In this document: positions 1-64,000 of the stretch, piece after piece
Numbering within the stretch: position 1 is the stretch's first letter
Layout: each line of letters starts with the position of its first letter
Assembly: GCF_025770725.1 (NCBI RefSeq)
Contig: NZ_JANZKZ010000001.1
Coordinates: 620,001-684,000 of the forward strand
Reading direction: 5' to 3'
From: Sulfurospirillum oryzae
Lineage (GTDB): Bacteria > Campylobacterota > Campylobacteria > Campylobacterales > Sulfurospirillaceae
DNA length: 64,000 bases
Made by a program: the position numbers and the translations under genes
Notes under the pieces: model-generated
What the model saw: the letters and a program-made list of their open reading frames with translations, nothing else
Told to the model about the DNA's origin: nothing
Databases searched by the model: none

Positions 1-40
1 CTACACCGCTGACCGCTTTAGCTAATGTGGTTTGTTTCAC
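1..40 (-). CDS. lpxC: UDP-3-O-acyl-N-acetylglucosamine deacetylase, N-terminus only
   Basis: Only the first 13 codons are inside the window, read from a GTG at 40 towards base 1. They give MKQTTLAKAVSGV, which fits the usual start of LpxC, the zinc deacetylase that commits UDP-acyl-GlcNAc to lipid A. The GTG overlaps the minC stop as GTGA, so translation is probably coupled. The call rests on this short N-terminus and on the known minC-lpxC neighbourhood in Helicobacter and Campylobacter. The remainder lies outside the window. Confidence 0.75.
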   Translation of the reverse strand, partial: MKQTTLAKAVSGV

Positions 41-633
41 ACAACTTCCTTTATCTCAAGAACATTATCGCGCATAACGATTTTTTGAAGTACATTTTGT
101 TTTAATCTCTCTCTATCCACAATCTCACCATTAAAAATGAGATGACCTCGTGGACTGATACCATTCAGTACGATATATTCACCATCGCACTGCACTAATC
201 CGTCAATAATACCATAAATACTCATACTCTCTTCACAAAAAACTTTTGCACCACTGTTGACACGCCCAAAAATAACAATAGGCAAATTCTCAACGATCTC
301 TTCGCCTGAGCGAATGGGGCGATCATAAAGTTTCAGTTTTACTAACGGTTTTGGCTCAGAGACTGTCTCGGAAATCACCTCTTTCTTAGGCTCTTCTTCA
401 AGCAAAGGTGCTTCTTTTTTGATTCCACCAAAACGAATATTGCAGTTGTTAATTTCTTTATAACAAACTCCGCTTTGCTCTAAAACAAAAGCAATATTCT
501 TCGTTATATTTCCTTCAACAAGCAAAAAGAATTCCTTCAAAAGAAGCGTATTCTTTCTAAAATAATCTAAAAAAGAGGCTTCATCATCAATTTCGATATG
601 AAACACTCTCACATTTTTTTGCGTTACTTTCAT
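37..633 (-). CDS. minC: Septum site-determining protein MinC
   Basis: 198 aa. The C-terminal part (about residues 103-195) matches the MinC C-terminal beta-helix domain, with RPIRSGEEI, then VIFGRVNSGAKVF and a repeating hydrophobic-glycine pattern. The N-terminal domain that inhibits FtsZ is divergent, as is usual in this group. MinC with MinD blocks Z-ring assembly away from midcell. It starts with an ATG overlapping the stop of the M23 peptidase gene (ATGA) and ends overlapping the lpxC GTG, so it sits in a tightly coupled four-gene operon with envelope genes. minD is not in the window. Confidence 0.85.
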   Translation of the reverse strand: MKVTQKNVRVFHIEIDDEASFLDYFRKNTLLLKEFFLLVEGNITKNIAFVLEQSGVCYKEINNCNIRFGGIKKEAPLLEEEPKKEVISETVSEPKPLVKLKLYDRPIRSGEEIVENLPIVIFGRVNSGAKVFCEESMSIYGIIDGLVQCDGEYIVLNGISPRGHLIFNGEIVDRERLKQNVLQKIVMRDNVLEIKEVV

Positions 634-2000
634 CTATCCATAATCTTCTTTGCTGATTCTATTACATTAAATACGCTCTCTTTAAGCCAGACCTCATCCA
701 TCCACTCCTCAGGTCTAACATCAACACCTTGAACATACATTCCAAAGTGAAGGTGATCGCCTAGTGCTAAACCCGTAAGTCCTGTTTTGGCAATAGACTC
801 TCCAGCTCTCACAACATCACCCTCTTTGACCATAAAACTAGAGCAGTGACCATAAAGTGAATAAACCCCTAAGCCATGCGAAATAATAATGTTATTACCA
901 TAAATTCCATTTTCACGTGCAAAGACAACAACACCATCGTTTGAAGTTTGCATAGGAGCCTGAGCGTTACTCGCAAGATCTAACCCTAAATGGTAAGATT
1001 CACTGGCTGGTTGTTTCTCGTATTCATAAAAACGATGATCTCCAAAACTTGCAACCACTTTACCATTACGAAGTGGATAAAAAGGTTTAAGTGTAAATCC
1101 ACTCATAAGCTCTCTTGGCGCATCCAATGTTGCTTTCAAAATATTCGCCTCATTGCCTTTACGCATATCTTCATTGACAAATTTAAACTTTTCTAACTTA
1201 GAAAGAGAAGATCTCTCCGGCGCCATTTCTGACACAAGATCGGCAATTTTACCATCTAAGAATCGATCCTCAAGAGCGATCGTTGATGTTTTATATTTTT
1301 TATCTTGTAAAAAATAAGGGATATGTGCTTTGGTTAAGTTTCCTGCTCTATCAATAGCAACAATTGAAGCACTAAAATTATCAATATGTGTAGGCCACGC
1401 AACGAGCGTAATGTAGTAACCCTCTTTATAAAACGGTGTCGGATAGAATTTTTTGCCAAAATTCGTCTCAATGTAGAGCGATTTCATCGCTTCATCTTGT
1501 GCCTTGAAAATAACTGTAGCAACGCCACCTTTCATAATTTTATACGAACTTCCAATCACATTGACTTCAGGTCTTTTGGTATCAACTTTCACAATAGATT
1601 TTTCACTCATACTATTACCAGCAAAAAAGTTCCATTTACTGCCATCAACAGCTTCAATGGTTAATTCAAACACTTTCTTGTTTGCACCAAAACCTGTCTT
1701 AGGGAATGAGAGATTGAGATCAACCACTTTTTCAGGTTTTTTATATTCTTTGGTCTCTAAAACAACACTTTTTTCACCATCAAAAAGCGTTGCACGAACA
1801 AAACGAAGACCACTTTCATCGCCAATTTGAACTTTAATCGGATCTTTTAAATTCCAATCTATCTCTTTAGGAAGAACTATTTTAGGAGCTTCTCTTTCAA
1901 ATAAACTGGAGTTAAATATAAAGGCAACGCCACCTACCAATACTAAAAAAATAAGCCCTAGCACAACTGCTGCTACGGATGATTTTCTCTGTTTTCTCAT
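630..2000 (-). CDS. M23 family zinc metallopeptidase, membrane-anchored
   Basis: 456 aa. One N-terminal membrane anchor (about residues 10-31) is followed by a long periplasmic region and a C-terminal M23 (LytM) domain. The zinc ligands look intact: H337-x3-D341, and the HLH motif at 416-418 with H385 between. M23 enzymes of this type cut peptidoglycan cross-bridges; relatives in Helicobacter and Campylobacter (Csd/Pgp proteins) set cell curvature. The specific cleavage is not readable from sequence. A homologue beside minC/lpxC is usual in Campylobacterota. Start and stop overlap the neighbours by 4 bases on both sides, so it belongs to the nrnA-like/M23/minC/lpxC operon. Confidence 0.88.
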   Translation of the reverse strand: MRKQRKSSVAAVVLGLIFLVLVGGVAFIFNSSLFEREAPKIVLPKEIDWNLKDPIKVQIGDESGLRFVRATLFDGEKSVVLETKEYKKPEKVVDLNLSFPKTGFGANKKVFELTIEAVDGSKWNFFAGNSMSEKSIVKVDTKRPEVNVIGSSYKIMKGGVATVIFKAQDEAMKSLYIETNFGKKFYPTPFYKEGYYITLVAWPTHIDNFSASIVAIDRAGNLTKAHIPYFLQDKKYKTSTIALEDRFLDGKIADLVSEMAPERSSLSKLEKFKFVNEDMRKGNEANILKATLDAPRELMSGFTLKPFYPLRNGKVVASFGDHRFYEYEKQPASESYHLGLDLASNAQAPMQTSNDGVVVFARENGIYGNNIIISHGLGVYSLYGHCSSFMVKEGDVVRAGESIAKTGLTGLALGDHLHFGMYVQGVDVRPEEWMDEVWLKESVFNVIESAKKIMDR

Positions 2001-2941
2001 TTTTTGTCTATCCTTTTGATTTTTTCCACAATTTCATCTCGAAGTGCTTTAGGATCACATGCTGGAACTTCAAATCCAGCGGCAGTTTTATGCCCGCCTC
2101 CTTGATACTCCAAAGCAATCTTTGAGACATTAATATCTTTACTTCGTAATGAGACTTTATAGCCTCCCTCTTTCTCTTCCAGTATCATAATCGCAATGGT
2201 AACATTAACAATACTTCTAAGCATATTGACAATATTTTTAGTATCGTGTCTTCTTGCTCCTGTTGCCTCAAGTGCAGCTTTATCGAAAATAATCGTAGCT
2301 ATTCGTCCATTTTCATACAGGTCAAAATGATTCAACATATAGCCATACAATCTTATTTTAGAAAGTGGCTCTCTTCGTTTTACTTTGGAAGCAATCTCTT
2401 TCGGATTTGCCCCACATTTAACCAACTGTGCCACAATCGTGAACGTTTGCTCATCCATATCGCCATAAAGGAAAAAACCTGTATCATCGGCAATAGCCGT
2501 ATACAGACAGATGGCACACTCTTGGCTGATTTCGATGGCATTGGCTTTAAGAAGTTCATACACGACCATCCCCGCACTCGTAAAACGATCAACCACTAAA
2601 TTCATATCCCCAAAGTAGTGATTGGTAAGATGATGGTCAATATTGATAATCTCATAAGTTCCCTCAGGAATTTTAAGTCTATCACGTGTTGAACAGTCAC
2701 AACTTACAACCAAATCAAAGCTTTTAGGCAAACTATTTTTAATCTTCGAATAGCCCGGCAAAAAGTCATAAGCTAAGGGAAGTTCACTGTTTTTATTGTA
2801 GTGCGTCACTTTTTTACCAAGGTGGGTTAGCACATTATACAAAGCTAAAGCACTTCCTAATGTATCGCCATCGGGATGAACATGAGAGACAATAACAATG
2901 TGATTGGCTTCAAGCATTCGTTTCCACGCTTGTTGATACAT
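1997..2941 (-). CDS. DHH/DHHA1 family phosphoesterase (NrnA-like)
   Basis: 314 aa. DHH-superfamily motifs are in order: HVHPDGDTLGS near residue 20, a DCS motif near 84, NIDHH near 102 and the DHHA1 motif GGGHKTAAGF near 285. The family includes bacterial nanoRNases/pAp phosphatases (NrnA), which degrade 2-5 nt RNA and 3'-phosphoadenosine 5'-phosphate using manganese. Length and domain pairing fit NrnA, but the exact substrate is inferred. It is the first gene of the operon leading to lpxC, with an AGTGGAG ribosome site just upstream and a TATAAT box at 2970-2975. Confidence 0.85.
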   Translation of the reverse strand: MYQQAWKRMLEANHIVIVSHVHPDGDTLGSALALYNVLTHLGKKVTHYNKNSELPLAYDFLPGYSKIKNSLPKSFDLVVSCDCSTRDRLKIPEGTYEIINIDHHLTNHYFGDMNLVVDRFTSAGMVVYELLKANAIEISQECAICLYTAIADDTGFFLYGDMDEQTFTIVAQLVKCGANPKEIASKVKRREPLSKIRLYGYMLNHFDLYENGRIATIIFDKAALEATGARRHDTKNIVNMLRSIVNVTIAIMILEEKEGGYKVSLRSKDINVSKIALEYQGGGHKTAAGFEVPACDPKALRDEIVEKIKRIDKK

Positions 2942-2969
2942 TATAACTCCACTTAGTGATAAAATGCAG

Positions 2970-2975
2970 ATTATA
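2970..2975 (-). promoter_or_regulatory. Putative -10 box of the nrnA-like/M23/minC/lpxC operon
   Basis: Reads TATAAT on the minus strand, about 29 bases before the ATG at 2941, within an AT-rich stretch. No clear -35, which is normal for sigma-70 promoters in Campylobacterota. Confidence 0.5.
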
Positions 2976-3007
2976 CTTAATTTCGACTAAAAAGTTATTG
3001 ATACCCT

Positions 3008-4066
3008 CTATCGCGGTTTTTTGGAGCTTTTATAAACAAAGGCTAAGACTTCGGCAACTGCTTTATAAAGATTTTCAGGGATAATATCTCCAAGATTGCA
3101 TTTTTTGTAAAGTTCTCTAGCCAGTGGTGGGTTTTCAACAATTTGAATGTTATAGTTCATCGCAACCTCTTTAATACGAAGAGCAACAAAATCTGTTCCT
3201 TTTGCAATGACTTTTGGAGCAGCTTCTTTGTCTTGATTGTAACGAATGGCGACGGCATAATGTGTTGGGTTGGTAATGACAACATCCGCCTGAGGAATCT
3301 CTTGCATCATACGTTTACGCGTCATTTGCATCTGAATTTGCCTGATTTTCGCTTTAATCTTAGGATCACCTTCCATCTGCTTATACTCATCTTTTATCTC
3401 TTGCTTGCTCATACGTAAGCTTTTAAAATAAGTAAAACGCACATAGAAAAGATCTGCTAACGCCAAAATCAAAAAAAGAAGCAAAATAACCGAGACCAAA
3501 ATAATCATTTTGTGCTTCAACCACGCTAATTGCTCATAAAGTGGAAAATAGATCACCGTAGGAAGCTCTTTCGTAAAAGAGAGCAAAAAATAGTAGCACA
3601 CCCACAAAATAATGCCGACTTTTAAAAGAATTTTGATGGTTTCAACCGCCTTTTTCATCGAAAAAAGGTTAGCTAATCCTTTCATAGGATCTAGTTTTGA
3701 AAGATCTGGCATAAGTGGTTTGGTCGTAAAAATAAACCCTGTTTGCATAACATTGGCTAAAATTCCAGCAATAGCAACGGCCAAGGATAGAGGTATAACC
3801 GTGAAAATAATTTCTCTGAATGTAATTATAGAGATTTGAAGTGTTGCTTCTTTGGTTATTTCAGTTCCGATAAGTGATTGATAATAAAGATAAAGATAGA
3901 CAACGCGAGCTTCAATCCACGATAAAAGGGCTAAAAAAGCAACTAATGCAACCACCAATGTGACGAAAGCACTGGTGTCTTGACTTTTGGGAACATTACC
4001 ATCTTTTCTGGCATCATCAATTTTCTTGGAACTGGGTTCTTCCGTCTTTTCTTGATCATCTGCCAC
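3008..4066 (-). CDS. flhB: Flagellar export apparatus protein FlhB
   Basis: 352 aa. It carries the FlhB signature: a hydrophilic N-terminus ending in SSKKIDDARKDGNVPKSQD, four membrane segments between about residues 30 and 215, and a cytoplasmic domain with the NPTH autocleavage site (VITNPTHYAVAIRY). FlhB is the substrate-specificity switch of the flagellar type III export gate. The start is a GTG at 4066 with an AGGA site upstream. It follows nadA and nadC at 16 bases and is probably co-transcribed with them, an arrangement with no obvious functional logic. Confidence 0.95.
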   Translation of the reverse strand: MADDQEKTEEPSSKKIDDARKDGNVPKSQDTSAFVTLVVALVAFLALLSWIEARVVYLYLYYQSLIGTEITKEATLQISIITFREIIFTVIPLSLAVAIAGILANVMQTGFIFTTKPLMPDLSKLDPMKGLANLFSMKKAVETIKILLKVGIILWVCYYFLLSFTKELPTVIYFPLYEQLAWLKHKMIILVSVILLLFLILALADLFYVRFTYFKSLRMSKQEIKDEYKQMEGDPKIKAKIRQIQMQMTRKRMMQEIPQADVVITNPTHYAVAIRYNQDKEAAPKVIAKGTDFVALRIKEVAMNYNIQIVENPPLARELYKKCNLGDIIPENLYKAVAEVLAFVYKSSKKPR

Positions 4067-4082
4067 AGTGTAACATTCCTAC

Positions 4083-4913
4083 TTAGATCACTGTTTTATG
4101 CGTGATTTTCATCGAAAAATCAAGCCAAACTGCTTGATGAATCAAACTTCCGCTACTAATCGCATCAACACCTGTTTTGGCGTATTCTATAATATTCTCT
4201 TTCGTGATATTGCCACTTGCTTCTAAAAGCACATGGGGGAAGTGGCTGTTTTTATAAGCAACAACTGCTTTAATATCATCATGCGACATATTGTCGCACA
4301 TGACAATATCAGCGCCACATTGCATTGCAAACTTCGCAAATTCAACATCTTCTGACTCGATTTCAATCTTACATGTAAAAGGAAGTTTTTCTCTGGCTTC
4401 GACAATAAAAACTTTCAAATCATCAATCGTTTTTAGATGCGTATCTTTGATCATTAAACAATCATCCAACCCCATACGGTGGTTATTGCCTCCACCACAA
4501 CGAATCGCATACTTTTCAAAAATTCGCAAATGTGGTCTGGTTTTTCGCGTATCTAAAAGTTTGAGCGCATACCCTTCCAATACTTTTTTATAACGTGCTA
4601 CATTGGTTGCAATACCACTGGCATGTTGCATGAGATTAAGAATGGTACGTTCACAACGCAAAATATTTTTAGATTTGCCCTCAATTAAAGCAACTAAATC
4701 GCCCTTTTGAAGGGCATCGCCATCATCAAAATAAAATTTCACATCAAGCTTATTCATCTTACACAACGCCTTAACATAAGGACGTCCTGCAAAAACACCT
4801 ACATCTTTGCAGATGATATTAGCACTCGCAAAGCTGTCTTTTCCCACTAACGAGAAGAGATCACCTCTGCCGACATCTTCTTCAAGTGCTTTTTTGACAA
4901 ATTTTTTGATCAT
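4083..4913 (-). CDS. nadC: Nicotinate-nucleotide diphosphorylase (quinolinate phosphoribosyltransferase)
   Basis: 276 aa, full length. Recognisable segments are EDVGRGDLFS at the N-terminus, LDTRKTRPHLRIFEKYA (substrate-binding Arg/Lys), GGGNNHRMGLDD, EIESED and the C-terminal VDAISSGSL barrel end. It converts quinolinate and PRPP to nicotinate mononucleotide in de novo NAD synthesis. The ATG overlaps the nadA stop by four bases, pairing the two consecutive steps. The TTACATGTAA palindrome at 4369-4378 is read here as FTCK. Confidence 0.95.
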   Translation of the reverse strand: MIKKFVKKALEEDVGRGDLFSLVGKDSFASANIICKDVGVFAGRPYVKALCKMNKLDVKFYFDDGDALQKGDLVALIEGKSKNILRCERTILNLMQHASGIATNVARYKKVLEGYALKLLDTRKTRPHLRIFEKYAIRCGGGNNHRMGLDDCLMIKDTHLKTIDDLKVFIVEAREKLPFTCKIEIESEDVEFAKFAMQCGADIVMCDNMSHDDIKAVVAYKNSHFPHVLLEASGNITKENIIEYAKTGVDAISSGSLIHQAVWLDFSMKITHKTVI

Positions 4914-5902
4914 AGCTCAAACATCCTATTTAAGGCTGTATATGCCCATTTTCGTGTCTCTTCCAAGACGCTAATTTCATTCTCAAATCGCCCCTCTTTA
5001 ATGCTTATTAGAACGTTGTAAACGTCTTGGAGTGTTGTTTCATTCATGGTTGGGCATTCTGGTTTTGAGGAAGAGAGCACATAAGTATTCTCTTTACGTA
5101 GCCGTTTAATCATGTTATATTCAGTGCCGATTGCCACTTTTTGATCTAAAGGAAGTTTGTTCACATACTCAATAATCTGACTGGTTGATCCTACAAAATC
5201 AGAGAGATCGCATACTTCAGGTTTACACTCTGGATGCGTGACGATTAAAATGCCCGGATACTTCTCGCGGTAAAAAGCAATGTCGTCTACATCAAAAAGC
5301 TGGTGAACGGAGCAAAAACCGTTATAACATAAAATATCAGCCTCTTTAGGATCACTTCCATCGCCCACGACACAGGATTTAAGCCCCATCTCTTTGGCAA
5401 TGTTTTGCCCCAAGCAACGATCGGGGACAAATAAAATTTTCTTGTTGCTCTCAAGTGCTTTTGTGATAATTTTTTTAGCATTAGAACTGGTGCAGACATA
5501 ACCACCCATTTTTCCTATGGCAGCTTTAACATCAGCCGAGGAGTTTATATAGGTGACGGGTAAAATATCTTCTTTAGTAATCCCCGCTTTTTCTAAAACC
5601 GCTACGTTTTGATCAAAATAATCCACATCGATCATCCGAGCCATCGCACAACAAGCAATTTTAGGCATTAAAACACGTTTTTCGGGTGCCAAAATTTTAA
5701 CACTTTGTCCCATAAACCCCACACCGCAAAACACCAAATAAGGGTTGGCATCTTTGGCTGCCCATTGAGCGAGTTGAAGAGAATCTCCCGAAAAATCTGC
5801 TAATTCAAAAACTTCATCTTTTTGATAAAAATGCGCCACAATACTTACATGTAACTCTTGTTTGAGTTTTAAAATTTCTTTTTTTAATGTTTGATTATCC
5901 AC
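4910..5902 (-). CDS. nadA: Quinolinate synthase A
   Basis: 330 aa. NadA builds quinolinate from iminoaspartate and dihydroxyacetone phosphate with an oxygen-sensitive [4Fe-4S] cluster. Visible family features are VAHFYQKDEV near residue 20, DFSGDSLQLA, CGVGFMGQSVKIL, VTYINSSADVKA, FVPDRCLGQN, HPEC and the GTEYNMIKRL segment; conserved cysteines occur in all three repeats. The start is a GTG at 5902 with AAGGA eight bases upstream. A TTACATGTAA palindrome at 5845-5854 gives LHVS near the N-terminus. It heads the nadA-nadC-flhB operon. Confidence 0.95.
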   Translation of the reverse strand: MDNQTLKKEILKLKQELHVSIVAHFYQKDEVFELADFSGDSLQLAQWAAKDANPYLVFCGVGFMGQSVKILAPEKRVLMPKIACCAMARMIDVDYFDQNVAVLEKAGITKEDILPVTYINSSADVKAAIGKMGGYVCTSSNAKKIITKALESNKKILFVPDRCLGQNIAKEMGLKSCVVGDGSDPKEADILCYNGFCSVHQLFDVDDIAFYREKYPGILIVTHPECKPEVCDLSDFVGSTSQIIEYVNKLPLDQKVAIGTEYNMIKRLRKENTYVLSSSKPECPTMNETTLQDVYNVLISIKEGRFENEISVLEETRKWAYTALNRMFEL

Positions 5903-5934
5903 TCTAAATTCCTTCCGTTCTATCGAAAAAAGCC

Positions 5935-5940
5935 ATTATA
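5935..5940 (-). promoter_or_regulatory. Putative -10 box for nadA
   Basis: Reads TATAAT on the minus strand (GCTATAAT), about 33 bases before the GTG start of nadA, in the short divergent region shared with plsY. Confidence 0.5.
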
Positions 5941-5967
5941 GCGTTAAAGAAATAATAACAAAATTAT

Positions 5968-5976
5968 TGCTATACT
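5968..5976 (+). promoter_or_regulatory. Putative extended -10 promoter for plsY
   Basis: TGCTATACT resembles an extended -10 element (TG-N-TATAAT). It lies 26 bases before the GTG start at 6003, back to back with the nadA promoter. Confidence 0.45.
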
Positions 5977-6002
5977 GTGACAACTTCAACAAAGGATCGT
6001 GT

Positions 6003-6629
6003 GTGGATTTTCTCTTTAATATTAACATTCAATTTTACATTTTGAGCTATCTTGTGGGTGGTATTCCCTTTGGTTTATTGCTAGCAAAGCTTTTTACTGG
6101 CAAAGACATCAGAGAAAGCGGAAGCGGAAGTATTGGAGCAACCAATGTTCTTCGCGTTCTTAAAGAAAGCGACCCAAAATTGGCGAAAAAATTAGCTATT
6201 TCTACCGTTGTATTGGACGCTCTAAAAGGTATTATTTTACTGTTGATTGGAAAATTAATTGGATTAAGTATTGAAACACTTTGGGCTATTGCGATTTTTG
6301 CCGTTATTGGACATTGTTACAGTCCTTATCTTAAATTTGAAGGTGGAAAAGGTGTTGCAACAGGAGCGGGTGTGCTTTTTGTGATGCTTCCCATTGAAAC
6401 ATTGATTGCGTTTGGTACATGGTTTATCGTTGGTAAAGTCCTTAAAATTTCTTCTTTATCTTCGCTACTAGCGCTTTGCGCTTTAATTATCTCTTCGTTT
6501 ATCATTCATCCAGATATTGAGGGTATCAAAACCCATGCGCCCATTTTTATTATCGCTTTTGTCATTGTATATAAACATATCCCCAATATTATCAGGCTTT
6601 TTCAAGGCAAAGAATCTAAAGTCATCTGA
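6003..6629 (+). CDS. plsY: Glycerol-3-phosphate acyltransferase PlsY
   Basis: 208 aa from the GTG at 6003, chosen because AAAGGA lies 6 bases upstream; a longer frame from TTG at 5967 would start inside the promoter. PlsY transfers the acyl group from acyl-phosphate to glycerol-3-phosphate. Its motifs are present: GGIPFGLLLAK, SGSIGATNVLR (glycerol-phosphate site) and FEGGKGVATGAG, with about five membrane segments. Its partner plsX is at 21,140 in this window. folB starts two bases after its stop. Confidence 0.94.
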   Translation: MDFLFNINIQFYILSYLVGGIPFGLLLAKLFTGKDIRESGSGSIGATNVLRVLKESDPKLAKKLAISTVVLDALKGIILLLIGKLIGLSIETLWAIAIFAVIGHCYSPYLKFEGGKGVATGAGVLFVMLPIETLIAFGTWFIVGKVLKISSLSSLLALCALIISSFIIHPDIEGIKTHAPIFIIAFVIVYKHIPNIIRLFQGKESKVI

Positions 6630-6631
6630 AA

Positions 6632-6967
6632 ATGCACATTCTCATTAAAAACTTGACGTTTGAAACAATCGTAGGCATTCTTGAAAAAGAACGCCTCACG
6701 CCACAGAAAGTTATTTTACATGTAAAGATTGATTATGTCTACCATGGAGAAAACTTTATTGATTACGCAAAAGTGTGTACTTTTTTGGAAACAGAAATGA
6801 ATCAAATGAATTATTTTTTGCTGGAAGATGCCCTTGATGATTTAAGCCAAAAACTTAAACTTTCCTATCCTCAAATCAACAAAATGAAAATAAAAATTTT
6901 CAAACCTGATATTTTGCCAAATGCGATGGTTGGGGTTTCACGAACCATCGACTACTCCAAAAATTAA
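6632..6967 (+). CDS. folB: Dihydroneopterin aldolase family protein (FolB-like)
   Basis: 111 aa. Resembles FolB: MHILIKNLTFETIVGILEKE matches the family N-terminus (I-x-G-I/L-x-x-E-R), followed by YAKVCTFLETEM and KIKIFKPDILPNAMVGVS near the end. FolB cleaves 7,8-dihydroneopterin in folate synthesis. Divergence is considerable, so an epimerase-type or altered activity is possible. It follows plsY by two bases. A full TTTACATGTAAA palindrome at 6715-6726 encodes LHVK in strand two. Confidence 0.75.
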   Translation: MHILIKNLTFETIVGILEKERLTPQKVILHVKIDYVYHGENFIDYAKVCTFLETEMNQMNYFLLEDALDDLSQKLKLSYPQINKMKIKIFKPDILPNAMVGVSRTIDYSKN

Positions 6968-7007
6968 AATTTAATTAAAAAAACTTTAAATCTAGCTAAA
7001 ATTATGG

Positions 7008-7013
7008 TATAAT
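7008..7013 (+). promoter_or_regulatory. Putative -10 box for the response regulator/kinase operon
   Basis: TATAAT preceded by TGG (extended -10), about 34 bases before the ATG at 7047, inside a strongly AT-rich 80-base gap after folB. AAGGA at 7035-7039 is the ribosome site. Confidence 0.6.
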
Positions 7014-7046
7014 CCCGTTTAAATTTTAGCAACTAAGGAATTTATA

Positions 7047-7718
7047 ATGCGAATTTTAATCGTTGAAGATGAAGTAACCCTCAATAAGACAATTGCAGAA
7101 GGCTTACAAGAGTTTGGTTATCAAACCGACAGCTCTGAAAACTATAAAGATGCAGAATACTACATTGGTATTCGTAATTATGACCTCGTTTTAACAGACT
7201 GGATGCTTCCTGATGGCGATGGCGTTGATCTTATCAACCTCATTAAACAAAAATCCCCTCGTACCGCTGCAGTGATTATTTCTGCAAAAGATGACAAAGA
7301 GAGCGAAATAAAAGCACTTAAAGCAGGTGCTGATGATTATATTCGCAAACCATTTGATTTTGATATTTTAGTCGCTCGTATCGAAGCTCGTTTACGCTTT
7401 GGCGGCACAAATGTTATCAAAATTGATGACCTTACAATCGATCCAGATGAAGAAAAAATTACCTATAAAGGTCAAGAGATTGAACTTAAAGGTAAACCTT
7501 TTGAAGTTCTTACTCACCTTGCTCGTCATAGCGACCAAATTGTCTCAAAAGAGCAACTCCTTGATGCAATCTGGGAAGAGCCAGAGCTTGTAACTCCAAA
7601 CGTTATTGAAGTTGCTATTAACCAAATTCGTCAAAAAATGGACAAACCATTAGAAATCTCAACGATTGAGACAGTAAGACGAAGAGGTTATAGATTTTGC
7701 TTTCCAAAAAAAGTATAA
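7047..7718 (+). CDS. OmpR-family response regulator, HsrA/CosR type
   Basis: 223 aa: receiver domain (1-115) and winged-helix DNA-binding domain (about 125-220). The C-terminal half, including the stretches around DPDEEKITYKG, GKPFEVLTHLARH and VTPNVIEVAINQIRQKM, is almost identical to what I remember of HsrA of Helicobacter pylori and CosR of Campylobacter jejuni, essential regulators of redox and energy metabolism. Unlike HsrA, the receiver is canonical here: acidic pocket E7/D8, phosphoacceptor D51 (TDWMLPDGDG), S79 and K101. The next gene is a histidine kinase overlapping by 22 bases, so this looks like a functional two-component pair. Confidence 0.9.
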   Translation: MRILIVEDEVTLNKTIAEGLQEFGYQTDSSENYKDAEYYIGIRNYDLVLTDWMLPDGDGVDLINLIKQKSPRTAAVIISAKDDKESEIKALKAGADDYIRKPFDFDILVARIEARLRFGGTNVIKIDDLTIDPDEEKITYKGQEIELKGKPFEVLTHLARHSDQIVSKEQLLDAIWEEPELVTPNVIEVAINQIRQKMDKPLEISTIETVRRRGYRFCFPKKV

Positions 7719-9007
7719 GAGAAAGCTTTATATTACAATTGGTGTCCGCTTCGGCGACACTGATTGTAATCTTCTCCGTCATTCTTTACAATTACATTAA
7801 AATCTCCATTTTCGAAGACATTACTCAAGAACTCACCAAGCAAGCTCAGATTATTGCAACATCTCGTACCAGTTCTGTAGAACGCATGGGCATTAATCTT
7901 TTCGATCCATCCCTAAGTTCCATCAATAATCCTGCTGACATTCAAGTCAGTATTGCGATTCGTGTCAATCAAGGGAATGTCCCATCCTTTGAGCATAGTG
8001 AAAAAGATAACCAAAAATTTCTTACGATCTATTACCCTTTAGAAAAACGTGACCACTACTTTATCTCTATCACCAAAGATATTTCCAATACCGACATATT
8101 GCTCAATAAAATTCTCAAAAATATTCTTATTATTAATTTGACAGCCATTTTTTTAATTCTTTTTTATGCTCTATTTCTATCTCGCATGCTCGTTTTACCC
8201 ATCCGATCTTTAACCAATAAACTAGCGAGTATGAATGAAAATTTTTTACAAATCATTGACACACAAAAAGTCCCCAGCGAATTTCAACCATTAGGTGCGA
8301 GCATTAATAAATTAGTAGAGCGTATACAAATCTTTGTCAACTCTCAAAAAGAACTTTTTATTGGCGCTGCACATGAGCTTAAAACACCCCTCGCTGTTAT
8401 GAAAACAAAAAATGAAGTCACCCTTTTAAAACCACGAGAAAACGAAAAATACATTGAAACCATTAAGAGTAACAACCAAACGATCAACGATATGAACAAG
8501 ATGATTAGCAATATTTTAGAGATCGGAAGACAAGAAGGGGCACAATTTGAAAAACCTGTGGAAATTGACCTGATTGTTTTTCTCAAAGAACAGATCAATA
8601 ACTATACTATCTTAGCTAAAATGGAAGAGAAACATATTATTGAAGATATTATTCCTATAAGCTATAAAATTACGATTCAGCCGACACTTCTAATGCATAT
8701 TTTGCAAAATTTTGTACAAAATGCGATCAAATTTACGCCTAAAGAGGGTAAGATTACCATCCAAGCTTACCTTAATAAAGAAGGCTTTTTTGTTCAAGTG
8801 ATTGACGAAGGTATTGGTATTGATGAGAGTAAAGATCTTTTTGCTCCGTTTAAACGTTACGGCAATCAAACAGGTGCTGGACTTGGGCTTTTCCTTGCCA
8901 AAAATGCAGCTGATGCTATTGGTGCTAAAATCACCCTCAAAAACAGAGAAGATGCTCAAGGAACCATTGCAACTCTTTTACTTCCTCAGCGCAAACGCTC
9001 TCTTTAA
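7697..9007 (+). CDS. Membrane sensor histidine kinase, partner of the HsrA/CosR-like regulator
   Basis: 436 aa from a TTG at 7697 that overlaps the regulator by 22 bases; AAGAGG lies nine bases upstream. Two membrane segments (about 12-33 and 142-162) enclose a short periplasmic sensor of roughly 105 residues with no recognised fold. Then come a HAMP-like linker, the H box with phospho-accepting H226 (AAHELKTPL), the N box NFVQNAIKFTP, G1 DEGIGID and G2 GAGLGLFLAK. It should phosphorylate the regulator upstream. The ligand is unknown. A later in-frame TTG/GTG (7739/7742) would cut into the first membrane segment. Confidence 0.9.
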   Translation: MLSKKSIRESFILQLVSASATLIVIFSVILYNYIKISIFEDITQELTKQAQIIATSRTSSVERMGINLFDPSLSSINNPADIQVSIAIRVNQGNVPSFEHSEKDNQKFLTIYYPLEKRDHYFISITKDISNTDILLNKILKNILIINLTAIFLILFYALFLSRMLVLPIRSLTNKLASMNENFLQIIDTQKVPSEFQPLGASINKLVERIQIFVNSQKELFIGAAHELKTPLAVMKTKNEVTLLKPRENEKYIETIKSNNQTINDMNKMISNILEIGRQEGAQFEKPVEIDLIVFLKEQINNYTILAKMEEKHIIEDIIPISYKITIQPTLLMHILQNFVQNAIKFTPKEGKITIQAYLNKEGFFVQVIDEGIGIDESKDLFAPFKRYGNQTGAGLGLFLAKNAADAIGAKITLKNREDAQGTIATLLLPQRKRSL

Positions 9008-9074
9008 ATTTCGTTAAAGTATTTTTAGTGTATAAACTCGTCAATAAATTTGACTTTAAATAAGGAAAACCAAC

Positions 9075-9326
9075 ATGTCTTTAATGATCACGGAAGAGTG
9101 TATTGCGTGTGACGCGTGTCGCGATGAGTGTCCAAATGGAGCGATTGAGGAGTCTGATCCTATTTATATCATTGATCCAGATGTCTGTACTGAATGTGTA
9201 GGTCATTACGATGAACCAGCATGTATCTCTGTTTGCCCTGTAGAATGTATCATTCCAGATCCAGATAACATCGAAAGCGTTGAAGAGTTAAAGCTAAAAT
9301 TTGAACAGCTTAACAGCGACAATTAA
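9075..9326 (+). CDS. 2[4Fe-4S] ferredoxin (YfhL-like)
   Basis: 83 aa. Two cluster motifs are visible: CIACDACRDECPNGAI and CTECVGHYDEPACISVCP. The second has eight residues between its second and third cysteines, as in YfhL/alvin-type ferredoxins. It carries single electrons at low potential to partners not identifiable here. AAGGAAAAC precedes the ATG. Its stop overlaps the ATG of the ppx gene by one base (TAATG), so both are one transcript. A paralogue with the same cysteine layout lies at 23,214-23,498. Confidence 0.92.
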   Translation: MSLMITEECIACDACRDECPNGAIEESDPIYIIDPDVCTECVGHYDEPACISVCPVECIIPDPDNIESVEELKLKFEQLNSDN

Positions 9327-10792
9327 TGTCAAAACGCACTGCCATTATTGACATAGGATCCAATTCTGCAAGAATGGCAATCTTTGAAAAAAGTAGCCGT
9401 TTTGCCTTCCATTTGATTAACGAAACCAAAAGTCGTGTACGTATTGGAGAAGGTGCGTATAATTTTGGTGGTGTGTTACAAGAGCCAGCACTCAAGCGTG
9501 CTTTTACAACACTGGAAGAGTTTGGGCATATTATAAAAGGACTTAAATGCAATAAAGTTCTCTGTATTGCAACTTCTGCACTTAGAGATGCTCCAAATGC
9601 CCATTTATTTATCAACAAAATACGCAACGAACTTGGCATTAATATCAAAATCATTGAAGGTACTAAAGAGGCTTATTATGGCGCTGTAGGAGCTATTAAC
9701 TACCTCAATGACATCCATGAAGCTGTTACTATTGATATCGGCGGTGGCTCGACAGAACTGGCAAAGATTGAAAATGGTGTCATTGTTGAAACAATCTCGT
9801 TAAACATTGGAACGGTAAGACTCAAAGAGCTCTTTTTTGATAAAAAAATACCTCTAGAAAAGATTCGTGCTTTTATCGATGAAGAGATTGAAAAAATTCC
9901 TGAGCGTTTTACATGTAATGATATGATTGGTATTGGAGGAACACTTAGGTCACTTTCTAAAATCATTATGGAAAGTACCAACTATCCTCTTAAAACAGTT
10001 CATGCTTTTGAGTATGAGATCACTTCACATGCCTCTTTAGTGGACGCGATTGTAAGTTCCGATGTCTTAGGGCTTAAAAATCTAGGTGTCAGAAAAGATC
10101 GTTATGATACGATGAGAGAAGGGTGCATCATCTTTCAATCAATCTATCAAAAACTTGCAACCAAAAAAATTATTACCAGTGGTGCAGGGGTAAGAGAAGG
10201 TGCTTATTTATGCGATCTTCTCCGTTCAAATCATCATAAATTCAATCCTGAATTTAAACTCAGTCTACGAAGTTTTAAAGATCGTTTTTCCATGATGGAA
10301 GAGGATAATCTCTACATTAAAAGAGTGGCAAATCTTCTTTTTGACGCATTAGCACCTTTACATAATATTCCCGTAAACTATAAAAATGAGCTTGGCGTTG
10401 CAGCAGAACTTTACAATATTGGTGCCAAACTTGGCTTTTATCAAAATCATCTTCATAGCTTCTATTTTATTCTCAACAATCTCAACTACGGCTTTTCTCA
10501 TGAACAGAAGATATTGGTTGCTATGCTGATTAAATACCATGTCAATAAGCTTCCAAGCGTTGAAGATATGGCAACCTATAAGGCATTACTACCTGATCTT
10601 CAAACAGTACAATGGCTTAGTTTTCTACTCTCATTGGCCAAGGCGATTAATAGTGATATGAGCCGAAGCCCCATAGCCTTTAGCTATCAAAACCATACCC
10701 TTACCATTCAAGCAGAGAAAAAACTCTTTTTGGCTCGTGAACAGATCAAGCAGTTGATTAAACCTGCTTCTTTTGCAATTATAATTAAATAA
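9326..10792 (+). CDS. ppx: Exopolyphosphatase/pppGpp phosphohydrolase (Ppx/GppA)
   Basis: 488 aa. N-terminal ASKHA fold with AIIDIGSNSARM (phosphate-1), then IATSALRDA, GTKEAYYGAVGA, TIDIGGGSTEL (phosphate-2) and GIGGTLRSL. The C-terminal 170 residues are the helical HD-like region of longer Ppx/GppA proteins. It hydrolyses polyphosphate and/or pppGpp; sequence does not separate the two. It is translationally coupled to the ferredoxin gene. The palindrome at 9909-9918 is read as FTCN. A strong hairpin at 10817-10842 ends transcription towards bamA. Confidence 0.9.
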   Translation: MSKRTAIIDIGSNSARMAIFEKSSRFAFHLINETKSRVRIGEGAYNFGGVLQEPALKRAFTTLEEFGHIIKGLKCNKVLCIATSALRDAPNAHLFINKIRNELGINIKIIEGTKEAYYGAVGAINYLNDIHEAVTIDIGGGSTELAKIENGVIVETISLNIGTVRLKELFFDKKIPLEKIRAFIDEEIEKIPERFTCNDMIGIGGTLRSLSKIIMESTNYPLKTVHAFEYEITSHASLVDAIVSSDVLGLKNLGVRKDRYDTMREGCIIFQSIYQKLATKKIITSGAGVREGAYLCDLLRSNHHKFNPEFKLSLRSFKDRFSMMEEDNLYIKRVANLLFDALAPLHNIPVNYKNELGVAAELYNIGAKLGFYQNHLHSFYFILNNLNYGFSHEQKILVAMLIKYHVNKLPSVEDMATYKALLPDLQTVQWLSFLLSLAKAINSDMSRSPIAFSYQNHTLTIQAEKKLFLAREQIKQLIKPASFAIIIK

Positions 10793-10816
10793 AAGAGAGA
10801 TTGTTGAATAGAAGAA

Positions 10817-10842
10817 AGAAGGGAGCTTTCTAGCTCCCTTCT
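10817..10842. terminator. Bidirectional hairpin terminator between ppx and bamA
   Basis: An 11-bp perfect stem, AGAAGGGAGCT and AGCTCCCTTCT, with a 4-base loop, lies between two convergent genes. T-runs are weak on either side, so function as a terminator is inferred from place and shape. Confidence 0.75.
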
Positions 10843-10854
10843 GCGTAGTATAGA

Positions 10855-13092
10855 TTAAAATTTCTGTCCAATTGTAAATTCAAAGGAAGCTTTTTTATCG
10901 CCGACTTCAGACAAAACTGGTTGAGAGAAAATCAAGCCAATAGGGCCTAATGGTGAAACCCACTCAAGTGCCACACCCGTACCACCACGTTTAATATCAA
11001 GGTTATCTTCACCAATCATACCATAGTCAAAGAAAATTGCTCCACGCATTTTGAGTCTTTCAACCAATGGGAAACTCGCTTCTACCGTATTGACCAACAT
11101 GGTATTACCACCAATCAAGATGTTTGTACCACTAAGCATTGGAGAGAGTGAGTTCGATTCATATCCACGAACGGTTCTAACACCACCCATATAGTATTTT
11201 TCACCATAAGAGTATTTTTCATCAGCCGTATTCATAGCAAGGTATTTAAACTGTGCTTTATAACGCAAAATAAGATCATAATCAATCAGATCTTGCAAAC
11301 CATAATATGTTGCAAATTTATTGACACTGCTCATAAATTTCTCATCACCACCCAATCCTGCAATCTCTAAAGTTGAACTTGCAGAAATACCACTTCGAGG
11401 AAGATAATAATCATCCGTATTGTTAAAAGAGATACCTGGAACAACAGAACTTTTAAGCGTTGTTTCATCAGTCCATAAAATATTTTTATAGGGTTGAAGC
11501 TCATTAGTAAGATTTGAAAGTTTATTTTGTTCTATAATATAGCCAAGAGATACACCCCAGTTACGTGCGATCTTGCGACCCAAAACAACATTAATACCAT
11601 ATTTTTCTTGATCATAATAGAAGTAGTTGTTACTCGCTGCATAAATTTTGCCACCAAGGCTATACACGGAGTCAAACAAACGCGGATTACTTAAAGAAAT
11701 GGCGCCATTGAGCTCACTATCAGACCTTTCCACATCAATACCCGCTCTTAAACCTGAGCCAAAAATATTACCATCAGAAACACTAGCACTTAATAAAACT
11801 CCATCAGATGAACCATATCCGATACCGCCGCCAATAGATCCTGTTGAAGCCTCTTTAACATTAACAACAATATCCATTTTATCTTTACTGATACGCTCTT
11901 CTTTAATTTCTACATCTTCAAAATAGCCGGTTCGTTTGAGTGCTTTTTTTGTATCATCAACGTCTGTGCGGCTGTAAAGATCATTATTTGCCAAATAAAC
12001 TTCACGTCTTACAACTCTATCAATTGTTCGACTGTTACCTGCGATTCTAACATTGTTGATATAGACTTTCTCACCAGGGATGACACGATATGTAATATTC
12101 GCAATGTGATTTTGTTTGTCATTTTTGACATCAGGAATAATTTTAACAAAAGCATAACCTTGATCGGCCACTTTGGTCTCGATAAGCGTCATATCTTTAC
12201 GTAATTTTGCAACGTTGAAAACTTTACCATTTTGAAGGTACATCGCATCAATAACCTCTTTGGTATCAATAAAACCTTCTGGAATTTCAATAGCAACGGT
12301 TCCAACTTTATACTGTTCGCCTTCGGTAATGCTATAAACAAGATCCGCGGTATAGCTATCGAGGTATGTTTTTAAGAATGGCTGACTTACTTCACAATCG
12401 AGATAGCCTTTTTGCATATAAGCATCTTTAATACGTGCTGAGTCATGTTCTAAATCGCCTGTTCTAAGTTTTCCATCATTGAAACCCCACATCCAAGGAA
12501 GCCACTCTGCTGACTTATTGGCAATGTTCGGCTCAACATCATCATAACCAAGCGCTTTAGAACCACACAAAGTAACTTTTTTAATGACAACGTTTTCACC
12601 ACGATTGATCACAAAGTCAAGCGACATTGAAAGTTTTTCACTGAGTGGCGTCGTTTTAATCTCTACGACGGTGTCAAAATAACCTTTATCTTCATAAAAC
12701 TTGATGATTTTCAGCTTAGAAAGTTCAGCTCTTTCCGCATCATAAACTTCACCTTTTTTGATACCAGCAAGTTTATTCATCTCATCTTTATCACTATCAC
12801 TAATGCCTAAAAAATCAACTTTAGCAATGACTGGTTTCTCTTTAACATGGATCATTAAAGCACCTTCACTCACCTCTTCGATCCATACATCTTCAAAATA
12901 GTTCTGTTTGTAAAGCGTTTTAACCGCTTTATCGATTTTTTCCATATCGACAGAGTCACCGGCTCTCATATCGATCATCTCTGAAGCCATCTCTGGTGAG
13001 AGGTGGATCAAACCATCAAACTGAAGGCTTTTTAACGGAGCCGCACACAATGTAGTTGCGACAACAAGAGACAACGCAGTTATTTTTTTCAT
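10855..13092 (-). CDS. bamA: Outer membrane protein assembly factor BamA (Omp85)
   Basis: 745 aa. Signal peptide (about 1-18, cleaved near TLCAAP), about five POTRA domains to residue ~420, then a 16-strand barrel domain. The Omp85 signature is visible as GGVRTVRGYESNSLSP (VRGF-type motif), and the protein ends in aromatic F (IGQKF). It folds and inserts beta-barrel proteins in the outer membrane and is essential. It stands alone, in the opposite direction to both neighbours, with its own AT-rich promoter region after 13,092. Confidence 0.95.
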   Translation of the reverse strand: MKKITALSLVVATTLCAAPLKSLQFDGLIHLSPEMASEMIDMRAGDSVDMEKIDKAVKTLYKQNYFEDVWIEEVSEGALMIHVKEKPVIAKVDFLGISDSDKDEMNKLAGIKKGEVYDAERAELSKLKIIKFYEDKGYFDTVVEIKTTPLSEKLSMSLDFVINRGENVVIKKVTLCGSKALGYDDVEPNIANKSAEWLPWMWGFNDGKLRTGDLEHDSARIKDAYMQKGYLDCEVSQPFLKTYLDSYTADLVYSITEGEQYKVGTVAIEIPEGFIDTKEVIDAMYLQNGKVFNVAKLRKDMTLIETKVADQGYAFVKIIPDVKNDKQNHIANITYRVIPGEKVYINNVRIAGNSRTIDRVVRREVYLANNDLYSRTDVDDTKKALKRTGYFEDVEIKEERISKDKMDIVVNVKEASTGSIGGGIGYGSSDGVLLSASVSDGNIFGSGLRAGIDVERSDSELNGAISLSNPRLFDSVYSLGGKIYAASNNYFYYDQEKYGINVVLGRKIARNWGVSLGYIIEQNKLSNLTNELQPYKNILWTDETTLKSSVVPGISFNNTDDYYLPRSGISASSTLEIAGLGGDEKFMSSVNKFATYYGLQDLIDYDLILRYKAQFKYLAMNTADEKYSYGEKYYMGGVRTVRGYESNSLSPMLSGTNILIGGNTMLVNTVEASFPLVERLKMRGAIFFDYGMIGEDNLDIKRGGTGVALEWVSPLGPIGLIFSQPVLSEVGDKKASFEFTIGQKF

Positions 13093-13222
13093 ACTGATTA
13101 GCCCTAAAATTTATTTTTTTTAGATATTTTGAATATAATACCATCTCTAGAATTAAGTGCCTATTAAACCCGTAAAATGGCTGTTTTTTGGCACTCAAAG
13201 TTGTGTGAATGAAGGAGTTTTT

Positions 13223-14050
13223 ATGGTTGTGGGTATTGTCGGATTAGGTTTAATGGGAGGCTCATTAGGATTAGCGCTCCAAAATACAAAATTGGTCTCT
13301 AAAATTGTTGGCTTTGACCACAACCTAAGCCACTGCGAAGAAGCGTTAAAGTTAGGTCTTGTTCACGATATTGTCTCTTTTGCAGAAATTAAAATATGTG
13401 ATGTTATTTTTCTTTCTATCCCTGTTGGTGGCATCATTAAGGCACTTCAAGATCTTCAAGATGTCTCGTCTAAAACAACCATTATTGACATGGGAAGTAC
13501 CAAGGCTGAGATTGTTGCTTCGGTGCCCAAGGCAATTCGAACGAATTTTATAGCCGCTCACCCAATGACAGGAACTGAAAAATTTGGTCCAAGTGCGGCG
13601 ATTCAAAACCTTTACCATGACAAAGTTGTTGTTCTCTGCGATACGGATAACAGTGGCGATCTACATAAAAACAGAGCGATTCAAATTTTTTCACATATTG
13701 GTATGAAAATTGTTTTTATGGACCCTATTTCACATGATGCGCATGCCTCTTTTATTTCACATCTTCCTCACGTTATTAGTTACGCGTTGGCTAATAGCGT
13801 TATGGGGCAGGAAGATCCAAAAAGTATTTTAGCACTTGCAGCAGGTGGTTTTCGCGATATGAGCAGGGTTGCTAAAAGTTCCCCTCAAATGTGGTCAGAT
13901 ATTTTTAGACAAAATAAAACAAACCTTTTAAGTTCCATTGAGGTTTTTGAGCAAGAACTCGAAAAATCGAAAAAAATGATCGAAGAAGAGGACTGGAAAG
14001 GGCTCGAAGCATGGATGAGTCGAGCAACTACCCTACACAAAATCCTCTAA
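13223..14050 (+). CDS. tyrA: Prephenate dehydrogenase
   Basis: 275 aa from the ATG at 13223, preceded by AAGGAG five bases upstream; an in-frame GTG at 13157 lacks such a site. The N-terminal NAD-binding motif GIVGLGLMGGSLG is followed by DMGSTKAEIV, AAHPMTGTEKFGP (prephenate-binding His and Arg/Lys region) and HDAHASFISHLPHVISYAL, typical of TyrA. It makes 4-hydroxyphenylpyruvate for tyrosine. The last 18 bases overlap the 3' end of the convergent BatD-like gene. Confidence 0.93.
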   Translation: MVVGIVGLGLMGGSLGLALQNTKLVSKIVGFDHNLSHCEEALKLGLVHDIVSFAEIKICDVIFLSIPVGGIIKALQDLQDVSSKTTIIDMGSTKAEIVASVPKAIRTNFIAAHPMTGTEKFGPSAAIQNLYHDKVVVLCDTDNSGDLHKNRAIQIFSHIGMKIVFMDPISHDAHASFISHLPHVISYALANSVMGQEDPKSILALAAGGFRDMSRVAKSSPQMWSDIFRQNKTNLLSSIEVFEQELEKSKKMIEEEDWKGLEAWMSRATTLHKIL

Positions 14051-15457
14051 TATTTTACCAATTATTTTACGATCTATGGGGTGTTTAGCACCCCCGTAAA
14101 GATTGGCTTCAAGTTTTTCGATCCAACGATCAACTTCTTCATTTTTACCTTGATACTTGAGCAACTTTTGCAACAATGCTTTTTGTTGCATACTGCGTGG
14201 AATAAGCTTCACTTTTTTGAAACGGTACACTAAACTCAGAGCCAAAATCATTGCTCCTGCAAAACCAAAACCTAATGCAAAACTTCGCCCATCCATCTGC
14301 CATGAAACCGCCAAAGGTAGACTTTGAGCTCTTTCTTCTTCTGCCACACCTTTTTCGCTCTTGGCTACCAAAGATTCACCTCGTACTTTGATCGTTTGAG
14401 AAGGTGTTACAATCTTTTCGATACGTTTTTTAATGGGATGGTAAAAACGCAACTCCCAAGGGGAAATCTCAAAGGATTTTTGAGCATTAATCGCAAATTT
14501 TTGAACAAATTCGCCTTTGAGCTTTTCGCTTTCCATCCATGTCGTCACTTTGGGTGTGTCGCTAAAAACAACCGCATCAGGAAGATTGAGTTTAAAAGGT
14601 TCAATATCATCAAAATTACCCTCGCCTGTAATTTTAAGAGTGACGTTAAGTGCCTCATTAGGTGCAATATCTTTTTTATCAACCTGAACATCCATCGAAA
14701 AATCGCCTAACAAATCAACACCCTCTAGCGGCTTCACATGTAAGGTCAAATCATTGGAAACGATGCTCTTCCACTGGATTTGGCTGATAAACATTTCACG
14801 AGAGGTCACTTGCCTTGCAACATCAATTTTAGCAGCGGCGATACGCTGATCGCCACTTTTTTGCGGATAGATCATGTAATGGATCGTATGTATGACATCA
14901 TCACCCTCAACATGAGGATTGTCTTTAGTAAGCTCTTTAACCCAAAAACCCTCTAGTGTTGGCTTTAAAAAGCGCATATCTACCAGATTTTCGTTTTTAT
15001 TGCGCTTGAAAATAAACGAGAGTTTAACCCCTTCGTGACGCATAGGCATAGCATTTGAAACTTTCATCTCAAACGAGAAAGGCTCCTTGCGTGAACTTGT
15101 GGCAACCTTTTGTGAAAATTTCAAATGAATCGGTTCTGTCAGCTCTTTTTTACCATCTACAATCACCTCATACGAAGGAATCGTAACGTCATGGTCGGGA
15201 TAAAAGGTAAAATAGTGATCAAGTTGTTTAGTCACAGATCCATTGACAAGTTCAATACTTTGACGACTTTGGCGCGAAACAATGGTAAAACCATCAATCT
15301 GTTCAATGGCAGGAAATTTGATGCTATCGCCCTTGGCACTTAACACCAATGTAGCACTCTCACCTTGCTCAATAGAAGGTTGCACCAAAAAAGCGCGCGC
15401 ACCAAAAAGCTCAAGTGTGCAAAGAAGTATGAGCCCTAAACTACCATGTAATCGCAT
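14033..15457 (-). CDS. BatD-like protein (oxygen tolerance/aerotolerance family)
   Basis: 474 aa from the ATG at 15457, which has GGAG eight bases upstream and opens a signal peptide (RLHGSLGLILLCTLELFGARAF). The body is a series of beta-sandwich domains with the BatD-type phrase LKITGEGNFDDI-PF-LNLPD; a membrane helix lies near residue 385-405, followed by a cytoplasmic helical tail. BatD proteins accompany VWA proteins in Bacteroides aerotolerance operons, but the biochemical role is unknown. It overlaps the upstream BatB/C-like gene by 17 bases and is the last gene of this operon. Confidence 0.8.
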   Translation of the reverse strand: MRLHGSLGLILLCTLELFGARAFLVQPSIEQGESATLVLSAKGDSIKFPAIEQIDGFTIVSRQSRQSIELVNGSVTKQLDHYFTFYPDHDVTIPSYEVIVDGKKELTEPIHLKFSQKVATSSRKEPFSFEMKVSNAMPMRHEGVKLSFIFKRNKNENLVDMRFLKPTLEGFWVKELTKDNPHVEGDDVIHTIHYMIYPQKSGDQRIAAAKIDVARQVTSREMFISQIQWKSIVSNDLTLHVKPLEGVDLLGDFSMDVQVDKKDIAPNEALNVTLKITGEGNFDDIEPFKLNLPDAVVFSDTPKVTTWMESEKLKGEFVQKFAINAQKSFEISPWELRFYHPIKKRIEKIVTPSQTIKVRGESLVAKSEKGVAEEERAQSLPLAVSWQMDGRSFALGFGFAGAMILALSLVYRFKKVKLIPRSMQQKALLQKLLKYQGKNEEVDRWIEKLEANLYGGAKHPIDRKIIGKILEDFV

Positions 15458-17060
15458 TATTCTTCTCCGTTTTCTCACTTTTATAAAGAGGCATAGGCTT
15501 GGTTGTCGGCTCATTTTTCATGAGTGCTCTCTCCCATTTTTTGGCTTCTTGCTCATCCATAGGTTTCGGTGTCATTTCTGCTTGTGAAGGTTCTTTCTCA
15601 CGTTGATCGCTCTTTTCTTCCTTACCTTTTTCACCACTTTTATCTGCTTTTTGAGGCTCTTGTTTTTCGTTTTTAGGTTGATTTTTCTCTTCTTGCTTTT
15701 TGTTTTGCTGCTGTTTGAGATACTCTAAATTATAACGTGTTTCTTCATCTTCAGCCACATTCAACGCTTTCTCATACGCCTTAATCGCCTCATCAATACG
15801 TCCAAGTTGTGCCAATGTGTTGCCTTTGTTGTGGAGAGCTTGGTGTTGTAAGGCTTCATCTTTGATGCCTTCATAAAGGCTCAAAGCTTTCTCATACTGT
15901 TTTGTTTTATACAAAGCATTGGCAAGATTGTAAGCTGAGGCATCACTCTGTTTGGAAGCACTCACCTGCTCATACAAACGCACCGATTCATCAAAAGCGC
16001 CTTTTTCATAAGCACTTTTGGCTTGTGCCATTTCCCACCAATCCAAAATACCACTGTGTGCAGGTAAAACGCCTACACATAACACCATAAGGGAACTTAA
16101 ACGCTTTACATGTAAAGCGTGAAAAGTGAAAAACAAGAGTATTAAAGCAATGGCTAACGGATAGTAAAAAAGCTCTATTGCCTCATAGGGTTTTTCTTGT
16201 TGAATATTTTTTTTGGAAGCTTTCAGCGCAACTTGCTCGCATAACCACCCTATTTCGCCAAGATCGCCGCTGGTTGCAATATACGCTCCACCCGTTTTAA
16301 GCGCTAATTCTTTGAGGTTATCCGCTCGCTTGGTGATGACAAGGTTGCCTTTTTGATCTTTTAAGGCTTCACCTTTTGCCGTGTAGATCATAGCGCCTTT
16401 TGTTGTTCCAACAAGGAGAAGATGAACACGTATCTGCTCTTTGCGCGCAAGCTCAAGCGCTTCTTCAATTTTCTCCCCATCGGCGCCATCGGTGATGATT
16501 AAAAGATCTTTACTCGCCTCTTTTAAAGGGGCAAAGACTCTTTTTGCAGAAATGAGTGCCGCAGGAATAGAACTTCCTTCACTGCTCATACTCTCGGAGT
16601 TAAGATGTTTGAGCAAAAAATTGAGACTGGCTCTATCTTCACTCATCGGTGCGACTAAAAAACCATCATTTGAAAAAGCCAGCAATGCAAATTTAAAACC
16701 ATCAAGTTTTTCAAAAACTCGCTCTATGGCTATTTTGGAAAAGCTCAAACGAGAGGGATAAATGTCTTGAGCAAGCATCGAGTTTGAAATATCAAGCGCA
16801 ATGGCTAAGGTACTAACAACGTGCGTTTGAAGCTCTGTCTCTTTGTTTACATGTAACGTCGGTCTCGCAAGGGAAAGCACTATCAAAGCAAGTGCTATTA
16901 AGAATAATCGAGGCTGTCTGGTCGCACTTTTTTTCTCAACCAACAATTTTTCAAGCATCTCACCTGAAAAAATTGAGCTCTCTTTTGGGGCACGAAGCAC
17001 TTTCCACCACAAGGCTAAAAGCGGTAAGAGAAGGAGAAAAAAGGGTGATTCTAATTGCAT
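15441..17060 (-). CDS. VWA domain and TPR protein, BatB-BatC fusion
   Basis: 539 aa. Two N-terminal membrane segments (about 5-22 and 51-66) precede a von Willebrand A domain with a metal-ion site at D90-I-S92-N-S94, and T and D in ITDGADGE. Membrane segments follow near 290-330, then about four TPR helical pairs (about 335-460), then a Lys/Glu/Gln-rich tail. In Bacteroides BatB (VWA) and BatC (TPR) are separate; here they are joined. Likely a membrane scaffold working with MoxR. Palindromes occur at 16101-16120 (LHVKR) and 16847-16856 (LHVN). Confidence 0.82.
   Translation of the reverse strand: MQLESPFFLLLLPLLALWWKVLRAPKESSIFSGEMLEKLLVEKKSATRQPRLFLIALALIVLSLARPTLHVNKETELQTHVVSTLAIALDISNSMLAQDIYPSRLSFSKIAIERVFEKLDGFKFALLAFSNDGFLVAPMSEDRASLNFLLKHLNSESMSSEGSSIPAALISAKRVFAPLKEASKDLLIITDGADGEKIEEALELARKEQIRVHLLLVGTTKGAMIYTAKGEALKDQKGNLVITKRADNLKELALKTGGAYIATSGDLGEIGWLCEQVALKASKKNIQQEKPYEAIELFYYPLAIALILLFFTFHALHVKRLSSLMVLCVGVLPAHSGILDWWEMAQAKSAYEKGAFDESVRLYEQVSASKQSDASAYNLANALYKTKQYEKALSLYEGIKDEALQHQALHNKGNTLAQLGRIDEAIKAYEKALNVAEDEETRYNLEYLKQQQNKKQEEKNQPKNEKQEPQKADKSGEKGKEEKSDQREKEPSQAEMTPKPMDEQEAKKWERALMKNEPTTKPMPLYKSEKTEKNNAITW
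16101..16120. repeat. Highly iterated palindrome TTTACATGTAAA (best extended copy; all copies listed)
   Basis: Here the repeat is a perfect 20-base palindrome, ACGCTTTACATGTAAAGCGT. The core TTACATGTAA begins at 4369, 5845, 6716, 9909, 16106, 16847, 17833, 17889, 27156, 29574, 32448, 34672, 35146, 37836, 40022, 41315, 42843, 47111, 47148, 47337, 48157, 52133, 54127, 54215, 60026 and 63616: 26 copies by eye. Fifteen are the full TTTACATGTAAA. Four more keep only TACATGTA (17124, 19029, 38608, 63102). Twenty-two are inside genes, one makes the hisC stop, three are intergenic. Function is unknown. Confidence 0.9.
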
Positions 17061-17965
17061 ATATTCTGCCTAAATGCCAATTTCCCATAACCCAAAAGAG
17101 CTAGGAAGGCTGCCAATAATGGATACATGTAAAGATACTGATAGCGATATTTTCCAGAAGCACTTTGCAAACTCTGCTCCATGGCATCAATTTTGGTGTA
17201 AATTTCTTCAAGTGTTTTGGCACTATTCGCCTTAAAAAAAGCGCCGCCACTTTTTTGGGCTAGCAGGCTCAACACGCCCTCATCAAACTCACCTTCTCGC
17301 CCAATTCCAATGGCATAAACTTTGATTTTTTCGCTCTCAAGCGCTCGCAACGCTGCCTCTAGGGGAACATTGCCTGTGGTATTAAAACCATCGGTGAGCA
17401 GAACAACGACTTTTTCTTTAGCACTGTTTTTTTGAAGCAATCTTGTTGCTAAAAAAAGGGCATCGTACATCGCTGTTTTCGTGCCAGCAATGCCCTCTTC
17501 AAGATTTTGAACGATCATAGAAGCACTCTCAAAATCATACGTCAAAGGGGTTGCTACATACGCAAAATCACCAAAAATAATGACGCCAATGTTATCCATC
17601 TTTCGCTTTTCAATAAAGGATGCCGCCAGCTGTTTAGAGAGAACAAATTTGCTCTTCATCGAAGTTCGGTCAAACAACTCTTTATGCATGGACTCACTCA
17701 CATCTAAAAGCAAAAGAATGGAATGCGACAGACGCAGTTGCTCCTCTTTGCTTTGAATAACGGGCGAAGCAAGTGCTGTAAACAGCATACTAATACCAAG
17801 CCATTTTAGAATGGTTTGCAGGCGATGACTCTTTACATGTAAAGGCATTGAGAGAAAATGCGGCATATAAATCGCACTCATTTTATGCTTACATGTAAAG
17901 GCACAGAGGATGAAAAGAAGCAACCCTAAAAAGAGGTACGGATACTCAAACGTTAGCATCTTCAT
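17051..17965 (-). CDS. VWA domain membrane protein, BatA-like
   Basis: 304 aa. Two N-terminal membrane segments (about 9-24 and 53-70), a VWA domain with metal site D88-V-S90-E-S92 and a later VLLTDGFNTTGN, and a C-terminal membrane helix near 283-297. This is the BatA layout: the VWA domain faces the periplasm between membrane anchors. It probably acts with the MoxR ATPase and DUF58 protein encoded upstream. It overlaps the next gene by 10 bases. Two copies of the TTACATGTAA palindrome, at 17833 and 17889, lie 46 bases apart near the N-terminal coding end (LHVK and FTCK). Confidence 0.85.
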   Translation of the reverse strand: MKMLTFEYPYLFLGLLLFILCAFTCKHKMSAIYMPHFLSMPLHVKSHRLQTILKWLGISMLFTALASPVIQSKEEQLRLSHSILLLLDVSESMHKELFDRTSMKSKFVLSKQLAASFIEKRKMDNIGVIIFGDFAYVATPLTYDFESASMIVQNLEEGIAGTKTAMYDALFLATRLLQKNSAKEKVVVLLTDGFNTTGNVPLEAALRALESEKIKVYAIGIGREGEFDEGVLSLLAQKSGGAFFKANSAKTLEEIYTKIDAMEQSLQSASGKYRYQYLYMYPLLAAFLALLGYGKLAFRQNICN

Positions 17966-18323
17966 TCCCTAAAAACTGTTGCCATAAAGCTTTCTCTTCT
18001 TCACTCAGTGGTGCATCGTAAGCTCGGTACTTATAGTTGCCTAATCTTTCTTGCAGTGTTTCAAAAGCGGCTTTGTTAGCATCATCTACCACCAAAGTGC
18101 CAAAACGACTAAGCGCATACGCGCACGCTTTTGCATCAGCAATATTAACAGTTTGCAAAATCATCATCGCTTTCTCTCTAGGAGATAATGGCTTTTTTTT
18201 ACTTTTTAGTTTCCACCCAATCCACGTAAGAATACCGATAAGAATAAGGGCTAGAAAAAGCATCCAAAGCCATGAAACGTCGCCAATCTCTACCAAACCT
18301 TTAATATCTTTGAGCCCTTCCAT
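17946..18323 (-). CDS. Small membrane protein of the Bat block (DUF4381-like)
   Basis: 125 aa. One membrane helix at about residues 18-38 is followed by a basic stretch (KLKSKKKPLSPREKA) and a helical cytoplasmic domain. Size, topology and position between a DUF58 and a VWA gene fit the DUF4381 proteins found in MoxR/Bat operons. No catalytic residues are apparent. It overlaps batA by 20 bases and shares one base with the DUF58 gene upstream. Confidence 0.65.
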   Translation of the reverse strand: MEGLKDIKGLVEIGDVSWLWMLFLALILIGILTWIGWKLKSKKKPLSPREKAMMILQTVNIADAKACAYALSRFGTLVVDDANKAAFETLQERLGNYKYRAYDAPLSEEEKALWQQFLGNEDANV

Positions 18324-19159
18324 TACATTGCCCTCAAAAACGAAGAGAGCTTGATATAAGGGTCTTCATTGGTGTAAAGAGATAAAAATGCAATGCGGTG
18401 TTTTTTAAAATAACGCTCTAACTCTCTATCAAAGCTTGTTTGACGTGCCGTATAAGCTTTGACCATTCCCTCATCAAGAACTACTTTTTCTTCACGTAAA
18501 GTTGTCGGATCTTTAATGTAAAGCGAGCCTAGAGCCGTTGGTTTTTCTTCAAAATGGTCACGTATCTTGATGGCAACCACAGAGTGTTTTTTAGCAATCG
18601 CTTCTAACATGGGAAGTTCAAAAAAATCACTGAGGATAAAAAGAAGAGAGGGTTTTTTGATTCTAAGAAGTGCGTATTCTTGGATAACCTTCCAATTCAA
18701 TCGTTTGGAAATCACAGGTATTTGGAGTGTTTTATGGGTTGCTTCTCGCACCATCGCCTCTTTTTTAGAAGCAAAACTCTCATAAAGCACGCTGTCTGAG
18801 AGTAGTGCCAATGAAAAAAAGTCACTGTTTGTAACTGCACTAAACCCCAAAAGTGCTACCACTTCTGCCATGACTTCTTGCTTCATACGGTCAACGCCAA
18901 AGTGTAAACTACCGCTCATCAAACCTAGTGCATAAACATTAATTTCTTTCTCTTCAAAAAAACTACGCAGTTGCATTTGACCTGTTTTAGCGCTTTGCTT
19001 CCAGTCAATGCGTTTGACATTGTCGCCGTACATGTAAGGACGAATTTGCGCAAAATCATACCCATCTCCTTCTTTCAAGGAGGGATTTGCCCCCACCATC
19101 TCACCAAAAAGATGTTTGCGACTGCGCGCGATGATTGTGTTATAGCTAAGTGTTTGCAC
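18323..19159 (-). CDS. DUF58 domain protein
   Basis: 278 aa. The DUF58 core is clear: GDGYDFAQIRPYMYGDNVKRIDWK-SAKTGQMQLRSFFEE, followed by a degenerate VWA-like fold (LSDFFELP). DUF58 proteins nearly always accompany MoxR ATPases and VWA proteins; their activity is not known. No membrane segment is predicted, so it is likely cytosolic. It lies 2 bases after the moxR stop and abuts the next gene by one base. Confidence 0.88.
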   Translation of the reverse strand: MQTLSYNTIIARSRKHLFGEMVGANPSLKEGDGYDFAQIRPYMYGDNVKRIDWKQSAKTGQMQLRSFFEEKEINVYALGLMSGSLHFGVDRMKQEVMAEVVALLGFSAVTNSDFFSLALLSDSVLYESFASKKEAMVREATHKTLQIPVISKRLNWKVIQEYALLRIKKPSLLFILSDFFELPMLEAIAKKHSVVAIKIRDHFEEKPTALGSLYIKDPTTLREEKVVLDEGMVKAYTARQTSFDRELERYFKKHRIAFLSLYTNEDPYIKLSSFLRAM

Positions 19160-19161
19160 AG

Positions 19162-20106
19162 TTAGGGAAGAGGAATTGTCTCGATGATTTGATCTATCAG
19201 AGCATCTGTCGTCACTCTTTGCGCTTCTGCCTCATAGCTTAAAATGATGCGGTGGCGCATCACTTCTTTGCTCACGCTTGCAACATCCACGGGCGTTACA
19301 AAATCTCTGCCTAAAAGAAGCGCATGAGCTCTACAGGCTTTATGCAAGTCAATGGTTGCCCTTGGGCTTGCTCCATAACGAATCATCCCCTCAAGGCTTG
19401 CTAAACCATACGCTTTAGGCTCACGCGAAGCAAAAACAATGTCTGCTATATAGGCTTCAATCTCAGAATCGATATGAACCATTTTGAGCTTATCTTGTAG
19501 CGCTTTCAATGTTGTAGCATCTAGCACTTTCTCAATGCCCTCTTGCATTCCTAAAGCCACCCTACGTGCCATGTGTATCTCTTCTTCTTTGGTGTTGTAA
19601 CCTAGAAAAATCTTCATCATAAAACGATCAAGTTGCGCTTCGGGTAGAGAGTAGGTTCCTGTTGATTCAATCGGGTTTTGTGTCGCTAGTACCAAAAAAG
19701 GTCGAGGTAGTTTAAAACTCTCCTCTCCAATTGTGACTTGATACTCTTGCATCGCCTCAAGAAGTGCTGACTGTACTTTTGCTGGGGCACGGTTAATCTC
19801 ATCGGCTAAAAGAAGGTTGGTGAAAATTGGCCCTTTTTTGACAACAAATTCGCCACTTTTAGGGTTATAGATTTCAGCACCAATAATATCACTAGGAAGA
19901 AGATCAGGCGTAAATTGAACTCTGCCAAAACTGAGTCCTAACGCTTTTGCAAGTGTGTTGATCGTTGTTGTTTTAGCAAGTCCTGGAACGCCCTCAATGA
20001 GAACGTGACCCTCGCAAAGAAGTGCAATAATGAGAAAGTCAATCAGTTTTGAATGGCCCACAATAACTTTTGAAATTTCTGATTTTAATGCGCGTAATGC
20101 TTCCAT
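19162..20106 (-). CDS. MoxR-family AAA+ ATPase
   Basis: 314 aa from the ATG at 20106, with AAAGG seven bases upstream. A GTG at 20151 inside the end of fabH would add 15 residues that do not look like MoxR. Motifs: Walker A GVPGLAKTT, Walker B LLLADEINRAP, sensor 1 LVLATQNPIE and the MoxR insert GTYSLPEAQLDRFMMK. MoxR ATPases act as chaperones that mature partner proteins or metal centres, often with VWA proteins, as encoded next here. Its target is unknown. Confidence 0.92.
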   Translation of the reverse strand: MEALRALKSEISKVIVGHSKLIDFLIIALLCEGHVLIEGVPGLAKTTTINTLAKALGLSFGRVQFTPDLLPSDIIGAEIYNPKSGEFVVKKGPIFTNLLLADEINRAPAKVQSALLEAMQEYQVTIGEESFKLPRPFLVLATQNPIESTGTYSLPEAQLDRFMMKIFLGYNTKEEEIHMARRVALGMQEGIEKVLDATTLKALQDKLKMVHIDSEIEAYIADIVFASREPKAYGLASLEGMIRYGASPRATIDLHKACRAHALLLGRDFVTPVDVASVSKEVMRHRIILSYEAEAQRVTTDALIDQIIETIPLP

Positions 20107-20137
20107 CAAACTGCCTTTGGAAGATGTCGAAAAATGT

Positions 20138-21130
20138 TTAGTTGCCACCAAACCTTACAAGTGCGCTTGCCCATGTAAAACCACCACCGAAGGTATCTAA
20201 AAGCATCAAATCGCCTTTTTTAATGCGTCCCTCTTCATAAGCATCGTTCATTGCCATCGGAATAGAAGCGGCTGAAGTATTGCCATATTTTGCTACGGTT
20301 AGAACAGTTTTCTCAATTGGGAAATCAAGTTTTGCTCGTACCGCTTCAATAATTCTAAAATTAGCTTGGTGCGGTATAAAATGATCAATTTGTGAAGCAG
20401 TTATATTATTTTTTTCTAAAATATCAATGACGTCATTTGTAAGTGTTTTAACCGCCACTTTATAAACATCATTACCCTGCATTTTAATGTAATTGAGTTT
20501 ATTATCAAGGGTTTCTTGCGAACACGGGTATTTTGAGCCACATCCTGGAGTAATTAAAAGGTCACCATAACGTCCATCAGCAGAGGCATGTATATCTAAA
20601 ATTGCTTCATTTTTATTTTCAGTCACACCAATAATAGCTGCACCCGCACCATCACCAAAAAGAATACATGTTCCACGATCGGTATAGTCAATCATGCTAC
20701 TGATTTTTTCTGCGCCAATGAGCAGAACATTTTTCTTAGCTCCTGACTCGATGAAAGCCTTTGCCATAGAAAGCATGTAAACAAATCCGCTGCACGCTGC
20801 ACTAATGTCAAACGCCATCACATCATTAATGCCAAGTTTCCCGGCAATAACACACGCCGTTGAAGGCATACAAAGATAATCAGGCGAGAGCGTTGCACAG
20901 ATGATCAAATCAACCTCTTCTTTTGCAATGCCTGCTCGCTCAATCGCAAGAAGTGCCGCTTTAACACCAAGATCGCTTGTTGCTTCTTCATCGGATGCAA
21001 TACGTCGCTCTTTAATACCTGTACGCTTCTCAATCCATTCATCCGTAGTCTCAACCATTTTTTCAAGATCAAGATTGCTAAGAATTCGAGAAGGCGCATA
21101 GCCTCCAATAGATTTTAAAGATGCGTACAC
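20138..21130 (-). CDS. fabH: 3-oxoacyl-ACP synthase III (KAS III)
   Basis: 330 aa. It starts fatty acid synthesis by condensing acetyl-CoA with malonyl-ACP. The catalytic triad is visible: C113 in AACSGF, His in FIPHQANFR, Asn in YGNTSAAS. The C-terminal [13 protein letters not shown] is standard. It follows plsX by 9 bases in the classic yceD-rpmF-plsX-fabH cluster, linking membrane lipid initiation. moxR follows 31 bases on, so the Bat-like block may be read from the same transcript. Confidence 0.96.
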
Positions 21131-21139
21131 GTTTATCCT

Positions 21140-22132
21140 TTATTGTTCTAAGAGCACTAATTTCTGCTCAATATCCGCATTGATACTAGAGCTTGAAAAA
21201 TTAATTGCTTGAAAAATAGCATTTTTAACTGCTTTTGCATTGCTTTTGCCATGACCAATAATGGCACAACCATTAATACCAATCAAAGGCGCACCGCCGT
21301 ATTCTGCATAATCAACTTGCTTTTTAAGCACCGTAAATACTTTACGCATCAAAACCGCTCCAGCAATGGCTAAAGGTGAGCGTCGTACATTTTGTTTGAT
21401 AATCTTTGTAATTGAATCGGCAACGCCTTCACTGGCTTTGAGTAAAATATTTCCTACAAAACCATCACAAACTATGACATCAACGGAACCATCAAAAACA
21501 TTGTTACCTTCAACATTACCTACAAAACTCTCAAGTTTTTTAAGTGTTTCAAACGCTTCTTTAGTTGTTTCATTGCCTTTGCTCTCTTCTTCACCATTTG
21601 AAAGTAATCCAACTTTAGGTTTGGCAATTTTAAGAACATCTTTTGCGTATGCTTCGCCCATAATAGCAAATTGTGCTAAATGTTCTGCTTTACAGTCTAC
21701 ATTGGCACCTACATCTAATACAAGACTAAGTTTACCTTGTATGGCTGTTGGCATAATGGTAGCAATAGCAGGACGCAAAACGCCTTTAAGTCTTCCAATG
21801 CGTAGCGTTGCTAAACTCATTGTAGCCCCACTGTGTCCCATAGAGACTACTGCATCTGCTGTTTTATCCTTAACAAGATCAACCGCTTTATAAATCGATG
21901 TTTCTTTACGTTTAAGCGCATTGGTTGCTGCTTCGTGCATGTCTAAAACATCAGCTGCTTCAACAAATGAGACTCTGTTTAAATATTCGTTAGGGATAAG
22001 AGGTTTGAGAACGCTAACGTCCCCTACAAGAAGTGCTTTGAATTGGCGCTCTTTGAGCGCATGAAGGGTTCCTTCAACAATTGGAGAGGGACCAAAGTCC
22101 CCTCCCATTGCATCAATTGCTATGGTTAGCAT
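21140..22132 (-). CDS. plsX: Phosphate acyltransferase PlsX
   Basis: 330 aa. N-terminal [30 protein letters not shown] and C-terminal [21 protein letters not shown] are PlsX hallmarks. It makes acyl-phosphate from acyl-ACP for PlsY, which is encoded at 6,003. Its ATG immediately follows the rpmF stop with no gap, so translation is coupled. Confidence 0.96.
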
Positions 22133-22285
22133 TTAGTTTTTATATTCGCCTGTTGTTTTGTTCACTCTATGAGGCATTTTCCATGTTCCATCGCTATCTT
22201 TAACTGGCATAGGAAGTGTCACGGTATAATGTGTTCTTCTTTTTGCGCCTCTGGTTTTGCTCACTCGTCTCTTAGGTACTGCCAT
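22133..22285 (-). CDS. rpmF: 50S ribosomal protein L32
   Basis: 50 aa. It begins [20 protein letters not shown], the standard L32 start, and ends TTGEYKN. It has no cysteines in the middle, so it is the zinc-free type seen in this group. It sits between yceD and plsX, as in many proteobacteria. The upstream AAAGGAG is partly within the end of yceD. Confidence 0.96.
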
Positions 22286-22286
22286 T

Positions 22287-22655
22287 TTACTCTCCTTTTA
22301 GTTGTTCACATTGTCCACAATAGTGGTAATCACTTTTGAAAGCTTCGATTTCACTTTGAAGAATTGTATCAACATCAATCGAACCATCAAAAAATTCTAT
22401 TACATTTAAAAGCTCTTCACCTTCTTGGTCTTCATAAAGTCCATCACTGGCAAAAACTTCAATGCCCTCATTGACCATCAGCTTAAAGCTTTCAGCACAT
22501 CGGTCACACAAGTGTGGAAGATTTCCTTCCATAACGCCTGTACATTTTACCATTGTCTTACTCGTCTTTAAAGCTTCTCCAAAAAATCTAATCTCACCTA
22601 AAGATGTTTCAAAATGAATCCCATTAGCGGGAATTTTTTTGAATTCTATATTCAT
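22287..22655 (-). CDS. YceD/DUF177 family protein
   Basis: 122 aa. DUF177 proteins precede rpmF almost universally, and in E. coli YceD affects 23S rRNA accumulation. The family shape is present: [12 protein letters not shown] in the middle, acidic [21 protein letters not shown] and a C-terminal [13 protein letters not shown]. The two C-x2-C pairs could bind zinc. It lies one base before rpmF and five bases after ndk. Confidence 0.85.
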
Positions 22656-22660
22656 TGGAC

Positions 22661-23074
22661 TTAGAGAATTTCTCTTTTTGCGAAAAAGAAATTAATCTCA
22701 TTTTTTGCATTTTCTAAGCTATCGCTACCGTGTACAGCATTTGCATCAATACTGTCAGCAAAATCAGCTCTAATAGTACCTTTTGCTGCTTCTTTAGGAT
22801 TGGTAGCTCCCATAAGATCACGGTTTTTAAGAACAGCGTTTTCGCCTTCTAAAACCATTACTACAACAGGTCCACTAATCATAAATTTAACAAGATCACC
22901 AAAAAATGGTCTGCTTGCATGAACTGCATAAAAAGCTTCTGCATCAGCTTGGCTGAGTTGTACTTTTTTCATCGCTGCAATTTTTAACCCATTTGATTCA
23001 AATCTGTCAACAATTTTACCAATAACATTTTTCGCTACTGCATCTGGTTTAATAATGGATAATGTGCTTTCCAC
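22661..23074 (-). CDS. ndk: Nucleoside diphosphate kinase
   Basis: 137 aa, the usual Ndk length. It has [10 protein letters not shown] at the N-terminus, the catalytic-His region [12 protein letters not shown] (His near 116) and EINFFF near the end. It balances nucleoside triphosphates using a phospho-His intermediate. First gene of the ndk-yceD-rpmF-plsX-fabH run, with GGAGAGG upstream of the ATG. Confidence 0.97.
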
Positions 23075-23185
23075 AATCCTCTCCTATATATAATTGAATT
23101 TCATAACTTTGTAGGGAATTAGAACGTGGGAGTATAGCAGAATTTTTTTTTAATATCAATTAAATTATATTTTATACTTCAAAGG

Positions 23186-23207
23186 CAAAGAGGGAAACCC
23201 CTCTTTG
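23186..23207. terminator. Hairpin terminator after the second ferredoxin gene
   Basis: A 9-bp perfect stem, CAAAGAGGG and CCCTCTTTG, with loop AAAC sits 6 bases past the ferredoxin stop on the minus strand, followed by an AT-rich tract. Confidence 0.75.
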
Positions 23208-23213
23208 TGGCTT

Positions 23214-23498
23214 TTATTCAGCACAAGGCGTTGTGCCTTTTCTCATATCTGGTCCGATTTCCTCACGACTTGGTTGGCCAGCATATGGTGCATCCCATAC
23301 GATACATCCCTCAGTTGGACAAGCCTCAGCACATGCTGGAGCATCATGATGACCTACACATTCAACACATTTGTCAGCGTAAACGTAATAGATATCAGCA
23401 CCTGTTGGGTTATCGCTATCATCTACAATTGCTTCCACTGGACATTCATCGATACAAGCACCACATGCGATACAAATATCAGTAATTTTTACTGCCAT
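23214..23498 (-). CDS. 2[4Fe-4S] ferredoxin
   Basis: 94 aa. Motifs CIACGACIDECPVEAI and CVECVGHHDAPACAEACPTEGC give two [4Fe-4S] sites; the second has the eight-residue insert between cysteines two and three, as in the paralogue at 9,075. One extra cysteine follows in GCIVWD. A monocistronic low-potential electron carrier with a strong hairpin just after the stop. A ferredoxin is found near ndk in C. jejuni as I remember it. AAGGAG precedes the ATG. Confidence 0.93.
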   Translation of the reverse strand: MAVKITDICIACGACIDECPVEAIVDDSDNPTGADIYYVYADKCVECVGHHDAPACAEACPTEGCIVWDAPYAGQPSREEIGPDMRKGTTPCAE

Positions 23499-23816
23499 AA
23501 TTTCTCCTTAACATTGGTTTTATACTAGCGAAAAACTATATCGAAACTAAATTGAAATTGATATTAAACCCAAATTGCTAGTTAAAAACCACCAAAAGGA
23601 TTAATCTAATCAATTCAACTAGAACCTTTTCTTTCCAATCAGAAAAACTCGTTCCAAGATCTTTTATTGAAGAAATCTTGCATTAAATTTTGAAGCATGC
23701 AATATAGCTTGCGGCTGTCAACTATTTTAGCAAAAAAGTAAATAAATATTTAACTATATTAAAAGGTATTTTTGCCTATTATATTTAAACGATATTTTAT
23801 ATTTGGAGCACAATTT
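23499..23816. other. 318-base intergenic region between ferredoxin and chemoreceptor genes
   Basis: Strongly AT-rich with divergent genes on either side, so it should hold both promoters. Only weak inverted repeats are visible (for example CAAGAT with ATCTTG near 23,656-23,681). TATTTAAACGATATTTTAT near 23,780-23,800 contains CGATAT, like a sigma-28 -10, but I found no matching -35 at the right distance. No open frame or RNA gene is seen. Confidence 0.6.
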
Positions 23817-25787
23817 ATGAATTCCTTGGCAAAAAAAGTAACAATTTTACAAGTCTTGATCGTTTCATTTGCAATTTTTGCTTTTATTCTTTATATTAAT
23901 TTTTATCTTAGTAGCTATATTAAGCAAGAAACGGAACAAAAAATTACGGCAAATATTACAGGATTGCAACAAACCGTTAAAGTTTATAATAGCGCACTTG
24001 AAGATACTGCCATTAAGCTTTTTACAGTTTTTGAATCAGGCTTTGGTAGTTTCCACATCGACTCCAGTGAAAAAATCAAAGTTAATAGCATCGATACACC
24101 TTTGATCGCAGCAGATGGACATACACTCAACAATAACTTTACAAAAGTCGATGCTTTTACTGAACTTACAGGAACTGTTGCGACTATTTTTGCACTTCAG
24201 GGTGATGACTTTGTTCGGGTTTCAACTTCGCTCAAAAAAGAAGATGGATCACGTGCAATGGGGACGATGTTAGGAAAGGCTAGCCCTGCGTATGAATCTA
24301 TTATGAAAAAGCAAAAATATATTGGAAGTGCAAGGCTTTTCGGTAAAGATTACATTACCGTTTATGCGCCAATAATTGAAAATAATAAAATCATAGGTAT
24401 TTTATTTATCGGTTATAATTTTACTGAAGGACTTAAAGCATTAAAGCAACAAATCAATAGCATGAAAATAGGCGATAATGGCTATTTTTATACAATGAAT
24501 ATCAAAAGTGAATCATACGATATTCATCCAAAATTAGATGGCTCCAAAATCTCCTCAGAGCTTGATAAAAAGATATTAGCTCAAAAGCAAGGAATATTCG
24601 ATATAACAGAAGAAGGTGAAGCTAAAATCATCAGTTTTCAGACCTTTGATAAATGGAATTGGATTTTAGTTGCCAAAGCTAATGCAAAAGATTTTCAAGC
24701 AGCTAATGATAAACTGAGAAATAACCTCATTGTCACCTCTGTCATTATGACCTTCATCATTGTGATTATTATTTGGACACTTATTAATCAAATTATTACG
24801 AAACCTCTTAATAACCTCATTGAAAAAGCAAAAGATCTTTCCAGTGGTAATGGTGATCTTACGCGTCACCTAGAAATCAAAGGAAATGATGAGATTGCAC
24901 AGGCGAGTGAACAAATTAATAATTTTATTGAAAAAGTGCGTATTCTCATTTGTAATGCTAAATCACTCTCTAGTGAAAATTCTTCTATTTCACATGAACT
25001 TTCAACCACATCTTTACAGGTTGAAAAACTGGTTGAAAAATCTTCTTCGATTGTTCTTGATACAACCAGTCAAGCAAATCACGTCCGCGCAGACATGAGT
25101 GTTTCTATTGATCAAGCAAAACATAGTAAAGAAGATATGGTCAAAGCCAATGGCGCACTCCAGTCGGCTACAAGCGCTGTTATAGCACTAACAAAAGAGA
25201 TACAAAAAAGTTCGGCAACTGAAATTGAGCTTGCTCAAAAGCTCAATCAATTGAGCACTGATGCAGAACAAGTGAGAAGTGTTTTAACAGTGATTAGTGA
25301 CATTGCCGATCAAACCAACCTTTTAGCATTAAATGCTGCTATTGAAGCAGCGCGTGCAGGCGAACACGGACGAGGTTTTGCTGTCGTTGCTGATGAAGTA
25401 CGTAAACTTGCTGAACGCACTCAGAAAAGTCTTATTGAAATCAATGCAACGATCAATGTGATTGTGCAATCAATTGTTAATTCGAGTGAACAAATGAGCC
25501 ATAATTCACAAAAAGTTGAAGAGTTAGCCAATACAGCTCAAAAAGTCGAAATCAGCCTTCAGGAAAGTTTTACAATTATCAGTGCTGTTACAAAAATTAC
25601 TGAAAATACTGTTGATAGTTACCTTCAAACAGGACAAGAAATTGATATTATCATCAATAAAATAGGTGAAATCAATAAAATTTCAACAGAAAACAGTCGT
25701 AGTGTTGAAGAGATTGCAGGGGCTGCTGAACATCTAAGCCGTATGACGGAAAACCTCAACCACAAGCTCGGAGAATTTAGAACATAA
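23817..25787 (+). CDS. Methyl-accepting chemotaxis protein with a Cache sensor
   Basis: 656 aa from the ATG at 23817 (GGAG upstream); an in-frame TTG at 23772 is less likely. Layout: membrane helix about 8-29, periplasmic Cache_3-Cache_2-like sensor (with [17 protein letters not shown] and NGYFYTMN), second membrane helix near 300, HAMP ([13 protein letters not shown]), then a coiled-coil signalling domain with the tip [20 protein letters not shown] and [17 protein letters not shown]. It should feed the CheA/CheW/CheV set encoded at 42,888-46,709. The ligand is unknown; Cache_3 domains often bind small carboxylates. Confidence 0.95.
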
Positions 25788-25897
25788 AATAAGCATAAAC
25801 CTTATAAGAGAAAATTAGTCCTATTGCTTAAAAACCATTTTTTATATTTAATTGTATAATTTCTGTACCAATAAAAATTCTCAATTAAAGGATGATC

Positions 25898-26494
25898 ATG
25901 CTAGTAACTAATAAAGCTCCTGACTTTACAGCAACCGCTGTTTTAGGCGACAATCAAATTGTTGATAATTTCAATCTATATGAAAATTTTGGATCAAAAG
26001 GAACCGTTCTTTTCTTTTATCCTTTGGATTTTACATTTGTATGTCCATCTGAAATCATCGCATTTGATAAAAGACTAGAAGAGTTTAAAAACCGTGGCAT
26101 TAATGTCATTGGTGTTTCTATCGACTCACAATTTTCGCACTTTGCATGGAAAAATACTCCTGTCAACCAAGGCGGTATCGGTCAAGTAAGATTCCCACTT
26201 GTAGCAGATCTTTCTAAAAAAATTGCTCGCGACTATGATGTTTTGTTAAATGAAAGTGTTGCTCTTCGTGGTTCTTTTCTTATTGATAAAGATGGCACCG
26301 TAAGACATGCCGTTATTAACGACTTACCACTAGGAAGAAATATCGATGAGATGCTTCGTATGATTGATACAATGCTCTTTACAAATGAATACGGTGAAGT
26401 TTGCCCAGCAGGTTGGCAAAAAGGTGATAAAGGTATGACAGCTAGCACCGCAGGTGTTGCTGATTATCTTGCGCATAATTCCGATAAACTCTAA
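25898..26494 (+). CDS. Peroxiredoxin (AhpC/TSA type, 2-Cys)
   Basis: 198 aa from the second ATG (25898), six bases after AAAGGA; the first ATG at 25892 overlaps that site. Peroxidatic C49 lies in DFTFVCPSE and resolving C169 in GEVCPAGW, so this is a typical 2-Cys enzyme reducing H2O2 and organic peroxides. C. jejuni calls its homologue ahpC. No ahpF is present, so thioredoxin is the likely donor. The convergent neighbour is a PerR-like repressor, a likely regulator. Confidence 0.95.
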   Translation: MLVTNKAPDFTATAVLGDNQIVDNFNLYENFGSKGTVLFFYPLDFTFVCPSEIIAFDKRLEEFKNRGINVIGVSIDSQFSHFAWKNTPVNQGGIGQVRFPLVADLSKKIARDYDVLLNESVALRGSFLIDKDGTVRHAVINDLPLGRNIDEMLRMIDTMLFTNEYGEVCPAGWQKGDKGMTASTAGVADYLAHNSDKL

Positions 26495-26496
26495 TA

Positions 26497-26531
26497 AAGT
26501 AAGCTAAGAGAGAATCTCTCTTAGCTTACTT
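26497..26531. terminator. Bidirectional hairpin shared by the peroxiredoxin and PerR-like genes
   Basis: A 35-base near-perfect inverted repeat: 17-base arms around a single central A (AAGTAAGCTAAGAGAGA on the left). CTTTTT follows on the plus side. The stop codon of the PerR-like gene lies within the right arm. Confidence 0.88.
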
Positions 26532-26942
26532 CTTTTTACAAAGTCCACATGCTTCTACAGTGGCAATAACATCCAGACGATCAATTTTAACTTTTTTCTC
26601 ATTTTCTAATGTTGTTTGATAGGCAAATAAACTTGCATCATAATCAACATCTTCAATAGCGCCACATTGCTGGCAAATAAAATGGATATGTGGCTTTGAG
26701 TAAATGTCATAACGCATTTTCCCCTCTGCGACATTAACTTCAATCACCACGCCTTTTTCTTTAAGCGTCGCAAGATTTTTATAAACCGTTGCCAAAGACA
26801 TCGATGGATTCTCTTTTTTGAGTGCATTATAAAGATCATCAATCGTTGGATGCGTTTTTTTATCTAACTCTTTAAGAACTGATATTCTTTGGGGTGTTGC
26901 TTTCAGTTCTTTAGTTTTAAGTAGATTCATAAAATCATTCAT
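26526..26942 (-). CDS. perR: Fur-family repressor, PerR-like
   Basis: 138 aa. The winged helix (LKATPQRISVLKEL, SLATVYKNLATL) is followed by the metal-binding dimer domain with YDIYSKPHIHFICQQCG and a C-terminal CGLCKKK; the two C-x2-C pairs form the structural zinc site. PerR senses peroxide through a metal-bound histidine. The PerR call over Fur rests on the adjacent peroxiredoxin and on the position next to dxs, as I recall for C. jejuni perR. Its last codons are within a terminator hairpin. Confidence 0.85.
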   Translation of the reverse strand: MNDFMNLLKTKELKATPQRISVLKELDKKTHPTIDDLYNALKKENPSMSLATVYKNLATLKEKGVVIEVNVAEGKMRYDIYSKPHIHFICQQCGAIEDVDYDASLFAYQTTLENEKKVKIDRLDVIATVEACGLCKKK

Positions 26943-27033
26943 TATATATACCCCCTCTCATTATCTTTTTTTGAATCATTCCATAATGGAGCTCAATTTT
27001 GCTGAAAATAAATCAACTAATATTTTTTATTTA

Positions 27034-28866
27034 TTAATAGACTTCTTTTAAAATCACTTCTGCTAACTGTTCAGCGCTAAGACCCAGCCTATTTTCAACT
27101 AAATGCGTTGCCCCATGAGTAATAAAAGAATCTTCATATTCAAATGTTTTAATCTTTACATGTAAAGTATGTTTTTCTTTGAGTGCCATTAAAAGCGAAC
27201 CTACTCCTCCAATTTTTGCACTGTCACTAAAAACATACCATTTTTCATACTCTTGTGCTAACCCAATAAGTTGCGTCTCATCTAAAGGCTTTACAAAACG
27301 CAAATCAATAATACCGGCATCAATACCTTCCTCAGCGAGTATTTTCGCTGTTGCCACAGCTTTACCAACACCGCTACCATACCCTAGAAGTAAAACGGTA
27401 CTTTGTCCTTCTTGAAGCAATTGCGCTTTTCCATATTCAAAAGGTAAAGATTCAAACCCATTGCATTCTAAAAATGCCCCTCTAGGATAACGAATCGCTA
27501 AAGGTCCTTGATGGGTATAGGAATATTGAATAGCTTCGTGCATTCCTTTCTCATCTCGTGGAGCCATTAAAGTCATGTATGGAATAGCACTCAAATAAGA
27601 GATATCAAAAACACCTTGATGTGTTTCCCCATCTTCTCCCACAATGCCAGCTCGATCAATCGCAAAAACAACATCTAAGTTCATAATACAAGCATCATGG
27701 ATGACCTGATCGTAGGCTCTTTGTAAAAAAGTAGAGTAGATAGCGATATAAGGTTTAAAGCCCTCTTTTGCCATAGCACACATAGAAGTTACGGCATGTT
27801 GCTCTGCAATAGCAACATCCCAAAAGCGATTTGGATACGCTTGCATGAGAGGGGTTAATCCTGTTCCACTTGGCATTGCAGCAGTCACTCCCACAACATT
27901 ATCATGCTCTTTTGCCAAAGCCATTAATGCTTCTGAATACATTGTCGTGGCATTTTTACTAACGCCTTGCTTAAGCGCTTCACCACTTGCAACATCAAAA
28001 GGACCCACACCATGCCACTTTTCATAGTAGCCCTCCGCCATTTCATAGCCTTTGCCCTTGAGGGTTTGGGCATGGACTATCACTGGTTTTTTCAAACTTT
28101 TTGCCGATTGAAGTGCCTTGATAAGGCTTTCTAAATCATGCCCATCAATTGGTCCAATATAATCAATTCCTAACTCTTCAAATAGCATGCCTGGTGTTAT
28201 GAGTTTGATACTCTCTTCAAATTTCTTTGCCATATAAGTCGCACTTTCTGGCAAATATTGAAGAATCTGTTCGGTTGTTTTTTTAATTTTCTGATAAAAA
28301 GTACCCGCCATAGCTTGTGATAAAAACTTGCTAATGGCTCCAATCGGTTTTGAAATACTCATCTTATTGTCATTTAAAATAATGACCACGGGGTATCTAC
28401 GGTCCCCTAGTTCATTAAGGGCTTCGTACACCATTCCTGCACTAAGAGAACCATCACCAATAAGAGCAATAGGAACACGCTTGTGTTGCTCATTTTTAAG
28501 CGCTATTGCCTTTGCCGCACCAACAGCCAAAGAAATAGATGTCGAACTATGTCCTGCTACGAAATAATCATACGGTGATTCATCGGGTCTTGTGTAGCCA
28601 CTAAGACCATCCAGTTCGCGCAATGTATTAAATTTTTCCCAACGATCTGTGATAAGTTTATGCGTATAAGCTTGATGGCTTACATCAAATATAAAAGGGT
28701 CATTCTTAACATCAAAGACATAATGCATAGCAACGATGAGTTCTACTGCACCCACATTGCTACTTAGATGTCCTCCGTTTTTGCTAACGGTTTGAATAAT
28801 TTTTTGCCTAATCTGATCACAATATTCGTTTAATTCTTCAATAGAACATTCTTGTAGTTGTTTCAT
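27034..28866 (-). CDS. dxs: 1-deoxy-D-xylulose-5-phosphate synthase
   Basis: 610 aa, full length. Thiamine diphosphate enzyme of the MEP isoprenoid pathway, joining pyruvate and glyceraldehyde-3-phosphate. Motifs: GHLSSNVGAVEL, GDGSLSAGMVYEALN (ThDP motif), KGKGYEMAE, AEQHAVTSMCAMA and GEDGETHQGVFDISYL. It follows fliH by 15 bases, the fliF-fliG-fliH-dxs order known from Helicobacter and Campylobacter. The TTTACATGTAAA palindrome at 27155-27166 encodes LHVK near the C-terminus, a surface region. Confidence 0.96.
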   Translation of the reverse strand: MKQLQECSIEELNEYCDQIRQKIIQTVSKNGGHLSSNVGAVELIVAMHYVFDVKNDPFIFDVSHQAYTHKLITDRWEKFNTLRELDGLSGYTRPDESPYDYFVAGHSSTSISLAVGAAKAIALKNEQHKRVPIALIGDGSLSAGMVYEALNELGDRRYPVVIILNDNKMSISKPIGAISKFLSQAMAGTFYQKIKKTTEQILQYLPESATYMAKKFEESIKLITPGMLFEELGIDYIGPIDGHDLESLIKALQSAKSLKKPVIVHAQTLKGKGYEMAEGYYEKWHGVGPFDVASGEALKQGVSKNATTMYSEALMALAKEHDNVVGVTAAMPSGTGLTPLMQAYPNRFWDVAIAEQHAVTSMCAMAKEGFKPYIAIYSTFLQRAYDQVIHDACIMNLDVVFAIDRAGIVGEDGETHQGVFDISYLSAIPYMTLMAPRDEKGMHEAIQYSYTHQGPLAIRYPRGAFLECNGFESLPFEYGKAQLLQEGQSTVLLLGYGSGVGKAVATAKILAEEGIDAGIIDLRFVKPLDETQLIGLAQEYEKWYVFSDSAKIGGVGSLLMALKEKHTLHVKIKTFEYEDSFITHGATHLVENRLGLSAEQLAEVILKEVY

Positions 28867-28881
28867 GTCGTCCAGTACTTC

Positions 28882-29685
28882 TTAGTTTTCTTGTAATAAA
28901 TATTTCACTTTGTCTAAACGCATTGCCAAATTGCCATCTAAATTACCTACATCACTGAGAATGACCACACCACCTAAGGTTATAGCATCATCTGAGGTTA
29001 CTTTAATCTTTTCATCCTCTGTATATAACTCTTTTAGGGCATCAAGATCTTTAGGGTTAACTCTTAACTCAATTTTACTAGCTTCTTTTACCTCTTGTAA
29101 CAGTGCTTTGGAAAGGGACGCTGCAATTTGAGAGCTTGATAAACTAACCTCTTTTTTGATCACTTCTTTTGCAATTTCAAAAGCCGTTACACTCATATCC
29201 GTTTCAAGTTTAGCCAACCGCTCTTCCATACTTTTATATAATGTATCCAAATGTCCTATGGATTTGAGGTAACGCGATTTAATCTCTGAAAGAGAAGCTT
29301 CACCCTCTTCTTTTGCTTTTTGATACCCTTGAGAATAAGCATTTTCGCGCTCACGCGTTAGTTCTTCATTCAGTCTATTATTAAAGTCTTGCTCTTGCTT
29401 TTCTATCTGAATTTGAAGCTTAACCACATTTGAGGTAAGCTCATCTGTTTTTTTGAGTAACTCTTCAATAAATTGATTTTGTGTACCCTCTTCTATGCGT
29501 GCAATATTGATAATTTCATCACCAATTGGTTTTGTCTCAGTATCATAGATGCTTTCTGGTATATAAGCATCATTTACATGTAAAGTCGCTGGTGTCTCTA
29601 CTAAATTAGAGCCCAATACTTTAAACCGATAGCTCTGTACGGAGTGGTCGTCCACTCGGTCTTTATCAATAATATTATCTGCCAT
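28882..29685 (-). CDS. fliH: Flagellar assembly protein FliH
   Basis: 267 aa. A long charged coiled-coil region (about 75-170) precedes a C-terminal domain with VTAFEIAKEVIKKEVS and LRVNPKDLDAL, as in FliH/HrpE proteins. FliH binds and restrains the export ATPase FliI. It starts one base after fliG. The palindrome at 29573-29584 gives LHVN in the poorly conserved N-terminal part. Confidence 0.9.
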   Translation of the reverse strand: MADNIIDKDRVDDHSVQSYRFKVLGSNLVETPATLHVNDAYIPESIYDTETKPIGDEIINIARIEEGTQNQFIEELLKKTDELTSNVVKLQIQIEKQEQDFNNRLNEELTRERENAYSQGYQKAKEEGEASLSEIKSRYLKSIGHLDTLYKSMEERLAKLETDMSVTAFEIAKEVIKKEVSLSSSQIAASLSKALLQEVKEASKIELRVNPKDLDALKELYTEDEKIKVTSDDAITLGGVVILSDVGNLDGNLAMRLDKVKYLLQEN

Positions 29686-29686
29686 A

Positions 29687-30712
29687 TTAACCTATCATCT
29701 CTTCGGCTTCTCCGATTTGGAGGATACCTTGTTCTGAAAGTTTTTGTACCTCTTCGACAATCTTTCGTTGAGACTCTTCTACGTCCTTCACACGCACCGC
29801 ACCTAAGAAGTTCATCTCTTCTACAAATGCCTCTTGCGCACGCTGAGACATATTGTCAAAAAACTTTCGTCTAAGCTCTTCAGCGGAGCCTTTAAGCGCA
29901 ACCATCAGGTCACGTTTATCCGCTACTTTAAGAATTTCACGCACCGCATTACCATCAAGTTTCATAATATCTTCAAATGTAAACATCATGTCTTTAATCA
30001 CTGAAGCGAGTTTCTCATCGGCTTGTTCGATGTACGCGATCGTTGTTTTAGAAGCTTTTTGACCCAAACGATTGAGAATTTCAGCAACAGCGCGAGGTCC
30101 ACCAACCTCAACTTTATAGGATGTCAATGATTCAAGTTTATTTTCAAGCACTGCCGAGACTCTTTTAACAACAGATGGTGAAATCTCACCTAAGTTTGCC
30201 ATTCTAATCGTCACTTCACTTCGAAGCTGATCGGGGAAAAAAGAGAGTGTTTCAGCCGCACTGGTTGGATCCATGTGCGCTAAAATGAGAGCAACTGTTT
30301 GCGGGTGCTCGTTCATAATAAAATCGCCCAGCTGTTGTGGTTTGATTTGAGACAAATAACCAAAGCTTTGAGAGTTTTCCATTGATTTGGAAAGTTTATC
30401 CAATATTTTTTGAGCACCTTCTGCACCAAAGGTACGATACAAAATTTCTTTAGCATACTCCATACCACCACTTCTAATGTACTGGTTTGATTGCAAAATA
30501 ACGTAAAATTCTTCTAATACCGCATTAGCAACGGCTTTATCAATATTTTTTGCTGTTGCAATAAACTTGGAAATATCCGTTACGACATCTATTTCCATGT
30601 GAGAAAAAAGATTGGCTGTTGAATCTTCGCCTAACTGAATCAGCAAAATTGCCGCTTTTTCAGCCATAGTCAATTCATTGTAAAGTGTTTTTTGATCTTC
30701 TGTTAATTTCAT
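29687..30712 (-). CDS. fliG: Flagellar motor switch protein FliG
   Basis: 341 aa. N-terminal domain binding FliF (AEKAAILLIQLGEDSTA), middle EHPQ motif (MNEHPQTVALILAHM) and a C-terminal charged helix (KGSAEELRRKFFDNMSQRA) that contacts the stator. It transmits torque and switching. It shares one base with fliF (stop/start overlap). Confidence 0.97.
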   Translation of the reverse strand: MKLTEDQKTLYNELTMAEKAAILLIQLGEDSTANLFSHMEIDVVTDISKFIATAKNIDKAVANAVLEEFYVILQSNQYIRSGGMEYAKEILYRTFGAEGAQKILDKLSKSMENSQSFGYLSQIKPQQLGDFIMNEHPQTVALILAHMDPTSAAETLSFFPDQLRSEVTIRMANLGEISPSVVKRVSAVLENKLESLTSYKVEVGGPRAVAEILNRLGQKASKTTIAYIEQADEKLASVIKDMMFTFEDIMKLDGNAVREILKVADKRDLMVALKGSAEELRRKFFDNMSQRAQEAFVEEMNFLGAVRVKDVEESQRKIVEEVQKLSEQGILQIGEAEEMIG

Positions 30713-32436
30713 TATCCAAGATCCTTTGGATTATTTTTCTCATAATCACCCTCATTGCGGATCATAGACTGTAAAAGTCCAGCAAATTCTTCACTTTTTT
30801 GCTCCGCTAAATGTTTGAGTTTTTCAAGTAAAACATCATATTTGAGGGCTTCTTCGTTAAAGTCTTGACCAATGCCTAGTTGATCTTCTACTTTTTTACG
30901 TGCTTGTCTGAATTTCTCCAGCGTATCTTCCGCACCCTCTTCTTCAGCTGCTGTTACTGGTTCAATTTCGTCCTCAAAATCATCCAATTTTGTCTCCACC
31001 ATTTTGTGGCTAAATGGAATGATAACTTTTTTATAGAAGATGAAGAGTAAAACACCCACCACCACATATTTAAACAATGGAAGCAATGGTCCAAGATAGT
31101 TGGAAGCTTTTTCCATAAAATCTTTCGTTGGAACGCGTGTGCCATCACTGGAAAGCGGTTTAAATTCAAAGTTACTAACGGTGACTTCATCGCCTCTTGT
31201 AGAATTATATCCCACTGTTTGCTTAACAACATCACGAATAGCATCCATCTGCTCTTTACTAAGTGGTGTATACTCTAAATCGCTTTTCTTTTTACCGTCG
31301 CTATCTACACCATATTTATACGCACCATCGACAACCACCGCTGCGGTTAAACGTTTGATTTTTGCAAACTCATCTTTAGAGTTAACAACTTTTTTTGAAA
31401 TCTCATAGTTGGTAGTCGTAGCACTCTTTTGATACGTCTCGCCTTTTTTGCCACTCTCTAAGCCTTGCACTGGTCCTATATTACTAATAGCACCTGGTAC
31501 GCCACCTACATCTTGGGGTTCTTTACCTTCACGTTTTTCTTCAACACTCTGTTCGCTTCTAGGTACAGAGTTGGGATCATAAATTTCACTCACATAATCT
31601 TGTTGTGAAAAATCAAAATCAATGGTTACTTTTGCATTGACCTTATCCACGCCACCAATAACAGGGGCTAAGACATTCATAATTTTTTGCTCTACGTTAT
31701 GTTCAAACTCTTTTTTATAACGCATTTGACTCTTAACAAGCTCACCTTGGAAAATATTGCTCTGCTCATCACCCAAAGGCTCACCATCTTGATTCACAAC
31801 AGAAACATTCTCAGCAACCAAGTTAGAAACAGAAGCGGCAACAAGATTTTTAATACCCACAATCTGTTTAACGGAGAGGTTCATACTCGGACGAATATTA
31901 AGAACGATAGAAGCTGTTGGCGCCGCTTGCTTTTGTGCAAATACCGTCTCTTTAGGAATAGCAATATGCACACTTGCATTGGCTATAGGTCCCAAGCTCT
32001 CAATGGTACGCGCTAACTCACCCTCTAAAGCTCTGATGTATTTAATTTTCTGTTCAAAATCAGTTGCACCAAATTCGGTCTTATCAAAAATTTCAAAACC
32101 AACTTTACTGTTTTTAGGAATTCCCAAAGCAGCGATAGCAATTCGCTCTTTATGCACCACTTCGCTTGGAACAGCTATAGTGCCTTCATTGACAACTTTA
32201 TAAGGAATTTTTTCTTTCTCAAGTTGTTGAATAATCAGTGCAGAATCGCCTGCTGTTGTGTTTTCAAACAAAACACTGTAGCCATTGGCTTTTCCAGAAT
32301 TTGCATTTTTATAGAGCGTAAGAAACACTAAAAATCCGATAAGGACAACAATCGAAACTGCCGTCACGATCCTTTGACGCAGAGTCAAATTCTGTATGAG
32401 TGTTGCTATTTGATTTAAAAGTGTTCTAAGCTCCAT
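30712..32436 (-). CDS. fliF: Flagellar MS-ring protein FliF
   Basis: 574 aa. Membrane helices at about 23-43 and 450-470 flank the periplasmic YscJ/FliF ring-building domains (VLFENTTAGDSALIIQQLEKEKIPYK, ASVHIAIPKETVF, GIKNLVAASVSNL). The C-terminal tail (AEQKSEEFAGLLQSMIRNE) binds FliG, the next gene. It forms the MS-ring basal platform. hisC lies 11 bases upstream on the same strand. Confidence 0.97.
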   Translation of the reverse strand: MELRTLLNQIATLIQNLTLRQRIVTAVSIVVLIGFLVFLTLYKNANSGKANGYSVLFENTTAGDSALIIQQLEKEKIPYKVVNEGTIAVPSEVVHKERIAIAALGIPKNSKVGFEIFDKTEFGATDFEQKIKYIRALEGELARTIESLGPIANASVHIAIPKETVFAQKQAAPTASIVLNIRPSMNLSVKQIVGIKNLVAASVSNLVAENVSVVNQDGEPLGDEQSNIFQGELVKSQMRYKKEFEHNVEQKIMNVLAPVIGGVDKVNAKVTIDFDFSQQDYVSEIYDPNSVPRSEQSVEEKREGKEPQDVGGVPGAISNIGPVQGLESGKKGETYQKSATTTNYEISKKVVNSKDEFAKIKRLTAAVVVDGAYKYGVDSDGKKKSDLEYTPLSKEQMDAIRDVVKQTVGYNSTRGDEVTVSNFEFKPLSSDGTRVPTKDFMEKASNYLGPLLPLFKYVVVGVLLFIFYKKVIIPFSHKMVETKLDDFEDEIEPVTAAEEEGAEDTLEKFRQARKKVEDQLGIGQDFNEEALKYDVLLEKLKHLAEQKSEEFAGLLQSMIRNEGDYEKNNPKDLG

Positions 32437-32447
32437 CTGTTTTTCTC

Positions 32448-33548
32448 TTACATGTAAATTGTTTTAAAGAGTTCAAAAAAGCGTCTGTTTTGCTCAGGCG
32501 TTCCTATGGTCACACGAATAGCATTCATTCCATACGATCCTAAATTTCTAACGATTATACCCTTTTCCATCAACTTTTGTGCAATTGCACCAGAGTTTTT
32601 ATTCGCATCAAATTCTAAAACAATAAAGTTAGTATAACTCTCAATCACTTTAAATCCAAGCTCTTTAGCAAATGCTTCATAGGCTTTCATTTCTTCAAAA
32701 TTTTCTTTAACAGATGCATCCACAAAAGCTTGATCACCCAGAGCTACAATTGCTGCTTTAAGCGTGAGATTTGTAATGTTAAAAGGTGCGCGAAGTTTTA
32801 AAAGCGCTTTAATAACTTCTGGTTGTGCTATTCCGTAACCACAACGCATACCACCTAAGCCATACGCTTTTGAGAAGGTTCCTGAATAAAGAGTATTAGG
32901 ATATTTTGTGATGATTTCACTTGGAACAATTTTCTTAGCTGGATCTTTAAAACTTGCATACTCTTGGTACGCACCATCAATCACGACCAATGTTTCAGGG
33001 CTGATTTGATCTAAAAAGGCATAAACATCTTTTGTATCTAAACATTCACCCAACGGATTATTTGGCAAGCAAAGGAAAATAACGGAAATGTCTTTGTTTG
33101 CTTTATAAATCTCTAACATCTCTTTTAGATTATGCCCAGCTGAGGGTGTTTTAAGAATAGTTGCACCTGTTTGAAGCGCATAAATCTCATACATAGCAAA
33201 CGTAATTCCTGCCATCAAAACTTTAGTATTTGCGTTTGCTTTAGCGTGTACAGCAAAAGAGATCACTTGGTCACTTCCTGCACCAATAATAATATTTTCC
33301 TCTTTAACGAGATATTTGTTTGCCAATGCCTCTTTGAGCTCATACATACTGTCATCAGGATAAAGGTTCATTTTTGTGGCTTCATTGCGTACCGCTTCAA
33401 TGACTTTAGGGCTGCATCCTCTTGGATTTTCATTGCTCGCTAATTTGATGACATCTTTAGACTCGATGCCGTATTCGCGCACAACAAGTTCGATTGGCTT
33501 ACCCGCTTCATAAATTTTTAATTGATCTAAAACACCGTTAAATTGCAT
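32448..33548 (-). CDS. hisC: Histidinol-phosphate aminotransferase
   Basis: 366 aa, PLP-dependent class II aminotransferase. Visible: [45 protein letters not shown] and the lysine site [18 protein letters not shown]. It makes histidinol phosphate and in these genomes may also serve tyrosine and phenylalanine synthesis, which fits the pheA gene just upstream. The final Tyr-Met-stop (TACATGTAA) is itself a copy of the iterated palindrome (32448-32457), so the stop codon comes from the repeat. Confidence 0.95.
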
Positions 33549-33551
33549 TCC

Positions 33552-34619
33552 TCATCCTCCGCAAATATAGCTTCCAAGCCATTTAATATCATATCTGTCT
33601 TTATTCTCTTCAATCACTTTTTGGACATTTTCATCATCAATATGTCCCTCAAAATCCATATAAAAGATTGATTGGAACCCTTTCTCTTTTGTTGGGCGTG
33701 ACTCAATCTTCGTAAGGTTCACTTTTTGATCTTGGAAGGTCTGCAAGAACTCTACAAGACCTCCTGGTTTATCATCTGTTTTTGCCAAAATAGAGGTTTT
33801 ATTATGCACCCCTTTTTTGTTTTTAAAATCACTCAAAATCAAAAAGCGCGTTTGATTGGCCATATTGTCTTCAATTTTTCCAAATAAAATGGGTAAATTG
33901 GACAATTTGGCAGCAATATGCGAACAAATTGCCGCAGCATCATGATCTTCACTTGCTTTTTTAGCCGCTTCTGCTGTTGATTTAGTGGGTATAAACTCCA
34001 CACCCAAAAGCATGTGCTCTTCCAAAAATTTTCGACACTGATTGTACCCTTGCGGATGCGAATAGATGCGCTTAATCTTTTTAATATCTTCGCATACCGT
34101 CGCAAAAGAGTGGTGAATATCCATATAAAGCTCTGCCACAATTTTAGAGCTAAATTTACCAAGACAATCAAGCGTTGTTCCCACAGCCCCTGCGGTATTG
34201 TTTTCAACAGGAACCACGCCATATTTAGCTTCACCATTTTCAAGCACGTGAAAAACGGCTTCAATGGAACTTACTTCAATATAACTTCCCATCGCACCAA
34301 AACGACTCTCGGCTGCTTGGTGGGTATAACTTCCCTCGGGCCCCATAAAAGCAATTTTTTCAGGAAACTCAAGGTTACGACTAACGGCAAATACCTCTAA
34401 AAAGATAGCATCAATGGCTTGATTGTTTAAAGCACCTTTATTAAGCCCTTTTAAACGATCCAAAATCTCTTTTTCGCGCTCCGGACGATAAATCGCTGTT
34501 CCACTCGTTTGTTTAGCCCGACCAATCTCTTTGACCAATTCCATGCGTTCATTGAGTAGTTTTAAAATCTGATCATCAATCTGATCAATCTTTTTTCTGT
34601 AGTGTTCTATTGCTTGCAT
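33552..34619 (-). CDS. pheA: Chorismate mutase/prephenate dehydratase
   Basis: 355 aa bifunctional P-protein. Domains: chorismate mutase about 1-85 (RKKIDQIDDQILKLLNERM, YRPEREKEIL), prephenate dehydratase about 90-270 (MGPEGSYTHQAAESRFG, VPVENNTAGAVG, TRFLIL), ACT regulatory domain about 275-355 with ESRP. It makes phenylpyruvate for phenylalanine and is probably feedback-inhibited through ACT. Its ATG overlaps the HAD gene stop by one base. Confidence 0.96.
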   Translation of the reverse strand: MQAIEHYRKKIDQIDDQILKLLNERMELVKEIGRAKQTSGTAIYRPEREKEILDRLKGLNKGALNNQAIDAIFLEVFAVSRNLEFPEKIAFMGPEGSYTHQAAESRFGAMGSYIEVSSIEAVFHVLENGEAKYGVVPVENNTAGAVGTTLDCLGKFSSKIVAELYMDIHHSFATVCEDIKKIKRIYSHPQGYNQCRKFLEEHMLLGVEFIPTKSTAEAAKKASEDHDAAAICSHIAAKLSNLPILFGKIEDNMANQTRFLILSDFKNKKGVHNKTSILAKTDDKPGGLVEFLQTFQDQKVNLTKIESRPTKEKGFQSIFYMDFEGHIDDENVQKVIEENKDRYDIKWLGSYICGG

Positions 34620-35386
34620 TATTCGCCTTTAATATGCCCAATGGTAGGCACAATTACATCCAAAGAAGTTTTTACATGTAAAACTTCTTGCTCACTTTGA
34701 CATTTGCCACTGAGAACTAAAATAGTCTTCATACCAAGTTTTTTAGCACCTAAAAGATCGCCAATGGCATCATCGCTGACAATGGTCACTTCATCAAAAT
34801 TTTTCACATCCGCTTGCTTTTGTAAAAGCTTTAAGGCTTCCGTGTAAAAAAGTGTACTTGGTTTTCCCACAACGCTATATTCAGATCCCGTAGCGTAATG
34901 TAGCATCTCTAAAATGGCTCCCACTCCTGGATAGCGTCGCTTATCTTTAGCATAAATGCTTGTTGCATGCATTCCTATAATCTTTGCTCCGCCCAAAACA
35001 AGTTCTATCATGCTTGCATAATCATTTGCGTCAAAATCTTTTTTACTTGCAATAACAACGGCTTCAGGCTTTTGCGCTTTTTGATCATAACCTAACGTGT
35101 TCATGACACGAATAAATTCTTCAGATCCAAAGCTACGAATAGCCTTTACATGTAAAACTTTCTCTAACGCCATAAAGGGATCAAGATAGTTATTTTTAGG
35201 AATACTAAATCCTAAATTGCACAAAAATTGATGAAATTCTACACTTGATACTTTGGTGTTATTGGTAATCACAACATACGGAATTTTTGCTTTATTAAGA
35301 CTATCAATAAACGCAATTGCACCTTCTATTGGTCTTTTATTAACATCATCAATCAGTGTGCCTTGCACATCAATCAAATAGTTCAT
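34619..35386 (-). CDS. HAD-superfamily protein (NagD-like), atypical motif I
   Basis: 255 aa. HAD fold of the NagD/class IIA type: motif I DVQGT (D6-V-Q8-G-T10), motif II VITNNT, then GKPSTLFYTEAL and motif IV VSDDAIGDLLGAK. The second aspartate of the usual DxDGT is Q8, which would remove the general acid/base, so phosphatase activity may be weak or changed. Substrate is unknown. It lies between pheA and lysA with one- and four-base overlaps. Two TTTACATGTAAA copies (34671, 35145) encode LHVK. Confidence 0.8.
   Translation of the reverse strand: MNYLIDVQGTLIDDVNKRPIEGAIAFIDSLNKAKIPYVVITNNTKVSSVEFHQFLCNLGFSIPKNNYLDPFMALEKVLHVKAIRSFGSEEFIRVMNTLGYDQKAQKPEAVVIASKKDFDANDYASMIELVLGGAKIIGMHATSIYAKDKRRYPGVGAILEMLHYATGSEYSVVGKPSTLFYTEALKLLQKQADVKNFDEVTIVSDDAIGDLLGAKKLGMKTILVLSGKCQSEQEVLHVKTSLDVIVPTIGHIKGE
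34664..34690. repeat. Iterated palindrome enlarged into a 10-bp hairpin inside the HAD gene
   Basis: AAGAAGTTTT, TACATGT, AAAACTTCTT: perfect 10-base arms flank the core of a TTTACATGTAAA copy. It is coding sequence near the C-terminus of the HAD protein. Confidence 0.7.
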
Positions 35387-36588
35387 ACGTACGCTTTTTC
35401 CAACGCAATCAAATCATCAAAACTTTCACGTTGGCGAATCAGGCGATCTTCTCCCTTTTCGAGTGCCACCTCAGCCACACGCGTACGGGTATTGTAGTTA
35501 CTGCTCATCGTAAATCCATACGCACCAGCACTTTTTACAATCAACAAATCATCATGCTCAAGAGCTGGTAATTCAATGTTTTTCGCAAAAAAGTCACCAC
35601 TCTCACAAATAGGTCCAACAACATCGCAAACCGTTGTCTCTTTCCCTTCTTTACCCTCAACTTCTATGGCATGATACGCCTGATAAAGACTTGGGCGAAT
35701 AAGATCGTTCATAGCACCATCAACGATCACAAAACGTTTAAATCCATTGTGTTTTTCATAAAGCACTTTTGTTAAAAAATATCCGCAATCTCCAACCAAA
35801 TAACGACCTGGTTCGCACACGAGTGTCACATCAAGACCGCTCAACGCACTAAAGATTGACTGTGCATACTCATAAAGAGCAATGGTTTCTTCGTCTTTGT
35901 ACTGAATTCCTATACCACCACCTACATCAAAAAACTTAATGTCAATATTTAAAGCTTTAAGGTTTCGCAATAGGTTTGCTAAAACAAGTGCTGCTTCTCT
36001 AAATGGCTCAACCTCAGTAATCTGGCTACCAATGTGAAAATGAATACCCACAGGATCAAGGCAAGCCGCATTTTTCGCATGAATATACATACGTTTTGCA
36101 CTCTCTAAATCCACACCAAATTTATTTTCGTGAAGTCCTGTTGAGATATACGGATGTGTTTTAGGATCGATATTTGGATTGACGCGAATACTAATACGAG
36201 CAACCACACCCAATTTTTGAGCGATCATCTCAACGCGATTCATCTCTTCTTCGCTCTCAAGGTTAATCATCAAAATATCATTAGCAAGTGCTTCCTCGAT
36301 CTCATCGTCTCTTTTACCCACACCGCTAAAAATAATTTTATATTTTGGAATACCCGCATATAAAGCGCGCTTGACTTCACCAATGGAAACACAATCACAC
36401 CCAGCCCCTAGGTTTGCCATGTGTTTTAAAACAGAAAGATTTGAATTTGATTTTACGGCAAAGCAAATAAGAGATTTGCGTGCTTTAAAGACCTCTTTGA
36501 GAGATGAAAACTTTTGAGCAATGGTATCAAAATCATAAACGTATAAAGGAGTACCATATTTTTGTGCTAATGCAGAGAATTTCGCCAT
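35383..36588 (-). CDS. lysA: Diaminopimelate decarboxylase
   Basis: 401 aa. PLP barrel with the lysine in CFAVKSNSNLSVL (K near 46), HIGSQI, DVGGGIGI, CEPGRYLVG and the catalytic Cys in VGPICESGDFFA. Converts meso-diaminopimelate to lysine. Its stop overlaps the HAD start by 4 bases. The 97 bases upstream (36589-36685) contain no gene. Confidence 0.97.
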   Translation of the reverse strand: MAKFSALAQKYGTPLYVYDFDTIAQKFSSLKEVFKARKSLICFAVKSNSNLSVLKHMANLGAGCDCVSIGEVKRALYAGIPKYKIIFSGVGKRDDEIEEALANDILMINLESEEEMNRVEMIAQKLGVVARISIRVNPNIDPKTHPYISTGLHENKFGVDLESAKRMYIHAKNAACLDPVGIHFHIGSQITEVEPFREAALVLANLLRNLKALNIDIKFFDVGGGIGIQYKDEETIALYEYAQSIFSALSGLDVTLVCEPGRYLVGDCGYFLTKVLYEKHNGFKRFVIVDGAMNDLIRPSLYQAYHAIEVEGKEGKETTVCDVVGPICESGDFFAKNIELPALEHDDLLIVKSAGAYGFTMSSNYNTRTRVAEVALEKGEDRLIRQRESFDDLIALEKAYV

Positions 36589-36685
36589 TTTGAACCTTAA
36601 TGAAGGGTACCGCTAGGAAGACCCGTTGGATAACAATATTTATCCATTCTATCAAAAAGTTCAACAAAAAATGATTAAACCTCTT

Positions 36686-37744
36686 TTAGCGTTTCGCGTA
36701 AAAATGAAGTGCCGTAAAAAAAAGAAGCACGATTGGCAATAAAATAGCAATTTCAGAAATGACAACACCATTAGCACTTAAACGACTCAGCAAGAAAAGT
36801 CCGCTCCACGTAACGAGTGTGACAAAGGCAAACGAAGAAGCAATGAGTGCCATATTGAAATAGCGTCCCATCATTGGGGCTTTATAATATAAAATCACGA
36901 TTAAGAAAGGAGCAAAAAATGGGAAAAATATCTGGTAAAAAAGTGTGGCTTTAATCTTACTTGTATTAACACCTTGATCACCAAAAAAGTGCAATGCATC
37001 AATACCGTCCATGATAGAAAGTGCATACTCACTTTGGTAAATATTATCCATAATTTTAGGTTTAAAATTCTCCATCATTTTGAGTTTTTCTACATTTTCT
37101 GTGCGAAATCCCGGATCGTCCAATGATGAAACATGCGGCTTATAGACAATGCTTACATGCTCTAAAATCCAGTGATTATCGATAAATGAAGCAACAGAGG
37201 CACGAATAATTTTCGTCAAATCGACATTGTCCACTTCAAAAATTGTCACATCATATCCCACTTGTTTTAATGGATCAAGTTTTTTAAAATAGACATATTG
37301 ATTATTGTTTTTTAAGAAAAGGTCTTCGGAGCTATTGGAAATACGGTTGTATTTTTTAAGGTTTGAACTGTACTCATTCGCATAAGCAAATTCAGTACAA
37401 TTTAGCCCAATATAAACCATTGTAAGCCCTAAAGACGCAATAAAAAAAGGACGAACGAGTGCTTTTTTGCTAATGCTTGATGCATACATACAAATAAGCT
37501 CATTTGATTTAATCATGCTAAAGTACGTCACAATCATACCAAAAACGATGGAGAGAGGAAGCACGTAATTGACAGCATTCATGCCTTGAAAAAGAGCATA
37601 AAGTATCTGTAAATTGGCAGAATCTGGAATATTATTGTAGTTGGTCAGGAGATCAACACCCACATAGAAGAGATCAAGCGCTATAAAAATAACAAAGAAA
37701 TTTTTGAGATAATTTTTAACAATATATTTCTCAAAAAGTTTCAT
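36686..37744 (-). CDS. LptF/LptG family lipopolysaccharide export permease
   Basis: 352 aa. Three membrane helices in the first 120 residues, a periplasmic beta domain (about 130-260) and three more helices at the end: the YjgP/YjgQ topology. With LptBC these proteins pull LPS from the inner membrane. Sequence does not tell LptF from LptG, and the partner permease is not in the window. Its start overlaps pth by 4 bases, the pth-permease-lysA order I recall in C. jejuni. Confidence 0.88.
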   Translation of the reverse strand: MKLFEKYIVKNYLKNFFVIFIALDLFYVGVDLLTNYNNIPDSANLQILYALFQGMNAVNYVLPLSIVFGMIVTYFSMIKSNELICMYASSISKKALVRPFFIASLGLTMVYIGLNCTEFAYANEYSSNLKKYNRISNSSEDLFLKNNNQYVYFKKLDPLKQVGYDVTIFEVDNVDLTKIIRASVASFIDNHWILEHVSIVYKPHVSSLDDPGFRTENVEKLKMMENFKPKIMDNIYQSEYALSIMDGIDALHFFGDQGVNTSKIKATLFYQIFFPFFAPFLIVILYYKAPMMGRYFNMALIASSFAFVTLVTWSGLFLLSRLSANGVVISEIAILLPIVLLFFTALHFYAKR

Positions 37745-38316
37745 ACGTTATCCCCATCACACAATGTTTGTTTAAGGGAGTATTGTAGCGAAACTTCTTT
37801 TAAATCGTTCGTGAGCAATGCTTTAATACTTTTTTTTACATGTAAAAGAATTTCAGGTAAAAATTCTCTTTGGCATGCTGAAAAATCAGAGAGCACATAC
37901 TTTGCTACATCGCTTTTATGTGAGGGCTTACCAATGCCGATGCGTACTCTTATATACTCAGCCCCAATATGCGCATCAATGGAGCGGAGGCCATTATGTC
38001 CACCGTGCCCACCACCTATTTTAAAACGCACGGTTCCAAATGGCAGGTCTAAATCATCATGAATTACAATAATTTGATCGGGTTTAAAGTAGTCATCAAC
38101 TGCACGAACACTCTCTCCAGAGAGATTCATATACGTTGTTGGTTTGAGAAGTAGCATTGAAGGAGCCTTAAAAAGCTCTCCTTTAAAATTTGCTTTGGTG
38201 ATTTTTTCACAGGAAGTTTGGTCATCGAGCAGAGCATCGATGACCATAAAACCGACATTATGCCGATTGTTTTTGTATTGTAAGTCTGGATTTCCAAGCC
38301 CTACGATCAGTGTCAT
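37741..38316 (-). CDS. pth: Peptidyl-tRNA hydrolase
   Basis: 191 aa. Motifs LIVGLGNPDLQYKNNRHNVGF (catalytic His near 19), KPTTYMNLSGESV, IVIHDDLDLPFG and GGGHGGHNGLRSI. Releases peptides from stalled peptidyl-tRNA; essential. It follows rplY by 8 bases. The palindrome at 37835-37846 encodes LLHVKKS near the variable C-terminus. Confidence 0.97.
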   Translation of the reverse strand: MTLIVGLGNPDLQYKNNRHNVGFMVIDALLDDQTSCEKITKANFKGELFKAPSMLLLKPTTYMNLSGESVRAVDDYFKPDQIIVIHDDLDLPFGTVRFKIGGGHGGHNGLRSIDAHIGAEYIRVRIGIGKPSHKSDVAKYVLSDFSACQREFLPEILLHVKKSIKALLTNDLKEVSLQYSLKQTLCDGDNV

Positions 38317-38324
38317 ATTGAGCG

Positions 38325-38861
38325 TTACTTCGCTTTAATAACTCCGGCAACAGAAACTCTTGTTTCATCCATTACTTTTACGTTAGCTGGAACTTGAATA
38401 TCACGTACCAAAACAGTAGCGCCAACATCGAGTCCACTTACGTCAACAATAAAGCTGTTTGGTAAGTTTTCTGCTGTACATTTAACCGCTAAACGTTTTT
38501 TAGATTGGATAAGAACACCTTTGTTTTTTGTGCCCACTGGAATACCTTCAAGAACAACAGGAACCAAATATTTAGTCAAAACACCTGGAAGTGCTATACG
38601 TAAATCTACATGTAAAAGGTTGCTGTTTACTGGATCTTTTTGGTAATCTTGGATCACAACATTGTACTCTTTACCAGATACTTTCACTGGGAAAATAAGA
38701 GTCTCTTTATTCTTCGCTGCTTTGATAAATTCGTTTGCTTTAAATGCAGCATTGATGTTTTCTTCACCCTTACCGTAAATGTTTGCAATTAGATATCCAT
38801 CTCTACGAAGCGCTTTAGTAGCCTTTTTTTCGATACTATCTCTAATGATGCCTTCTAACAT
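38325..38861 (-). CDS. rplY: 50S ribosomal protein L25/general stress protein Ctc
   Basis: 178 aa. N-terminal L25 domain (1-90), which binds 5S rRNA, plus the C-terminal TL5/Ctc domain (about 95-178) with [17 protein letters not shown] and [20 protein letters not shown]. First gene of the long run down to dxs. A degenerate palindrome (CTACATGTAAAA, 38607) encodes LLHVDL in a conserved L25 strand. Confidence 0.95.
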
Positions 38862-38927
38862 AGTTTTCCTTTATAAAAAATAAGGGTACAATTCTACAAA
38901 ACTGAACCTAAAAACTGCATAAATCTT

Positions 38928-40130
38928 TTACTGCTTTAATCCAATGATGTCTTTATCGGTCTCTTTAAGCTCTCTAAGACTTACACGTGTATCTTCTTTA
39001 CGTGTCTGTTTTTGAGTTTTATCCGCATCATAAAAATCAAGAGCCATCGTAATATCATTGCGACTGGTAGAAGCTTGAATAGCATTTTCTCTTGAAATTT
39101 TACCCTCAGCATACAATCCTAAAAGGGCTTGATCAAATGTTTGCGTTTTATAAACATCTTTTCCTTCTTTGATCGCATCAGGAATTTCACTCTCTCTATC
39201 TTCTAAAATCAACGCTTCAATTCGGGCATTTTTAACCAAAATTTCTACTGCTGCTGTTCGTCCATTATCAACTGTTTTGACAAGTCTTTGGGCAATAACG
39301 CCTTGCAAAACTGAAGCCAAGGACATTTTTATACGATTTTGCTCACTGCCAGGGAACATTCCAATAATACGGCCAACCGTCTCTTTAGCATCCACCGTAT
39401 GCAGTGTCGAAAGGACTAAGTGACCTGTTTCAGCTGCATGCATCGCTGTTTCAATGGTCTCAAGATCGCGCATCTCACCGACTAAGATAACATCGGGATC
39501 TTCACGAAGTGCGGCGCGTAAAGCATCTGAAAAAGAGATAGCATCTTGCCCAATTGCACGCTGATTGACCACACATAACTCATCTTTATAGATAAATTCT
39601 ACGGGATCTTCAATGGTGATAATATGTTTTTTTTGTGTCTTATTGATACGGTTAATCATCGACGCCAATGTCGTTGTTTTACCACATCCTGTAGGTCCTG
39701 TTACCAAGATAAGCCCACGAGGAAGATCACAGAGTGAATTAATAATATCAGGCAGATGAAGTGACTCGATAGTCGGAAGTACCATAGGAATCGTTCTAAA
39801 AACCGCTGAAACACCATCGACTTGAAAGAACATATTAACACGAAAACGGTACTCATCGTTGAGCTTAAAGGTAAAGTCGATATTTTTTTTCTCAACTAAT
39901 TCAGGAAAACGACTTCGCAAAAGCTCTTTTGCCAAAGTGAGCCCATCTTGATAGGCGAGAACTTCTTTGGAAAAAGAGACAATTTCACCGTTAATTCGTC
40001 CTCTAATCGTTGTTCCCGTTTTTACATGTAAATCACTTCCTCGATGTTCTACTAGTTTACTGAGATAAAATCTCAGCTTTTTGGTCATCTCAAACGTAAG
40101 CTCACTAACGTTTACTGCCTCTTTTTGCAT
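38928..40130 (-). CDS. PilT/PilU-type retraction ATPase
   Basis: 400 aa. Type II/IV secretion ATPase: N-terminal PAS-like domain (HRGSDLHVKTGTTIRGRING), Walker A GPTGCGKTTT, Asp box IITIEDPVEFIY, Walker B DPDVILVGEMRD and His box ETGHLVLSTLHT. Closest to PilT/PilU, which power pilus retraction. The usual AIRNLIRE motif is not evident; EDRESEIPDAIKEG nearby suggests PilU. No pilin or assembly gene is near; it follows tal. The palindrome at 40021-40032 encodes LHVK within the SDLHVK motif. Confidence 0.88.
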   Translation of the reverse strand: MQKEAVNVSELTFEMTKKLRFYLSKLVEHRGSDLHVKTGTTIRGRINGEIVSFSKEVLAYQDGLTLAKELLRSRFPELVEKKNIDFTFKLNDEYRFRVNMFFQVDGVSAVFRTIPMVLPTIESLHLPDIINSLCDLPRGLILVTGPTGCGKTTTLASMINRINKTQKKHIITIEDPVEFIYKDELCVVNQRAIGQDAISFSDALRAALREDPDVILVGEMRDLETIETAMHAAETGHLVLSTLHTVDAKETVGRIIGMFPGSEQNRIKMSLASVLQGVIAQRLVKTVDNGRTAAVEILVKNARIEALILEDRESEIPDAIKEGKDVYKTQTFDQALLGLYAEGKISRENAIQASTSRNDITMALDFYDADKTQKQTRKEDTRVSLRELKETDKDIIGLKQ

Positions 40131-40142
40131 CGGATTTCCTTG

Positions 40143-41141
40143 CTATTTGAGTTCGTCTAAAATCTCCACAAAAGCCTCTTTAAAGGCACTAAGGCCTTCA
40201 TCCATTAATTCATCACACACCACTTTCATATCAACACTATTCGCAGCAAGTGAGTGAAAAAAGTTTTCAATCCAATCTGATCTTAAATCAACGGCAAAAC
40301 TCTCTTTACCCGAAGCGATAAAGGCTTTAATGGTACCAAGAGGTGCTGTATTAATTGAATTTTCAAGCAAAAGTTCTTTAATATAATAATCAGGACTTAG
40401 CTCATCACCTTTAACGCCTGTGCTGGCAAACAATGCTCTCACGTTAGGCAAATGGGCACTTTGAATCAACTCATAGCAGCGCATCGCATTCATGATGCCT
40501 ACACGGGAGGTTACAAAGTCAAGTTTTTTAAGTTGCTCATCAAGTTTACGATCAAAACGGCTCACAAAAATGCTAATAACCGCTTGAGGAAGTTTGGAAC
40601 AACCTTTTTGTTTCAATATTTCATTCGCACGTGCAAAAGCCTCTAAACACCCTTTCGTTTGCGCATCAGAAAAAATGAGCGTTGCATTAACGTTAATGCC
40701 TTCACTCAAAAGTGCTTCCATTGCAATGAAGCCTTCCTCAGTTGCAGGCACTTTGATCATGACATTGGGGTAACCAATCGCTTTAAAAAGTCGCTTTCCT
40801 TCTTCAACGGTCTCAGTAGCATCGTCACACAAGAAAGGGTCTACTTCAATGCTAATAAAACCATCATCCCCTTTTTCATAGAGTGGCAAGAGTTTTTTAG
40901 CCGCACGCTGAATATCTCCAATGGCAAGTGCTTCATAAATCTCTTTGGCAGATTTCTCCTGAAGCTTTGCCTTATCCTCAGCATACGCGGGTGAACCTAA
41001 AAAGGCAGACTTAAAAATCGAAGGATTACTGGTTGCCGCATTAACAATATTTTTTTCGATCAATTCACCAAATTCGCCTTCAAGAAAGCTACGCTCAACA
41101 AAATCACACCACAAAGAAAATTTCAAATCATTGTTATACAT
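40143..41141 (-). CDS. tal: Transaldolase
   Basis: 332 aa. The Schiff-base lysine lies in PNVMIKVPATEEGF; NAATSNPSIFKSAFL and SRVGIMNAMRCYELI also fit. It moves a dihydroxyacetone unit between sugar phosphates in the non-oxidative pentose pathway. Longer than TalB-core enzymes, like other epsilonproteobacterial members. It lies 12 bases after serB, matching tal-serB pairing in C. jejuni as I remember it. Confidence 0.93.
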   Translation of the reverse strand: MYNNDLKFSLWCDFVERSFLEGEFGELIEKNIVNAATSNPSIFKSAFLGSPAYAEDKAKLQEKSAKEIYEALAIGDIQRAAKKLLPLYEKGDDGFISIEVDPFLCDDATETVEEGKRLFKAIGYPNVMIKVPATEEGFIAMEALLSEGINVNATLIFSDAQTKGCLEAFARANEILKQKGCSKLPQAVISIFVSRFDRKLDEQLKKLDFVTSRVGIMNAMRCYELIQSAHLPNVRALFASTGVKGDELSPDYYIKELLLENSINTAPLGTIKAFIASGKESFAVDLRSDWIENFFHSLAANSVDMKVVCDELMDEGLSAFKEAFVEILDELK

Positions 41142-41153
41142 TATTTCACTCTT

Positions 41154-41774
41154 TTAAATAAATTGGAGAAGATTACGCATATCTTTCTCATCGATCACAA
41201 CATTCGCCGCATTTTTCAAAATCGGCTTTGCACAAAATGCCACTTTTTTAGCAGCACACTCAAACATCGAGATATCATTTGCTCCATCGCCAACAGCGAT
41301 AGTATTTTCATAACTTACATGTAAAAGGTTTTGCACGCGTCTGAGCATATCGCCTTTGGAAAAGCCAAACATCATATCGCCCCCAACAAGTCCACTTAAA
41401 TGACCATCCCTTGCATGCAATACATTGGCAAAATCCGCATCGAATCCTAAAATTTCTTTCGCAGGTGTGGTTGCAATACGAAATCCGCCGCTGAAAACAA
41501 TGACGGTATAACCTTTCGCTTTAAGCCCTGCAATCGTCTCATAGGCTCCTTTCATCAAAGGGAGGGCATGACAAATCTCTTCAGCTTTTCTTGCATTCAT
41601 TCCTTTTAATAGCCCTACACGTGTTGTTAAACTCTCAAAAAAATCAAGCTCACCACGCATTGCAGCTTCCGTAATCATTGAAACTTCTTTTTCAACACCA
41701 TGTTCTTTTGCTAAAAAATCGATTGTTTCACCATCCATGAGTGTTGAATCAAAATCAAAAACACACAACTTCAT
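41154..41774 (-). CDS. serB: Phosphoserine phosphatase
   Basis: 206 aa. HAD motifs: DFDSTLMDGETID (two aspartates), VFSGGFRIA and VGDGANDISMF. Last step of serine synthesis. It has the compact SerB form without an ACT domain. First gene of serB-tal-pilT/U, with a promoter just upstream. The TTACATGTAA at 41315 gives LLHVSYENT, close to the motif IV region. Confidence 0.95.
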   Translation of the reverse strand: MKLCVFDFDSTLMDGETIDFLAKEHGVEKEVSMITEAAMRGELDFFESLTTRVGLLKGMNARKAEEICHALPLMKGAYETIAGLKAKGYTVIVFSGGFRIATTPAKEILGFDADFANVLHARDGHLSGLVGGDMMFGFSKGDMLRRVQNLLHVSYENTIAVGDGANDISMFECAAKKVAFCAKPILKNAANVVIDEKDMRNLLQFI

Positions 41775-41807
41775 CCAAATCGCTCCTTCGTTGCTATTAG
41801 AGCATTT

Positions 41808-41813
41808 ATTATA
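41808..41813 (-). promoter_or_regulatory. Putative extended -10 promoter for serB
   Basis: TTGCTATAAT on the minus strand, 34 bases from the serB ATG, inside the 150-base divergent region. Confidence 0.5.
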
Positions 41814-41890
41814 GCAATATCTTGCTTAGGTAAAAAAATCTCCTGCATTAGCTTCAGAGAAATGACCTACCATGTTTTTCGCGTTTAAGT

Positions 41891-41896
41891 TATAAT
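41891..41896 (+). promoter_or_regulatory. Putative -10 box for the MetF-like gene
   Basis: TATAAT, 29 bases before the ATG at 41925. Its ribosome site is weak (GGAAAAAAA). Confidence 0.5.
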
Positions 41897-41924
41897 ACGC
41901 AAAAGTTCACTCTATGGAAAAAAA

Positions 41925-42839
41925 ATGACCGAATCTTTTATTGAAAAACTGAAACATGATGCCTTTTTAACACTCGAAACCACACCAATGCATGAACCAA
42001 CTTTTGAGCCTATTATCGAAAAAATAGCTCAGTTTGAGTTAGATACTAAAGTCGATGGATTTAGCACCACCGACAACCCTCTAGCACGATTGAAGTATAA
42101 TGCTCTTTTTGGCGCACTCAAACTTCAAACACGTTTTGCCAAGCCTGTGATTGCAACCATGAGTATGCGAGATCGCAATAAAGTAGCACTTCAGTCTGAT
42201 CTTTTGGGCGCAAACGAGTACGATTTACGAACGATTCTCTGCCTTACAGGAGATCCTGCCAGTGCCAGTGACCAACCTTCGCTCAAAGGTGTTTTTGAGG
42301 GCAACAGTACGCTTCTTTTAGATATGATTCAATGCTTCAACGCAGGCATTGATTACTCAGGAAAGCCATTTAAAATACAGCCTAAGCCGATTTATCCCTT
42401 TTCCGTCTGCAACGCACATGCTAACACACCTAAAAATTTGATGAAAAAGATGGCAACGAAAGTGGAGCATGGGGCTGTTGGAATTATCACACAACCGGTA
42501 TACAGCGTTGAAAATGCCAAAATGCTTTTAAATCTTTTAAAAGATGCCAAAACGGAATTGAACAAAGAGCAGAGTCAAACGCAACTTATTTTAGGATTTT
42601 TTCCGATTGTAAAACTGCGTACCGCTCAATTTTTAGCCGCACACGTTCCAGGCATTCATGTACCACCTATCTGGATGGACAAGCTTGCACACGCTAAAAA
42701 AATTAGTGAAGAAGAAGAGCGAAAAGTGGGTTTTGAACTTTCACTAAATGCCTTTTTAGAACTGAAAAAAGTACATCCGAAAATTCATATTATGAGTGCT
42801 AATAACTTTGAGCTTGTGGCAGATTTATTGAAATATTAA
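41925..42839 (+). CDS. Methylenetetrahydrofolate reductase-like protein
   Basis: 304 aa, slightly longer than bacterial MetF. The TIM barrel of the MTHFR family is suggested by LETTPMHEPTF, DGFSTTDNPLARL, LLGANEYDLRTILCLTGDPAS, VEHGAVGIITQPVYSVENA and LGFFPIVKLRTAQFLAAHVPG. MetF reduces methylene- to methyl-tetrahydrofolate using FAD. It could be a second, divergent MTHFR or one acting with other partners. It stands alone between serB and the chemotaxis genes, and a strong hairpin follows its stop. Confidence 0.75.
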   Translation: MTESFIEKLKHDAFLTLETTPMHEPTFEPIIEKIAQFELDTKVDGFSTTDNPLARLKYNALFGALKLQTRFAKPVIATMSMRDRNKVALQSDLLGANEYDLRTILCLTGDPASASDQPSLKGVFEGNSTLLLDMIQCFNAGIDYSGKPFKIQPKPIYPFSVCNAHANTPKNLMKKMATKVEHGAVGIITQPVYSVENAKMLLNLLKDAKTELNKEQSQTQLILGFFPIVKLRTAQFLAAHVPGIHVPPIWMDKLAHAKKISEEEERKVGFELSLNAFLELKKVHPKIHIMSANNFELVADLLKY

Positions 42840-42847
42840 AGTTTACA

Positions 42848-42883
42848 TGTAACGAGCCAAACGGTGAAGTTTGGCTCGTTACA
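42848..42883. terminator. Hairpin terminator between the MetF-like gene and cheW, fused to an iterated palindrome
   Basis: 15-base perfect arms (left at 42848-42862, TGTAACGAGCCAAAC) with loop GGTGAA. The outer five bases of the left arm are the right half of a TTACATGTAA copy at 42843-42852. Convergent genes on both sides; weak T-run. Confidence 0.8.
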
Positions 42884-42887
42884 AACA

Positions 42888-43382
42888 TTAAAAATCGCGT
42901 TTTAAAAGTTGTTCAACTTTTAAAATTGTTAAGATATTTTCTTCGCGCATACCAATTCCATAAACCAACCCTTTTTCAGCATGGATTGTCTCAGGCGGTG
43001 GTCCAATACGACTACTTTTAATGCGAATTGCCTCAGTCAAACGATCAATAACAAAGCCAGCCGTGTTATCTTTGCCCTTCATCACAATGTAGCGTGTATC
43101 TTCGGTTACTTTGACAGGATCCATCTTAAACTTACTTCTAAGATCAATCAAAGGGATAACGCTTCCTCTTAAGTTAAAAACACCCAAGATATAAGTTGGC
43201 ACACTCGGAACCCTTGTGTATTCAATCGGTTTGATAATCTCTTGAATACTCAAAATGGGTACTGCATACTCTTCTTGTCCTATAATAAATCCAACAAGTT
43301 GAATAACATCATCCTCTTTTTTGTGTGGCTCATCAACTTGTTGTTGCTGTTTTTGAAGAATTTGATTTAATTTATCGTTCAT
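42888..43382 (-). CDS. cheW: Chemotaxis coupling protein CheW
   Basis: 164 aa. One CheW domain (about 28-160): VQLVGFIIGQEEYAVPI, VPTYILGVFNLRGSVIPLIDL, GFVIDRL. The N-terminal 25 residues are charged and glutamine-rich. It couples receptors to CheA. It is 14 bases after cheA and ends the operon. Confidence 0.95.
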   Translation of the reverse strand: MNDKLNQILQKQQQQVDEPHKKEDDVIQLVGFIIGQEEYAVPILSIQEIIKPIEYTRVPSVPTYILGVFNLRGSVIPLIDLRSKFKMDPVKVTEDTRYIVMKGKDNTAGFVIDRLTEAIRIKSSRIGPPPETIHAEKGLVYGIGMREENILTILKVEQLLKRDF

Positions 43383-43396
43383 CGTGACTTCCCCAC

Positions 43397-45748
43397 TTAT
43401 AGTTTTATATTTTTTCTTACCACGCTCTCAAGGTATTCTGGAGAGTATGGTTTGGTGATGTATTCACTCATGCCTGATTCAACGCCTCTAAGTCTGTCTG
43501 ATTTAGACGTACGTGATGTAACCGCAATCAATGGAAGGTTTTTATACTTAGAGTATTTACGAATCTCACCTGCTAGTGTATAGCCATCCATTCTTGGCAT
43601 CTCAATATCAATGAGTACAGCATCAATGCTATATTCTGATGATTTGAGCATATTAAGCGCTTCTTGTCCATTGCTTGCTTCAAGCACTTTGACGCCTATT
43701 GGTTCCATCGATTTTTTCATGATGTTTCTATCCATCGCGCTGTCATCAACAGCTAAGACAATATAATCACTTGGTGCACTTTTTGTTTTGACAGTTGTTT
43801 CAGCCGTTGCTCGAATATCAACCGTAATGCCTTTTGCAAGGTTCATCAATGCTGCAACATCCACGATTAGTGTTACGCGTCCATCGCCTCGGATCGTTGC
43901 GCCTGCGATGCCTTCAATGCCTTGGAGGTAATCACCAAGAGATTTAATAACGATTTCCTCTTGACCTACCAGTGTATCGACAACCACGCCTAGTTTGGAC
44001 TCAGCAAGACCGATAACAACAACATAAGTATGCTCGCCACCCTCATAGACTTGTTTAACACCAAAGATATCTGAAAGGCGTACAAGTGAAAGCACTTCAT
44101 CACGAAGTCTAAGAACGTTTTTGCCTTCAATCGTATAAATCTCATCGAGAGGAATACGAACCGTCTCTAAAACAGATGCTAAAGGAATCGCATAGTACTC
44201 TTCTTGCGCACCTACTAACAATGCTTGAATGATCGCTAATGTTAGAGGAATTTTGAGTTTAATAACGGTACCATGTCCTACTTCACTGTCAACATCAATA
44301 ATACCGTTGAGTTTTTCAATATTGGTTTTAACAACATCCATTCCAACGCCGCGACCTGAAACATTCGTAACCACTTTTGCGGTAGAGAGTGAAGGTCTAA
44401 AGATAAGTGCAAACGCTTCTTTATCACTCATACCATCGGCTTCACGCTCAGTGATCATACCTTTCTCAATCGCTTTAGAACGAAGAAGATCAGGATCAAG
44501 CCCCTTACCATCATCGGTAATTTCAATAACGATATGATTGCCTTCATTGTAAGCTTTAAGTTGGATTAGACCTGTTTCAGACTTACCTTTAGAGCGTCTT
44601 GTTGCACCATCTTCGATACCATGATCACATGAGTTACGAATAATGTGAACAAGAGGATCACCAATCTCTTCAACGATTGATTTATCAAGCTCTGTCTCTT
44701 CACCCGAAATTTCAAGTTCAATTTGCTTGCCAAGTTCGCGTGAGAGATCTCTAACCATTCTTGGGAACTTGTTAAAGACTTTTGCAATTGGTAGCATTCT
44801 GGTTTTCATAACCGCAATTTGAAGATCGGTTGTAACCAGTGAAATCGATGAAACAACTTGATTAAGCTCTTCTAGGAACTTCTCACCTTCATAACGCTCT
44901 TCAACGTCATCATAGATTTTGAGTAGTCTATTTTTACCTAAAACAAGTTCACCGATCAAGTTCATAAGGTGATCAAGTCGTTTTACTTCAACACGAATGG
45001 TTTGCTCCATCGCACTTGCAGACTCTTTTTTCGCAGGAGCATTGGCACCAGATTCTGCAGAAGCACGTTTTGCAGCTACAGGCTCACTTGCTTTTGGAGA
45101 TTCTTCATCACCTTCACTATCATTATTATCACTTAAACTTTCAAATGATGGCGTAGGAATAGCTGCTGCTTTTGCAGCACCATTGTTTTCTCTACGCTTG
45201 CGATCTTCTTCTTTACGTACTTTTAAAAGTCTCTCAATTTCATCTTCAACTTCTTTGTCGCTCAATTTAGAGTAGTCTGTATTGTCATCCTCTTCGTATG
45301 GAGGTGTTACTGACTCATCCACTTGTTCTTCAACAACGATAGTTGCAGCGGCAGGTTCTCCATTGGAAATGATGTCTAAACGACGACAAATATCGGTAAT
45401 ATCAATACCCACAGAGGTGTCATTACCATGATCACGAATTGCATGAAGCAAACTTTTCATAAGATCAATTGACTCCAAAACAACATCCATAACCTCAGGT
45501 GTTAGTTTTAAATCACCATGGCGTGCTTTATTAAGAACATCTTCCATGTGGTGTGTCAACCCTGTTAGGATGTCAAAATTTAAAAAGGATGACGACCCTT
45601 TGATCGTATGCGCTACCCTAAAAATACTGTTAAGGAGTTCCAAATCATCTGGATTACCCTCTAACTCTACTAAGTTTTGATCAAGTTGTTCAATAAGTTC
45701 GAACGCTTCAACCAAAAAATCTTCTAAAATTTCTTGAATATCTTCCAT
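43397..45748 (-). CDS. cheA: Chemotaxis histidine kinase CheA with C-terminal receiver (CheAY)
   Basis: 783 aa. Domains: HPt 1-105 with H47 (RVAHTIKGSSSF), a charged alanine-rich linker (about 150-245), dimerisation, kinase (HIIRNSCDHGIEDG, ITDDGKGLD, GRGVGMDVVK), CheW-like domain and a receiver (about 660-783) with AVDDSAMDRN, phospho-Asp in LIDIEMPRMDGY and Lys in ITKPYS. The appended receiver is typical of Campylobacterota and may serve as a phosphate sink. Follows cheV by 10 bases. Confidence 0.97.
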   Translation of the reverse strand: MEDIQEILEDFLVEAFELIEQLDQNLVELEGNPDDLELLNSIFRVAHTIKGSSSFLNFDILTGLTHHMEDVLNKARHGDLKLTPEVMDVVLESIDLMKSLLHAIRDHGNDTSVGIDITDICRRLDIISNGEPAAATIVVEEQVDESVTPPYEEDDNTDYSKLSDKEVEDEIERLLKVRKEEDRKRRENNGAAKAAAIPTPSFESLSDNNDSEGDEESPKASEPVAAKRASAESGANAPAKKESASAMEQTIRVEVKRLDHLMNLIGELVLGKNRLLKIYDDVEERYEGEKFLEELNQVVSSISLVTTDLQIAVMKTRMLPIAKVFNKFPRMVRDLSRELGKQIELEISGEETELDKSIVEEIGDPLVHIIRNSCDHGIEDGATRRSKGKSETGLIQLKAYNEGNHIVIEITDDGKGLDPDLLRSKAIEKGMITEREADGMSDKEAFALIFRPSLSTAKVVTNVSGRGVGMDVVKTNIEKLNGIIDVDSEVGHGTVIKLKIPLTLAIIQALLVGAQEEYYAIPLASVLETVRIPLDEIYTIEGKNVLRLRDEVLSLVRLSDIFGVKQVYEGGEHTYVVVIGLAESKLGVVVDTLVGQEEIVIKSLGDYLQGIEGIAGATIRGDGRVTLIVDVAALMNLAKGITVDIRATAETTVKTKSAPSDYIVLAVDDSAMDRNIMKKSMEPIGVKVLEASNGQEALNMLKSSEYSIDAVLIDIEMPRMDGYTLAGEIRKYSKYKNLPLIAVTSRTSKSDRLRGVESGMSEYITKPYSPEYLESVVRKNIKL

Positions 45749-45758
45749 CGTTCTACCC

Positions 45759-46709
45759 CTATTGTGCTGTTTTCACGTGTGCTTTGATGACTTTCGAGAC
45801 TTCTTTGTAAAAAATCGACGCATCAAATTTCGTTAAATAGGCTTCACCGCCCGCCTCTTTGCCTCTAAGCTCGCTAAAATGGTCGCTAATGGAAGAGTTA
45901 AAGACGATCGGAATATTTTTAAACCTAGCATCCTCTTTCACATTAGCCGCAAAGTGAAATCCATCCATTTGAGGCATCTCGACATCGCTGATTATAATTT
46001 TGACTTCATCCGTTAAGCGATCACTGTAAGTCGTGTAAAGCTCATTAAGTCTTTGCAACCCTTCCATGCCATCTTTTGCTTCAACCACGCGCATACCCAT
46101 TTTTTTGAGCGCATCGCTGACAAGCTTTCGTGCTGTCATACTATCATCAAGAATTAATGCTGTGCCATCTACTTTGAGGATTTGATCATCATTAATATCC
46201 ATTTTTGGCTGGTAAATACCAAGGGCTTGAACAACGCTCTCAAGATCCAAGATCAAAAGAACATCGTCATTTTCAATACGTGTCACACCTGTAATCTGGC
46301 TTTTGTCTAAGGATCCCATACCTGCAACAAATGATGCTGGTTCAATATCTTTCCAGCTGATACGACGAATTCGTTTGGCTTCATGTACCACAAAACCAAT
46401 CAAAATATCGCTAAACTCTGTAATGATAATACGAGGTTTAATTGATCCATCGTCTGGTTCTTTAATGTTCATCCATTTGGCAAGATTAACGACAGGAATA
46501 ACGATACCACGAAGATCGAAAATTCCTTCAATATAATCAGGCACGCCTGGAAGTTCTGTAAGGTTAGGAATTTTGATGATTTCACGCACTTTAGCGACGT
46601 TCACACCATAAATTCCCTCATAAACACCGTTCGCTTCCTTTTTAAAAATACGGAAGTCCACCAGCTCCATCTCGTTGGAGCCTACTTTCAAAATACTTTC
46701 TTTAGCCAT
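45759..46709 (-). CDS. cheV: Chemotaxis protein CheV
   Basis: 316 aa: CheW-like domain (about 15-170) fused to a receiver (about 185-316) with LILDDSMTARK, ISDVEMPQMDG and YLTKFD. CheV is a second coupling protein whose phosphorylation tunes receptor arrays. It overlaps the LpxH-like gene by 8 bases. Order cheV-cheA-cheW is as in C. jejuni by my recollection. Confidence 0.96.
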   Translation of the reverse strand: MAKESILKVGSNEMELVDFRIFKKEANGVYEGIYGVNVAKVREIIKIPNLTELPGVPDYIEGIFDLRGIVIPVVNLAKWMNIKEPDDGSIKPRIIITEFSDILIGFVVHEAKRIRRISWKDIEPASFVAGMGSLDKSQITGVTRIENDDVLLILDLESVVQALGIYQPKMDINDDQILKVDGTALILDDSMTARKLVSDALKKMGMRVVEAKDGMEGLQRLNELYTTYSDRLTDEVKIIISDVEMPQMDGFHFAANVKEDARFKNIPIVFNSSISDHFSELRGKEAGGEAYLTKFDASIFYKEVSKVIKAHVKTAQ

Positions 46710-47436
46710 TGCAGCCCCTTAGTTGCTTTTGCGCAAATTCTGTCTCTGTGGAAAATTGTACACTAAAGTAGCTTTGATTGCACGCAAAAGATGAAAAATT
46801 TATATAATGCACTCCAGAGCCCATAAATTCGACATTTTGATGATAATGCCCCTCTGCAATCACATCGACTTTTGGGTACAAAGAGAGCTTCTGTTGTATT
46901 TGCGTTGTAAAATTCTCAATTCGCTTGCATAACATTTTTTTGCGCTGGTCATTTTGAATCTTTTTTGAGATAGCCCCATGAAGCAATTCGTCCAATCCAT
47001 TAAGGAGCTTTAAAACACCTTGATTACGAATAATCTTCGTATAACACCGATGGATAAGACTTCCATATTTATCGCCATGCAACAAAAGACAGCTTTTTCC
47101 ACTGGGAAGTTTACATGTAAGCGGTTGCTCTTCAATGGGAATGACCTTTACATGTAAAAAGAGTTTCGAGAGATTAAAGTCGTGGTTGCCCTCAAAATAG
47201 TACACTTCGCACGTTTGTCCAATCTCTTCAATGAGATCAATATAACGTTTATATTGCTTAACACCATGCGCAACATTGCCAACCAAAAGGTCGAACATAT
47301 CACCCATTAAAAAGAGTTGTGGCGGAGGATTTTGTTTTACATGTAAAAGGAAATCAAAAAAGAAAGAGCGCTCGGCTGAGTCATGGGCATCAGCGATAAA
47401 AAGCGCTCCTTCTTGGATAATCAGTTTAGGGGACAT
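46702..47436 (-). CDS. Metallophosphoesterase, LpxH-like (candidate UDP-2,3-diacylglucosamine diphosphatase)
   Basis: 244 aa from the ATG at 47436, inside the argC 3' end. Calcineurin-type metal motifs: ADAHD, GDMFD, EGNHD, LLHGDKYG and EGHYHQN, in the LpxH order. LpxH cleaves UDP-diacylglucosamine to lipid X before LpxB. Divergence leaves the substrate uncertain, but proximity to lpxB supports the idea. Three iterated palindromes lie within 236 bases (47111, 47148, 47337), read as LTCK, LHVK and LHVK. Confidence 0.75.
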   Translation of the reverse strand: MSPKLIIQEGALFIADAHDSAERSFFFDFLLHVKQNPPPQLFLMGDMFDLLVGNVAHGVKQYKRYIDLIEEIGQTCEVYYFEGNHDFNLSKLFLHVKVIPIEEQPLTCKLPSGKSCLLLHGDKYGSLIHRCYTKIIRNQGVLKLLNGLDELLHGAISKKIQNDQRKKMLCKRIENFTTQIQQKLSLYPKVDVIAEGHYHQNVEFMGSGVHYINFSSFACNQSYFSVQFSTETEFAQKQLRGCNG

Positions 47437-48439
47437 AGGCAATAATAGGAATTCCAGCAGGCTCTTCAAAACCGCACATCAAATTGGCATTCACCACTGC
47501 TTGGGCTGATGCGCCACGTAAAAGATTATCGATGCTTGAAGAGACAAAAAGAGACTTTCCTTTTTGGCTCACGAAAATATCGCAAAAATTTGTTCCTGCC
47601 GTTGACTTGATGTCAACAGGCACTTCACGAATACGCACAAAACGCTCGTTTTTATAAAAGGATTGAAGAACAGCTTTTGCATCAATGACTTCATTGGTTT
47701 GCAAATAAGAGCTCACCAACATACCACGACTTACAGGAAGAAGGTGTGGTACAAAGTTAACCTCAAAAGGATGCCCACTCACAAGTCTTAGTTTTTCGGC
47801 AATCTCCGGTTCATGACGATGTTTGAGCGGATTGTAGGCAAAAATATTTTCATTGATAGTGACAAAATGTGCTGTTTGTGTTGGCTTTTTACCCGCACCC
47901 GACACACCACTTTTTGCATCGATGAAGATAGGCGCTTCTTTATTTAAGTAACTCAAAAATGGCAAAATGCCCAAAATCGAAGCGGTTGGATAACATCCTG
48001 GATTGGCAATCAAATTGGCTTGTTTAATTTTTTCACGATTAATCTCAGGAAGCCCATAAACAGCCTCTTTTAAATTCTCTTTATCTTCATGCTCACAGTA
48101 ATGTTTTTCATACGCTTCAAGCTCTAAGCGATAATCAGCAGAGAGGTCAACCACCTTTACATGTAAAGCTAAAAGCTCTTTGGCAAAACCCATTGCCGCC
48201 TTATGTGGAAGTGCTAAAAAAGCAAGCTTTGCATGTTTTGCCACGGCGGAAGCATCTGCTTTTAAAACCTCTTGCTCAAAAACACTCTCTAAGCTTGGGT
48301 GCAATTCAGAAGCTTTGATTCCACCTTCGGTTGTCGCAATATACGTAATATTAAAATGCGGATGATTGATTAAAATTTTTATCAGTTCTAATCCAGTATA
48401 ACCGCTTGCGCCAATGATGGCTACATCTATTTTTGACAT
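47426..48439 (-). CDS. argC: N-acetyl-gamma-glutamyl-phosphate reductase
   Basis: 337 aa. GASGYTGLELIK at the NADP site, ANPGCYPTASILG with the catalytic Cys near 146 and GAGKKPT. Reduces N-acetylglutamyl phosphate in arginine synthesis. It follows greA by 2 bases. The TTTACATGTAAA at 48156-48167 encodes LALHVKVVDLSADYRL in the first domain. Confidence 0.95.
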   Translation of the reverse strand: MSKIDVAIIGASGYTGLELIKILINHPHFNITYIATTEGGIKASELHPSLESVFEQEVLKADASAVAKHAKLAFLALPHKAAMGFAKELLALHVKVVDLSADYRLELEAYEKHYCEHEDKENLKEAVYGLPEINREKIKQANLIANPGCYPTASILGILPFLSYLNKEAPIFIDAKSGVSGAGKKPTQTAHFVTINENIFAYNPLKHRHEPEIAEKLRLVSGHPFEVNFVPHLLPVSRGMLVSSYLQTNEVIDAKAVLQSFYKNERFVRIREVPVDIKSTAGTNFCDIFVSQKGKSLFVSSSIDNLLRGASAQAVVNANLMCGFEEPAGIPIIAYVP

Positions 48440-48441
48440 TT

Positions 48442-48939
48442 TTATTCCTCGAAATTGATCTCATGGTATGCGATCTCTAGTATCTCATACGCTTGTGAGC
48501 CTGATGGAAGTTTGATAGTTACTTCTTCACCTTCTCCGTGCCCCATCAACTGCTTCGCAAGGGGCGAATAATAAGAGATAAGCCCACGATCAGGATTGCT
48601 CTCGGTACTACCTACAATCGTATAGGTCACCTCTTCGTTCGTCTCTAAATTCTCTAACATAATGGTTGAGCCAAAACGCACTTTATCATGCTCATAAGAG
48701 CTTGGATCAATCACATGTGAACGCGACACAAGATCGCTCAGTTCGCCAATACGTCCATCAATAAAGGCTAAACGCTCTTTAGCCGCATGGTATTCTGCAT
48801 TTTCTTTTAAATCACCATGGCTTCTTGCAATATCAAGTTCAATGACTGTCTCAGGTCGTTGTCTTTTTTTAAGATCGCTTAGTTCATGTGTTAATTTTTT
48901 GTAACCATATTCGGTCATAGGTTCTTTTTGATTGCTCAT
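48442..48939 (-). CDS. greA: Transcription elongation factor GreA
   Basis: 165 aa. Coiled coil about 10-75 (EYGYKKLTHELSDLKKRQRPE, SHGDLKENAEYHAAKERLAF) and the C-terminal domain with YYSPLAKQLMGHGEGEEVTI. It rescues backtracked RNA polymerase. GGAGATAACC precedes the ATG. First gene of greA-argC-lpxH-like-cheV-cheA-cheW. Confidence 0.97.
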   Translation of the reverse strand: MSNQKEPMTEYGYKKLTHELSDLKKRQRPETVIELDIARSHGDLKENAEYHAAKERLAFIDGRIGELSDLVSRSHVIDPSSYEHDKVRFGSTIMLENLETNEEVTYTIVGSTESNPDRGLISYYSPLAKQLMGHGEGEEVTIKLPSGSQAYEILEIAYHEINFEE

Positions 48940-49037
48940 GGTTATCTCCTTATGTATATTTCATAACGGCTTTTAGGCAAAGCCAAAAAACCTACGTTGG
49001 TCACTGTGGCACTAAAGCTTGCCTCTTTTGAGGCAGA

Positions 49038-49062
49038 AAGTTCTTACAATTAGTAAGAACTT
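49038..49062. terminator. Hairpin after lpxB
   Basis: 10-base perfect arms AAGTTCTTAC and GTAAGAACTT, loop AATTA, 3 bases past the lpxB stop on the minus strand. A second small hairpin (TGCCTC-TTTT-GAGGCA, 49020-49035) follows. The rest of 48940-49065 should hold the greA promoter. Confidence 0.7.
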
Positions 49063-49065
49063 CAA

Positions 49066-50097
49066 TTATACCGTCATTATGCTTATCATTGCCTCTTGGC
49101 TACCGTGTCCTAGCAAAGAACGAAGCTTTTTTGCATGGTTGAAAAAGGCTTCTTTATCCATGGTTTCATACGCTTGAAGCAAATTATCAACCGTTACTTT
49201 TTCTTGCAAAAACTCTTGGTGCAAAGGCTCCATTTTTTCAAAATCAAAAAGAAGATTGGCAAGACCTACATGTTTGAGTTTGACAAACTGCTGTGCAATC
49301 CAATAATCAAATGCTTTAGCCTTATACGCCAGCACAAAAGGCACACCCACAAGTGCTGCCTCAAGTGTCGCAGTACCTGAACAGACAAAGGCAAATTCAC
49401 TTTTTTCAAATGCTTCGTAGGTGTTACGACAAATTTTAAAGTCATGTATATCGCCATAAATCTCTGCAATTTCACGATAACTAAAATGAGGAGGAATCAC
49501 CAAAAGCTTTTCTTTGCCTTCTATTTTAGAAGCGACCTCTTTGTAAATGGGGAAAAGACTGCGTATTTCACTTTTGCGACTCCCTGGTAAAAAGGCTATC
49601 ACGCCCGTTTCGTCGGCTCTGAGTTTAAACAGTGGAATCTCATCTAAAAGCGGATGCCCCACGTATGTTGCTTTGGTGTAAAAGTTTTGCTCAAATGGCA
49701 AAATAGACGCTAGCACATCACAATATTTTTCAACAACAGCCACCCGCTTAGGTTTCCACGCCCACACTTGAGGCAAAATATAGTAGATAATTTCGACATT
49801 CGGATTGATCGTCTTAATCGCTTTTGCCAAAGGGATATTGAACGCAGGCGAATCGATGAGCAAGACTTTGTCTACAAAAAAACTCATACGCGCCATCGTC
49901 TTGATCGCTTTTTTGGCTTTGCGAATTTTAGGCAAAGCATCTAAAAATCCCATAATCGAAAAAGCTTTGCTTGGTAGTAACGGCTTCCCAAAACGCTCAT
50001 CAAAAATACCATACATCTCACACTGCTCTAAGGCGTTTAAAATAGGCTCTAAGTGTAAATTTGCTGATGGTTCTAGGGCGGAAACAAGTAATTTCAA
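49066..50097 (-). CDS. lpxB: Lipid A disaccharide synthase
   Basis: 343 aa from a TTG at 50097, giving MKLLVSALEPSANLHL, the normal LpxB start; AAAAGG lies eight bases upstream. A longer frame to 50139 adds residues that belong to a repeat-like leader. Further: IDSPAFNIPLAK, YYILPQVWAWKPKR, VGHPLLDE, FLPGSRKSEI and SGTATLEAALVGVPFVLAYK. Joins lipid X and UDP-diacylglucosamine. A hairpin terminator follows. Confidence 0.93.
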   Translation of the reverse strand: MKLLVSALEPSANLHLEPILNALEQCEMYGIFDERFGKPLLPSKAFSIMGFLDALPKIRKAKKAIKTMARMSFFVDKVLLIDSPAFNIPLAKAIKTINPNVEIIYYILPQVWAWKPKRVAVVEKYCDVLASILPFEQNFYTKATYVGHPLLDEIPLFKLRADETGVIAFLPGSRKSEIRSLFPIYKEVASKIEGKEKLLVIPPHFSYREIAEIYGDIHDFKICRNTYEAFEKSEFAFVCSGTATLEAALVGVPFVLAYKAKAFDYWIAQQFVKLKHVGLANLLFDFEKMEPLHQEFLQEKVTVDNLLQAYETMDKEAFFNHAKKLRSLLGHGSQEAMISIMTV

Positions 50098-50153
50098 AAT
50101 TGTACCTTTTAAACTTTCTTCAAAACGAAGTCTATACAAAAATCTCTTAAAAA

Positions 50154-50319
50154 TAGACTTTCTTTATAGCCCTTGAAAAGATAAAGAGTTTGTTTAGAGT
50201 GCGTTAATTTTTGAAACTAAAAATTGAGTCATAGCCGAAGCTATGGCGATATTTTTAGTTTTAAAAAGTGATGTGCTATAAGCGATACTCTGTTTTCAAG
50301 GGGTTATAAAAGAAGTCTA
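50154..50319. repeat. 166-bp imperfect palindrome upstream of surE (possible mobile repeat or structured RNA)
   Basis: The outer arms (50154-50179 and 50293-50319) match as inverted repeats with only a few differences (TAGACTT and CCCTTGAAAA blocks). Similarity continues inward through AGAGT/ACTCT to AAACTAAAAAT and ATTTTTAGTTT, ending in CATAGC-CGAA-GCTATG. The entire element folds on itself as one long hairpin. AAGTCTAT also occurs at 50128-50135, pairing with 50153-50160. It lies between divergent lpxB and surE. Confidence 0.75.
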
Positions 50320-50336
50320 ACATAAGCCTCTTTCGT

Positions 50337-50342
50337 TATAAT
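50337..50342 (+). promoter_or_regulatory. Putative -10 box for surE
   Basis: TATAAT 24 bases before the surE ATG and immediately beyond the long palindrome. Confidence 0.55.
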
Positions 50343-50365
50343 GTAAATAAAAAATAGGTATTTCA

Positions 50366-51151
50366 ATGAAACGTATTTTAATTACCAATGATGACGGCTT
50401 TGAAAGTGCAGGACTTCACGCCCTTGCACGCGCACTTCGTCCTTTGGGGCAAGTAACCATCGTAGCACCTACTTCTGAGAAATCCGCATGTGGACATTCG
50501 CTTACCCTTACACGGCCACTTCGCTTTGTTGCCATTGAAGACGATTTTTTCAAACTCGATGATGGCACGCCCACAGACTGCATCTATCTCTCGCTCAACG
50601 CTCTTTTTGAGGGTGATAGTAAACCTGATTTAGTGGTGAGCGGCATCAATAAAGGCTCAAATTTAGGTGAAGACATCACCTACAGTGGCACAGCGAGTGC
50701 TGCGATGGAAGCGGCCATTCACGGTGTTCCTGCCATCGCTATCTCCCAAGTCTATACGGGTGGGGTTCAAAACATTGAATTAACCCATGGCTATGATTTG
50801 GCGGAAAAAACTGTGTATGATCTTGCCAAACGTATTTTAGAAGGTACTTTCCCCCTTGGCGAGCGTCGCTTTTTAAATGTCAACATTCCTCCACTTAGCC
50901 CTGATGAGTGCAAAGGCTACAAAATCACCCGTGCAGGCTACCGAATGTATGGCAATGACGCGCATTTGCATCGCAACCCAAGAGGTGAAGAGTACTACTG
51001 GCTCGGCGTTCACACGCTCGAGTGGAGAAAAAGTGAAAAAGCAGACTGTGACCTAAGCGCCATCGATGAAGGCTACATCTCCATTACGCCTATAAAACTC
51101 GACATGACTGCACACGATGAACTTGAAAATTTAAAACAATGGATACAATAA
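50366..51151 (+). CDS. surE: 5'/3'-nucleotidase SurE
   Basis: 261 aa. ILITNDDGFES (metal Asp pair D9-D10), APTSEKSACGHSLTL, DGTPTDCIYL and SGINKGSNLGEDITYSGTASAAMEA are SurE motifs. Hydrolyses nucleoside monophosphates and short polyphosphate, linked to stationary-phase survival. Its stop overlaps the next ATG as TAATG. Confidence 0.96.
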   Translation: MKRILITNDDGFESAGLHALARALRPLGQVTIVAPTSEKSACGHSLTLTRPLRFVAIEDDFFKLDDGTPTDCIYLSLNALFEGDSKPDLVVSGINKGSNLGEDITYSGTASAAMEAAIHGVPAIAISQVYTGGVQNIELTHGYDLAEKTVYDLAKRILEGTFPLGERRFLNVNIPPLSPDECKGYKITRAGYRMYGNDAHLHRNPRGEEYYWLGVHTLEWRKSEKADCDLSAIDEGYISITPIKLDMTAHDELENLKQWIQ

Positions 51152-51795
51152 TGGAAGATCGTTATTCACGTGTTAGACGCGTTTTTGGTGAAGACTTTGA
51201 AAAACTACAACGTGCCAAAGTCCTTCTTTTAGGCATTGGCGGTGTCGGAAGTCCTTGTTTGGATGCCATGTATCGTACAGGAATTAGTGACATTACCATC
51301 GTCGATTTTGACCGCTATGACGTAACCAACCAAAACAGACAACTAGGAAGCGAAGCTGTGGGAGAAGTGAAGGTCTTACACATGGCAAGCCTCTATAAAG
51401 GCGTCACGCCTATTGAGGCAAAAGTAACCCCTGAATGGGTCGAGAACTTTGACTTCGAGCCTTATGACATCGTCATTGACGCCATTGATGATATGGAAGC
51501 CAAAATCGCCGTAGCGCACAAAGCCCATACTAAACTTCTAAGTTCCGCAGGTGGGGCAAAAAAAATCGACCCTACCAAAATTCATTATGCCCCTATTTGG
51601 GACACGTATGGCGATATGCTCGCTAAAAGCTTTCGAGAAGGACTTAAAAAAAGTGGCTTTCAAGGCACATTTTTAACCGTCTTTTCCGATGAAAAACCTA
51701 TTTGTAAAGAGATGGGAAGTTTGATGTGTGTGACAGCTTCGTTTGGTTTAACGCTTGCTTCATTGGCAATTCGGAAGATTACGGGGAAGATGTAG
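51151..51795 (+). CDS. ThiF/HesA-family E1-like adenylating enzyme (TcdA-like)
   Basis: 214 aa from the ATG overlapping the surE stop; an in-frame ATG four codons upstream is also possible. Rossmann ATP site LLLGIGGVGSPCLDAMYRTG, IVDFDRYDVTNQNRQL and DAIDDMEAK. Most like TcdA, which cyclises threonylcarbamoyladenosine in tRNA, since it lacks the MoeB/ThiF zinc cysteines at expected spacing. Function inferred from family only. A strong hairpin terminator follows. Confidence 0.8.
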   Translation: MEDRYSRVRRVFGEDFEKLQRAKVLLLGIGGVGSPCLDAMYRTGISDITIVDFDRYDVTNQNRQLGSEAVGEVKVLHMASLYKGVTPIEAKVTPEWVENFDFEPYDIVIDAIDDMEAKIAVAHKAHTKLLSSAGGAKKIDPTKIHYAPIWDTYGDMLAKSFREGLKKSGFQGTFLTVFSDEKPICKEMGSLMCVTASFGLTLASLAIRKITGKM

Positions 51796-51811
51796 GCTTA
51801 GATCTAAAAAC

Positions 51812-51844
51812 AGAAGGATCATCTTTTTTTAAAATGATCCTTCT
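51812..51844 (+). terminator. Hairpin terminator after the surE operon
   Basis: 11-base perfect arms AGAAGGATCAT and ATGATCCTTCT around the loop CTTTTTTTAAA, 17 bases past the ThiF-like stop. Confidence 0.8.
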
Positions 51845-51874
51845 CAAAAATCAATTATTAAATAAAGGCAAATA

Positions 51875-52066
51875 TTGAAAGTAGATTTTAATTCAATAGT
51901 AAACTCACTAAAAGAAAAACCATCAACTCTCATTTTAATTGTGACAATAATTTGTTTCTTTTTGCTTGCATTAAAATATGAAAATTTGGCAACTTCCTTT
52001 TCAACATTTGCATTTATTATACTAGGCTATTTTGGTCTAAATATAATCCGTGAATTTAAAAATTAA
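51875..52066 (+). CDS. Small hypothetical membrane protein
   Basis: 63 aa from a TTG at 51875, with AAAGG seven bases upstream. Two hydrophobic segments (about 18-33 and 40-58) separated by a short polar loop (KYENLAT), with a charged amphipathic N-terminus and basic end. No family recognised. It stands alone behind a terminator. It could be spurious, but ribosome site, membrane pattern and codon use resemble a real gene. Confidence 0.5.
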   Translation: MKVDFNSIVNSLKEKPSTLILIVTIICFFLLALKYENLATSFSTFAFIILGYFGLNIIREFKN

Positions 52067-52156
52067 TTCACAATCAAAGAGTTTGGAGACTTTATGCAAG
52101 CTAAACTTTTAATTTTTTACCCCATTTTATCTTTACATGTAAAAATAAAAACTTGT

Positions 52157-52786
52157 CTATTCTTCCATCGCCATCATTAAAAAGCCTGTAAAGGCAGCAT
52201 TGTCATCGTGGCTTATCTTTTCTCCAACGTTTGCTTTCATCTCTTCTAAAACTTTTTTATACTTCACGTAAAATTCATAACTCGGTTTTGGCTTATAGAC
52301 TAAACCTTCTATCTCAAAAAAAGCGATGATATTTTTGGTGGTTGTAGGCTTGATAAAAAACTCTTTATCTCTGTAAAAATAATAAGGAATGAGCGTTACG
52401 ATAGGCCATTTTGCCAAACTATAAAAAGAGAGCACTTCAACCATTGTTTCAAATCCCTCTTTTTGATCGCCATAAAGCATTTCATACAGACCAATGCAGA
52501 GCATATCTCTTCGCTCCATACGCATGGACTTGACCATATCTCTTACCTTTGGTTTTTCAAAGAGTGAAATGAGGGTTGACTTTGAGGCGATTTTGGCGAA
52601 GTTTTCGCAGATGAGTTCAGGCTGTGAGAAATTCTCTTTGGCAAACATTTCACGGACTTGTTCACCAATTTTTGCGGTATTGTGCCTTTTGATGATCGGT
52701 TGAAGCCCTACATCTTCAACACCTTGTGGGTAAAGTTCTAAAAAATAGGCTTCCGCCTCTTGGAGTTTTTTTAGATTCATAATCAC
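52157..52786 (-). CDS. Hypothetical protein, cytosolic and helical
   Basis: 209 aa from a GTG at 52786 (GAGGA upstream), or 207 aa from the ATG at 52780. Mostly helical, rich in charged and aromatic residues; features include MRMERRDMLCIGLYEML, FYSLAKWPIVTLIPYYFYRD and FYVKYKKVLEEMKA. No signal peptide or clear catalytic motif; I do not recognise the family. It lies 24 bases after the TetR-type gene on the same strand and may be co-transcribed with it, hence may be part of that regulon. Confidence 0.7.
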   Translation of the reverse strand: MIMNLKKLQEAEAYFLELYPQGVEDVGLQPIIKRHNTAKIGEQVREMFAKENFSQPELICENFAKIASKSTLISLFEKPKVRDMVKSMRMERRDMLCIGLYEMLYGDQKEGFETMVEVLSFYSLAKWPIVTLIPYYFYRDKEFFIKPTTTKNIIAFFEIEGLVYKPKPSYEFYVKYKKVLEEMKANVGEKISHDDNAAFTGFLMMAMEE

Positions 52787-52810
52787 TATGTCCTCACTTT
52801 TTCATATACG

Positions 52811-53434
52811 TTATTCACTTAAAAGATTTTTACCTTTTTGCGATAAGAATGGATAAATTTGTAACTCAAAAAGTATCTCTTTTGTCTCACGGATAGACTC
52901 CTTTGAGATAACATCATACGTCGATGTAAACACTTGCCAATAAGCCGATATAAACCAATTAAGTTTAGCTCGCTTGTGTATCTGCTCTTTGGGGATAGGC
53001 TCAAGGATCTCTTCATCAATTAAAAATTTTAGAAGCAATTCTATTTGTTCAACTCTTATAGCTTGATTTTTTGCGAACATTGTTTTTAATTCAGGATCTA
53101 TTGCCATCAGCAAAGCCGAATCTCTCATCAAAAACCGATACTCCCAAAACAGCTCACCGTATCTATCAAACATGCTATCCAACTCTTTTAAGGGATTTTG
53201 AGCGCTTAGTATTTGCTCAAAACTATTGAAAGATTCAAATGTAACTGACATATCATGGTAAATATCTCGTATGATTGCTTCTTTATTTTTGTAGTGATAG
53301 TAAAGGTTTCCAGGAGATATTCCGAGCTTTTTAGCAATATGATTTGTACTTACAGACAATGAATCACTCTCATTACAGAGAAAAAGCGTTGTTGTTTTTA
53401 TTTTTTCTTTTGTAAGCGATACATTTTTTTTCAT
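52811..53434 (-). CDS. TetR-family transcriptional regulator
   Basis: 207 aa. N-terminal helix-turn-helix (about 10-55): LSVSTNHIAKKLGISPGNLYYHYKNKEAIIRDIY, the TetR signature. The C-terminal ligand domain has no recognisable match. It is transcribed away from a DinB-like gene, with a 24-base perfect palindrome between, so it probably represses itself and that neighbour. Ligand unknown. Confidence 0.92.
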   Translation of the reverse strand: MKKNVSLTKEKIKTTTLFLCNESDSLSVSTNHIAKKLGISPGNLYYHYKNKEAIIRDIYHDMSVTFESFNSFEQILSAQNPLKELDSMFDRYGELFWEYRFLMRDSALLMAIDPELKTMFAKNQAIRVEQIELLLKFLIDEEILEPIPKEQIHKRAKLNWFISAYWQVFTSTYDVISKESIRETKEILFELQIYPFLSQKGKNLLSE

Positions 53435-53455
53435 GAGAGTATTATAACACTTTAG

Positions 53456-53461
53456 AGTATA
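53456..53461 (-). promoter_or_regulatory. Putative -10 box of the tetR-type gene
   Basis: TATACT on the minus strand, 22 bases from the ATG at 53434, and directly beside the palindrome. Confidence 0.4.
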
Positions 53462-53467
53462 AACACT

Positions 53468-53491
53468 AAATTAGAGTAATTACTCTAATTT
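53468..53491. promoter_or_regulatory. Putative operator: 24-base perfect palindrome
   Basis: AAATTAGAGTAA followed by its exact reverse complement. A half-matching copy, TTTAG-N10-CTAAA, sits next to it at 53451-53470. Location between a divergent TetR gene and a DinB-like gene suggests the TetR operator. Confidence 0.75.
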
Positions 53492-53547
53492 TAAGCTTTA
53501 TTAAATAAACATTGGCATAGAATTTTCTAAACTAAAAAGGATATGAG

Positions 53548-54114
53548 ATGAAATTAAAAGAACCTGGATGTGGACTACCCTTACATGAAAAGTTCTTCAT
53601 AAAAACCTTTTTAGTGCCAAGCGTGAAGTTTGTATTTACATGGGAATTTGCCTTAAAATGTTTCAACCAAGAAGTTAAGAAGATAGAAACCATTGTCCGT
53701 CACATTCAAAAAGACGATCTTCAAAAAAGAGTTTTAATAGACAGAATTTTCGGTATAGAAGATAACAGCAGAGACTTCTCGGTCAATATGGTGTTAGAAC
53801 ACCTTGTCATTGTCGGTAATGGCATTATCGACCTCATCCAGACGCTCACAAACGAAGAAGAATTCACACAAGAGATTACCATAGCAGGCGTTAAACCTCA
53901 TGCAAATAGCGCCGATACACTTGAAGTATTTTTAACTTTGGTCGAAACATACAACGCTTTTATAAAGTCTCTACCGAAAAAGAAATCTGTTATGACAAAA
54001 AAACATCCATGGTTTGTCGAATTTAACAATCTTGAATGGAGTGCTTTTATGTTCATTCATACGTGGGTACACAGAAGACAGATAGAATCCATTTATCATG
54101 TTCTAAAAGTTTGA
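53548..54114 (+). CDS. DinB-like four-helix protein
   Basis: 188 aa. Long helices and histidines placed as in DinB/YfiT metal-binding bundles: NMVLEHLVIVGN and HTWVHRRQIESI (three His). Such proteins often bind divalent metal and include thiol S-transferases, but activity cannot be assigned. AAAGGAT lies upstream. The divergent TetR regulator with an operator between suggests inducible expression. Confidence 0.65.
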   Translation: MKLKEPGCGLPLHEKFFIKTFLVPSVKFVFTWEFALKCFNQEVKKIETIVRHIQKDDLQKRVLIDRIFGIEDNSRDFSVNMVLEHLVIVGNGIIDLIQTLTNEEEFTQEITIAGVKPHANSADTLEVFLTLVETYNAFIKSLPKKKSVMTKKHPWFVEFNNLEWSAFMFIHTWVHRRQIESIYHVLKV

Positions 54115-54125
54115 GCTAAACTTCA

Positions 54126-54137
54126 TTTACATGTAAA
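54126..54137. repeat. Intergenic copy of the iterated palindrome
   Basis: ATTTACATGTAAAT (14-base palindrome counting flanks) in the 30-base gap between convergent genes; another copy at 54214-54225 is 88 bases away in the next gene. Confidence 0.85.
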
Positions 54138-54144
54138 TTAAACC

Positions 54145-54585
54145 TTACCGTAGTTTCCTCATTTTTCTTTTTCCAAGTCTGTAAATAGATGAAGGTTTAT
54201 CTTCAAAAAAACCTTTACATGTAAAGAGTATGACATCGGCTTTCTCTTGGGCATAAATTTCATCAAAGCCCTTTCCGCTAGGATTGGACGAAGTCGAGTA
54301 ACTCCATTTTAATTTCTTCAAAAACTGCAAATGCTCTTTGTCTTTCACCACGCGAATAGCAAGACCACACGGATAGGCAAAGGTTGTTTTAGAAGCTCGT
54401 CTGACACGATTTTTATGCTCTTTGGAAACTCGGGTAAAGCTACGAAGCGTTTGAAGAGAATCGACACTGATAAGAAACGATTTACCACTTGGGCGATTTT
54501 TGATGCGGGAGAGTGCATCTGTATTTTGGGAGAGAAACCCCGCCGTTGTCTCTGTTTGTGCTAGATAAACAAGGTCGGGGTTCAT
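54145..54585 (-). CDS. Short Sua5/YrdC/YciO-type protein
   Basis: 146 aa, shorter than TsaC (about 190). YrdC-like features: KNRPSGKSFLISVDS, RRASKTTFAYP, GLAIRVVKDKEHLQFL and STSSNPSGK (compare STSANLSG). TsaC/YrdC makes threonylcarbamoyl-AMP for tRNA t6A. The truncated form is probably the lineage TsaC or a paralogue; essential residues cannot be verified by eye. It starts 6 bases after the carB stop. The palindrome at 54214 is read FTCK. Confidence 0.7.
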   Translation of the reverse strand: MNPDLVYLAQTETTAGFLSQNTDALSRIKNRPSGKSFLISVDSLQTLRSFTRVSKEHKNRVRRASKTTFAYPCGLAIRVVKDKEHLQFLKKLKWSYSTSSNPSGKGFDEIYAQEKADVILFTCKGFFEDKPSSIYRLGKRKMRKLR

Positions 54586-54591
54586 GGTCTT

Positions 54592-57500
54592 TTAGTTTAG
54601 ATAGTCTTGTAAAGCACGTGGTTCAAGCGCGCTTTTGTCTTGAATGTACTCTATCGCTGTGGTTGCTGCAGCTGCTGCTGCAACAGTGGTAAAATATGGG
54701 ATTTTAAAGCGTAATACCGCTTGGCGAATTTTCTTCGCATCGTCTTTGCTTGATTTTGCATCGCTGGTATTAATCACAAGGGCGATGTCACCATTTTTGA
54801 GTTTATCTTCGATGTTTGGGCGACCTTCAGAGATTTTATAGACAAACTCTGCGTTCACGCCTGCATCGCAAAGTGCTTTATGCGTGCCACCCGTTGCAAT
54901 GACTTTAAAGCCAAGTGCTTCAAATTTCGTTCCGATCTCTTTTGCAAAGGATTTGTCGATGTCCACTAAAGAGATAAAGACAGAACCGCTTTTTGGAAGC
55001 ACGTTAGCTGAAGCGATTTGGCTTTTTGCAAACGAAGCTGGGAAGTTTTTGCTAATGCCCATAACTTCGCCCGTTGACTTCATCTCAGGTCCTAAGATAA
55101 GGTCTGCACCTTGAAGTTTATTAAATGGAAAGACCGCTTCTTTAACTGCAACATGGTCAAATTTCTTAGGTTTCAAGATGCCATTGCCCTCGCGAACAAC
55201 GTCAAATTTATCATAAAAAGCAAGCGCTTCTCTGAGGTTTCCTTGGAACATAACGCGTGTTGCAATTTTTGCCATTGGCATACCTGTCGCTTTACTCACA
55301 AATGGAACGGTACGACTTGCACGTGGATTGACTTCGATCATATAGACATCGTCTTGATAAATGGCATATTGAATATTCATCAAACCAACAACACCAAGAT
55401 TAAGAGCAATTTGTTTGGTTTGGGATTCTATTTTGGTAAGAATAGCATCGCTAAGGCTGATAGAAGGCAGAGAACATGCGCTGTCACCGCTGTGAATACC
55501 CGCTTCTTCAATGTGTTGCATAATACCACCGATGTAAACCTCTTTACCATCACAAATCGCATCAACGTCGACTTCGATCGCACGATCAAGGAATTGATCG
55601 ATCAGTACAGGTGAGTTATGGCTTACACTTACCGCTTCGTTCATATAAGTACGTAGTTCACTCTCATTATAAACGATACGCATAGCCCTTCCACCCAAAA
55701 CATAACTTGGGCGCACAAGCACAGGATAACCGATCTCTTTTGCTTTTTCGATTGCTTCTTCTTCGCTTGTTGCAGTTGCATTGTTTGGCTGTTTGATGTT
55801 GTTTTCAGTAATAAATTGTGAAAATTTCTCTCTATCTTCAGCCATATCGATCACGCGTGCCGTTGTACCGATGATTTTTGCTCCAATAACCGTCAAGCGT
55901 TTAGCAAGTTTGAGCGGTGTTTGTCCACCGAAATGAACGATAATACCATCTGGCTGTTCTTTTTCAACAACGCTTCTAACGTGTTCAAAATCAATCGGCT
56001 CAAAATAGAGAATGTCGCTGGTATCGTAGTCGGTTGAGACCGTTTCTGGGTTACAGTTGTACATAATCGTTTTAACACCCATGTCATTAAGTGCATACGC
56101 TGCATGAACACAACAGTAGTCAAACTCAATACCTTGACCAATACGGTTAGGACCACCGCCGATGATCATGACTTTTTTCTGTTTATCCTCAATTTTTGCA
56201 GTTGCAGGAAGTTTAGTGACATTGGTTGTTGAGTAAAGATATGGGGTAAGTGCTTTAAACTCCGCCGCACAGGTATCGACTTCATTGTATTCAAAGTCAA
56301 TGTTTAGTTTGTTGCGTGCAAAATAAATATCATTGGTTGTAAGTTCTAAGTTGTCTTCTTGGTTGATGAGTTTTGCGATCATCTTGTCAGAGAAGCCCAT
56401 TGTTTTAGCTTGGCGTAATAGTTTTTCATCGTTGAGAATAAACATATCGATTTTCTTCTCAAAATCAATGATCTCTTTGATTTGATTTAAGAACCATGGA
56501 TCAATTTTACTCAGCGCAAAAACGTCTTCAACGCTATAACCTCTGCGGAAAGCTTCACCGACATAAAGCGCTCTATCACAGTTTGGTCTGCGGATTTCAT
56601 GTTTGAGTTTTTCGTCATCCGCTTTAATCGCATCAAATCCACTAAGTCCCGTTTCAAGTGAGCAGAGTGCTTTTTGGAATGACTCTTTAAAGGTTCGACC
56701 AATCGCCATAACTTCACCCACACTTTTCATTGAAGTGGTAAGTGTCGAATCAGCCAATGGGAATTTTTCAAAGGTAAAACGAGGAATTTTAGTCACAATG
56801 TAGTCAATGACTGGCTCAAAACTTGCCGCCGTTCCTGTAATGTCGTTTTTAATCTCATCAAGTGTAAAGCCAACCGCTAAAAGCGTTGCAACTTTTGCGA
56901 TAGGATAACCTGTCGCTTTTGAAGCAAGTGCAGAACTACGGCTTACACGTGGGTTCATCTCGATAACAGTCATACGACCTGTAGTAGGGCAGATTGAGAA
57001 TTGTACGTTACTACCGCCCGTATCGACACCAATTTCACGAAGAATCGCAAAAGAGGCATTTCGCATACGTTGGTACTCTTTATCGGTCAATGTCAAAGCG
57101 GGGGCGATGGTAATACTATCTCCCGTATGAACACCCATCGGATCAAAGTTTTCGATAGAACAGACAATGATACAGTTATCGGCATGATCACGGATAACTT
57201 CCATCTCGTACTCTTTCCAACCAAGCAGTGACTCTTCAATCAAAATCTCATTAATTGGACTCGCATCAAGACCTGCCATTGCAAGCTCTTTAAATTCATC
57301 AATGTTATACGCAACACCACTACCGCCACCTGCTAGAGTATAGGATGCTCTAATAATTAAAGGAAAACCAATTTTTTCTGCGGCAGCATAAGCCTCTTCT
57401 AAATTATACGCATAAGCACTAATAGGTAAATCCATACCAATTTTGATCATCGCCTCTTTGAAGGCTTGTCTATCTTCACCTTTTTTAATCGCTTCTGGAT

Positions 57501-57849
57501 TGGCACCTAGAAATATAATATCTTTAAGCATTCCTTGTTCGTGCATCGTCATAGCAACATTGAGTGCTGTTTGTCCTCCCATGGTTGGCAGAACTGCATC
57601 AACGCCTTCTTTCTCAATAATGCGCGCAATCACTTCAGGAGTAATCGGTTCAATATACGTACGATCTGCAAATTCAGGGTCTGTCATAATGGTTGCTGGA
57701 TTGGAGTTAACAAGTACAACTCTGTATCCGAGCTCTTTTAAAGTTTTTGCTGCTTGCGTTCCTGAATAGTCAAATTCACATGCCTGTCCGATAACAATAG
57801 GACCTGATCCGATTAATAATATGGTTTTAATGTCTTGACGTTTTGGCAT
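54592..57849 (-). CDS. carB: Carbamoyl-phosphate synthase large subunit
   Basis: 1085 aa, full length. Two ATP-grasp halves: the first with [34 protein letters not shown] and [19 protein letters not shown]; the second with [33 protein letters not shown] and [16 protein letters not shown]. The C-terminal MGS-like domain (from about 940) binds effectors. Makes carbamoyl phosphate for pyrimidines and arginine. The carA subunit is elsewhere. None of the iterated palindromes is present in this 3.3-kb gene. Confidence 0.98.
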
Positions 57850-57878
57850 CTTTTTCCTTTATTCTACTTGTAGTATTC

Positions 57879-57906
57879 AATCCAATGCCTCTGAGGCGCT
57901 GGATTC
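57879..57906. terminator. Hairpin between mreC and carB
   Basis: AATCCAATGCCTC and GAGGCGCTGGATT pair with two mismatches around one T, 5 bases past the mreC stop. Little T-run, so partial termination or an RNA-stability hairpin is equally likely. Confidence 0.45.
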
Positions 57907-57910
57907 AAAA

Positions 57911-58657
57911 CTAATTTTGCACAATCACGTGCATATAAGAAGGTACATGCGATGTTGCATAGGGTTTAACAACAACCGTTTTAGAGGACTCTTCTTCGAT
58001 CACTTCAGTGACAATACCGACTTTAATGCCTTCAAAAAATATGCCATCAAGCCCACTAGTAATGACTTCATCACCTACTTGAGGTTGAAGCCATTGAGAG
58101 ATATATTTGACTAAAACTTCTTTACGATTGCCTTGGGCAACGCCTTGCATTTTTTGGTTACCTATATAAACTGCGAAAATGGATTTTGGATCACTTAGAA
58201 GCAAGCCTTGTGGGTGACCATCGTTTGAGACAACAATGCCTGCAGCAGAACCCTGTTGCAATAAGCCATAAATTTTACTTTGATTAAACTCATCAAACTT
58301 CAACCACACTTTGCCATAGTCGTTAAGATTAGTGTAACCTATGGTTTGAACCATCTTCACACTCGGATAATAACTTGTACTATTGTGTTCTTTAAGCAAG
58401 TCACTCAGTTTGCTTGCAAAAGCAATAGAGAGAACTGCTGATTTTTGTAACGCTTGATTTTCGGCACGTAATCGCTGAATCTCTTCTTGTTGAGAAAGAT
58501 GCTCATTGATCTTAGCTTCGACTTGCATTTTCATATCAACATAGGAGGCAAGAACTTTCGTGTTGATGCCTCCTATGATATGCCTCGCCTCTGTGCTGTA
58601 CCGAAACGATACAAACACAAAAATGCTTAGCAAAACAATGATTTTAAATTTACTCAT
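57911..58657 (-). CDS. mreC: Rod shape-determining protein MreC
   Basis: 248 aa from the ATG at 58657, which overlaps the mreB stop (ATGAGTAA). One N-terminal membrane anchor (about 4-21), a coiled coil (about 40-75) and the periplasmic beta-barrel domain (GYTNLNDYGKVWLKFDEF, GDEVITSGLDGIFFEGIKVG). Links MreB to wall synthesis enzymes. mreD is not adjacent. Confidence 0.93.
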   Translation of the reverse strand: MSKFKIIVLLSIFVFVSFRYSTEARHIIGGINTKVLASYVDMKMQVEAKINEHLSQQEEIQRLRAENQALQKSAVLSIAFASKLSDLLKEHNSTSYYPSVKMVQTIGYTNLNDYGKVWLKFDEFNQSKIYGLLQQGSAAGIVVSNDGHPQGLLLSDPKSIFAVYIGNQKMQGVAQGNRKEVLVKYISQWLQPQVGDEVITSGLDGIFFEGIKVGIVTEVIEEESSKTVVVKPYATSHVPSYMHVIVQN

Positions 58658-59684
58658 TCGACAATTGTTGTAAAAGTTCAATCTCTTCGAGTGCTTTACC
58701 TGTACCTTTTGCAACAGCAAGAAGTGGCTCATCTGCGACAAAAACAGGCAACTTGACGATATCTGAGAGATATTTATCGAAGCCTCGAATCAAAGCTCCA
58801 CCGCCCGTTAAAACAACACCGTTTTCTACGATGTCACCGGCAAGATCAGGAGGCATAACTTCAAGCACGTCTTTAAGGGCATCAGCAATCTCTTTCAAAG
58901 GTTCTTTAATCGCATCTCTAACATCTTCACTGGTCAGTTCAATACGACTCAAAAGCCCACTGACCTGATCTCTTCCTTTAACCATCATTGAGATAGGTTC
59001 ATCCATAGGAACAGCTGTACCAATCGCGATTTTAATCTCTTCACCGGTTCGCTCACCAATAAGAAGGTTGTATTTTTTCTTAACATAATCAACAATGGCA
59101 AGGTCTATTTTATCGCCCGCAACACGAATTGATTTACTGATAACTAAACCACCGAGTGAAACAACGCCGATTTCAGTGGTACCACCACCAATATCAACCA
59201 CTAAACTTCCTTGTGGTTCACGTACAGGAAGTCCTGCACCAATCGCTGCTGCCATAGGCTCTTCGATCAAGAAAACTTCACGCGCACCCGCACTCATTGC
59301 AGATTCACGTACCGCTTTGCGCTCAACTTGCGTCAAACCGTACGGTACACAGATGATAATACGAGGACGTAAAAAACTTTTTCTTCTGTGTGCTTTCTCA
59401 ATAAAGTAACGAATCATCTTTTCAGTCATATCAAAATCAGCAATAACGCCATCACGCATTGGGCGAATGGCTTCAATATCACCTGGTGTTTTACCCACCA
59501 TGTTTTTTGCCTCTTTACCTACCGCTAGAATATTTTGCTTTCCATAACGGTTACGTTGTACAGCGACAACAGAAGGCTCATTGATAATAATACCTTTACC
59601 TTTGACCAATACCAATGTATTGGCTGTTCCTAGGTCAATACTCATATCACTTGAGAAAAATCCTATTATCTTATCCAAAATCAT
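58650..59684 (-). CDS. mreB: Rod shape-determining protein MreB
   Basis: 344 aa actin homologue. SIDLGTANTLV, VCVPYGLT, LIEEPMAAAIGAGLP, VVDIGGGTTEIGVVSLGG and VLTGGGALIRGFD. Directs lateral wall growth. Lies 15 bases after clpX. Confidence 0.98.
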   Translation of the reverse strand: MILDKIIGFFSSDMSIDLGTANTLVLVKGKGIIINEPSVVAVQRNRYGKQNILAVGKEAKNMVGKTPGDIEAIRPMRDGVIADFDMTEKMIRYFIEKAHRRKSFLRPRIIICVPYGLTQVERKAVRESAMSAGAREVFLIEEPMAAAIGAGLPVREPQGSLVVDIGGGTTEIGVVSLGGLVISKSIRVAGDKIDLAIVDYVKKKYNLLIGERTGEEIKIAIGTAVPMDEPISMMVKGRDQVSGLLSRIELTSEDVRDAIKEPLKEIADALKDVLEVMPPDLAGDIVENGVVLTGGGALIRGFDKYLSDIVKLPVFVADEPLLAVAKGTGKALEEIELLQQLSNE

Positions 59685-59699
59685 TTCTTCAATCCTTTT

Positions 59700-60932
59700 T
59701 TACGCACTTTTTTTATCTTTTTTGATATAAAGCGGCTTTTCACCTTTTGTAACTACATCTTTGGTAATCATCACTTCATAACCACCTAATTCTGGAAGTT
59801 CATACATTACATCAACCATAATGTCTTCCATGATACTTCGAAGACCCCTCGCTCCTGTTTTACGCTTAATCGCAAGTTCAGCCACAGAATCTAAAGCCTC
59901 TTTTTCAAACGAAAGCTCTACATTATCAATTGCAAAAAGTTTTTTGTACTGTTTGTAAATCGCATTTTTAGGCTCTGTCAAAATACGTACCATATCTGCT
60001 TGTGTAATAGGAGAGAGCTTTGCGGTTACATGTAAACGTCCAATGAGTTCTGGAATCAAACCGTAATGCACTAAATCATCAGGTTCTACCAAATCAAAAA
60101 GTCCTTCATCTTGGCTTTTTGTACGTTTTTCTTGCTCAAAGCCTAAAACATTTTTACCAATACGTCGTTTAATGATCTCTTCTAATCCATCAAATGCACC
60201 GGCACAAACAAATAAGATATTTGTGGTATCAATTTGAATAAAATCTTGGTTAGGGTGTTTACGTCCGCCTTTTGGTGGGATATTAACTACACTACCCTCA
60301 ATAATTTTTAACAATGCTTGTTGAACACCTTCACCTGAAACATCTCTGGTGATAGAGCGGTTTTCACTCATGCGCGCAATTTTGTCGATTTCATCAATAA
60401 ACACAATACCTTGCTCTGCTTTTTTAATATCGCCATTGGCACATTGAAGAAGCTTTGTAAGAATATTTTCAACATCTTCGCCCACATAACCCGCTTCGGT
60501 TAAACTGGTTGCGTCTGAAATCGCAATAGGCACATCCAAGAAGCGTGCTAAGGTTTGTGCCATTAACGTTTTACCGCTACCTGTTGGTCCAATGAGTAGA
60601 ATATTGGATTTAGAAATTTCGGTATCGTCGGCAATGGTACTTTGCTTGAAAATTCTTTTATAGTGGTTATAAACACCCACCGAAAAAATCTTTTTGGCTT
60701 GGTCTTGTCCAATGACAAAATCATCGAGCACTTTTTTCAACTCTTTTGGAGCTAAAAGCTCTTGGTTAAATGGCTCTTCGTTACTGCTCATCGAAGGCTC
60801 TGGGATTTCTCCAAAAAAGATTTTATGGGCGGAGATAACACAATGCTCGCAGATGAAAACATCATCGCCTGCGATCAAACGCGTGTCATTACTCTCTTTC
60901 GTGCCACAAAAACTACACTCTCTATTGACCAT
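59700..60932 (-). CDS. clpX: ATP-dependent Clp protease ATP-binding subunit ClpX
   Basis: 410 aa from the ATG at 60932, where the zinc-binding N-domain starts ([10 protein letters not shown], then ICEHC); the longer frame runs into lpxA. Walker A GPTGSGKT, pore loop GYVG, Walker [11 protein letters not shown], and VLGF at the place of the ClpP-contacting IGF loop. Unfolds proteins for ClpP. It overlaps lpxA by 11 bases. Palindrome at 60026 encodes [10 protein letters not shown]. Confidence 0.97.
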
Positions 60933-61716
60933 TATTTTTCCTCTCAAATGGAATGCCTCGTGTGGATTCCATAATAAAATTGCACATTTGCAATACTTTC
61001 TCGTTTGTTTCACTCTCCAACAATTTAGCCGCTGTCTCTTTAATAGGATTTTCGCTTCTAAAAAGTTGTTTGTAAGCACTTTGAATCGCAGTGATGTCAT
61101 CTCGTTCAAAACGACGTTTCAAACCAACACTGTTAAGTCCTCGAACAACCGCGCGATTTCCTTCCGCTAAACAAAAATGCGGAATATCTTGGCTCACGGC
61201 ACTCGCGCCACCAATCATAACACCTTCTCCAATATGAACAAACTGATGAATCGGCGTCATTCCTCCAATAACCGTAAATGAACCTACGTGTACGTGACCT
61301 GCGAGTGTTGCATTATTTGCCATAATGACATTATTGCCAACTTGACAGTCATGTGCAATGTGGCAATAGATCATAATAAAACAGTTATTGCCAATTCTTG
61401 TCACGCCACCACCTTTTTTGGTTCCGGCGTTAATCGTTACAAATTCACGAATCATGACGTTACGACCTATCTCGACGCGCACATCATCCTCAGGTTTATA
61501 ACCTGTATCTTGTGGAGGCATACCAATAACGGCATAAGGACAAATCTTAGTATCTTCTCCGACTTTGGTCACGCCGTAAATTTGCGCTCCTTGCATCACC
61601 TCAACACCACTTTTGAGTGTGGTATCTTTAGATACAAACGCATAAGCACCGATTTTTACATCGTCTGCTAAACTCGCTCCCTCTTCAACAATGGCGGTTG
61701 GGTGAATATTTGGCAT
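60922..61716 (-). CDS. lpxA: UDP-N-acetylglucosamine acyltransferase LpxA
   Basis: 264 aa from the ATG at 61716 ([15 protein letters not shown]), one base past the fabZ stop. Left-handed beta-helix hexapeptides through about residue 190 ([27 protein letters not shown] with catalytic His), then a helical C-terminus. First lipid A step. fabZ-lpxA linkage is standard. Confidence 0.97.
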
Positions 61717-61717
61717 G

Positions 61718-62167
61718 TTATTTGTCCACAATCATGGCTTTAAGTTCTGCTTCGGCGACTAACTTGTCGTCAACATAAGCTTTCGCATCTAAAACCCAGA
61801 TATTGCCTCTGTGCTTTAGAACATTTAGTTTATACACTAACTGATCTCCTGGCTTTACAGGACTTCTAAATTTGGCGTTATCGATACTCATAAAATAGAC
61901 TACTTTCTCTTTTGTATCTTCTTGCGTCTCTTCATCCATACTTTTAAATGCAAGCACACCACCGGCTTGTGCCATACCCTCAATGATCATAACACCAGGG
62001 TAAATTGGATGATCAGGAAAATGCCCTTGAAAAATTTGCTCACCAATCGTAATATTTTTAAACCCTTCAATAGACTCACCTGGAACAAGTGCTGTTATTC
62101 TATCGACCAGCAAAAAAGGAAAGCGATGGGGAAGTATTTTTTGAATCTCTACAACATCAATTAACAT
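61718..62167 (-). CDS. fabZ: 3-hydroxyacyl-ACP dehydratase FabZ
   Basis: 149 aa. [10 protein letters not shown] and [23 protein letters not shown] contain the hot-dog fold catalytic His and Glu. Dehydrates beta-hydroxyacyl-ACP; competes with LpxA for substrate, which is encoded next. Confidence 0.97.
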
Positions 62168-62198
62168 CTTTGAAACCTTCTAACAAAATTCTAATATT

Positions 62199-63287
62199 TT
62201 AGCTAATTAATACTAAATTTTCTCTAATGTCAGGGTAAGTAAAACTCTGAATGAAGAGTTCATATAGATCAATTTTTACCTCATCCAATACGATAAGAGG
62301 ACTTAAAGAAGCAAATAGTGACTTAAAATAACTGTTTCTAAAGACCATTTCCATTTCAACCGTTGGGGGATTTTGTAGCATTTCTTTGACATTTTTATAG
62401 TTGGTATTGGCAAATGTATTAAACGTTTCAAGAGAGATAAAACGTGCTTCTTCTTTAGCTAAAAAGCCCACACCTTGTGTTATAAATGCTACTTTTGACT
62501 TGATAGACTCTTTTTTACATATAGAATAAAATAAGACATAACTCGGAATTACCTCTTTGCTACTATTTTTCACCCACGCACGAAGCAACCTGTAATTTAA
62601 AAACTTTTCGCGCACCAGTTTAAAAGGTGTCTCTTTTACTTCTAACTCCATTACTTTTTCATAAAGGGCTATGCGTTCTTCAATGGAAGAAGGCAAAATC
62701 TGAGGTCTTAGCGGAGAGCTTAGTTCATCGGCCCATCTGTTTTGCTGTTCACGCTGTACGCTTAGAGCAAAAATGCACCCACAATAATCTTGATGATAAA
62801 GCATCGCTTCTTTGGCAAGGGCAAACTGTTGTGTGGTTCCACCACCTTTGCGAAAATCAGGGGCAACCATTTCAAGATTGTATTTTTGAGCAATCGCATG
62901 CAATGATTTTTCTAGCTGCCCAAGTGATTTTTTAGGACTTGTTAGCAAGGTAGTTGTTATGGTTTTTTCACCTATTTCTAGTGCTTTTCTAGCGGTTTCT
63001 TCTAACCTGTTATCAAAACAAACGTTACATCGTTTGCCTTTTTCAGGTTCTTTTTCCAACCCTCGAACCGCTTCAATCCAACTTTCATAGTTATAATCAC
63101 CTACATGTAAAACAATTCCAAGCTTTGCACAACTGCGTTTGACATCCAAAAGCCTTAATTCGTACTCACTAAAGGGATGGATATTGGGGTCATAAAAAAA
63201 ACCAACGAGTTTTTCAGCAGGATAACTTTGTTGGAGTTTTTGCAAAAAAAAGTGGCTGTCTACGGAGCAACAGATATGAACGAGCAT
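62199..63287 (-). CDS. queH: Epoxyqueuosine reductase QueH
   Basis: 362 aa. N-terminal LVHICCSVDS (CC pair), GKRCNVCFDNRLEETA (C-x2-C), TTTLLTSPKKS and DYCGCIFA match QueH (formerly DUF208), which completes queuosine in tRNA without cobalamin. The extra C-terminal part (after about 215) has no assigned role and is usual in this group. It precedes fabZ by 31 bases on the same strand. A TACATGTA core occurs at 63102. Confidence 0.9.
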   Translation of the reverse strand: MLVHICCSVDSHFFLQKLQQSYPAEKLVGFFYDPNIHPFSEYELRLLDVKRSCAKLGIVLHVGDYNYESWIEAVRGLEKEPEKGKRCNVCFDNRLEETARKALEIGEKTITTTLLTSPKKSLGQLEKSLHAIAQKYNLEMVAPDFRKGGGTTQQFALAKEAMLYHQDYCGCIFALSVQREQQNRWADELSSPLRPQILPSSIEERIALYEKVMELEVKETPFKLVREKFLNYRLLRAWVKNSSKEVIPSYVLFYSICKKESIKSKVAFITQGVGFLAKEEARFISLETFNTFANTNYKNVKEMLQNPPTVEMEMVFRNSYFKSLFASLSPLIVLDEVKIDLYELFIQSFTYPDIRENLVLIS

Positions 63288-63399
63288 GGTATTTCTTTAC
63301 ATAGTATAAATTTTCAAAAAGTATAACATAGGTAACATATAACCAATCTATCCTTCTAAAACTAATACATGTTTTAAATAGAACTATCGCATTTTGTTG

Positions 63400-63405
63400 T
63401 ATAAT
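63400..63405 (+). promoter_or_regulatory. Putative -10 box for the DUF748 gene
   Basis: TATAAT preceded by TTTTGTTG, 28 bases before the ATG at 63433; AAGGAG is at 63421-63426. Confidence 0.5.
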
Positions 63406-63432
63406 AAATAAGCCTTACAGAAGGAGTATACG

Positions 63433-64000
63433 ATGCTGAAGAAGTGTCTTAAAAATGTGCTATTTTGGTTAATTTTTCTTCCCTTACTCTATACACTCAG
63501 TGGTTTTATCATCCTTCCATGGTGGGCACAGACCAAACTACCGACTCTTCTAAAAGAAAAACTGGGCCTTTCTGTTTCAATCGAAAAAGTACTTTTTAAC
63601 CCCTTTACGTTTGAATTACATGTAAACAATTTTGCACTTCAAGATACCACAGGAAGCAACGTAGCGGCATTAGAGCATCTCTACGTCAATTATGAACCTA
63701 CATCCTTGTTTAAAAAAGAGTTCTTCGTCAAATCGCTTTTGGTTGAAAAGCCCTTTGTTGATCTTAAAATGGATGCCAATGGCACGCTCAATCTTCTAAC
63801 ACTTTTTCATACCAAAAACACCTCTTCAGAAACAAATACAACAGCTAATGAAACCCTCGCCATGCCTTTTGTCATTGAGCACGTGGAAATTCAAAATGGT
63901 GAGACTCTCTTTAGCGATGAGCGCACAAAAGAGCCCTTCAAAATCGCATTAGGACCTATTAATTACGTTGTCAATAACCTCAGTTTTTATAAAGATGATC
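63433..64000 (+). CDS. DUF748/AsmA-like envelope protein, 5' part
   Basis: First 189 codons; the gene runs off the window. A membrane anchor (about 10-30) is followed by an AsmA-type start: LPTLLKEKLGLSVSIEKVLFNPFTFELHVNNFAL, with the LxV-x3-FNPF-x3-L pattern of DUF748, then FVKSLLVEKPFVDLKMDANGTLNL. AsmA-like proteins bridge inner and outer membranes and may transport phospholipids. Its neighbours lie on the opposite strand. A palindrome copy at 63616 encodes ELHVNNF. Confidence 0.85.
   Translation, partial: MLKKCLKNVLFWLIFLPLLYTLSGFIILPWWAQTKLPTLLKEKLGLSVSIEKVLFNPFTFELHVNNFALQDTTGSNVAALEHLYVNYEPTSLFKKEFFVKSLLVEKPFVDLKMDANGTLNLLTLFHTKNTSSETNTTANETLAMPFVIEHVEIQNGETLFSDERTKEPFKIALGPINYVVNNLSFYKDD

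Follow-up and report, generated by a model that had tools for sequence, protein, structure and literature searches.

A palindromic, probably IS5-mobilised MITE with a conserved interior hairpin between the lpxB-like and surE-like genes of Sulfurospirillum oryzae

The lpxB-surE locus

We analysed a stretch of 64,000 nucleotides of Sulfurospirillum oryzae (GCF_025770725.1, contig NZ_JANZKZ010000001.1, positions 620,001-684,000 of the forward strand), hereafter the window, in which two divergent open reading frames that we take to be lpxB and surE flank a long palindrome (Table 1). The segment 50128-50319 folds with a minimum free energy of -74.6 kcal/mol (z = -10.75), compared with a mean of -33.6 and a standard deviation of 3.8 for 200 dinucleotide shuffles, none of which is as good. 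An earlier note on this DNA had described positions 50154-50319 as folding almost completely upon themselves, with arms alike over a long distance and ending in a CGAA tetraloop. Both observations are borne out, as the stem runs over about 70 bases and closes on a CGAA loop at 50236-50239. The 166 bases proposed there overshoot slightly: the element proper measures 164 bp, its ends being fixed by empty sites and by copies whose flanks are unrelated. The element contains no open reading frame of 50 or more residues in the ORF list, and on its minus strand the hairpin is followed by TTTTT. The 3-bp target duplication of the window copy, AAT/AAC, is decayed.

Table 1. Features of the lpxB-surE region, in window coordinates. 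TIR, terminal inverted repeat.
Feature	Position	Strand	Basis or remark
lpxB-like gene	49066..50097	-	ORF list; TTG start at 50097 inferred
26-bp block outside the element, probable lpxB promoter	50128..50153	-	Nearly invariant in 18 genomes
Left target-site duplication AAT	50152..50154		Among 46 independent loci, 24 show exact 3-bp duplications
Palindromic non-autonomous element, full-length copy, 164 bp	50155..50318		11 full copies in the host genome
Left TIR AGACTTTCTTTATAGCCC	50155..50172	+	Family consensus AGACTTCTTTCATAACCC; the 907-bp IS of G006 has these 18 nt at its ends
Hairpin tip GAGTCATAGC-CGAA-GCTATGGCGAT	50226..50250	+	Tandem G.A mismatch; common to elements of the phylum with other TIRs
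Right TIR, 18 bp	50301..50318	-	Copies with unrelated flanks, empty sites, IS comparison
Right target-site duplication AAC	50319..50321		One mismatch to AAT
Probable surE -10 box TATAAT	50337..50342	+	Kept in nearly all relatives
surE-like gene	50366..51151	+	ORF list

The motif AAGTCTA at 50128, previously placed in an outer hairpin, turned out to lie outside the element, in a 26-bp block (AAGTCTATACAAAAATCTCTTAAAAA) that is almost unchanged in 18 Sulfurospirillum-type genomes whether the insert is present or absent. The minus strand of this block carries a -10-like TATAGA about 30 bases ahead of the inferred lpxB start, and judging from its sequence the block is probably the lpxB promoter. 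Its invariance upstream of lpxB exceeds what an ordinary promoter needs. As the earlier note had supposed, the setting is a divergent promoter region, with the insert between the predicted lpxB and surE promoters. Since both predicted promoters point away from it, neither transcript should contain the insert, and the suggestion of a structured RNA gains no support at this locus. Most likely the insertion has no effect here, or it moves the two promoters slightly apart.

G001, the closest of the relatives sampled, has an uninterrupted lpxB-surE site, and so have G002, G006, G008, G009, G011 and G015-G018. Seven relatives from several lineages carry a hairpin of about 33 bp, with the ends AGACTYC...GAAGTCT or weaker ones, at the exact position of the insert (loci L288, L289, L290, L292, L297, L300 and L301). 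On the tree of the flanking sequences, these carriers interleave with empty sites. Either the short hairpins are what is left of an old insertion after shrinkage and repeated losses, or insertions favour this site, or recombination has moved alleles.

Copies and target sites

Searching the same genome for further copies, as had been proposed, gave 11 full-length matches to the 166-bp query, the ten other than the window copy being 83-94% identical to it, as well as half copies and short forms of 31-51 bp that retain both ends. Dozens of further copies reside in relatives within the genus, and 61 full-length copies could be aligned across it; the palindrome is thus neither single in its genome nor absent from relatives, two of the three conditions that the earlier note had named together as fatal to its proposal. 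When orthologous copies were collapsed into 46 independent loci, 24 loci had exact 3-bp duplications, compared with a mean of 10.4 and a maximum of 19 after shuffling. The duplications are of the ANT type (AAT in 11 and ATT in 10 of the 24 exact cases), and controls for 4- and 5-bp duplications gave 0.

Long flanks are available for 28 copies, whose neighbouring genes are divergent in 10 cases, tandem in 16 and convergent in 2; the copies occur in both orientations relative to their neighbours (10 versus 6 for the tandem ones). Most of the 28 are fully between predicted genes and the remainder abut or slightly overlap the end of an open reading frame; the copy at L029 overlaps a predicted one by 125 bases. 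No match to the element was found in plasmid and phage collections and IMG/VR, so that it is not evidently phage- or plasmid-borne. One site holds a full-length element in six species (L009, L128, L137, L139, L140 and L143), the oldest resident copy seen, for which domestication is possible.

A candidate autonomous partner

The relative G006 contains four near-identical 907-bp elements, whose AGACTTCTTTCATAACCC ends agree with the consensus ends of the palindrome at 18 of 18 nucleotides and whose target duplication is AAT in both copies examined. They encode HTH_Tnp_4 and DDE_Tnp_4/DDE_Tnp_1 domains in two overlapping frames, with PF13613, PF13359 and PF01609 scoring above the cut-off. The best NCBIfam model is IS5, at 107.5 bits against a cut-off of 140, a shortfall probably owing to the split of the frame in two. 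From these sequence features, the 907-bp element is an IS5-type insertion sequence and the likely autonomous partner of the 164-bp element. We regard the insertion sequence with AGACATCTTGCAAAACT ends (G004, G005, G007, G011 and G022) as a relative and not as the direct partner.

The G006 insertion sequence was not found in the host genome by DNA match, by the DDE_Tnp_1 profile or by AGACTTCTTTCATAACCC-type end pairs at the distance of an insertion sequence, and a protein search of the host with the G006 transposase, run without a positive control, gave no match. Current mobility in the host is doubtful because no partner is detectable there, and the window palindrome looks like a MITE that has outlived its transposase. 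In other species, decayed end fragments of the G006-type insertion sequence with about 85% identity are present at L158 (G013:C8:357029-357154) and L164 (G020:C66).

Covariation and strand asymmetry

In the 61 full copies, 98.3% of the cells of the consensus structure are paired. The compensatory changes between copies for which the earlier note had suggested looking are plentiful: both sides changed in 20 pairs (10.0 in shuffles) and in 105 cells (24.6 in shuffles), although the copies are related and the counts not independent. Slid controls gave at most 7 pairs and 14 cells. The TIRs co-vary as well, e.g., CTTGCAT with ATGCAAG. No double compensatory change was seen within ten orthologous groups, which implies that compensating changes build up in lineages that transpose, or slowly, rather than fast at one site.

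In every one of the 61 copies the plus strand folds more stably than the complementary strand (mean -75 versus -52 kcal/mol), because mismatches on the plus strand are G.U rather than A.C. The numbers of G.U and A.C are 14 versus 4 in orthologues and 7 versus 11 in private changes, and the bias may be an inheritance from one founder. At L143 (G007:C1:1923407-1923780), the central 45 bp or so are inverted relative to five orthologous copies, a signature of hairpin events or template switching. The tip loops of L122, L132 and L134 are altered.

A wider family in Campylobacterota

The tip of the hairpin, GAGTCATAGC-YRWA-GCTATGGCGA, is shared with larger double-hairpin elements, so that two length classes, of 161-167 and 264-269 bp, surround it. 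When 84,980 species were scanned for exact matches to the tip, all the records returned were Campylobacterota by title or identification: Sulfurospirillum, Sulfurimonas, Arcobacter and MAGs of Helicobacteraceae and Campylobacteraceae, with one MAG titled Proteobacteria (CTSoil_042) counted as a genus member. The tip served as the search key, so part of its invariance follows from the way in which the elements were found. At least three mutually unrelated TIR types, AGACTTCTTNCATAACC, GGGCACCTCTAAAAA and ACTGACCTTACGCAC, bound these elements, the identical tip being found in 264-269-bp elements that end in GGGCACCTCTAAAAA and in ACTGACCTTACGCAC. The long class is composed of outer arms, a first hairpin (hairpin 1) that bears the shared tip, a mini-hairpin, usually CCC-NNN-GGG, and a second hairpin. 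The alignment of hairpin 1 has 165 doubly changed cells versus 54.7; all its sequences retain the tandem G.A mismatch that adjoins the tip stem.

Of 397 genomes of the phylum, 49, from 18 genera, contain a match to a covariance model of hairpin 1 at E <= 1e-5. Most of the twelve model loci inspected have matching outer inverted repeats, nearly all with the spacing of the long class (L272 is the sole one with short-class spacing), and several depart from the search key at the tip. Contig G168:C1 (f6, g55) bears about 20 copies with 265-266 bp between GGGCACCTCTAATAA ends; eleven of the G168 copies have identical model scores, a recent amplification. An insertion sequence with GGGCACCTCTAATAA ends was not found for the G168 element. 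Patterns of GGGCACCTCTAAAAA and ACTGACCTTACGCAC end pairs in about ten genomes gave only the spacing of the element or a shorter one among the matches listed, and no partner insertion sequence. Open-access literature on MITEs in Sulfurospirillum, Sulfurimonas, Arcobacter and Campylobacterota yielded no paper describing the family.

Origin and maintenance of the palindrome

The window palindrome is very probably a palindromic MITE that was moved by an IS5-type transposase in trans and has kept its interior hairpin. The earlier note had thought of a MITE or other mobile repeat, and the evidence supports a MITE: the copies are numerous, short, non-coding and dispersed, their ends are exact and, in consensus, identical to those of an IS5-type element in a relative, their 3-bp duplications have the length of that partner's, empty sites exist, and the arms co-vary. 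An IS5-type DDE transposase acting in trans would cut the 164-bp element at AGACTT...AAGTCT and insert it into 3-bp ANT targets, the host copy having inserted where the lpxB and surE promoters diverge. The G006 insertion sequence or a close relative, now absent from the host, would have supplied the transposase. Selection on the folded strand, aided by copying between the arms within the palindrome, would keep the interior hairpin; the basis of such selection may be RNA, single-stranded DNA or a DNA-binding protein. Four observations stand against this account: no transposition event was observed, the host has no detectable partner, orthologous copies at one site are without double compensatory change, and the hairpins of about 33 bp at the same position in distant species are more than a single random insertion could produce.

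If the arms matched merely through a recent inverted duplication or through mutational correction of the palindrome by template switching, the fold would have no function. The inverted centre of L143 and the altered tip loops fit such events, but many compensating positions lie between paralogues, the tandem G.A and several G.U pairs have survived where correction would have made perfect pairs, and the tip is conserved over elements with different arms; we regard this origin as unlikely. Strong covariation, the better fold of the plus strand in every copy and the invariant tandem G.A by the tip stem, which recalls RNA internal-loop motifs, would all suit an element that is primarily a structured RNA, for instance a small RNA or an mRNA-processing hairpin, repeated and kept since its transcript is useful to the host or to the element. 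That reading is nevertheless rather improbable, with copies in both orientations relative to neighbouring genes, the window insert outside both predicted transcripts, no Rfam family at the gathering score (only sub-threshold chance matches to a plant miRNA and others), and a strand bias that could be the founder's, given the private changes. The kept, one-strand-biased fold may still act as RNA or single-stranded DNA at other loci.

An intrinsic bidirectional terminator or a boundary element of the host is scarcely credible, despite the very stable hairpin with TTTTT next to it on the minus strand, as convergent genes flank only 2 of 28 copies and divergent ones 10, the window insert receives transcription from no gene, many relatives lack the element, and target duplications mark it as an insertion.

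Among known systems, the palindromic MITE resembles IS5-family MITEs in being short, non-coding, intergenic and dispersed, with IS5-type TIRs and a short target duplication, but it differs from them in being almost wholly one hairpin, whose tip is common to elements with unrelated TIRs. Ordinary MITE families are defined by their ends. REP/BIME sequences with their RAYT consist of 20-40-nt REP hairpins with a GTAG/GGAG box and depend on a Y1 (HUH) transposase; an element of 164 bp with a 3-bp duplication and a DDE partner does not belong with them. ERIC, IRU and Rickettsia palindromic elements (RPE) are known from other phyla. The window family shares with them the character of intergenic or inserted palindromic repeats, while its clear 3-bp duplication and IS5-type partner set it apart, going by their descriptions. 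In the part of the literature available to us, ERIC/IRU and RPE are palindromes of about 100-150 bp (PMC10969869), and Coxiella QMITEs and similar elements are MITEs that vary in size and have truncated, REP-like derivatives (PMC5896051, PMC10969869). The size variants and shortened derivatives are a likeness to our family, whereas a phylum-wide internal hairpin with interchangeable TIRs goes unmentioned in the portion of the review that we could consult.

What we read as new is that the conserved part of the family across the phylum is the interior hairpin and not the TIRs. Non-autonomous elements are usually bound to one transposase through their ends, and their interior drifts. Because the conserved tip is common to larger elements with other TIRs, the sequences suggest that one old hairpin lineage took on the ends of several transposases. 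More tentatively, the family may be a selfish hairpin lineage defined by its interior, whose tip and tandem G.A would be recognised as RNA or single-stranded DNA, and which would repeatedly gain the TIRs of resident transposases at fixed lengths (about 165 and 267 bp) throughout the phylum. Paired arms offer a route for joint TIR change and could permit a switch of transposase. With ends exchanged and the interior kept, it becomes testable whether the folded tip aids spread, tolerance or the binding of a host factor.

Draft contigs start or stop mid-hairpin at L036, L037, L154, L155 and L156. Since assemblies break at the hairpin, copy counts in drafts are low estimates. Hairpins of this family coincide with draft contig ends in G016 and G020, and they could pass for terminators or small RNAs.
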